Source: a virus. Taken from it: a stretch of DNA of 24,182 nucleotides. Under the pieces are notes generated by a model. That model was not told the origin of the DNA, did not search any database, and was given only the letters and a program-made list of their open reading frames with translations. The position numbers were made by a program, and so were the translations under genes. Shown one piece after another: positions 1-24,182 of this stretch; positions within the stretch are counted from its first letter, which is position 1, and every line of letters starts with the position of its first letter. Location of the stretch: positions 1 through 24,182 of the IMG/VR virus record IMGVR_UViG_3300014838_000079; one strand, 5' to 3'.

Positions 1-6
1 CAGAAA

Positions 7-534
7 ATGACGACGCCGTACCTTTTTGACTTCATGAATGACAAGCCGAATGCCTCAAATTCTAACGATAAGGCACCAAGGTTAAACGATAATGGGGTAG
101 GTGGTATGAAGACTCCAGTTAAGAAAAAAAAACGCACTGTGGCCAAAATAACGATGAATTCACAATTTAGTGAGGGAAAGGTCTTAATTGACCTTCCTTT
201 GAAAACTGTGAGTGAAGCGAATTGTTTTGAGCCTTGGCAAGTCAAGCATGGAAGGCATAAAGAGCAAAAAAGGATCGTTTCTTTAGCTCTTAAGCCCCTG
301 AAAGACAAAGTTAAATTGCCGTGTAAAATATTTCTTACTAGGTTAGCGCCTCATGAGCTTGATACTTTTGACAATTTGCCCATGAGTATGAAATATATTG
401 TCGATGCCATATGTGAGATAATCACAGGCGAATATAGAGCCGGTAAAGCCGACAGCGATAAGAGAATATCCATTGGTTGCGATCAAATAAAAAGTCAGGC
501 TTATGGCGTTAGAGTTGAAATAACGTTTACCTAG
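7..534 (+). CDS. RusA-like Holliday-junction resolvase (putative)
   Basis: 175 aa. The C-terminal half carries an acidic pattern seen in phage RusA-like endonucleases: Asp119, then Asp122-Asn123 in FDNLPMSMKYIVDAI, Asp133, and Asp149/Asp151 in ADSDKRI, ending in a beta-strand (GVRVEITF). RusA enzymes are dimeric nucleases that cut four-way junctions using such clustered aspartates; in phages they resolve recombination or replication branches before packaging. The first 45 residues are low-complexity and basic (a KKKKR run), so the true start may be internal; Met34 and Met50 are candidates. The GroES gene follows 29 bp downstream on the same strand. The family call rests on motif spacing only. 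Confidence 0.5.
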   Translation: MTTPYLFDFMNDKPNASNSNDKAPRLNDNGVGGMKTPVKKKKRTVAKITMNSQFSEGKVLIDLPLKTVSEANCFEPWQVKHGRHKEQKRIVSLALKPLKDKVKLPCKIFLTRLAPHELDTFDNLPMSMKYIVDAICEIITGEYRAGKADSDKRISIGCDQIKSQAYGVRVEITFT

Positions 535-563
535 AAAAACGATAATATCGGAGTTTAAATAAA

Positions 564-800
564 ATGTTGAAACCAGTTGGAAAAAGAATTATTGTAAAGC
601 CGGTTGAAATTAAAGCCGGAAGTCTAATAGTCACAAACGCTAAACCTTCGCAATATACTGTCATGGCAATAGGCGATGAAGTGACTAAAGTAATGCCGAA
701 CGATATTATATATCTCGAAAAGCATTATGGGGCTGAAATCGAGCATGAAAAAGAGAAGTTTTTAGTGATTGAGGAAGGAAGCATTTTAGCGAAAGTTTAA
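564..800 (+). CDS. groES: Phage GroES-type co-chaperonin (short)
   Basis: 78 aa, aligning by eye along its length with GroES/Cpn10: start KPVGKRIIVKPVE, mobile-loop segment GSLIVTNAKPSQ (residues 19-30) retaining a hydrophobic tripeptide for GroEL docking, strand YTVMAIGDE, and C-terminus EEGSILAKV. Bacterial GroES is about 95 aa. The shortfall lies in the mobile loop and especially in the roof hairpin, where GDEVTKVMPNDII replaces a stretch about nine residues longer. T4 gp31 also lacks the roof hairpin, giving the larger GroEL cavity needed by its capsid protein. GGAG lies 11 nt upstream of the ATG. It probably caps host GroEL in the cytoplasm. Confidence 0.88.
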   Translation: MLKPVGKRIIVKPVEIKAGSLIVTNAKPSQYTVMAIGDEVTKVMPNDIIYLEKHYGAEIEHEKEKFLVIEEGSILAKV

Positions 801-844
801 TCCGCCAAAATGCTTTATTTAAGTTTACTTTTTGCTCATTTATG

Positions 845-1060
845 TTAGTTGCTTATTCTTCCACTATGTGAAATGTTAAACCAACTTGTTACAGGTAAAT
901 GATGCTTAACTTCTAAACAACTATCAGAATATAATTTTTGCTCAACCTTGCCAGAATGATTTAAATTAATTGTGATAGTTGGCTTAAAAAATGAAATTAT
1001 AAAACAAAATATCAGGCAATTTATTGCAAATTTTATGATATTAATTATTGAGGCATTCAT
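845..1060 (-). CDS. Small membrane-anchored protein, unknown
   Basis: 71 aa on the minus strand. I chose the ATG at 1060 because AAGGTG sits about 6 nt upstream; a GTG at 1069 is the alternative. Residues 5-27 form one hydrophobic helix (NIIKFAINCLIFCFIISFF), followed by a short polar tail. The protein is probably inserted in the inner membrane with a single span. No family is recognised. It is the last of three minus-strand genes read away from the divergent region near 1.7 kb. Confidence 0.4.
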   Translation of the reverse strand: MNASIINIIKFAINCLIFCFIISFFKPTITINLNHSGKVEQKLYSDSCLEVKHHLPVTSWFNISHSGRISN

Positions 1061-1107
1061 GTTATTCACCTTATTTTTATTGTTTTTTTTAATCGTTTGT
1101 TTTTTTA

Positions 1108-1377
1108 TTAAAAGTATTTTACTCGTCCGTTTTTTTGAATTTTAGCAATTAATTTTAATGGACTTGTTTTAATTTTAATTAATGCATCATGTAATAAATT
1201 AAGCTTTATTCTAGTCAAACGATCATCTTTTAGGGGATATTCCCAAATAATGTCGCCTTTTAGTATTTCATAAGTAAAACCAGATGATAAGATCACTTTT
1301 TCAAAGTCTTTCATAAAATCATCTATTGCTACTTTCGACATATCTTTCAAAACGCTAGGTTCGATTAGATCAATCAT
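1108..1377 (-). CDS. Hypothetical protein, 89 aa
   Basis: 89 aa, minus strand, ATG at 1377 preceded by AAGGAT 5 nt upstream. It starts with an amphipathic helical region (VLKDMSKVAIDDFMKDFEKVIL) and continues with a probable beta-hairpin (FTYEILKGDIIWEYPL) and a basic C-terminal half. No family is recognised. It sits between two other small minus-strand genes, probably one early or regulatory transcript starting near 1664. Confidence 0.5.
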   Translation of the reverse strand: MIDLIEPSVLKDMSKVAIDDFMKDFEKVILSSGFTYEILKGDIIWEYPLKDDRLTRIKLNLLHDALIKIKTSPLKLIAKIQKNGRVKYF

Positions 1378-1448
1378 TTTCTATCCTTTTTTGGTTTAAA
1401 ACTTATCGTTGCCCCCCAAAAAAAGAGAGAGGCAAAGGAAGCATTAAA

Positions 1449-1640
1449 CTACGTGAGATAAAACCTTGCGGTTGCCTCGTCAATAGGTTCGACGCCTATC
1501 AGCCAACCATTAAAGTTATATTTCTCGATCGAAAAGCGCCCTGAAATAAAAACTATGTAATAAGAAAATTCTCCTTCCATGAATTGAAGAACAGGTTTTC
1601 CTTTTTTAACTTTCTCTATTAACTTGTCGATCTTTGTCAT
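1449..1640 (-). CDS. Hypothetical protein, 63 aa
   Basis: 63 aa from the ATG at 1640 (AAGGAT 6 nt upstream). A longer TTG-initiated version from 1679 would start upstream of the probable transcription start, so it is unlikely. The N-terminus is a basic helix (KIDKLIEKVKKGKPVLQF), then a predicted beta-rich segment (YYIVFISGRFSIEKYNF, WLIGVEPI). No family is recognised. It is the promoter-proximal gene of the minus-strand cluster, just downstream of the 10-bp repeat array, a position often held by a repressor or another early phage gene; no helix-turn-helix is obvious. Confidence 0.5.
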   Translation of the reverse strand: MTKIDKLIEKVKKGKPVLQFMEGEFSYYIVFISGRFSIEKYNFNGWLIGVEPIDEATARFYLT

Positions 1641-1670
1641 TTCATATCCTTTTGTTTGATATATGCCTAT

Positions 1671-1699
1671 ATTGTGCAATATAAGCCAATATAAGTCAA
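1671..1699 (-). promoter_or_regulatory. Sigma70-like promoter for the minus-strand cluster
   Basis: On the minus strand the -35 TTGACT (1699-1694) and -10 CACAAT (1676-1671) are separated by 17 nt. Transcription would start near 1664, about 24 nt before the ATG at 1640. The match is five of six at -35 and four of six at -10. Confidence 0.5.
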
Positions 1700-1716
1700 C
1701 ACAAGTTAATCACAAC
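1677..1716. repeat. Four tandem 10-bp repeats over the divergent promoter region
   Basis: Four consecutive decamers read caatataagc, caatataagt, caacacaagt and taatcacaac. The first two differ at one base, the later ones drift. A 10-bp period puts each copy on the same face of the helix, as expected for cooperative binding by a repressor or activator, for example a ribbon-helix-helix protein. The array covers the -35 element and spacer of the minus-strand promoter. Confidence 0.55.
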
Positions 1717-1754
1717 CCTTAATTCATAGACAAAAACCCTCTTCCCCTGTTACC

Positions 1755-1783
1755 TTGACTAAATGTTTTTTTTTATTTAGTTT
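1755..1783 (+). promoter_or_regulatory. Weak candidate promoter upstream of terS
   Basis: TTGACT (1755-1760) is a good -35, but at 17-nt spacing the -10 is only TAGTTT (1778-1783, three of six). The AT-rich stretch up to 1800 offers other -10-like hexamers at poor spacing. It is the only plausible + strand start in the divergent gap before the packaging operon. Confidence 0.3.
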
Positions 1784-1813
1784 GATGATAATAATATTAT
1801 AGGAGTAGAAATA

Positions 1814-2242
1814 ATGGTTAGGCCCCGTGTATTTGCATATTCAACCGCGAAGATGATTGAGCTTGGACAAGAAATGGTCGAATTTGTTAACGAAAACATA
1901 GAAGATATCCTACATTTATCGGAGTGGTATACGATCGAAAAAGGCTATACTTATAATGAGTGGAAAAACTTTATACAAATAGCGGAGTTCCTTCCGTATT
2001 ACGAGCAAGCACTTAAAATCATAGGTAAGAAATATGTCAATAAAAACAGCAACGTTAGGGACAAAATCTCTGACAGATGGCAAAGGATCTACTTCCCCGA
2101 CCTCCGCGAGCAAGAAGATAAAGACGCCGACGATAACGAGCTTCGCAAAGCTACCGCCCTTAAAAGCGAAGCTAGAGCTATTGAGCAAGAAAAACAGAAA
2201 GTCTTAAAAGAAGTTCAGAGGAACAAGAGGAAGCCCAAATAA
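1814..2242 (+). CDS. terS: Terminase small subunit (putative)
   Basis: 142 aa, with AGGAG 9 nt upstream of the ATG. The protein is mainly alpha-helical: helices around residues 15-40 and 45-75 (EWYTIEKGYTYNEWKNFI, AEFLPYYEQALKIIGKKY), an acidic linker, and a basic coiled-coil tail (residues 110-142, ending QRNKRKPK). The pattern of a helical core with EWY, W and YYE aromatic positions and a WQRIYFPDLRE segment fits phage DNA-packaging small subunits, which form rings that recognise the packaging site and hand DNA to TerL. It lies first in the packaging operon, upstream of terL, which supports the call. Confidence 0.65.
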   Translation: MVRPRVFAYSTAKMIELGQEMVEFVNENIEDILHLSEWYTIEKGYTYNEWKNFIQIAEFLPYYEQALKIIGKKYVNKNSNVRDKISDRWQRIYFPDLREQEDKDADDNELRKATALKSEARAIEQEKQKVLKEVQRNKRKPK

Positions 2243-2632
2243 ATGAAATGTGGCTTTGCTAATGGGGATTGTGTTCTTGATTTCTACAATCGAACTTCCG
2301 GTGGCCATAGAGCATGTAAAATTCATTATGAAGGATATGAAAGAATGAAAGATGAAGTTAAATTCTCACTAAGATTGCCCCTATGCATAGCTAAAATGAT
2401 AGATAAGAATTGTAAAGCTAGTGCAGGTAATATCTCAAGAAACACATGGATATTAGAGGCAATCGACAAAAGTTTAAAGGATATCAAAATGGTTAAAGAT
2501 AGCGAGAAAAGACAGAAAGGTATTCAATCTATTTTTAAGAAAGAATTTAAGAGAGTTGCTGAAGCGAAAGAGAAGAAGGGATTAAAGCTTACTCCTCTTC
2601 AAAAGAAAGTTGTTAAGAGAGCTTCTAAATGA
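2243..2632 (+). CDS. Arc-like ribbon-helix-helix protein with Cys/His N-terminus
   Basis: 129 aa, beginning immediately after the terS stop. Residues 37-75 look like an Arc/MetJ ribbon-helix-helix fold: strand VKFSLRLP, helix CIAKMIDKNC, turn, then ISRNTWILEAIDKSLKDI. The N-terminal 35 residues carry C3, C10, C26 and H29, a possible zinc knuckle. The C-terminus is a Lys-rich helix. An internal ATG at 2345 has a better ribosome-binding site (AAGGA) and would yield the Arc domain alone. Such proteins are DNA-binding transcription regulators; the inference from motif is moderate. Confidence 0.5.
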   Translation: MKCGFANGDCVLDFYNRTSGGHRACKIHYEGYERMKDEVKFSLRLPLCIAKMIDKNCKASAGNISRNTWILEAIDKSLKDIKMVKDSEKRQKGIQSIFKKEFKRVAEAKEKKGLKLTPLQKKVVKRASK

Positions 2633-3006
2633 CAAGATGCCAACATTGTAATAAGCTTACTCATTGTGAGCATTTAGTTGTTTATTATGCTCCTAACGAG
2701 CATGGAAAAGTAAGCGAGCTGACCGATTCTGTTAATTGGTTATTTCCTTTTCAGTATCCTGGAAATGATCCTTATTTACACCACAACGAATACGGTCGGC
2801 TAAAGTGTGGAGATATTTACATACACTTTAGAGTTCAACCCCCGGAAAAAACAAAATCTAAGGCACCAAAGAAAATAAAATATAAACCATCAAAAGAAGA
2901 ATATACTCAAGAGTCTGCAAGAGACGATGCTGCCGATTATGGTCCAGAAGGAAAACCTAAAAAATTAGCAGTAATTAAATTAGGACCTAAAAAAAAGCTG
3001 AATTAG
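2629..3006 (+). CDS. Zinc-knuckle protein, probable -1 frameshifted C-terminus
   Basis: 125 aa in the unshifted frame, starting with an ATGA overlap on the previous stop. The N-terminus has CQHCNKLTHCEH, a likely zinc site. The middle is Tyr/Trp-rich and the end is Lys-rich (KTKSKAPKKIKYKP). The in-frame stop at 3004 follows an A8 run. A -1 slip on A-AAA-AAG (2991-2997) opens a frame ending AELAKAYSHMKKHGG at a TAA at 3042-3044, directly before the next ATG at 3045. The longer product (about 138 aa) tiles the operon exactly, so the unshifted end may be incomplete. Function unknown. Confidence 0.55.
   Translation: MTRCQHCNKLTHCEHLVVYYAPNEHGKVSELTDSVNWLFPFQYPGNDPYLHHNEYGRLKCGDIYIHFRVQPPEKTKSKAPKKIKYKPSKEEYTQESARDDAADYGPEGKPKKLAVIKLGPKKKLN
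2991..2997 (+). promoter_or_regulatory. Candidate -1 ribosomal frameshift site A-AAA-AAG
   Basis: The heptamer is the type used by E. coli dnaX, here in the right register (zero-frame codons AAA AAG). TAGGACC, a Shine-Dalgarno-like stretch, lies 5-10 nt upstream. Only a weak hairpin (AGCT-gaatt-AGCT) follows. After the slip the reading frame runs to 3044. Confidence 0.4.
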
Positions 3007-3044
3007 CTAAAGCATATTCGCACATGAAAAAACACGGTGGATAA

Positions 3045-3323
3045 ATGTTAGGATTAAGTGAATCAGAAACAAAAGAGCTGAAAGATCAGCAATATCAATA
3101 CAATCTTAGACAATCTCAGATTTTACAAGAAAATTATCAATGCAATTGTAGGAATATCGGTAAAAACGGAATGGCTTGTGATGATACATTATATTTTTGT
3201 GAAAAATGTGAAAAATCAGATGAGTTAAATAACTTTGAAAAAAATGGAGCACAACAAGATGTAAATTCTGATTATGTTAAAATGTGTTGTGGAATTGATG
3301 AAAATGAATTAGGCAAAATATGA
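3045..3323 (+). CDS. Cys-rich hypothetical protein, 92 aa
   Basis: 92 aa, preceded by GGTGGATAA just before the ATG. It opens with a Gln-rich helix (KELKDQQYQYNLRQSQILQ), then clustered cysteines (CNC, C45, CEKCEKS) that could bind zinc, and an acidic tail with a CC pair. It overlaps the next gene by the four bases ATGA. No family is recognised; a structural zinc-ribbon role is possible but not shown. Confidence 0.5.
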   Translation: MLGLSESETKELKDQQYQYNLRQSQILQENYQCNCRNIGKNGMACDDTLYFCEKCEKSDELNNFEKNGAQQDVNSDYVKMCCGIDENELGKI

Positions 3324-3577
3324 CCATGATCCCTCCTCGCATAAAGAAGCTCCCTAATCTTCACAAGCCTAAAGGCTATGTACAAAAGCCTCAGATGTCA
3401 TCTAGCAATAGCAATCGTTCGCTCTATATGGGTGGAGCTAAGATGATCTACGACGGGATTAAAGACGTTTTTGAAGGGGAAGCCGAAAATATGAATCCAT
3501 ATTCCAACGAAAACTATCAACAACAAACAGATAAAATGATGGCAAAAATGAAAAACTTCAGGAATCAAAAATTATGA
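3320..3577 (+). CDS. Hypothetical protein, 85 aa
   Basis: 85 aa, translationally coupled on both sides (ATGA at 3320, ATGA at 3574). The N-terminus is Pro/Lys-rich and probably disordered (PPRIKKLPNLHKPKGYVQKP). The middle has a short helical segment (GGAKMIYDGIKDVFEG) and the end is Asn/Gln/Lys-rich. No family is recognised. Its place between terS and terL suggests a small accessory protein of the packaging operon. Confidence 0.45.
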   Translation: MTMIPPRIKKLPNLHKPKGYVQKPQMSSSNSNRSLYMGGAKMIYDGIKDVFEGEAENMNPYSNENYQQQTDKMMAKMKNFRNQKL

Positions 3578-3870
3578 AAAAACTGGCTTTACTTTTGATG
3601 TGTCAATCAGCTTTACATGCTTCAGATTTTAGTGATTACAAACATTGTTATACCCAGAATCGGTTTTTTTACGAACACTATTTAGGGACGGATGACCAAC
3701 TTACGACTCTAGGTCGTTTGCATTTGCTTGGGTTACGCTATCTTATTGATATGAGACTAGAGGATCAAAACGCTATTTATGATGATTCCTGCGAGTTATA
3801 TGATACTTATTTTGGCGATCAATATCTAACAGATGAATTCCACAGAAAATACGTGCCTCACAATGAGTGA
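3574..3870 (+). CDS. Small exported protein with signal peptide
   Basis: 98 aa. Residues 1-17 form a classical Sec signal: MKK, then a hydrophobic core LALLLMCQSALH, with likely cleavage after LHA (residues 15-17). The mature part (about 80 aa) is rich in Tyr, Asp and His, with Cys25 and Cys70 that could pair in the periplasm. Its 3' end overlaps the start of terL. An exported protein inside the terminase operon is unusual; possibilities include superinfection exclusion or another host-altering accessory gene. No family is recognised. Confidence 0.5.
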   Translation: MKKLALLLMCQSALHASDFSDYKHCYTQNRFFYEHYLGTDDQLTTLGRLHLLGLRYLIDMRLEDQNAIYDDSCELYDTYFGDQYLTDEFHRKYVPHNE

Positions 3871-4588
3871 TGAATATATCCCAACGCAAGAGCAACTCAA
3901 CAATACTCTGTGGCGTCTAACCAACCTCTATTACATTGCAGATAAAAACGGCAATGAAGTCCTATTTAATCTCAATTGGGCGCAACTTGAATTATACGAA
4001 AGGGAATGGCATCAAATGCTTGTGCTTAAGGCACGGCAAATTGGCGTTACTACCTATTTTTCAATAAAATATTTGGATGATTGCTTTTGGCATAGCAACA
4101 CAAATGCTGGCATCATAGCGCATCGAAAAGAAGATGCCGAAGATATCTTTAAAAAAAAGGTAAAATACGCTTATGACAGAATGCCCTCATGGACTAGAAC
4201 CTTTAACTCGGCAACAAACGATAGAAGTGGAGAGCTTGCTTTTGACAATGGAAGCTCTTATCGCGTGTCTACAGGATTTCGCTCAGGAACATATCAGCGA
4301 TTGCTTGTGTCCGAGTTCGGTAAGATATGCGCAAAATCACCTGATGTCGCTAAAGAGATTGTTACAGGCTCACTCAACACTGTGTCTACAGATCAAATCA
4401 TTGCTATCGAATCCACAGCAGAGGGACGATCCGGCTATTTTTATGAATACTGTCAAACAGCCCAAGCCATTCAACAATCAGGAAGAGAATTAACTCCAAT
4501 GGATATGAGATTTTTCTTCTTTCCATGGTTCGATGAACCGGGATATAGATTAAAAAAATTGAAGGATAATTCTATAATAGAGGAATGA
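3863..4588 (+). CDS. terL: Terminase large subunit, N-terminal ATPase part
   Basis: 241 aa from the ATG at 3863; an in-frame ATG at 3833 is also possible, and neither has a strong ribosome-binding site. It contains the packaging ATPase motor: Walker A variant KARQIGVTT (residues 56-64), Walker B LLVSEFG with catalytic Glu151, and coupling motif IESTAEG (182-188). It then follows the usual TerL path to FFFPWFDEPGYRL. There the reading frame departs from the family and stops at 4586-4588, on the start codon of the HNH gene. The nuclease half is encoded 3' of that gene at 5063-5899. Either two polypeptides assemble or an RNA event restores the protein. Confidence 0.85.
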   Translation: MSDEYIPTQEQLNNTLWRLTNLYYIADKNGNEVLFNLNWAQLELYEREWHQMLVLKARQIGVTTYFSIKYLDDCFWHSNTNAGIIAHRKEDAEDIFKKKVKYAYDRMPSWTRTFNSATNDRSGELAFDNGSSYRVSTGFRSGTYQRLLVSEFGKICAKSPDVAKEIVTGSLNTVSTDQIIAIESTAEGRSGYFYEYCQTAQAIQQSGRELTPMDMRFFFFPWFDEPGYRLKKLKDNSIIEE

Positions 4589-5088
4589 AAACATGTCCTC
4601 AGTGCAATTTGCATAAACCAAAATTATTGAAATCAAAAGGAATATGCGTTAATTGCAATTCCAATAATTGGTACAAAGAAAATAGATCGAGCGTGTTGAT
4701 CCGTACTAGGAAGTATGGGTTAGAAAAGACGAGAAAGAAAAGAAAACTTCCTCTTGATCACCCTAGATTGATAGGGGAATTCGGTAAAGGTCATTTGACC
4801 AAACATGGATATCGTTATATAAATAAGATAGGACATCCTAATGCTATCAATACAGGAAATGGAAGAGCCAGAATTTATGAACATACTTTTGTCATGTCCC
4901 AGCATTTAGGACGACCACTAAAGAAAAATGAATCTGTTCACCATAAGAATGGTATACGGGATGACAATAGGATTGAAAACCTTGAATTATGGCATAAGGG
5001 TCAACCAATCGGGCAACGATTACAAGATAAGATAGAATGGGCTAAACAATTTCTCCAAGAGTATGGCTATGATATCAAGAAACAATGA
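4585..5088 (+). CDS. HNH homing endonuclease inserted in terL
   Basis: 167 aa. An N-terminal zinc ribbon (CPQC near residue 4, CVNC near 21) precedes a basic linker and an HNH_3-type domain ending SVHHKNGIRDDNRIENLELW (residues 117-136), with His119-His120, Asn128 and Asn132. HNH homing enzymes nick cognate genes lacking the insert, and repair copies the insert in. The ATG overlaps the terL N-part stop (ATGA), and its 3' end overlaps the terL C-part start by 26 bp. The ORF fills the whole insert, leaving no room for a group I intron core, so this is a free-standing type splitting the gene. Confidence 0.85.
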   Translation: MKTCPQCNLHKPKLLKSKGICVNCNSNNWYKENRSSVLIRTRKYGLEKTRKKRKLPLDHPRLIGEFGKGHLTKHGYRYINKIGHPNAINTGNGRARIYEHTFVMSQHLGRPLKKNESVHHKNGIRDDNRIENLELWHKGQPIGQRLQDKIEWAKQFLQEYGYDIKKQ

Positions 5089-5899
5089 CATAGTTATCAG
5101 CAAAGAAACAAATGAATATTTAGATCAGATCGAGTTAGAGCGTCAAAGAAAGATTGACGAGGAGCAAAGACGATGGTATGAGATGAAACTTAAAATGCTC
5201 GGCGATTCTATGAAGCAAGAATATCCTAGCACGCCTAAAGAAGCTTTTGAAAGCGCTAACGAAGGTCTATATTATGGGTTTCAACTTAGCAAGATTAGGA
5301 GCAATGGCAATGTCTGTGCCGTTCCTTATGATGACAGTTTGCTTGTGCATACCGCTTGGGATATTGGCCTGGATGATTTTACGGCTATTTGGTGCTTTAC
5401 TTTGGGACGTGGAGGACAAGTATCAATAATAAACTATTACGAAAATTGGGACGAGGGAGCAGCGCATTATTGTGATTGGCTTAATAAACAGAAATACAGA
5501 TTTGGACGTCATATCTTCCCTCATGATGCGAGAAAAAGAGACGCTGGCTCTAAGACACAGTATCTTGACTATGTTACGCCGCTCCTCGACGGCAAGTTTG
5601 TCGTACTGGACATCAAGGAGTGCGACAAATTGGAAGGTATCCAAACAGTCAGATCAATGCTATCACGCTGTGTATTCGATGAACAAAAAACGTCGAAGGG
5701 CTTTAAACACCTGGAAGCTTACAAAAAGGTTTGGGATGATAGGCTCGGATGTTATAAAAACACACCATTGCATGATGAGCATTCTCACGCGGCCGACAGC
5801 TTTAGATATCTCGCTGTAGGACTTAAAGCACTAGAGCGTAAAGATGGAAGAGGTGCTGATGAAGACATTAAAGCAGTGAATAAGTATTACGGTTTATGA
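5063..5899 (+). CDS. terL: Terminase large subunit, C-terminal nuclease part
   Basis: 278 aa. It resumes the TerL alignment at DIVISKETNEYLDQIE, then WYEMK and KQEYPSTPKEAF, and enters the RNase H-fold nuclease: AWDIGLDDF with Asp100 and Asp104/105, HIFPHDA with Asp155, and HSHAADSFRYL with Asp245. This domain cuts concatemeric DNA with two metals at the start and end of packaging. The first residues (MAMISRN) overlap the HNH gene in another frame and are probably not ancestral TerL. Both terL parts lie in the same reading frame of the window. The start is likely coupled to translation of the HNH gene. Confidence 0.85.
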   Translation: MAMISRNNDIVISKETNEYLDQIELERQRKIDEEQRRWYEMKLKMLGDSMKQEYPSTPKEAFESANEGLYYGFQLSKIRSNGNVCAVPYDDSLLVHTAWDIGLDDFTAIWCFTLGRGGQVSIINYYENWDEGAAHYCDWLNKQKYRFGRHIFPHDARKRDAGSKTQYLDYVTPLLDGKFVVLDIKECDKLEGIQTVRSMLSRCVFDEQKTSKGFKHLEAYKKVWDDRLGCYKNTPLHDEHSHAADSFRYLAVGLKALERKDGRGADEDIKAVNKYYGL

Positions 5900-5969
5900 T
5901 CAATGGCTTGGGCAATGCAGTGGTTCCTCAGCAAGCGAAAAAAGCGTTCCAAATCCTAATGGGTTTAAT

Positions 5970-6302
5970 ATGAAGAAATGTAAAGTCTGTGGAAAAGATC
6001 ATAAAGCATCTTATCATCTAGCGAATAAGATATCAGCTAAAGGATATCCAGTTTCTCAAAAAGGCTATAAGACGGCTCACGAGGAAACCAGCAAAAAAGA
6101 AAAAGCAAAGTTTCCCCGTAAAGATTACACTAGGCTCAAACATATGGATGAAACAATACCCGATGATGAGCTAATTGGCAAGAATAGCAAGTCCGGAAAG
6201 ATCACGGTCAGCAAGAAAGTGCCCAAGAAATTGAGAGCTGAAGTTGCTTTTCATGAGAAGGTTGAAAGCAAGAAGTTAAGGAAGAAAAAGAAGAATGAAT
6301 AA
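5970..6302 (+). CDS. Lys-rich hypothetical protein with zinc motif
   Basis: 110 aa, about a quarter lysine. It starts MKKCKVCGKDHKASYHLANK, where CxxC and two histidines could bind zinc. The rest is highly basic and probably disordered, apart from a more conserved-looking IPDDELIGKNSKSGKITVSKKV segment. It overlaps the next gene by 8 bp. No family is recognised; a nucleic-acid-binding role is inferred from charge only. Confidence 0.5.
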   Translation: MKKCKVCGKDHKASYHLANKISAKGYPVSQKGYKTAHEETSKKEKAKFPRKDYTRLKHMDETIPDDELIGKNSKSGKITVSKKVPKKLRAEVAFHEKVESKKLRKKKKNE

Positions 6303-6858
6303 ACTAATCGATGATCTTGAATCCATTCCAGAAATGTTTACTTCAGGCTATCGAGGTATCTTACTCATTAAGCGCAATAAAGATGGCGAAGAAGGTAATG
6401 CGCAAAGGAAATCACTCAAGCGTATCTCTAAGAATACTGAAGAGTGGAGAGAATGCATCATGGAGTTATACAATATCCAACAGACAAGCCACCAAGGGCA
6501 TCGCATCTATTCTTCAGTCAATGAAAGAGATGTAACTAAAGCCATACATGAGTTCAAACGCCGACAACTTGAAATGGACTATGGGAATCTCTATGAGTTA
6601 AACTCATTCTATTGTGATATCAAAAACCGTTTCTTCAGCTGCTTGATGAATCCTAGTTGCAGAGCGCAAAATAACTTCCTGATAGATTGCGATACCGAGC
6701 AAGAATATGAGTACGCCAAATTGCAACTAAGAAACACGAGGCATATGCTCATGGAATATAAAACTAAGAATGGCTATCACATAATAACTCTTCCATTCAA
6801 TCCGACTGAATTTGGTAATATGCAGATTAAAAAAGATGAACTAATGTTTATAGGATGA
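6295..6858 (+). CDS. Possible primase-polymerase (AEP)-like fragment
   Basis: 187 aa. The C-terminal half has FLIDCDTE (residues 128-135), then KNGYHIITLPFNP (158-170). An h-h-D-h-D strand followed by an s-x-H strand is the catalytic arrangement of archaeo-eukaryotic-type primases, but the protein is shorter than these enzymes and a third acidic motif is not obvious. RIYSSVNERDVTKAIHEFKR precedes the core. It may be an inactive or repurposed relative, or an unrelated fold. The next gene begins 7 bp downstream. Confidence 0.3.
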   Translation: MNKLIDDLESIPEMFTSGYRGILLIKRNKDGEEGNAQRKSLKRISKNTEEWRECIMELYNIQQTSHQGHRIYSSVNERDVTKAIHEFKRRQLEMDYGNLYELNSFYCDIKNRFFSCLMNPSCRAQNNFLIDCDTEQEYEYAKLQLRNTRHMLMEYKTKNGYHIITLPFNPTEFGNMQIKKDELMFIG

Positions 6859-6865
6859 TTTAATT

Positions 6866-7192
6866 ATGAAAGATGAACAGGGCCTAAGGTTTTTACTCGA
6901 TGATGATAAAAAGGCCGCAAACTTTATCTATCGATCCCCAAGCCCAGCTACTCTTAAAGCGCAAAAAGCCACACTGGCTGTTAAATTTGCTCAAAATGTA
7001 TATTTCCTTGATCCTTGGGGAATAATGCTCATAGGAAGAAGCCGATTAGGTCGAATTTTATTTAAGTTAAGACATCCATATGCTTATTCTAAGAGATGGT
7101 TATGGAAATTAAAAAATAGAATAAGAAGAATCTTTATCAAAGACCGGCCTATTCAATGTCGTTTAAGAAATGGTAAGAATGAACAGTTATAA
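6866..7192 (+). CDS. Basic hypothetical protein, 108 aa
   Basis: 108 aa. The N-terminal third is acidic (RFLLDDDKKAANF). The C-terminal half is strongly basic and hydrophobic (SRLGRILFKLRHPYAYSKRW, then KLKNRIRRIFIKDRP), suggesting membrane-surface or nucleic-acid contact. No transmembrane span is clear and no family is recognised. It overlaps the next small gene. Confidence 0.4.
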   Translation: MKDEQGLRFLLDDDKKAANFIYRSPSPATLKAQKATLAVKFAQNVYFLDPWGIMLIGRSRLGRILFKLRHPYAYSKRWLWKLKNRIRRIFIKDRPIQCRLRNGKNEQL

Positions 7193-7403
7193 GATCGAGT
7201 ATAGAATTGAAATTTGTGATTTCGGGATTCTAATATTTAACCCGATTCCAGTCGGTGATTTAAAAGCGATTATTAAATTAGGAAAATTATATAAGTGCGA
7301 TATATTCGATGCTCTTTTATCTAATCACCTTGGAGCCAGTTTTTGTCTTATAAGTAGAAAAAATAGTGCTATGATGCGGAAGAAACTGGGGCTTTCCCAA
7401 TAA
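7179..7403 (+). CDS. Hypothetical protein, 74 aa
   Basis: 74 aa from the ATG at 7179; an ATG at 7170 would add three residues, and neither has a clear ribosome-binding site. The first half reads as alternating beta-strand residues (YKIEYRIEICDFGILIFNPI), followed by a helix (DLKAIIKLGKLYK). It ends on the start base of the membrane protein at 7403. No family is recognised. Confidence 0.4.
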   Translation: MNSYKIEYRIEICDFGILIFNPIPVGDLKAIIKLGKLYKCDIFDALLSNHLGASFCLISRKNSAMMRKKLGLSQ

Positions 7404-7630
7404 TGGGAGAATTAACCGATCTTATCTTCACTTTGTTAGGCAAAATAGGTCGTTGGTTCAATGTAAGAGGTCAAAGAATTTGTTTCATCTTCTGGGCAAT
7501 ATGTCTAGTTTATTGGATAGCAAGAAATTACACTATGGATTTATATGTTCAGACAGGTGGCTGTTTATTTAGCCTTGGCTTACATTTGTATGGCTGGTGG
7601 AATTGGAAAGACAAAGGAATCGGAAAATGA
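7403..7630 (+). CDS. Small two-span membrane protein (PnuC-like)
   Basis: 75 aa. Two hydrophobic segments (about residues 27-43, CFIFWAICLVYWIARNY, and 50-67, VQTGGCLFSLGLHLYGWW) flank a short loop. The pattern of FNVR..R.C, W..N, then LYGWWNWKDKGI near the C-terminus resembles one repeat of PnuC-type vitamin transporters and many phage-encoded short relatives. A single repeat could act only as an oligomer, so transport is speculative. It overlaps the neighbouring starts and stops (ATGA at 7627). Confidence 0.4.
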   Translation: MGELTDLIFTLLGKIGRWFNVRGQRICFIFWAICLVYWIARNYTMDLYVQTGGCLFSLGLHLYGWWNWKDKGIGK

Positions 7631-7869
7631 AGACATGGTGTGATTATTGCAACCCAAGGCATTTTGTTATTTACGGCTTTTGTCGAAACTGTAAGCGAAG
7701 ATGCGAATGCCCTCTATTCGACTCTAGAGGCACTATGACTCAAATTGAATATGACGAATATAAACTAAAGTGGTATAGAGAAAAATCCGATTTGATTTCT
7801 GATGCAATAATCCGATGTTCAGGTGGTATGGAAACTATGGATGAAGGAAGGAATTTTTATAATGAATAA
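7627..7869 (+). CDS. Zinc-ribbon hypothetical protein
   Basis: 80 aa from the ATG at 7627, which overlaps the preceding stop; a longer start at 7597 would read 10 extra residues through the membrane-protein gene. Residues 5-32 contain CDYC, CRNCKRRCECP: six cysteines that could bind one or two zinc ions. The rest is a helical region (QIEYDEYKLKWYREKSDLI). Function unknown; small zinc proteins recur in this operon. Confidence 0.45.
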   Translation: MKTWCDYCNPRHFVIYGFCRNCKRRCECPLFDSRGTMTQIEYDEYKLKWYREKSDLISDAIIRCSGGMETMDEGRNFYNE

Positions 7870-7881
7870 CAAGGATTTTAT

Positions 7882-8178
7882 ATGACAGAAGAACAAGTGC
7901 CAATAGAAGCACAAACCCAAGTGCACGAAATTACAGGTGATTCAGGAAATTGCCAACTTGAGAAACCACCTAAAATTGCTCGTAAAAGAGATATCTTTCG
8001 CTTCAATGGAGAGAAACCTACAGCCATTAACCTGGAGCATGTGACGCATATGGCGCTGGAAGGTAAAAAAATCCATTTCAACTTCTATTCAACTACAATT
8101 TATGTTGAATTGGAAAGCGAAACCGTAGCGAATTCACTTTTCGATATTTTATTAAAATGCTGGTCAGGGGATTTATAA
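7882..8178 (+). CDS. Hypothetical protein, 98 aa
   Basis: 98 aa, with AAGGAT 7 nt upstream of the ATG. Residues 45-98 look like a small alpha/beta domain: AINLEHVTHMALEGKKIHFNF, then TTIYVELESETVANSLFDIL. This strand-strand-strand-helix layout is common in small phage proteins but has no role I can name. The N-terminal 35 residues are polar and probably disordered. Its last bases overlap the alternative start of the next gene. Confidence 0.5.
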   Translation: MTEEQVPIEAQTQVHEITGDSGNCQLEKPPKIARKRDIFRFNGEKPTAINLEHVTHMALEGKKIHFNFYSTTIYVELESETVANSLFDILLKCWSGDL

Positions 8179-8183
8179 TCACT

Positions 8184-8636
8184 ATGTTTTTTACTGTTAG
8201 AAAAGAAATCGAAGGCATCAAAGAATGGATGGATCGCTTAACTGATCTTTTGCTACGAATAGATACTAGAGTTGAAAATCTTTTAATTCTTGCTCAGAAT
8301 AAATCTGATGCAACTAAAGTAGCACAAGATATTAATGAAACTTTGAAAGAGACATTTGATCTAGATAACGAGGTCAGTTCTATTAACAGGATTCATGAAA
8401 AATTAGATGAATTACGATATGACTGGGGAAGATGTAAACAAGTTTCTTTGGCTGAAAAGACTCTGGAAAAATTTGAAGACTACATGAAGAATATAGATAA
8501 GCTCAATGCAATGATTAATGAATTCAAAGGCTGTGTCTTTATTGCCAGGAGCGCTTTGAATGAGCGTAAGCAACTTGATAATCCTGAGAAAAAGAAATCT
8601 CCACAGAAGAAGAAACCTGTCATTAAGAAGAAGTAG
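8184..8636 (+). CDS. Coiled-coil hypothetical protein with Lys-rich tail
   Basis: 150 aa from the ATG at 8184; a start at 8157 would overlap the preceding gene. It is almost entirely helical with heptad-like spacing (EIEGIKEWMDRLTDLLLRID, INRIHEKLDELRYDWGR) and ends in an extended lysine tail (KKKSPQKKKPVIKKK). A role in binding DNA or another virion protein is possible. Its 3' end converges with the antisense gene at 8623 and overlaps it by 14 bp. Confidence 0.5.
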   Translation: MFFTVRKEIEGIKEWMDRLTDLLLRIDTRVENLLILAQNKSDATKVAQDINETLKETFDLDNEVSSINRIHEKLDELRYDWGRCKQVSLAEKTLEKFEDYMKNIDKLNAMINEFKGCVFIARSALNERKQLDNPEKKKSPQKKKPVIKKK

Positions 8637-8898
8637 AAGAAGTTGATTGATCGGGGCCTTTGATTTGTATATTTTTAATTGCAAAATCAAAGGTTTCCAT
8701 AAAGATATTTCTATAAAGTAAAGCATCTTCCATAGTTTTACATTGAACTAATATACAATTAATTGACGCACTAATTAGAGCTGACATGGCCAAGACGAGG
8801 TCATTGTCTTTAAGCACTTCCGAAATATGTCCTTCAATTTTACGCGTCATTTCTGTCACATCTAATAGATCGTCTTGAGATAGAGGTATTTGTTCCAT
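8623..8898 (-). CDS. Antisense helical hypothetical protein
   Basis: 91 aa on the minus strand, ATG at 8898 with AAGGAA 11 nt upstream. It is helical (LSQDDLLDVTEMTRKIEGHI, LAMSALISASINCILVQC) and ends in a Ser/Thr tail encoded by the same bases as the neighbour's Lys tail. Convergent overlap with the upstream gene and divergence from portal make it a single-gene antisense insert in the late operon. A weak promoter-like pair (TTAACT, 18 nt, TTTAAT) lies upstream. No family is recognised. Confidence 0.5.
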   Translation of the reverse strand: MEQIPLSQDDLLDVTEMTRKIEGHISEVLKDNDLVLAMSALISASINCILVQCKTMEDALLYRNIFMETFDFAIKNIQIKGPDQSTSSTSS

Positions 8899-8969
8899 GG
8901 ATGGATTAGTTCCTTGCCTAAATTAAATTTTATCCTACAGGATCAAGTTAAAAATATCCATGGTGAAAG

Positions 8970-10985
8970 ATGCGCAACAATGACCCTATTTTCTGGCCAG
9001 AAGACAGTTTAAATGTCTCTCTTCGTCAGGGCATGGAAAAGAATTATAGCGATAGCATTAATATTCTACAAACACAATGGTATCAAGCCGATCTAAATCA
9101 AAGATTCACGATAAATGATCAAGAAGTTTGGGGTTTAATCTTTCCAGGTGTTGCGACTTATAGACGCAAAATCTGGAATTTCAACATCATGAATCCGATA
9201 TCTGAAGCGATATCAGGACAGCAAAGACAAACACGAAAAAGCTCCGCCGTCATTCCTATTCATAATGGAATGCAAAAGACTGCTGATCAGCTCACAAAGT
9301 GCCTCTATCATAATCATAAAGAAGGATTCCATCAGACATTTAGTGATGCATTTCAACTTGGAGCCATCATTCAGGGTTTAGGATTCATGTATATGTATGG
9401 TGATAGTACAAAAGATCCTATCAGTCCAAATCCGGTTTGGCGATATGTAGATATGAAGTCGTGCCTCTTTGATCCATATTTTCGCAAAAAAGACATGAGT
9501 GACGCAAGATTTTGGTGGGTAAGGACTTTCTTTGATGCTCAAGAAGCCGCTCTTATGTATCCGCAATTTGGCGACGAAATTCTCTCTCTTCCTAAAGGTA
9601 CTTATCGCGATGACAAATTCTACTACATGCCCGAAGTCTACCAAATCCAATTTCCAAATTTGATAGCTTTTGATGAATACTGGTATTTGACAAGCAGAGA
9701 AGCCACATTCCTAGTCGATAAAAAAACAGAAGAATGTCAAGAATTCCAAGGAACCAAAGATCAGCTAAAAGAGATTATGCAGGCTTTCAAAGGAAAGTTA
9801 ACTACAATTAAAAAGCAGGTTCCTACAGTACGCAGAAGCATTATTTTAAATGATAGAGTCATTGTAGATGAACCTAACCCCTACGGCATGGATCGCTACC
9901 CCGTGGTGCCGATGCTCGCTTTCTTCACTGCGGATACTCCATACTACGCATACAAGTTCAATAGCCCGATGACTATGCTCAGAGATTGTCAATATCTTTT
10001 GAATCGTTTGAAGGTTTCCAATCTCGAAATCCTCGATGCTCAACAGCAAGGCTTGAAGGTCAAAAAAGGCGCTCTTGTTACTCCAGATGATGCTCTAAAT
10101 TCAGGCCATGGTCGAGTTCTATCTATTGATCCCGACTTCTCCATGGATGACGTTCAGCCAATGCCGATTGTGCCTCCTTCTCCGGTCATGTTGCAAATGG
10201 AAGAGATGCTCAAGGGTATCTTTTTCAATATCGCCGGTATAGATCCTAATGCCATGGGCATGGATATCGATGACAAAGCCGGGATCATTACAATGATGAG
10301 ACAAGCTGCTACAGCTCGAAACCTTCAGAGGCTTTTTGATCAAGCCGATGAATCGCAAAGAATATGCGCGGAGATAGAAGTAGAATATATCCAAAAGAAT
10401 TGGACATATGGAAAAGTTCGTCAAGTCATCGGTGAAGAGCCTACAGCTGAATTCGATAGCAAAATCTTCTTTAAATATGGCTGCAAGGTTGTTCAAGCAG
10501 CATTAACAGAAACACAACAACAATTAGAATTAGCTCAGTTACTTCACTTCCAGCAATTATATCCTGATTTGACTCCTCCAGATGAAATCCTTGAATGCCT
10601 AACGATACAGAATAAAGATCGCATCATGGAAAAAGTCATGGCGCGTCAGAAAGCACAGCAAGAACAGCAACAGAAAATGGAAGAGTTGCAAATGCAGCAA
10701 ATCCAAATCGATAATATGACTAAGGTTGCCTACGCACATAGTCAGGAAGGTCTTGCTAAAGAGCGTGTTGCTAAGATCCAGACAGACAGTGCGGTTGCTC
10801 AAGATAAGTTACGTCGCGCTCATCAAGAAGATACGGCGAGCTTACTCAATGTTGTTAAAGCACTCAAAGAATTGAAAGGTATGGATTTAGATCATCTGCT
10901 GACACAAGTTCAAATTCTGAATGAGATAAGTCCTGTTGCAAATCCAGAGAAGGAAGTAGTTGCAAATAATCAAAATGTTGCATGA
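8970..10985 (+). CDS. Portal protein, P22-type
   Basis: 671 aa, with GGTGAAAG just upstream of the ATG. The portal is the dodecameric ring at the capsid vertex through which DNA enters and leaves. Typical signs are the length, an N-terminal region with WYQADLNQRFTINDQEVWGL and MNPISEAISGQQRQTRKSS, a central block with YVDMKSCLFDPYFRKKDMSD, and then DRYPVVPMLAFF. The segment IFFNIAGIDPNAMG is followed by a long helix. The C-terminal 130 residues are a Gln-rich coiled coil (QQEQQQKMEELQMQQIQID), like the portal barrel. Its position after terL fits podoviruses. Confidence 0.85.
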   Translation: MRNNDPIFWPEDSLNVSLRQGMEKNYSDSINILQTQWYQADLNQRFTINDQEVWGLIFPGVATYRRKIWNFNIMNPISEAISGQQRQTRKSSAVIPIHNGMQKTADQLTKCLYHNHKEGFHQTFSDAFQLGAIIQGLGFMYMYGDSTKDPISPNPVWRYVDMKSCLFDPYFRKKDMSDARFWWVRTFFDAQEAALMYPQFGDEILSLPKGTYRDDKFYYMPEVYQIQFPNLIAFDEYWYLTSREATFLVDKKTEECQEFQGTKDQLKEIMQAFKGKLTTIKKQVPTVRRSIILNDRVIVDEPNPYGMDRYPVVPMLAFFTADTPYYAYKFNSPMTMLRDCQYLLNRLKVSNLEILDAQQQGLKVKKGALVTPDDALNSGHGRVLSIDPDFSMDDVQPMPIVPPSPVMLQMEEMLKGIFFNIAGIDPNAMGMDIDDKAGIITMMRQAATARNLQRLFDQADESQRICAEIEVEYIQKNWTYGKVRQVIGEEPTAEFDSKIFFKYGCKVVQAALTETQQQLELAQLLHFQQLYPDLTPPDEILECLTIQNKDRIMEKVMARQKAQQEQQQKMEELQMQQIQIDNMTKVAYAHSQEGLAKERVAKIQTDSAVAQDKLRRAHQEDTASLLNVVKALKELKGMDLDHLLTQVQILNEISPVANPEKEVVANNQNVA

Positions 10986-11022
10986 AAGTTAAATTAAAGA
11001 TAACTAATTAAAGGAGCTTATT

Positions 11023-11316
11023 ATGGCTAAGAATTATGGTGGTCGTTCTGAAAAAGGTCAGGGGGGTTACAAAAGTCCTGGTGAAAAAGGGACAGCAGGA
11101 TCAAGAAATGGTGGTATGCCCAACGGGGACATGGCTATGGCCGGTCTTAATCAAGGCGATATGAACCCAAGAATTAAAGATTATCAAAAACCAAGTAAAG
11201 ACTTTTCTCAAGAAGGCTTTAGCAAGACTTTGGATTACATCGAGCGTCAAGATAAATTCCAAGGCGCAGAAGCTTCAGCTGTTGAGAAACAGGCTTATCA
11301 TGGGAGATATTCTTAA
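11023..11316 (+). CDS. Gly-rich hypothetical protein, 97 aa
   Basis: 97 aa, with a strong AAAGGAG 9 nt upstream. The N-terminal 45 residues are Gly/Lys/Asn-rich and look disordered (YGGRSEKGQGGYKSPGEKG). The C-terminal part is more ordered (SKTLDYIERQDKFQGAEASA). Small proteins of this kind often follow portal in podoviruses and may be minor virion components. Role not known. Confidence 0.5.
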   Translation: MAKNYGGRSEKGQGGYKSPGEKGTAGSRNGGMPNGDMAMAGLNQGDMNPRIKDYQKPSKDFSQEGFSKTLDYIERQDKFQGAEASAVEKQAYHGRYS

Positions 11317-11318
11317 TC

Positions 11319-11519
11319 ATGGCTAAATCATCATCATCATCGTCTTCATCCTCGAAAGATAGGCCAGGTGGTATAGAAATCCAAAGAGGGCCAATTTCTA
11401 TGGATGAGCAATATTCTATGGCGTTTCCTAGAGAACCCGAAAGAACGCGCGAAGATATGCAAAATCTACAAGATAGACGCTCTGGGATGACTCTGACAAA
11501 GCATGAGCCTAAAAGATAA
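11319..11519 (+). CDS. Poly-Ser hypothetical protein, 66 aa
   Basis: 66 aa, starting two bases after the preceding stop. Residues 4-12 are nine serines encoded mainly by TCA/TCG/TCT repeats, a short coding microsatellite. The remainder is polar, with PREPERTREDMQNLQDRRSG. It is probably disordered, no family is recognised, and it is the last gene before the noncoding stretch at 11.52-11.77 kb. Confidence 0.4.
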   Translation: MAKSSSSSSSSSKDRPGGIEIQRGPISMDEQYSMAFPREPERTREDMQNLQDRRSGMTLTKHEPKR

Positions 11520-11548
11520 TAATATTAACAATGATTTGCTCATTTACC

Positions 11549-11596
11549 AAGCGTAACTTGAGTTTGGGGTACGCTTAAAACGCGTTGCCCCCTTTA
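11549..11596 (+). other. Pair of mutually exclusive hairpins
   Basis: AAGCGTA (11549-11555) pairs perfectly with TACGCTT (11570-11576) across a 14-nt loop. The same 3' strand can instead pair downstream, with GGGG and CGC meeting GCG and CCCC around 11566-11591. No U-run follows, so neither form is a standard terminator. It lies in the noncoding gap between the poly-Ser gene and the tRNA-like element. Confidence 0.35.
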
Positions 11597-11605
11597 CCGC
11601 ATCAT

Positions 11606-11697
11606 GGCATATTAGCTCAGCAGCAGAGCGCTTTGTTCCACTGTGATTGATATCTAGTTCCGCAAAGAGGTCGATAGTGCTAGTCTATCATATGCCA
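11606..11697 (+). tRNA. tRNA-like element with 27-nt anticodon loop
   Basis: The cloverleaf is complete apart from the anticodon loop. The acceptor GGCATAT (11606-11612) pairs with ATATGCC (11690-11696), with A11697 as discriminator. The D stem is GCTC/GAGC with a 7-nt loop. The anticodon stem is CTTTG (11631-11635)/CAAAG (11663-11667), followed by a 5-nt variable region. The T stem is GATAG/CTATC (11673-11689) with a 7-nt loop TGCTAGT. The anticodon loop is 27 nt (11636-11662) instead of 7. Read from the 5' side, the anticodon would be CCA (Trp). The T loop has G where T55 is normal, the D loop lacks GG, and no CCA end is encoded. A degenerate tRNA, a tRNA mimic or an attachment-site remnant are all possible. 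Confidence 0.5.
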
Positions 11698-11709
11698 TAC
11701 AATTTCTAT

Positions 11710-11738
11710 TTGACCGAATTGTTTCCTCTATGTACTTT
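11710..11738 (+). promoter_or_regulatory. Sigma70-like promoter of the accessory island
   Basis: TTGACC (11710-11715) and TACTTT (11733-11738) are 17 nt apart. Transcription would start near 11745, about 25 nt before the ATG at 11770. It lies directly downstream of the tRNA-like element. Confidence 0.45.
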
Positions 11739-11769
11739 GTATTATTAACACATACAGAGTGATTTACAT

Positions 11770-12087
11770 ATGCCAAAACATAAGCAAACTCTTGAACAAG
11801 AAATCAACGAATTCCTGAACTATTGGGATTTGAAACAAATGCAAGATTTCTTTCGTGATATCATTCCCCTCATCGATCTCTATAATATTCCCGAAGAGCA
11901 AGAGGATTGGGTTGAAAAAGCTGTAGGTGAAGACAATGTTTCAAATGTACGATTAATCCGTACAGTTTACCTCATATCCCGAATAGCTGAATTTCATGCA
12001 GGGAAACTTGTAGGCGTTAAAATGAACTTCAAAAACATATATGAGCGTATGGAGAAAGAAGGGACGGTTATTGTTGATGAGCGGTGA
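11770..12087 (+). CDS. Hypothetical helical protein, 105 aa
   Basis: 105 aa, predicted all-alpha and acidic, rich in aromatic residues (EINEFLNYWDLKQMQDFFRD, LIRTVYLISRIAEFHAGKL). No Shine-Dalgarno is clear before the ATG; CAGAG lies about 10 nt upstream. It is the first gene of the island between portal and scaffold and ends inside the start of the next gene. No family is recognised. Confidence 0.5.
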   Translation: MPKHKQTLEQEINEFLNYWDLKQMQDFFRDIIPLIDLYNIPEEQEDWVEKAVGEDNVSNVRLIRTVYLISRIAEFHAGKLVGVKMNFKNIYERMEKEGTVIVDER

Positions 12088-12256
12088 ATGTGATAAATGC
12101 AGCGAACATGCTGTAGATTGTGAATGCCATGATTTAGTTGATCCAAGGAAAAAGAATATGACAACATTAAACGAATATTTAGAAAAACTTAGGAAAGAAT
12201 TACCAGACTTTGTAAAAGCCTCCGACCTAGTAGAGCACTTTAACGAGACTAAATAG
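12077..12256 (+). CDS. Small Cys-motif protein, 59 aa
   Basis: 59 aa from the ATG at 12077, overlapping the previous stop by 11 bp. The N-terminus, MSGECDKCSEHAVDCECHD, has CxxC plus CxC/His for possible zinc binding; the rest is one helix (TLNEYLEKLRKELPDF). An internal ATG at 12158 with AAGGAAAA upstream would give only the helical part. No family is recognised. Confidence 0.4.
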   Translation: MSGECDKCSEHAVDCECHDLVDPRKKNMTTLNEYLEKLRKELPDFVKASDLVEHFNETK

Positions 12257-12273
12257 AAGCATTTGGTTAGGGC

Positions 12274-12558
12274 ATGAATAAACAAAAATGCAGAAGTATG
12301 TCAAATAATTTACTTAAAAAAGGGCAGATTATTAGAACTAATCAATGTTTTTTTTATTGGTGTTTAGGGAAAAAAAATCATAAACTTCAGATGCACCATG
12401 AAGATTATACAAAACCAGATTGGATCATTTGGCTTTGTGGTTCTTGTCATCACAAATACCATGCAGGTTCTATTTTGGGGCCAAAGGATTTAATTTTTAA
12501 CTGGAATTGGAAAAAAAACAAAAAATATAATCCTAAATATTATCATTTATATCAATAA
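12274..12558 (+). CDS. HNH-type zinc protein, putative endonuclease
   Basis: 94 aa. Cys25-x4-Cys30 and Cys55-GS-Cys58 form a zinc site around HHEDYTKPDWIIWLC (41-55) and HHKYH (59-63). This matches a widespread class of short phage proteins with a beta-beta-alpha-metal (HNH) core. They are usually viewed as homing or nicking endonucleases, sometimes needed for terminase function. The C-terminal tail is basic and Tyr-rich. It stands free between genes and does not interrupt a recognisable ORF. Confidence 0.65.
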   Translation: MNKQKCRSMSNNLLKKGQIIRTNQCFFYWCLGKKNHKLQMHHEDYTKPDWIIWLCGSCHHKYHAGSILGPKDLIFNWNWKKNKKYNPKYYHLYQ

Positions 12559-12572
12559 TACAATTAAAAAAT

Positions 12573-12788
12573 ATGGGACTTATGAGTAATAAAAACCTGG
12601 AAAAAAAGATTAAATTTCCTGCTTTTGAAAATAGTGAAGATGTGACTTGGCATATTTGGCATGAATTAAATCATCTTGTATCTGAAATAAATAAACTTAA
12701 TAAAAACCTGAAAAAACTTTCTGAAATTAAAGAAGAGAAATTTAAAATCAAAAGAAGGGAAGGGAAGGGTAATAAGCTCAGTTCTTAG
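12573..12788 (+). CDS. Basic coiled-coil hypothetical protein
   Basis: 71 aa, very rich in Lys, Asn and Glu. The middle is a helix with heptad-like spacing (HELNHLVSEINKLNKNLKKL). The ribosome-binding site is poor for both the first ATG and the one at 12585. Low complexity makes the coding call less certain. It ends 40 bp from the 3' end of the convergent minus-strand gene. Confidence 0.35.
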   Translation: MGLMSNKNLEKKIKFPAFENSEDVTWHIWHELNHLVSEINKLNKNLKKLSEIKEEKFKIKRREGKGNKLSS

Positions 12789-12829
12789 TCTTGAAGATTT
12801 CGATGGAATCGCAGGCGAGCACCATCCTT

Positions 12830-13387
12830 TTAGGGCATCAATAACTTAGTCTTCTTCTGACCGTCAGAACTACCCATGAGCATATCTCCTCGATATAACT
12901 CGTTTTCTATCCAATTTCCATCTTGATCTTTAGTAAATCCAAAATATTCAAGCTGGAGATTTTCCCATCGCTTAATCATTTGAACTCTAGCAGGATCGAA
13001 AAGATCTGGACTCATGAGAATATTCAACATAGCCGATCTATGAGGCAATTCCCAACAGAAGTAGACATCATCATTCGGGAAAACATGAAATACCATTGTA
13101 TCTTGCTCAGGATATGGGCGGTATTTTGTAATCTTCCGAATACGAACCAAACCCCTTTTCATCATCAAGTCATATTTTTCATAAATGGCTAGATAAAAAG
13201 GTTTACCAACAAAATCAGGATGCGACCTTCCGTGCTGAATCGCTTCATTGATATCTACAACTAGATCTTTCTTTATTTCATGACTTACGTCGCCTATTAC
13301 TACGCCTCTCTCGCCATTAATTTGCGCGTCTCTATAAATGGCTCCTGCCGTCTTCCGTGTAGGGTCAATATGTGATTGATTTTCCAT
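12830..13387 (-). CDS. Antisense hypothetical protein, 185 aa
   Basis: 185 aa, minus strand, second gene of a two-gene unit with a 6-bp gap to the first. It has well-mixed composition typical of a folded alpha/beta protein: TAGAIYRDAQINGERGVVIG, HPDFVGKPFYLAIYEKYDLM, then a beta-rich core (MVFHVFPNDDVYFCWELPHR). The end contains ENELYRGDMLMGS. No catalytic motif or family is recognised. It is transcribed against the late operon from its own promoter near 13.73 kb, as phage accessory (moron) genes often are. Confidence 0.6.
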   Translation of the reverse strand: MENQSHIDPTRKTAGAIYRDAQINGERGVVIGDVSHEIKKDLVVDINEAIQHGRSHPDFVGKPFYLAIYEKYDLMMKRGLVRIRKITKYRPYPEQDTMVFHVFPNDDVYFCWELPHRSAMLNILMSPDLFDPARVQMIKRWENLQLEYFGFTKDQDGNWIENELYRGDMLMGSSDGQKKTKLLMP

Positions 13388-13393
13388 AATATA

Positions 13394-13696
13394 CTAATCT
13401 GTCTCCTCTGGAAGCCAGGTGTCCTTATCTCTAATACGCCTAGTCCAGTGATTTTTTAATTGTTTCTCATGACCTTTCTGAGCACATTCTTTTGAACAAA
13501 AAACCGTTCTCTGACGTTTTTTCTCGTTCTCTTTTCTTATTATTTCGTTCTCACAAGTACGACAAATCAAAACTTTCACGTCTCGCTTTTCCGTAATATT
13601 TTCCATCTTTTTACGATAAGCGCAATGAAAACAATATTTATTATTATTTATAAAGTCGTCTTCATTTTTATCTACTTTGCAACTATCGCATATCAT
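13394..13696 (-). CDS. Antisense zinc-finger protein, 100 aa
   Basis: 100 aa from the ATG at 13696. Longer starts exist (TTG at 13804), but a near-consensus promoter lies between them and this ATG, so the short form is favoured. It has two zinc modules: CDSC with CFHC (about residues 3-26) and CRTC with CSKEC (about 47-70), joined by basic helices. The second resembles small FCS or MYM-like knuckles. Probably a nucleic-acid-binding regulator; the function is inferred only from cysteines. It is co-transcribed with the 185-aa gene. Confidence 0.6.
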   Translation of the reverse strand: MICDSCKVDKNEDDFINNNKYCFHCAYRKKMENITEKRDVKVLICRTCENEIIRKENEKKRQRTVFCSKECAQKGHEKQLKNHWTRRIRDKDTWLPEETD

Positions 13697-13715
13697 GTAA
13701 TCACTTTTTATTGGA

Positions 13716-13744
13716 CTTATAAGATTTTTATTAAACAAAGTCAA
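13716..13744 (-). promoter_or_regulatory. Near-consensus sigma70 promoter, antisense operon
   Basis: On the minus strand, -35 TTGACT (13744-13739), a 17-nt spacer and -10 TATAAG (13721-13716): five of six matches at each box. Transcription would begin about 13709, some 13 nt before the ATG at 13696. It is the best promoter in the window. Confidence 0.75.
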
Positions 13745-13828
13745 TAATAGGCGTACATAAGGCGAACTAGCCCTTCGCATTGGCGTATTTGTGGAGTTAG
13801 CCAACCACCGAACAAAAAGAGGAATTCA

Positions 13829-14593
13829 ATGACAGAAAGTCAAAACCAGAACAGCGAAATTCAAGAGGTAGCGCCTCCGGTAGAAACACACGTCAGTGAA
13901 GTAAAAGAGACTCAGAGCGGTCAAGAGCCGGTGACAAACCAGCATTTGAAAGCAATGCGTCTTAAGAATGACCAACTCGAAAGAGAGCTGAAACAATTGC
14001 GAGATGCACAGATGCAGATTATGCAGGCCCAACTTGCTAATCAGCAGCCCGTGCGTCACGAGGTCGATGAATTCGATAAAATTGGTGATGATGAGTTTAT
14101 TCCTTTTAGTAAGGTGAAAAAGCTGGCTGAGAGAAACTCTCAGAAAGTACTCAAAAATACCGAAGAACTTGTACGTCAAGAAGTCCAAAAAGCTCTCAAG
14201 ACACAAGAAGATAGTCAATTCCTAGATCGCTTGAATCGTAAATATTCGGATTTCTCCGAGATCGTCACTCCTGAAACTTTATCAATTTTAGAAGAAAAGG
14301 AACCAGAGTTGGCGGCTGCGATAGGAGCATCGAAAGATGGTTATCAAATCGGAGTTCAAAGCTACAAGTACATCAAAGCCATGGGGCTTTCTAAAGAAGC
14401 AAAAGAAGGTAGAAGAGAAAAGGAAATAGACAAGGCTATCGCAAAGCAAGAGAAGGCGGTTACGTCTCCTATGGCTTACGACAAGCGTCCTATTGCTCAA
14501 GCTTTTCAACTAACTGATGCCATGAAGAAAGATCTTTATCGCGAGATGCATGGATATGCTGCAATGGCTAGCTCGGTTCCCGAAATGACCTAA
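13829..14593 (+). CDS. Head scaffolding protein (putative)
   Basis: 254 aa, with AAGAGGAA 6 nt upstream. It is acidic, Gln/Glu/Lys-rich and largely helical. A disordered N-terminus (NQNSEIQEVAPPVETHVSEV) is followed by a coiled coil (LKNDQLERELKQLRDAQMQI). Next comes a helical domain (FLDRLNRKYSDFSEIVTPET, EEKEPELAAAIGASKDGYQI) and a short C-terminal helix. Scaffolds guide coat assembly and leave before DNA fills the head. The call rests on composition, size and position directly before the capsid gene, with a 21-bp gap. Confidence 0.65.
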   Translation: MTESQNQNSEIQEVAPPVETHVSEVKETQSGQEPVTNQHLKAMRLKNDQLERELKQLRDAQMQIMQAQLANQQPVRHEVDEFDKIGDDEFIPFSKVKKLAERNSQKVLKNTEELVRQEVQKALKTQEDSQFLDRLNRKYSDFSEIVTPETLSILEEKEPELAAAIGASKDGYQIGVQSYKYIKAMGLSKEAKEGRREKEIDKAIAKQEKAVTSPMAYDKRPIAQAFQLTDAMKKDLYREMHGYAAMASSVPEMT

Positions 14594-14614
14594 TAGGTCT
14601 AAGGGAAATAAACA

Positions 14615-14854
14615 ATGACAGTATCAATTGCATCGTTGCCTCCACAGATACAACAGAGGTACAACGGAAAGCTTTTGTCAACTCCTGAGCATAATCTGAT
14701 TCACCAGCTTTTTGCCACACCAGTTGAGTTGCCAGACAATAATGGCTTTATTGATCGTCAGTCACGTTATGACAGACTAGATCTGTTTGAAGTGCCTCTC
14801 GATGATGGCCAAAACAACCCACCACCACAACAGTTAAATAGGGTGGATGTGGAT
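14615..14854 (+). CDS. Major capsid protein, coding part 1 (N-terminal)
   Basis: First 80 residues of the coat protein, with AAGGGAAA upstream. It reads MTVSIASLPPQIQQRYNGKL, then LIHQLFATPVELPDNNGFID, RYDRLDLFEVPLDDG and QQLNRVDVD, resembling the N-arm and early strands of podovirus coat proteins. The in-frame continuation after Asp80 gives 14 unrelated residues and a TAA at 14897. The expected next strand is found in another frame from 14905. The boundary at 14854 is set by a strong hairpin and by where protein-like sequence stops. Confidence 0.7.
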
Positions 14855-14872
14855 ATAAACGGCTGTCCACAT
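14847..14872 (+). other. P1-like hairpin at the end of capsid part 1
   Basis: ATGTGGAT (14847-14854) pairs over eight positions with GTCCACAT (14865-14872). A closing T-G wobble falls exactly at the proposed end of coding part 1, with a 10-nt loop. This is the geometry of a group I intron 5' splice site, or of a take-off hairpin in translational bypassing. The same architecture recurs at 14961-14983. Confidence 0.6.
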
Positions 14873-14904
14873 ATTAGTGATTGGCTGCTTGCAGCTTAAT
14901 GTGC
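14855..14904 (+). other. About 50-nt unexplained insert in the capsid gene
   Basis: It separates capsid parts 1 and 2 and must be skipped, or crossed by a frame change, to make the coat protein. It has stops in all three frames. It holds the 3' strand of the P1-like hairpin and a small stem GCTG-cttg-CAGC (14884-14895). It is far too short for a group I or II intron. The exact 3' edge is uncertain; skipping 47, 50 or 53 nt all restore the frame. Confidence 0.5.
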
Positions 14905-14967
14905 CGAGTACGTGTCTATGCAACATATATCACGTTGTCAAGACAAGTAACAATCACTAACGAGGAT
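14905..14967 (+). CDS. Major capsid protein, coding part 2 (internal exon)
   Basis: 21 codons reading RVRVYATYITLSRQVTITNE and a final D. The alternating beta pattern continues the strand of NRVDVD from part 1 and leads straight into PVLNSAAARLGQSL of part 3. Joining 14967 to 15678 keeps a codon boundary. It has no start codon of its own and is flanked by an insert on each side. The coding call is based on how well it completes the protein and on the P1 pairing at its 3' end. Confidence 0.65.
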
Positions 14968-15677
14968 TAACAGTGAGTCCTCGATAAATCTACTCTGATT
15001 GACTTGGAAGCCCTAACGTAAAGTCGAGGGTGACAAGGGCGAAGGAGTTAAATTTTTATGAGTGTTAATAGATTTGAGTAAAATATGACATTGTTGACGA
15101 ATAGAAATAGCATCGAGTGTGGGAGTTTTTCTCACTGCGCCCTTGATCGGTTTGCAGTAAGTTTCTCTCATTCTGATCATGATTTCGCAATGTCTCTTTT
15201 TGATTCTAAGATATGGATAAATCTTTGGAAGAAGGGTGTCAAGCGCTTCGCCTGTAAGATTGGCTTCATATACTTTTCGACGATTAAGATGTTTTCTATT
15301 TTTAGAAACAACTTTTCCCCAAAAGTGTATTCCAAGGAAATCTTGCAGCCATTGCATGATTCCAATATCGACGGAAGCAAATTTAAGAATGGTTCGATAA
15401 TTGAAAGGATGAGGACCGGTTTTAGCTTTGACAGTGTCAATGTAAAAACAGCCGTCACCATCAATGTATCCGGCCAAGTAAGCAAAGTTAAGTTCGTCAT
15501 GCATAGCATTTACTCCAAAACTACATTATACACACGTGAGATATTTAATTCCACGCTGAACGACTTAGCGAGTGGAATCCGAAAGGATATGCGAAAGTCT
15601 GATCTTCATGGAGACATGAAGAGGGAAATCCGAAGAGGTTTCCCCGCCTAGTAATAGGTCATTAAAGTAACAGTTTG
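14968..15677 (+). ncRNA. Group I (IA, td-like) self-splicing intron in capsid gene
   Basis: 710 nt. P1 pairs exon CGAGGAT (14961-14967) with GTCCTCG (14977-14983), with the T-G wobble at the 5' splice site. P3 may be CTACTC (14990-14995)/GAGTGG (15570-15575). P7 is GACTT (15562-15566)/AAGTC (15595-15599), P8 is ATCC-GAAA-GGAT (15577-15588), and P9 is CTTCATG-GAGA-CATGAAG (15604-15621). The run AACGACTT, then AAGTCTG and the P9 hairpin, closely parallels the T4 td intron core. The intron ends in G15677, just before the exon CCAGTG. Splicing gives NED-PVLN in frame. An antisense endonuclease gene fills its middle. Confidence 0.85.
15013..15504 (-). CDS. LAGLIDADG homing endonuclease, antisense in intron
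   Basis: 163 aa, with GGAG 9-12 nt before the ATG at 15504. A single LAGLIDADG motif, LAGYIDGDG (residues 10-18, catalytic Asp17), implies a homodimer like I-CreI. It continues with strand CFYIDTVKA, helix SVDIGIMQWLQDFLG and later KIYPYLRIKKRHCEIMIRMR. Such enzymes cut intronless alleles at the insertion site and so spread the intron. It runs opposite to the intron, so it needs its own transcript. Its last codons (15013 to about 15080) overlap the 5' part of the ribozyme core. Confidence 0.85.
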   Translation of the reverse strand: MHDELNFAYLAGYIDGDGCFYIDTVKAKTGPHPFNYRTILKFASVDIGIMQWLQDFLGIHFWGKVVSKNRKHLNRRKVYEANLTGEALDTLLPKIYPYLRIKKRHCEIMIRMRETYCKPIKGAVRKTPTLDAISIRQQCHILLKSINTHKNLTPSPLSPSTLR

Positions 15678-16319
15678 CCAGTGTTAAACTCTGCTGCGGC
15701 TCGCCTTGGACAGTCTCTTCGTGAGACCCAAGATGCTCTGCAAAGAGATAATTTGGAATCTTCTGCTTCTATCATCAACTGTGTTGGCGGAACAAACGGC
15801 GACATCCCAACTGAGATGACAATCTCTGATGTGGATGACGTATTTACAGTTCTGCAAAACAATAGCGGTGAATATATCACCAACATCGTGGAAGCGGAAT
15901 TACGTTTTGGAACATCACCAATCGGCGATGCATATGGTTGTATGTTAACGACTAGGATGATTCCTACGCTCTATAATATGACTGGATTCATTAAGAAATT
16001 CCAATATCCGAATATCTCTCAAACTTTGAGCGTAGAGATAGGCGGAGCGAATAACGTTCGTTTCTTTGCTTCTGAGCAAGGGTCTGTCAGTCCAAATGCT
16101 TCAATGCTTGGGAATGATATTGCCAACTGCTTCGTGAGTGCTAAAGAGGCTTACAAAGTTGTGTGGCAAGCAGGGGGTAAAGCACGCTTTATCTACCTAC
16201 CGCCAGGGTACAATAATGATCCATGTATGTTGAGACATACAGCAGGTTGCTCGTTCTATCAAGGACAGTGCATCACTAACGATCTTTGGATTCAAAACCT
16301 ACGCTCAACAGGAATCTAA
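15678..16319 (+). CDS. Major capsid protein, coding part 3 (C-terminal)
   Basis: 213 codons after the intron, beginning PVLNSAAARLGQSLRETQDA. Next come TEMTISDVDDVFTVLQNN, FGTSPIGDAYGCMLTTRMIP, a beta-rich core and LPPGYNNDPCMLRHTAGCSF near the end. The helix after the N-terminus, the P-domain-like middle and the size of the joined protein (about 314 aa) fit an HK97-fold coat protein. There is no ATG near its beginning; the only nearby initiator is a TTG at 15675 inside the intron end, without a ribosome-binding site. Expression therefore depends on splicing. Confidence 0.75.
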   Translation, partial: PVLNSAAARLGQSLRETQDALQRDNLESSASIINCVGGTNGDIPTEMTISDVDDVFTVLQNNSGEYITNIVEAELRFGTSPIGDAYGCMLTTRMIPTLYNMTGFIKKFQYPNISQTLSVEIGGANNVRFFASEQGSVSPNASMLGNDIANCFVSAKEAYKVVWQAGGKARFIYLPPGYNNDPCMLRHTAGCSFYQGQCITNDLWIQNLRSTGI

Positions 16320-16332
16320 GGAGGATAAATAA

Positions 16333-17424
16333 ATGTTACCATTTTCTTTTATTGGGTCTTGGTCTTACACCAACCCAGCAACTCCAGTTGCAGTTAATAT
16401 CCCTATGACAGCAAAACCTGACTGGTTTTTCGTTAAGGATACTACAAACTGGGGCGCACAAAGCACAGCTGCTAATCCGATTTATGCGGAATGGTTCAGT
16501 GCTACCATGGCACAAGGTTCATACCTCGCTTTAGGACAACCAAGCTCTACAGGAGCTGGAGTCACCACATATGCTTCTCAAGGCACATCGGGCGGCTTTA
16601 CATTCATTGATCAAACTAATCCTCCAACTTTCACAAAAGTTGCGGTTACGACAGTCAATGGAACCACGTTTGTTGTTGCGACGGCAAATACAACAGGAAT
16701 TAATGTCGGCGACTTTGTTCGTCTTATCAACGTTGTTGGCGCTCAACAAATCAGCGGATCAAACCTCTATCAAGTAACAGCTGTATCAGCTGGCGTAAGC
16801 ATTACTTTAGGGTTTGCTGCTTCTGCTGCTTCTGCTGGATTAGTTGTTGCAAACGGAACAACCGGGTTCTACCAAAAGGTTTATCCTGGCTTCTTCCTAC
16901 CTAATACATTGCCTGTTGCTTACATCACGCAAGCAACTCAAGCAGTGGTCTATTTCTTTAGACAAAATCCATACACACCAGGGGAACTTGTAGATTTCCA
17001 AATCCCGACACCTTACGGAATGACTCAATTGAGCAACCTGACAGGAAAGTCTGGAAGCGGCCCATTTTCAAGTAATCCATCAGGAGCAGCTAGGGTATTA
17101 AGTGTTGTTAATTCCGCAACTGTCTCGTCGATCACTATCGACGTAGACACAACCGGCTTTACAGCATTCCAATTCCCAACGTCGGCAGCTTTTGCCGGTG
17201 GAGCTTCTCCAGCTGTGTGTATGCCTGCCGGATCAGGTGTTGTGCCTCTTAACGGAAGTGCAACAATCCCTGCATCGCCTCCAGGAACAAACCTTGCTGA
17301 CGCATTCGATAACAGATCGCAATACGTCATGAACATCGGTTTATCTGCTGTAGGAGTCGCGAATGCGAACATGCAAGTGTTTGCGTTCAAGGCTGATTTC
17401 GTCAATGGAATCACCAACGCTTAA
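16333..17424 (+). CDS. Virion surface/decoration-type protein with FCCH-like domains
   Basis: 363 aa, with a canonical AAGGAGG upstream. It is Ala/Gly/Thr/Val-rich and almost all beta. Residues about 100-162 form a small beta-barrel unit (NVGDFVRLINVVGAQQISGS, then LYQVTAVSAG) resembling the E1-FCCH-like domain common in phage tail proteins. Residues about 215-300 form a second, more diverged unit (GELVDFQIPTPYGMTQLSNL). Its C-terminal part (CMPAGSGVV, then DAFDNR) recurs in the gene at 17842. Placed directly after the capsid gene, it is probably an abundant head-surface or head-fibre protein. Confidence 0.55.
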   Translation: MLPFSFIGSWSYTNPATPVAVNIPMTAKPDWFFVKDTTNWGAQSTAANPIYAEWFSATMAQGSYLALGQPSSTGAGVTTYASQGTSGGFTFIDQTNPPTFTKVAVTTVNGTTFVVATANTTGINVGDFVRLINVVGAQQISGSNLYQVTAVSAGVSITLGFAASAASAGLVVANGTTGFYQKVYPGFFLPNTLPVAYITQATQAVVYFFRQNPYTPGELVDFQIPTPYGMTQLSNLTGKSGSGPFSSNPSGAARVLSVVNSATVSSITIDVDTTGFTAFQFPTSAAFAGGASPAVCMPAGSGVVPLNGSATIPASPPGTNLADAFDNRSQYVMNIGLSAVGVANANMQVFAFKADFVNGITNA

Positions 17425-17431
17425 TAAAACT

Positions 17432-17453
17432 GAGGGGAGGGATAGCTCTCCTC
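17432..17453 (+). terminator. GC-rich hairpin after the decoration-type gene
   Basis: GAGGGGAG (17432-17439) pairs with CTCTCCTC (17446-17453) over 8 bp with one wobble and a 6-nt loop. The sequence after it is TCTTCCAATT, with no clean U-run, so it may be a weak terminator or an mRNA-stabilising hairpin that limits expression beyond abundant head genes. Confidence 0.4.
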
Positions 17454-17482
17454 TCTTCCAATTAAATAAAGGATTTAGATTC

Positions 17483-17845
17483 ATGGAAGTCAGAGAATTA
17501 AATAAAAAAGCACGCAATACAATGCCTCCTGCCGAGCGCGATGAGCTTGTTAAAAAGATGCGTAAAGAAGACGATAAAATCCGAACCGGCATGTTTGAAT
17601 TTCTAGATGCTCAAGGTGGATGGTTTGAATTTGCCTATAGAAAATATCCAGGCGAACCGATTCAGATGATCAAGTTGATTCACGGTGAGATATGCGATTT
17701 GCCCATGGGTATCATCAAGCATCTGAACAACACGAAAAAAAAAGTTCGCCGCTATAGCATGGAATTGCCAGCAGCAGGACAAAGGACTCCTCGTATTTAT
17801 GAGGTTGTCTCTAGGCTCAGATTCACTCCAACAGATGTGTTATGA
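17483..17845 (+). CDS. Conserved-looking head-region protein, 120 aa
   Basis: 120 aa from the ATG at 17483 (AAAGGA about 10 nt upstream); the longer frame to 17363 runs through the previous gene and the hairpin. It starts with a charged helix (KARNTMPPAERDELVKKMRK). A compact domain follows, with GMFEFLDAQGGWFEFAYRKY, PGEPIQMIKLIHGEICDLPM and LNNTKKKVRR. I associate this pattern with small head-region proteins of other phages but cannot give a function. It is coupled to the next gene by ATGA. Confidence 0.55.
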   Translation: MEVRELNKKARNTMPPAERDELVKKMRKEDDKIRTGMFEFLDAQGGWFEFAYRKYPGEPIQMIKLIHGEICDLPMGIIKHLNNTKKKVRRYSMELPAAGQRTPRIYEVVSRLRFTPTDVL

Positions 17846-18225
17846 CAGCGCCCTATAATTCAAATTATGGGCCTCCTTTTGGTGCGGACTTTATTCCTAA
17901 CCTGCAATACATAACTAATATCACTCAATCCAATCCTGGAGTGGTCACTTTTACGACTGATACAAATTTTACCATTGCGGAGTGGATTAGTTTTCGTATC
18001 CCTCCGGCCAATGGGATGATTCAGTTAAATAATCAAAAAGCACAAATAATTTCAATCAACGGAAACATAGTAACAATAGCTATAGACACTAGCAATTTTT
18101 ATCCCTTTATATCTGTAGAAGACCCTCAAATTCCTTGTGTTGCCGTGCCAGCAGGCTCTGGAATAATACAAGGAACCACGACGGTCACATTAGAAGATGC
18201 ATTTGATAATAGGCCGGTTTTATGA
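17842..18225 (+). CDS. Paralogue of the decoration protein C-terminal domain
   Basis: 127 aa, coupled to both neighbours by ATGA overlaps. It is beta-rich: NPGVVTFTTDTNFTIAEWIS, then FRIPPANGMIQLNNQKAQII, IDTSNFYPF, CVAVPAGSGII and EDAFDNR. It lines up with residues from about 213 to 330 of the 363-aa protein (FQIPTPYGMTQLSN, IDVDTTGFTAF, CMPAGSGVV, DAFDNR). It therefore looks like a free-standing copy of that domain, perhaps filling a related position on head or tail. No catalytic features. Confidence 0.55.
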   Translation: MTAPYNSNYGPPFGADFIPNLQYITNITQSNPGVVTFTTDTNFTIAEWISFRIPPANGMIQLNNQKAQIISINGNIVTIAIDTSNFYPFISVEDPQIPCVAVPAGSGIIQGTTTVTLEDAFDNRPVL

Positions 18226-19361
18226 CAGTCACATTTGTCCCCACATATCCTCTATTTCCGACTCTAGCCGATGCGATAACTAAGATTAGAAAACTGACAG
18301 GTTCTAGCAATGCTTTTCAGGTAACGGATGCATATATAGTAAAACAAATGCATAGCTTCTATGCCTATGATTTGCCGGCTAAATTCAGATCGTTAAAGCT
18401 AAAAGATATTTATACCTTTACAACCAATGTCGGTCAGGATGTCTATCCTTTTAATAGCGAGCTTTACATTACTGTAAATAATCCCTGCTATTGCGCTAAG
18501 AGGGAGATAAAACTTTTTCATGATCCTTGGCAATTCTATGGAGTAAATTATAATTGGCAGCAATATACAAACTTTGCTTCTGGAGATGGAACAACGGGGC
18601 CGTACAGCGGCTTTACAACAGCCGCACCTTTGATAGCGAGCGTCAATAATGATCCAGGAACTCTGACTAATCGGAACCTTTTTTTTCCTCAAGGAAGAGT
18701 TCAAAACGTCCTCATCACAGCAAATGTTATCGGGCCTAATGGTATTGGCCAAACTCAGAATGTCACGGACGATGGACAGGGTAATTTAATTCAGATTTTC
18801 CAGACATCGAATAATGGTAATCAAGAATATGGATGGACGTACTATCGGCAGTATGCTTCGTCAACACCAACTATCCCAGGAAATGCAACGATTAATTATC
18901 AAACTGGAGAAATTACTGGTCTTGTTTTTGCTGAAGCTATTCCTGATGGAACACCGATTCAGATTCAATATAATCCTAAGCAGTTTTCTATTCCTCTTGC
19001 GATCATGTTCTATCAGGACCAGTTCACACTTTCACCAGTGCCAGATGCTGGTTATACCGTAGAATTGACTTGTTATCGTCAGCCTATTCAAGCTCTCATA
19101 GCGTCTGACATGGCAGGCAATCCTGAACTATCCGAATGGTGGGAAATTCTATCAGTAGGAGCCTCAAAGAAGATATTCGAGGAAAGGCTGGATTCTGATG
19201 GTGTGCTTTTCATTGATAAGATGCTGAAAGAGCGCTACGACATAATCGAAACGCGTACCTATGCGCAAATAGGACAAGAAAGGATCTCAACACTTTATAC
19301 CGATCAACTCACTTACAACTATGGTTCTAGTGGATCGGGAACATCATTTGGTTCTCTATGA
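18222..19361 (+). CDS. Head-tail adaptor / tail accessory protein (putative)
   Basis: 379 aa. The helical N-terminus (LADAITKIRKLTGSSNAFQV) and the C-terminal helices (ELSEWWEILSVGASKKIFEE, DKMLKERYDIIETRTYAQIG) flank a large beta region. The middle has GNATINYQTGEITGLVFAEA and IQIQYNPKQFSIPLAIMFYQ. A helix-beta-helix protein at this position, between the coat and gp10-like genes, suggests a P22 gp4-like head-completion protein, though it is more than twice as long as gp4. The identity is inferred from position and general architecture. Confidence 0.5.
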   Translation: MTVTFVPTYPLFPTLADAITKIRKLTGSSNAFQVTDAYIVKQMHSFYAYDLPAKFRSLKLKDIYTFTTNVGQDVYPFNSELYITVNNPCYCAKREIKLFHDPWQFYGVNYNWQQYTNFASGDGTTGPYSGFTTAAPLIASVNNDPGTLTNRNLFFPQGRVQNVLITANVIGPNGIGQTQNVTDDGQGNLIQIFQTSNNGNQEYGWTYYRQYASSTPTIPGNATINYQTGEITGLVFAEAIPDGTPIQIQYNPKQFSIPLAIMFYQDQFTLSPVPDAGYTVELTCYRQPIQALIASDMAGNPELSEWWEILSVGASKKIFEERLDSDGVLFIDKMLKERYDIIETRTYAQIGQERISTLYTDQLTYNYGSSGSGTSFGSL

Positions 19362-19492
19362 AAAAGAAGCAAAATAGAAGTCAGCCACAGAAGATACCAA
19401 ATATTAATAAAAAGAAAAAACTTAAATCATTGCCAAACAAGCCTATTCCTCTTGGAGGAGGGCCATTTGTTGGGCGCCATACAACAGGGTAG
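19358..19492 (+). CDS. Lys-rich micro-protein, 44 aa
   Basis: 44 aa, starting with an ATGA overlap on the previous stop. Very basic N-terminus (MKKKQNRSQPQKIPNINKKK), then PNKPIPLGGGPFVGRHTTG. The tight coupling supports translation. Possibly a minor virion or DNA-contacting peptide; no family is recognised. Confidence 0.5.
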   Translation: MKKKQNRSQPQKIPNINKKKKLKSLPNKPIPLGGGPFVGRHTTG

Positions 19493-19500
19493 ATTATTTT

Positions 19501-19638
19501 ATGGCTGTCATTAAAGGAAAAGAAAAGAAGTTAAAAAAACCTCTTTCTCCTGCGAAAGCTAAATTGAGCAAAGAGTCGAAAAAGAAATTACGCAGACCAC
19601 AAGATTGTCAGCCAATAGCAACTGTTTGCGTTAGCTAG
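19501..19638 (+). CDS. Lys-rich micro-protein, 45 aa
   Basis: 45 aa, 8 bp after the previous gene. The N-terminal 32 residues are strongly basic (IKGKEKKLKKPLSPAKAKLS); the end is less so (DCQPIATVCVS, two cysteines). No strong ribosome-binding site is visible. It is followed by AGGAG serving the tail-fibre-like gene. Its similar size and charge to its neighbour suggest a pair with related roles, but the sequences are not clearly homologous. Confidence 0.45.
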   Translation: MAVIKGKEKKLKKPLSPAKAKLSKESKKKLRRPQDCQPIATVCVS

Positions 19639-19646
19639 GAGTTTAA

Positions 19647-20258
19647 ATGCCAATTCCAACATATACGCCAGGATATCCACCGGATGGTGCGTCTTTAGGG
19701 CAAACAAAGATTACGATACGAAACAACCTTGATGGGACTTTCCAAACTCTAGGTATTGATCACATCAATAATAATGGTCAGCCAGGTTCTCAGCCGGCAG
19801 GTTATCATACGATTATACATCAAGTTCCTCAAGCAGCTGTCACGACCGTAACGGGATATAATCAGGTTTTTTCAGGTGTTCCTGGGACTTTGACTGTTAA
19901 TGCCACGACTACACCAGCTATACCATCCAACGGAGATCAACAACTCTATTCTCTTACCGGTGGTGGAGTTCTTTCTCAATTGACTGGGTATAGCGCAGCT
20001 AACAACGGCTATTGTTGGGCTGGAGGAATTCTTTTCCAATGGGGGGTAACCACTCCCTCTACAGGAAATATAAACGTAACTTTCCCTGTTGCATTCCCTA
20101 ATAATATTTTTAATGTTCAAGCTACTCCTTTAAGAGCCCTAGGAACCTTCACAACAAATTTTTCAGTCACTAGCGTAGTGAAAAGCGGCTTTACAATCAA
20201 TAATGCCAACAGTTCATCAACGTCACTTGCCTACTATTGGTTGGCTATAGGTAATTAA
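19647..20258 (+). CDS. Tail-fibre-like protein with gp53-like C-terminus
   Basis: 203 aa, with AGGAG 7 nt upstream. The N-terminus, SLGQTKITIRNNLDGTFQTL then DHINNNGQPG and AGYH, matches a segment frequent at the start of phage appendage proteins, probably the virion anchor. Residues about 120-203 resemble the gp53-like tail-fibre C-terminal domain: CWAGGILFQWGV, VTFPVAFPNNIFNV, then the YYWLAIGN ending. This domain trimerises at the fibre tip and can contact the host receptor. The shaft is very short. It lies immediately upstream of the gp10-like gene, with the stop adjoining the next ATG. Confidence 0.7.
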   Translation: MPIPTYTPGYPPDGASLGQTKITIRNNLDGTFQTLGIDHINNNGQPGSQPAGYHTIIHQVPQAAVTTVTGYNQVFSGVPGTLTVNATTTPAIPSNGDQQLYSLTGGGVLSQLTGYSAANNGYCWAGGILFQWGVTTPSTGNINVTFPVAFPNNIFNVQATPLRALGTFTTNFSVTSVVKSGFTINNANSSSTSLAYYWLAIGN

Positions 20259-22784
20259 ATGACTGGATTTCATCAGGTTTTAATTGGCGGATATCCAAGC
20301 GGCGGTCTTACTCAAGATAGGAAACCTGCCCTTTTAGCTAATGAAGCTTTTTCCGATCTTGAAAATGCCTATGTTTTCCGTGAAAGAACTAAGAAAAGAG
20401 ATGGCGAAGTCCCCATGGGGCGCTTGTCTAGAATTTTTTCATCTATTTCAATTGGAGACAGTTCAGCTTCTCCTTGGACTTTCAATCTTTATACCGCTCT
20501 TTCCATAACTCCTGAAGCTAACGCAGAGATTGCTCCAGGAAGCGTTACTATCACGATTGCGACTCTATCCACTCCTTTCATCGATCAAGGCAATGGAACG
20601 CTTACAAATGCGACTGCTGGCAATTCAGGAATTATTAACTACATGACTGGTTCCGTGACTTTAACCACGACGGTAGGTGCTGGACATGCAACTACAGTGT
20701 CTCTGACTTATTATCCGGCTTTACCTGTCATGGGAATCTTGAAGAGGGATGTCGCAACTTTTGGTATTGATGCTACCGTTTTTTTCGATACTAAATATGC
20801 CTATCAATATATCAACGGGTTTCAAGAATTAGCTCCTGGAACTACATGGACTGGAACAAACACTGACTTCTTTTGGGCTGCAAATTATCAAGGGGCTACT
20901 CCCGATTTAAGGTATTTTTTTGTCACGAACAATAATATCGACATAGCTTTAACAACCTACGATCCAATAAGATATTATAATAATTCTACCTGGACAAATC
21001 TTCAACCGCTTCTTACGGCCACTATTACTCTTTGGCAAGCTTTAATTTTAATACCTTATTATGGCCGTCTTTTAGCTCTAAATACATGGGAGGGCGCCAC
21101 AGCCTCTACTTACACAGGCGCAACTAATTTCTTTGCTAGGTGCCGTTTCAGTCAAATAGGAGATCCTACAGATCAGACTAATGGTTGGCGCTCAGATGTT
21201 TTTGGAAGAGGCGGTTTCATTGACGCTCCAACAAATGAAGCTATAGTAAGCGCAGCTTTCTTTAGAAATATTTTAATCGTCTTCTTTGAATACTCCACAT
21301 GGCAACTTAGATATATCGGTGAATATGGAATACCTTTCATCTGGGAGCGTATTTCTTCCGATTTTGGAGCTGTTAGTCCTTATAGCCCTATTGTTTTTGA
21401 TCAAGGCGTCATGGCGGTAAGCGATAGGGGAATCATTCAGGCGGCAGCAAATGGGGTTACCAGACTAGATGAACAAATTCCCGAACAAGTCTTTAGCTTT
21501 GAGATTCAAAATAGCGCTCCTAATTTTGTTCACGGTGTCAGAGATTTTGAGAAAGAGCTCGTCTATTGGAATTATTTAGATACTTCTAACGCCTCAACAA
21601 CTCAGACATATCCCAATACAGTTCTCCTATTCAACTATCGAAACAACACGTGGGCAAAATTCAGAGACACTATCACTTGCTTTGGAACCTCACAATTCCA
21701 ATTCGGGATTACTTGGGACAGTTTAACAACTCTCTGGGAAAGCAACGTCACTTGGGATAACGTCGATGATCAGCAATATGTTGACTATGTGACTGCCGGA
21801 ACTCAGCAAGGCTTCATCAACATCTATCAGAACCCAGATGCTGAAACCCCCTTTGGATCTCCAACGCTTTATGCCAATACCATGGCGATTACCGCTGTTA
21901 ACTTTGCTACAGATCCTAATCAAATCACCATCCCAAAACATAATTTAGCAAATAGTGAAATTATTTATATTGAGGGAGCAATCTGGCTTGGCACTGATCC
22001 CGGTTTAAATAATATGATTTACAATGTCACCGTTGTCGATGCAAACACGATTACTTTAGCAACATGGGACTTTCTCTCTCAAAGCTATGATGCTGTTGAT
22101 ATCACTTCTACGGCGGTTTATTTAGGCGGTGGACGTATAACCCTCCTTCCGAAGATGAACATACAGGGCAAGGACTTTAATCCATTCCAGGGGGCAGGAA
22201 AGCAGTTTAAAATATCCTTCATCGACTTCCAGATGGACGCAAATCTGCTTTCACCTGCTATTGCAGCTACAACGATACAGCTCTTTGTAAACTCTTATTT
22301 AGGAGAGCAAGCAAATCTAATTAACACAAATCAAGAGCTTATCAATTCATCCCAAGCCTGTGGTTTTATCACAAACGCAACTAAATCGAACCCTTGTCAA
22401 ATCACGAGTCCCGATCATAGCCTTATCCCTGGAACGCTGATTTATATTGCCAATGTTCAGGGCATGACTCAATTGAATGCAGCGATTTACTCAATCACCG
22501 TTGTAGATGCAAATAATTTTACTTTGGACGGTATAGATTCAACTGGTTTTACAACCTATGTCAAAGGTGGCATCTGGAACACCTCTTCAGTCAATGGCCA
22601 AACTTATATCCCAGGCTCGGAATATGCATGGTATCGGTTCTATAGCACTCAATTTGGGCAATATCTTCGCATTGGCTTGACTTATGATGATAATCTTATG
22701 AATCAATTAGCTACTCACCAAAGCCCTATGGAGTTGAACGCTATGAACATTTGGTTCCGCGAAGGCGGCCGTTTAATCAATTAA
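20259..22784 (+). CDS. P22 gp10-like tail/head-completion protein (beta-propeller)
   Basis: 841 aa. The N-terminus has ANEAFSDLENAYVFRERTKK followed by RDGEVPMGRL, typical of large tail-hub or stabilisation proteins. Residues about 300-480 show propeller-like blades (CRFSQIGDPTDQTNGW, NEAIVSAAFFRNILIVFFEY, VMAVSDRGIIQAAANGV, NTVLLFNYRNNTWAKF). Two FCCH-like beta-domains follow at about 541-625 and 699-770, both with an IYNVTVVDANT / IYSITVVDANN motif. P22 gp10 closes the head below the adaptor and retains DNA. The inserted FCCH domains make it longer than gp10 itself. Assignment from fold pattern and position. Confidence 0.6.
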   Translation: MTGFHQVLIGGYPSGGLTQDRKPALLANEAFSDLENAYVFRERTKKRDGEVPMGRLSRIFSSISIGDSSASPWTFNLYTALSITPEANAEIAPGSVTITIATLSTPFIDQGNGTLTNATAGNSGIINYMTGSVTLTTTVGAGHATTVSLTYYPALPVMGILKRDVATFGIDATVFFDTKYAYQYINGFQELAPGTTWTGTNTDFFWAANYQGATPDLRYFFVTNNNIDIALTTYDPIRYYNNSTWTNLQPLLTATITLWQALILIPYYGRLLALNTWEGATASTYTGATNFFARCRFSQIGDPTDQTNGWRSDVFGRGGFIDAPTNEAIVSAAFFRNILIVFFEYSTWQLRYIGEYGIPFIWERISSDFGAVSPYSPIVFDQGVMAVSDRGIIQAAANGVTRLDEQIPEQVFSFEIQNSAPNFVHGVRDFEKELVYWNYLDTSNASTTQTYPNTVLLFNYRNNTWAKFRDTITCFGTSQFQFGITWDSLTTLWESNVTWDNVDDQQYVDYVTAGTQQGFINIYQNPDAETPFGSPTLYANTMAITAVNFATDPNQITIPKHNLANSEIIYIEGAIWLGTDPGLNNMIYNVTVVDANTITLATWDFLSQSYDAVDITSTAVYLGGGRITLLPKMNIQGKDFNPFQGAGKQFKISFIDFQMDANLLSPAIAATTIQLFVNSYLGEQANLINTNQELINSSQACGFITNATKSNPCQITSPDHSLIPGTLIYIANVQGMTQLNAAIYSITVVDANNFTLDGIDSTGFTTYVKGGIWNTSSVNGQTYIPGSEYAWYRFYSTQFGQYLRIGLTYDDNLMNQLATHQSPMELNAMNIWFREGGRLIN

Positions 22785-22844
22785 TGCACATATATAAACA
22801 TATTTGAACACTATTATAAACACATGAGAAACAGAGATAAAACC

Positions 22845-22934
22845 ATGACTTATGAACAAATCCACAGTGTCTTAAGAAGAAGAGAAAGTATATATATGTA
22901 TTATCTTATTAGAAGGCTGTGGAAAACATCATGA
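22845..22934 (+). CDS. Possible 29-aa leader ORF
   Basis: 29 codons from an ATG at 22845 (MTYEQIHSVLRRRESIYMYY...), with the stop overlapping the next start as ATGA at 22931-22934. The ribosome-binding site is weak. It lies in the 146-bp gap after the gp10-like gene; the rest of the gap is AT-rich with two imperfect copies of tATAAACA. It could be a real peptide or simply a translational coupler. Confidence 0.25.
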   Translation: MTYEQIHSVLRRRESIYMYYLIRRLWKTS

Positions 22935-23434
22935 CTTCCTCAAGCAATAATCCCCTAAATACAAATCAACTCCCTGTATCGCTAGATGTAAATCCTGAAG
23001 ATGAAGGCTTTGAAAATATTTTATTACTCTATCTTCGTAGAGTAGCTAATGCCGTAAATACTAAAGAAAGTGGTCTTTTCCTTTTGCAAGAGAATGCCAA
23101 CTTCGAGCAATGGTTTCAAAATGGAAACCCCCAACAAAATAGAAACGCTTATAGAATCACTGCCGATTTAGTCATGCTCAATGGGGGAAATATCCCAGCC
23201 GGAACAACTAATATAGCTCTCTCAACCTCAACACAACCCATGAAAATTATGGGCTATCTATATCCAGTTCAAGGATTTGGTGGAGCAGTTGATACCAGTG
23301 GCCTTTCTTATTTCTTAAATGATCCTGACATTTACGTCAGATATAATAACTCGACAAATACAATTATTATTCAAAACAATTCGGGTAACGCTCTGACCTG
23401 GTGCGTATGGGTTATGGAGTACTTAAAAAATTAA
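22931..23434 (+). CDS. Tail-associated virion protein, unknown
   Basis: 167 aa from the ATG at 22931; a GTG at 22919 is also possible. A helical N-terminal part (GFENILLLYLRRVANAVNTK) precedes a beta-sandwich-like domain: YRITADLVMLNGGNIPAGTT, then MKIMGYLYPVQGFGG, DIYVRYNNS and ALTWCVWVMEYLKN. Small beta proteins of this kind sit between gp10-like and ejection genes in podoviruses. No catalytic residues are evident and no named family is recognised. Confidence 0.5.
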   Translation: MTSSSNNPLNTNQLPVSLDVNPEDEGFENILLLYLRRVANAVNTKESGLFLLQENANFEQWFQNGNPQQNRNAYRITADLVMLNGGNIPAGTTNIALSTSTQPMKIMGYLYPVQGFGGAVDTSGLSYFLNDPDIYVRYNNSTNTIIIQNNSGNALTWCVWVMEYLKN

Positions 23435-23445
23435 TTAGGTGTATC

Positions 23446-24045
23446 ATGCCAAGTTTCAGCGATTGGCTCTTCGGGGGCAATGATAAGATAACAAAACTAC
23501 CAACGGGCAACAAGCAGCAGCAGGGTTTGCATAATAATATCCTACAGCAAGCCATGGGAATGGCGGGATCTGGTGGAGGTTACGATCTTGCACAGCAATA
23601 TTTTAATAGCCTTCTTGGCCCCAATCAGCAACAAGCTTTCGATCAGTTCTCGCAGCCATATATGCAGCAGTTCAATGAGCAAACTCTGCCGCAGATAGCG
23701 GAAAGATTTGCCGGTGGAGGAGCTTTATCTTCAAGTGGTTTTGGTCAAGCTTTAGGGGGAGCAGCCTCCGGACTTCAAGCACAATTAGCTCAGATTTTTT
23801 CTCAACTTCAGGGTCAGGCTGCCGGTCAGCAATATAATCAGTATAATCAATTATCTCAGACGGGTTTGAACTATCAGCCTTTTGCCTATAACAAGCAGCA
23901 AGGTTCAGCGGGCTTATTAGCTCCTCTTTTAGGAGGAATTGGGACGGCTATGGGAGGCCCAATAGGTACAGCAATAGGCAGTGGCATTGGGGGAGGAATT
24001 TCAAATCTGTTTAAAGGGTTTGGCGGGGGCGGAGGAATAAGCTAA
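23446..24045 (+). CDS. Ejection/internal virion protein (putative)
   Basis: 199 aa from the ATG at 23446 with AGGTG upstream; a start at 23401 would overlap the previous gene and lacks a site. It begins MPSFSDWLFGGNDKITKLPT. A Gln-rich helical middle follows (QQYFNSLLGPNQQQAFDQFS, QLAQIFSQLQGQAAGQQYNQ), with a Gly/Ala/Ile-rich glycine-zipper C-terminus (LLGGIGTAMGGPIGTAIGSG). Glycine-zipper ends are typical of DNA-ejection proteins that insert into or cross the host envelope. It shares one base with the next gene's ATG (TAATG). Confidence 0.6.
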   Translation: MPSFSDWLFGGNDKITKLPTGNKQQQGLHNNILQQAMGMAGSGGGYDLAQQYFNSLLGPNQQQAFDQFSQPYMQQFNEQTLPQIAERFAGGGALSSSGFGQALGGAASGLQAQLAQIFSQLQGQAAGQQYNQYNQLSQTGLNYQPFAYNKQQGSAGLLAPLLGGIGTAMGGPIGTAIGSGIGGGISNLFKGFGGGGGIS

Positions 24046-24182
24046 TGGTTCAAATGTTTGAAACGAGTAATCCGCACGGTAGACTTGCTGAACAATTAGG
24101 ATTGAATTTAGGACAAGGGATTGGTAATGGTTTAAATACCTTCTTTGCTAATAGAAGCCTTGATAGCGTCATGCAGGATAAA
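24045..24182 (+). CDS. Ejection-type protein, N-terminal part (cut by window end)
   Basis: 46 codons, open at the window end. It starts MVQMFETSNPHGRLAEQLGL, then GLNTFFANRSLDSVMQD, with a glycine-rich helix (GLNLGQGIGNGL). The TAATG overlap with the previous gene and the similar glycine pattern suggest another DNA-ejection or internal virion protein. Identity cannot be settled from this fragment. Confidence 0.5.
   Translation, partial: MVQMFETSNPHGRLAEQLGLNLGQGIGNGLNTFFANRSLDSVMQDK

Follow-up and report, generated by a model that had tools for sequence, protein, structure and literature searches.

The cloverleaf at positions 11606 to 11697 of the window, the whole stretch of 24,182 bases of virus DNA analyzed here, is real, and the element probably mimics a tRNA without decoding. 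Its structure, conservation, stem covariation, swapped elbow and synteny were observed in the window and its relatives. The elbow carries A18 and G55 in place of G18 and U55, and the anticodon arm is elongated. In the window virus record, the portal protein (phrog_156) was recognized, as was the large terminase in both its halves; the portal gene provides the syntenic anchor.

8970..10985, plus strand: portal protein gene, the syntenic anchor (phrog_156, E 4.8e-44)
11319..11519, plus strand: small gene pB; in close relatives with both, the element follows the end of this gene
11566..11592, plus strand: candidate weak hairpin of terminator-like type, preceding the element: GGGG..CCCC, then CTTT (seen by eye; a stricter scan was negative)
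11606..11697, plus strand: the whole tRNA-like element, from G1 to discriminator A73, without an encoded CCA (ARAGORN and leave-out covariance model)
11606..11612, plus strand: acceptor stem 5' strand GGCATAT, pairing with ATATGCC at 11690-11696 (7 pairs)
11615..11629, plus strand: D arm GCTC-AGCAGCA-GAGC, with A18 at 11622 replacing G18 and G19 at 11623
11631..11667, plus strand: anticodon arm of 37 nt (canonical, 17 nt), CTTTG, a 27-nt insert and CAAAG
11635..11661, plus strand: GTTCC direct repeat (11635-11639 and 11657-11661), the opposed TCC copies forming an internal loop in the predicted fold
11668..11672, plus strand: variable loop AGGTC, present in 21 of 32 elements
11673..11689, plus strand: T arm GATAG-TGCTAGT-CTATC, with G55 at 11679 replacing U55

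The stem lengths of 7, 4, 5 and 5 bp and the coordinates put forward in an earlier note on this DNA were confirmed, together with the 27-nt loop, which reads as 11636-11662 with the discriminator A at 11697, and the 22-nt period of GTTCC at the two ends of that loop. The note had regarded the anticodon loop as the only abnormal part; the expansion stands, but the elbow is abnormal as well (A18 at 11622, G55 at 11679). T8, A9, G19 and C56 are kept. In the minimum-energy fold, the 27-nt loop closes a further hairpin across a symmetric TCC/TCC 3x3 internal loop, and because the loop can pair internally, "elongated anticodon arm of 37 nt" is the better name. The proposed slippage origin from GTTCC finds no support in the comparison, since relatives carry unrelated arms of 16-67 nt and the repeat represents the two sides of the internal loop. 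For the whole 94-mer the thermodynamic minimum is a long hairpin instead of a cloverleaf, so that the cloverleaf assignment is based on homology and covariation.

ARAGORN with default settings reported 11605-11698 as tRNA-Ser(act) and, when restricted to introns of 5-60 nt, as tRNA-Trp(cca) with a 20-nt intron. Rfam RF00005 gave no match in the window at gathering or permissive thresholds, nor did any other credible family, and three relatives exceeded the RF00005 gathering cut-off (L028, 38.8 bits; L022, 35.6 bits; the L116 paralogue, 40.1 bits). Standard tRNA models thus overlook the element, and since some other genes of this kind escape them too, under-annotation is probable. A covariance model (R2) built from an alignment (A5) of 23 relatives with the window excluded found 11606-11697 on the plus strand as its sole match in the window (65.7 bits, E 4e-13). 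In A5, the acceptor, D and T stems are paired in 99.5% of cells, and 7 of 16 pairs change on both sides; shuffled alignments score 0.121 for covariation and the real one 0.268, a value that none of 500 shuffles reaches, and sliding the alignment by 1-3 columns lowers the score to 0.078 or less. Among the 23 relatives, the acceptor stem is paired in 100% of cells with double changes in three pairs, the D stem covaries, and the T stem shows double changes in three of five pairs. Examples are L024, in which acceptor T7-A66 becomes A7-T66 and a D-stem C-G becomes T-A, and L030, in which acceptor A4-T69 becomes C4-G69. A hand alignment of 30 sequences including other acceptors gave 99.6% paired cells and 10 pairs with changes on both sides. 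Duplicates (L007, L025, L042) were removed before counting; L003 and L014, with a misaligned 8-nt acceptor strand, and the weak L032 (41.5 bits) were excluded from alignments A3 and A5, and the first two were likewise omitted when pairs were counted over 30 rows. The hand alignment leaves out L111, L085 (a minihelix) and L122 (with an insert in the D-loop). The earlier note had looked to stem conservation and covariation in relatives, and both were found; its suggestion of a tRNA mimic gains support, since relatives and unrelated phages alike conserve the cassette, with stems that covary and an anticodon arm that has been remodelled.

A portal protein search gathered 80 loci. A close clade of 39 loci was counted by hand (L001-L031, L037, L041-L044, L053, L054, L082). 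Covariance model R1 detected the element in 23 of these 39 loci at 60-88 bits; in the other 42 loci no match exceeded 44 bits, and thus none of the 42 stood above 60 bits. The element is missing from 16 of the 39 close relatives, one of which (L013) ends right after the portal gene, and its absence from these 16 indicates that it is dispensable. In many close relatives the cassette lies directly after pB, downstream of the portal gene. Among the close relatives scored, the element begins between 10 and about 510 nt beyond the end of the pB match; in L010, L011, L015, L029 and L030 the distance is 10-20 nt, a gap so short that co-transcription is likely. Over the searched 250-bp intergenic stretch, the window matches L043 (a record of 39,325 bp) at 100%.

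A search with the T-arm pattern located the element in further IMG/VR contigs, including the unrelated phages L116, L117, L118, L122 and L126. The portals of L116 and L122 are just 26-29% identical to that of the window, and none of ten tested proteins was found in L117, L118 and L126 within the contig parts compared. In L116, the element has two neighbours: another A18/G55 element, whose acceptor differs (GCGTCAG/CTGATGC), and a tRNA-Ile(TAT) of canonical type with GG/TTC. The element also occurs on L083, a contig of a public MAG. Three further T-arm pattern matches (L113, L123, L127) lack a cloverleaf and were set aside as chance. Distant blastn with two queries did not find the element in cultured phages, and the hits H62, H63, H67, H71, H73, H76 and H93 were ordinary tRNAs, other tRNA-like sequences or Y RNA. 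In 232 and 288 host-side genomes, the best model matches were ordinary tRNAs at no more than 64 bits, except for one phage contig in a MAG, and the nearest cellular matches inspected were tRNA-Thr, Lys, Ala and Phe at 57-64 bits. The idea of an attachment-site relic, also raised in the earlier note, receives no support: whole cloverleaves are kept rather than 3' halves, their place in close relatives is always beyond the portal cassette, and in these host-side genomes nothing rises above the ordinary-tRNA range except on the phage contig binned into a MAG.

Of 232 genomes from the phylum to which G050 belongs, 9 contain portal relatives with 27-62% identity, compared with 1 of 240 and 1 of 58 genomes from the phyla of two other phage-holding MAGs. 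A full chlamydial major outer membrane protein is present in two genomes of the phylum of G050 (E 1e-210 and 1e-232), which identifies this phylum as Chlamydiota. Five portal-bearing contigs are phage-sized (35-41 kb), and the portal relatives in Chlamydiota genomes (L157-L164, L168-L176) suggest tailed dsDNA phages of environmental Chlamydiota. The host of the phages is probably environmental Chlamydiota, as co-binning suggests but does not prove. In the stretches examined, the Chlamydiota portal contigs do not carry the element. Elsewhere in the window, the gene for the major head protein is in two parts (14615-14899 and 15675-16319) that flank a gene on the reverse strand matching phrog_5046, a phage family labelled HNH; Rfam matched no group I intron family at this site, and the relative L082 encodes the protein as one intact 315-aa ORF (3555-4502). 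The large terminase gene is likewise split (3833-4588 and 5063-5899) around an HNH endonuclease ORF (4585-5088).

The G18-U55 contact is regarded as near-universal in tRNA, and suppressor tRNAs with altered D and T loops have been obtained by selection. Among 32 elements, A18G19 is present in 30 and G55 in 31. IMG/VR was scanned with an acceptor-independent T-arm signature, which returned at least 120 stretches, with at least 41 matches within cloverleaves. Such a T-loop occurs in at least 77 unique tRNAs among the matches listed, 44 of the 77 being tRNA-Met(CAT) and the remainder Thr, Ile, His, Phe, Lys, Gln, Ser, Arg and Gly, with mostly normal anticodon arms. The 404 unique ARAGORN tRNAs from all loci listed gave 336 parsed sequences, 68 not being placed by the parser; the parsed set comprises 242 G18G19/U55, 78 A18G19/G55, no A18G19/U55 and one G18G19/G55, together with the minor combinations other/U55 (6), G18G19/C55 (5) and other/G55 (4). 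The Fisher p of 8e-75 is not a true probability: the set contains related sequences, and the scan pattern enriched for G55, though not for A18. Because A18 tracks G55 although the pattern selected G55 only, the two positions covary as a tertiary pair, and the window element, with A at 11622 and G at 11679 in the cloverleaf, is a member of this A18-G55 class.

In the cultured Erwinia phage Cronus, the swap is found in one of 22 tRNAs examined, a second tRNA-Met, and the elbow swap is accordingly a property of single genes. Four hits inspected from searches of cultured phages with two class tRNAs as queries showed normal TTC loops. Screening 288 genomes from a single bacterial phylum with the T-arm pattern gave nothing, in a search for exact matches only that also misses the L083 variant. 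The notion that G55 keeps an RNA out of translation was dropped, since G55 is present in tRNAs with normal anticodons and alone is no sign of non-decoding. The element retains G19 and C56, which are RNase P contacts, and not G18 and U55. The latter two are targets of TrmH and TruB (PMC7912444).

Across 32 elements, the anticodon arm measures 16-67 nt and never the canonical 17. In 27 sequences with a GG acceptor, the arms have a mean pairwise identity of 0.46, compared with 0.41 after shuffling and 0.82 in the body. Of 20 arms, 13 fold better than mononucleotide shuffles do (p<=0.05), the window arm reaching p 0.06; the hairpin form alone tends to persist, and length and sequence vary. The window element lacks a 5-bp anticodon stem with a 7-nt loop and therefore has no decodable anticodon at the canonical place. 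The arms of L003, L014, L024, L030 and L083 have stems of about 8 bp with 7-nt loops such as GTTATGA, GTCATGA or ATTATAA, which resemble CAU/UAU anticodon loops placed three base pairs too far out to decode. In six elements with different acceptors (L022, L028, the second element of L116, L193, L213, L285), a variable hairpin is framed by ATGATCC..GGGGAG. No anticodon-like bait is conserved in the arm.

Related phages depart further from the usual tRNA form. In L098 (G004), a tRNA-like gene at 15336-15394 has canonical acceptor, D and T arms, and an 8-nt linker replaces the anticodon arm. Inserts of about 40 nt in the D-loop occur in tRNAs of G009, G041, L026 and L085 (L105 8816-8926; L107 3330-3442; L026 near 4190; L085 10690-10804), several with a AGCATTRACAYTCGTACGG-like sequence in common. 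Vibrio phage D507 (L136 1003-1106) carries an annotated tRNA of 104 nt, whose loops are canonical and whose anticodon arm is expanded.

The favored interpretation, held tentatively and at somewhat less than even confidence, is that of an A18-G55 phage tRNA whose arm has been remodelled, which does not decode, is matured by RNase P and serves as a tRNA decoy. As the arm has turned into a longer, fast-evolving hairpin, decoding would be impossible, and a decoy for host tRNA-directed defence fits best with a conserved body joined to a fast-changing arm. The canonical tRNA-Ile(TAT) that L116 keeps beside its two A18/G55 elements was counted for the mimic. Counted against this interpretation are the hairpin minimum of the 94-mer, the want of a conserved bait in the arm, the 16 close relatives that lack the element and the presence of G55 in tRNAs with normal anticodons. 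Transcription, processing and the decoy role are proposed here as the likeliest sequence of events. The late (portal) transcript would read into the element, which would be made as the tail of the late message; host RNase P may cleave at G1, and the 3' end could then be trimmed and CCA added. The resulting stable L-shaped body may be displayed as a tRNA decoy and occupy a host tRNA-directed factor, for which nucleases of defence systems and toxins are the likeliest candidates. Through its unusual arm and elbow the element could be excluded from translation or act as bait. A decoy for anticodon nucleases, as suggested in the earlier note, is a plausible candidate role and the leading functional guess.

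Compared with canonical tRNA (RF00005), the element shares the 7-4-5 bp acceptor, D and T stems, T8 and A9, G19 and C56, and the AGGTC variable loop, and differs in A18/G55 for G18/U55, a 37-nt arm, the lack of an RF00005 match and the lack of an encoded CCA. The staphylococcal non-translational tRNA-Gly for cell-wall synthesis has altered D-loop and T-loop contact nucleotides and keeps its anticodon arm; the likeness lies in these contacts being altered. A tRNA-Cys identity for the acceptor, which GGC and U73 fit, was set aside given A73 in 5 of 32 elements. Phage tRNAs as counter-defence are established (PMC11555353; PMC10264068). Those directed against PrrC, PARIS and retrons share a phage-encoded tRNA body with the element, but they replace cleaved tRNAs and decode, whereas the element is without a usable anticodon.

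It is also conceivable, if unlikely, that the element acts as mRNA punctuation, marking the 3' end of the late operon's message or a site for its processing. RNase P and tRNA 3' enzymes would recognize its acceptor-T half and cleave the message at that site, the anticodon arm being irrelevant. An acceptor and T-arm minihelix is a known minimal type of RNase P substrate, and L085 keeps a 46-nt minihelix of acceptor and T arm alone. A strong intrinsic terminator follows pB in 8 of 13 element-lacking versus 4 of 20 element-bearing close relatives scored, a hand tally that depends on one simple hairpin rule. However, the D arm and elbow are conserved as strongly as the acceptor, beyond the needs of a minimal substrate, and unrelated phages share a near-identical acceptor sequence, which punctuation does not need.

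Decay of a Met/Ile-like phage tRNA gene, with the arm drifting after loss of decoding and the body decaying slowly, is judged quite unlikely. It would account for arm identity close to the shuffled level, for the five arms that look like old CAU/UAU anticodon loops and for the patchy presence in the close clade. Compensatory changes in all three body stems, the 99.6% pairing across 30 sequences and the usual hairpin form of the arms point instead to continuing selection.

A working tRNA from which phage RtcB seals the halves after excision of an insert is very unlikely, even though the window genome encodes RtcB (E 1.9e-69; L088 8922-10112) and ARAGORN can read the tRNA-Trp(cca) with its 20-nt intron. 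RtcB is present in 6 of 47 virus records searched and is not tied to the element, occurring by hand count in one of three near-complete genomes with the element versus three of seven without; many arms are continuous 7-8 bp hairpins with nothing excisable, and the symmetric 3x3 internal loop of the minimum-energy fold, inspected by eye, is no bulge-helix-bulge. No evidence that the 20-nt insert is a removable intron appeared.

YrlA-type Y RNAs are Ro60-binding tRNA mimics that, like the element, retain a tRNA-like body (acceptor, D and T arms) in which another structure takes the place of the anticodon arm. A kinship with them is highly improbable, since these RNAs are circularly permuted and lie beside a Ro gene, whereas the order in the element is acceptor 5', D, anticodon arm, T, acceptor 3'. 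A Pfam scan of 9 window-genome proteins showed no Ro family. Mycobacterium phage Sparky has an unannotated permuted tRNA-like sequence upstream of its Ro gene (L131, about 2980-3130), probably a YrlA-type Y RNA, in the order T arm, acceptor 3', loop, acceptor 5', D arm by eye; the existence of such a phage sequence speaks for the kinship, which already fails on the permutation.

A search of chiefly open-access literature found no description of the element or of the A18-G55 class; the element is counted here among phage tRNAs, a known kind, from which the elbow swap and, in the window's branch, the altered anticodon arm set it apart. The broader proposal, that many phages rebuilt the elbow from G18-U55 to A18-G55 gene by gene and that the window lineage also swapped its anticodon arm for a variable hairpin, giving a non-decoding decoy exchanged between unrelated phages, is rather doubtful. 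If it is true, A18-G55 tRNAs should escape TruB and TrmH, which need U55 or G18, as well as host defence that reads this elbow. A class that swaps both elbow partners in otherwise functional-looking tRNAs would offer a natural test of the contact and its modifications, and the branch of the window poses the sharper question of what use a phage may have for a conserved tRNA body without a usable anticodon.

What the first reader, a model, noticed from the sequence alone, without database searches (positions are those of the whole stretch)
14855..14904. A ~50-nt gap splits the capsid reading frame: translational bypass, miniature splicing or frameshift?
Capsid part 1 ends QLNRVDVD in one frame; the obvious continuation RVRVYATYITLSRQ starts about 50 nt later in another frame, with stops in all three frames between. 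A strong 8-bp hairpin brackets the end of part 1. A 50-nt untranslated gap with a hairpin at take-off recalls T4 gene 60 bypassing, but no identical take-off and landing codons exist; the nearest pair is GTG at 14849 and GTA at 14908, both readable by one Val tRNA. A -1 shift near 14890 could also join the frames while keeping about 14 extra residues. No known splicing intron is this short. In such a highly expressed gene, any of these would be notable.
Basis: partly seen in the sequence, partly recalled or inferred. Interest (0 to 1): 0.85.

Follow-up and report, generated by a model that had tools for sequence, protein, structure and literature searches.

The report
Tiny core-less intron in phage capsid gene
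The 47-base gap in this phage coat-protein gene looks like a miniature intron that kept only the splice-site pairings of a self-splicing (group I) intron and has lost its catalytic part, so it probably borrows the ribozyme of the full-size intron next door, and it seems to tag any unspliced coat protein for destruction.

Summary
The gap is real: 47 nt (14855-14901) between codon 80 (GAT) and codon 81 (TGC) of an N4-gp56-like capsid gene. A complete group I intron (14968-15677, antisense LAGLIDADG gene) follows 66 nt later. Bypassing and frameshifting are poorly supported: no matched take-off/landing codons, and insert lengths in all three frames. Related phages hold 33 distinct inserts of 29-59 nt at three capsid sites. 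All start after U and end with G. All pair the end of the upstream exon with the insert through a helix closed by U.G (P1). Most pair the insert with the next exon in fixed register (P10), covarying with the exon's own codons (permutation p=4.5e-4 and 5e-5). None has room for a ribozyme. All 29 inserts in fully scored loci have a full group I intron downstream; 112 intronless capsids have none. Best explanation: core-less mini group I introns spliced by the neighbouring ribozyme, in effect a natural 'spliceozyme' substrate. Unspliced reading frames end in -AA* in 22/25 inserts and 52/100 full introns, against 0 in other frames, suggesting an SsrA-like degron on truncated capsid protein. Splicing, the source of the core and degradation are inferred, not shown.

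The parts
14615..14854 (+). Capsid exon 1, codons 1-80, ending ...GTG GAT
   Evidence: Spliced alignment to intact homologues; TIGR04387 N4-gp56 capsid, weak on this piece
14855..14901 (+). Mini-intron, 47 nt, starts after U, ends with G; no room for a ribozyme core
14847..14854 (+). P1, exon strand AUGUGGAU (terminal U pairs with G14865)
   Evidence: fold
14865..14872 (+). P1, guide strand GUCCACAU in the mini-intron
   Evidence: covaries with exon GTCGAT/GTCGAC in L059, L109, L144, L279
14860..14863 (+). P10 guide strand CGGC, pairs with GCCG at 14903-14906 of exon 2
14855..14899 (+). In-frame read-through of the unspliced RNA: INGCPHISDWLLAA-stop, SsrA-like -LAA end
   Evidence: statistics
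14902..14967 (+). Capsid exon 2, codons 81-102 (CRVRVYATYITLSRQVTITNED)
14968..15677 (+). Full group I intron, 710 nt
   Evidence: family structure; P7 covariation
14977..14983 (+). Guide strand GUCCUCG of the full intron's own P1 (pairs with exon CGAGGAU 14961-14967)
15562..15566 (+). P7 5' strand GACUU, pairs with AAGUC at 15595-15599
   Evidence: Motif positions; covariation
15013..15504 (-). Antisense LAGLIDADG homing endonuclease, 163 aa, inside the full intron
   Evidence: Pfam PF00961 4.7e-8; I-MsoI and I-CvuI in the PDB
15678..16319 (+). Capsid exon 3, codons 103-315 and stop
   Evidence: TIGR04387 63.3 bits against cut-off 60

Best explanation
The 47-nt gap is a non-autonomous mini group I intron. 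It keeps the two guide pairings of a group I intron, P1 (end of exon 1 with an internal guide strand, closed by U.G) and P10 (guide strand with the start of exon 2), and it ends in the terminal G. It has no catalytic core of its own. The core of the complete group I intron that starts 66 nt downstream most likely docks the mini-intron's P1/P10 hairpin, cuts after U14854, joins exon 1 to exon 2 at 14902, and also removes itself. If the RNA is translated before splicing, ribosomes stop in the mini-intron and add a short tail ending in -LAA or -AA, which resembles the SsrA degradation tag, so truncated capsid protein would be destroyed rather than poison assembly. Shown by sequence: boundaries, pairings, covariation, absence of a core, constant company of a full intron, and the tail bias. 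Inferred: that splicing happens, that the neighbour's core does it, and that the tail is a degron.
For: (1) Boundaries: 33 distinct mini-inserts (29-59 nt) at codon 80 (18), codon 88 (14) and codon 86 phase 1 (1). In 17 the boundary is fixed uniquely by the protein, and all 17 are U|...G|. (2) P1: mean score 6.8 against 2.6 in shuffled inserts, always closing at the splice site with U.G; compensatory exon/guide change GTGGAT/GTCCAC versus GTCGAT/GTCGAC. (3) P10: 4.88 of 6 fixed-register pairs against 2.20 shuffled; own exon pairs better than other loci's exons, p=4.5e-4 and 5e-5, and sliding the exon lowers pairing. (4) Every mini in a fully scored locus has a full intron downstream: 28 of 29 at codon 94-105, the 29th (L082) at codon 116; 0 of 112 intronless capsids have one; Fisher 1.8e-19, not corrected for relatedness. 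(5) Those full introns are canonical group I: P3, P4, P6, P7 (pseudoknot), P8 and P9 96.1% paired, 28 of 32 pairs with double changes, 0 of 500 shuffles as high; L060 matches RF00028 at E=4.7e-5. (6) Tails: 22 of 25 minis and 52 of 100 full introns end in AA*, 0 of 35 and 0 of 188 in the other frames, using many different Ala codon pairs and all three stop codons. Full introns at codons 94-105 carry AA* in 12 of 24 without a mini but 0 of 30 with one. (7) Feasibility: engineered group I ribozymes excise internal segments using P1 with P10/P9.0, and 'spliceozymes' remove 100-nt introns (PMC6155759).
Against: No RNA or protein data. The link to full introns could partly be hitchhiking, because homing co-converts flanking DNA. 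No P9.0 contact was modelled. P1 folding energy alone is not unusual. Rfam does not recognise the window's intron or the short introns at the same site. One mini at site A (L274) and several at codon 88 lack an -AA tail. Sequences within a site are related, so P-values overstate independence. The splice finder imposed U/G ends; these were checked independently only where the boundary is unique.
Confidence: 0.72

Rival explanations
1. Programmed ribosome bypassing, as in T4 gene 60: the ribosome hops over the 47 nt.
For: Similar length, hairpin at the take-off side, in-frame stop, nearby homing endonuclease; the T4 gap is suspected to be a decayed group I intron (PMC5009743).
Against: 0 of 33 inserts have identical take-off and landing codons. 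One insert splits a codon (L273, phase 1). T4's gap has neither U/G ends nor boundary P1 nor P10, whereas P10 with the downstream exon is not needed for bypassing.
Confidence: 0.06
2. The mini-intron is excised as a group I-type unit, but by a ribozyme acting in trans (an excised intron from this or another gene, or an upstream intron) or with a protein factor, not by the adjacent downstream core.
For: Same P1/P10 evidence; some phages carry several introns in the capsid gene.
Against: A full intron always lies downstream, in 28 of 29 cases 26-66 exon nt away.
Confidence: 0.12
3. The insert is a decayed remnant of a full group I intron, hitchhiking with the mobile intron next to it; the gene is damaged or the residue is tolerated.
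For: Site 86.1 holds a full intron in L085 and a 39-nt insert in L273; homing co-converts flanks.
Against: P10 and P1 covary and -AA* is kept with changing codons. An in-frame stop would destroy an essential capsid gene whose exons remain conserved.
Confidence: 0.06
4. Alternative splicing: the first 5' site is joined to the 3' site of the large intron, skipping exon 2 and making a second capsid form.
For: For site A, skipping 66 nt keeps the frame.
Against: For site B with introns at 96.2 or 104.2 skipping breaks the frame; P10 pairs with exon 2, not exon 3.
Confidence: 0.03

Closest known systems
Engineered trans-excision group I ribozymes and 'spliceozymes' (PMC6155759)
   Same: A group I core removes a separate, core-less internal segment using P1 with P10/P9.0 (or P9.2) to define both splice sites
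   Different: Those are designed and act in trans with the guide in the ribozyme; here the guide lies in the mini-intron, the candidate core is in cis, and the arrangement is natural
Phage group I introns with homing endonucleases, e.g. the LittleE capsid intron (PMC3706429)
   Same: Capsid gene, U/G ends, antisense LAGLIDADG gene; splicing shown by RT-PCR there
   Different: No mini-intron reported there; each intron has its own core
T4 gene 60 50-nt bypass element with MobA (PMC5009743)
   Different: Tested: no U/G ends, no boundary P1, no P10 in T4; no matched landing codons here
Degenerate group II ('group III') introns of euglenoid chloroplasts (PMC8393795)
   Same: Shrunken self-splicing introns lacking core domains, presumed to need help
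   Different: Group II chemistry and structure; organellar
SsrA/tmRNA degradation tag
   Same: C-terminal -LAA/-AA on a truncated protein; candidate chlamydial hosts' tmRNA tags end LQAAA and LMAA
   Different: Here the tail is encoded in the intron reading frame, not added by tmRNA; degradation untested

Membership tests
Group I intron (full intron 14968-15677) | 5' exon ends in U paired to G (P1), intron ends in G | tested here: met
Group I intron (full intron 14968-15677) | Core P3-P8 with P3/P7 pseudoknot | tested here: met
   Family alignment A2 of 38 short introns, 96.1% paired, 28/32 pairs doubly changed; window carries P7 GACTT/AAGTC
Group I intron (full intron 14968-15677) | Match to Rfam RF00028 (a library model, not itself a defining trait) | tested here: inconclusive
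   No hit for the window intron or L274/L154; sister intron L060 hits at 26.6 bits, E=4.7e-5, below gathering
Group I intron (mini 14855-14901) | U|...G| ends, P1 with U.G, P10 | tested here: met
Group I intron (mini 14855-14901) | Own catalytic core P3-P8 | tested here: not met
   29-59 nt, no room; hence 'works like', not an autonomous member
Group I intron (mini 14855-14901) | Excision from RNA | not testable with these tools
   Needs RNA
[quoted passage not shown]
   0 of 33
Programmed -1/+1 frameshift | Constant offset between the two reading frames | tested here: not met
   Lengths modulo 3: 22/8/3
SsrA-like degron | C-terminal -(L)AA on the aberrant product | tested here: met
   22/25 minis, 52/100 full introns, 0 in other frames
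SsrA-like degron | ClpXP-dependent degradation | not testable with these tools
   Needs protein experiment
LAGLIDADG homing endonuclease (15013-15504) | LAGLIDADG domain | tested here: met
   PF00961 34.3 bits against cut-off 23.1

The most novel reading that the evidence does not exclude
Natural non-autonomous group I introns exist: minimal 29-59 nt units consisting of P1, P10 and a terminal G that parasitise or cooperate with a neighbouring group I ribozyme in the same transcript (one core, two introns), and phage capsid introns carry built-in C-terminal degrons that dispose of unspliced products.
Probability: 0.65. Interest if true: 0.93.

Novelty: new variant of a known kind. Interest (0 to 1): 0.87.

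Why it matters
If true, a group I ribozyme naturally splices an intron that has no catalytic parts. That is the step long postulated for the origin of the spliceosome (substrate introns served by a shared catalytic RNA) but so far, to my knowledge, built only in the laboratory for group I. It would also show that self-splicing introns in an essential, highly expressed, assembly-prone protein encode their own quality control, and it offers a plausible route towards bypass elements such as that of T4 gene 60. All of it is testable with one synthetic transcript.

Tried and rejected
Rfam on the window at gathering and relaxed thresholds: nothing relevant. Rfam on the short introns at the same site (L274, L154): no hit. 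Hairpin energy of the insert: not exceptional. T4 gene 60 as a hidden mini group I intron: rejected, no U/G ends, P1 or P10. Isolate phages: capsid relatives only at 23-25% identity, no portal relative; the only DNA match is 65 nt of intron core in Desulfovibrio phage 7757, where the intron tail is WAR*, not AA*. Non-capsid introns of the same type: only five could be delimited, none with an AA tail; with L379 that is 0 of 6 against 52 of 100, p=0.03, too few to say whether the tag is capsid-specific. Most other hits of the 3' motif scan outside capsid genes had no recognisable 5' half and may be chance. Exon skipping as the purpose: rejected because it breaks the frame at site B.

Full report
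OBSERVATION. The capsid frame opens at ATG 14615 and stops at TAA 14897-14899. Eighty relatives in IMG/VR show the uninterrupted protein as QLNRVDVD-C-RVRVYATYIVLTRQVTITNED-PVLNSAAARLG. A spliced protein-to-DNA alignment (own dynamic programming, exon ending in T, intron ending in G) places two interruptions in the window: 14855-14901 (47 nt, after codon 80) and 14968-15677 (710 nt, after codon 102). The joined exons give a 315-residue N4-gp56-family capsid protein; exon 3 alone passes the TIGR04387 cut-off.

THE LARGE INTRON. It carries an antisense LAGLIDADG gene, 15013-15504, as does the experimentally spliced capsid intron of mycobacteriophage LittleE (PMC3706429). Thirty-eight short full introns from related capsid genes were aligned (A2). 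A group I core with P3, P4, P6, P7, P8 and P9, P7 as pseudoknot with P3, is 96.1% paired; 28 of 32 pairs have compensatory double changes, against no such level in 500 shuffles or in slid controls. P7 alone occurs as GACTA/TAGTC, GACTT/AAGTC, GACTG/CAGTC, GAACA/TGTTC and GAGCA/TGCTC. One short intron matches RF00028 (E=4.7e-5); others do not reach it. The window copy has the GACTT/AAGTC version, split by the endonuclease gene.

THE MINI-INSERT RECURS. Scans with exon 1, exon 3, intron motifs and distant capsids gave 326 analysable loci. Thirty-three distinct inserts of 29-59 nt occur after codon 80 (site A, 18), after codon 88 in distant capsids (site B, 14) and in codon 87 (L273). For 17 of them the protein alone fixes the boundary. 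Each has exon-end U, final G, and a P1 helix closing exactly at the splice site by U.G (mean score 6.8 against 2.6 shuffled). Immediately 5' of that guide strand lies a P10 strand pairing in fixed register with the next exon (4.88 of 6 pairs against 2.20 shuffled). P10 follows the exon's own codon choice: TGCCG with CGGCA, TGTAG with CTACA, CAGG with CCTG, ACCTAC with GTAGGT, ACCTAT with ATAGGT. Shuffling exons among loci lowers pairing (p=4.5e-4 site A, 5e-5 site B) and so does sliding. Full introns, as positive control, show the same register (3.80 against about 2).

A MINI NEVER OCCURS ALONE. All 29 minis in fully scored loci have a full group I intron downstream. In 28 it is the next intron, 26-66 exon nucleotides away at codon 94-105 (in L272 a further full intron at 88.1 lies between); in L082 it is at codon 116 with another at 79. 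None of 112 intronless capsids has a mini (Fisher 1.8e-19 without correction for relatedness). The minis have no room for a core. The simplest mechanism is that the downstream ribozyme processes both P1/P10 sets. Group I cores do this when engineered: excision of internal segments with P1 plus P10/P9.0, and 'spliceozymes' removing 100-nt introns (PMC6155759). Hitchhiking by homing co-conversion could also produce linkage, so dependence is inferred.

THE -AA TAILS. Translating from exon into intron in frame, 52 of 100 non-redundant full introns and 22 of 25 minis (tails of at least four residues) end in Ala-Ala-stop, often Leu-Ala-Ala; in the other two frames 0 of 188 and 0 of 35. Codons vary (GCAGCG, GCTGCA, GCCGCG, GCGGCA and others) and all three stop codons are used, so selection acts on the peptide. 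In one mini class the Ala-Ala-stop is read out of frame from exon 2 itself (TGT GCC GCG TAA across the junction), and the required synonymous codons CGC GTA AGR are enriched there (7 of 17 against 2 of 82). Full introns at codons 94-105 have the tail in 12 of 24 cases without a mini and 0 of 30 with one (p=8e-6): the tail moves to the first interruption. It resembles the end of the SsrA tag; candidate chlamydial hosts, in whose bins related capsids were found, have tmRNA tags ending LQAAA and LMAA. A degron that clears truncated coat protein is the likely function; degradation was not tested.

RIVALS. Bypassing needs matched codons, none of which exist; the T4 gene 60 gap (AF158101) shows none of the mini's features. 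A frameshift cannot fit lengths of all three residues modulo 3. Exon skipping breaks the frame at site B. A dead gene does not explain covariation and tail conservation.

NOVELTY. I found no report of natural core-less group I introns or of intron-encoded degrons, but the library lacks most subscription journals. The finding is filed as a new variant of group I splicing because excision is unproven.

Noticed in passing
window 4546-5071: The terminase large subunit gene is interrupted by an HNH endonuclease ORF (4585-5088). Relatives have an intact terminase (...DEPGYRESSLAISVSKETNEY...). The insert is almost filled by the HNH gene, so there is no room for a ribozyme; the second half has its own ATG (5063), so it may be a split gene as in T4 39/60.
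   Followed up: partly
L112, L100, L118, L377 and others: Capsid genes of this phage group are remarkably intron-rich: over 30 insertion sites and up to six introns in one 315-codon gene.
   Followed up: partly
L377, L375, L369: Related capsids lie in Parachlamydia, Parachlamydiaceae and Simkaniaceae metagenome bins, two of which also hold related portals; chlamydial hosts are possible, but binning errors are not excluded.
   Followed up: partly
window 15013-15504 (-): The intron's homing endonuclease gene lies antisense to the capsid gene, as in mycobacteriophage LittleE; antisense copies also appear in related introns (L013, L005).
   Followed up: partly
L379 83-3700 (Desulfovibrio phage 7757): Gene resembling an anaerobic ribonucleotide reductase, apparently carrying an intein and a related group I intron with an HNH gene; a cultured-host system for this intron type.
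   Followed up: no
window 11605-11698: ARAGORN calls a tRNA-Ser with anticodon ACT, an unusual anticodon.
   Followed up: no
L089, L127, L149, L198 capsid introns: A second tail type, -VVAFS*, -VVALS*, -VVFN*, recurs in introns lacking -AA*; it may be another degron class.
   Followed up: no
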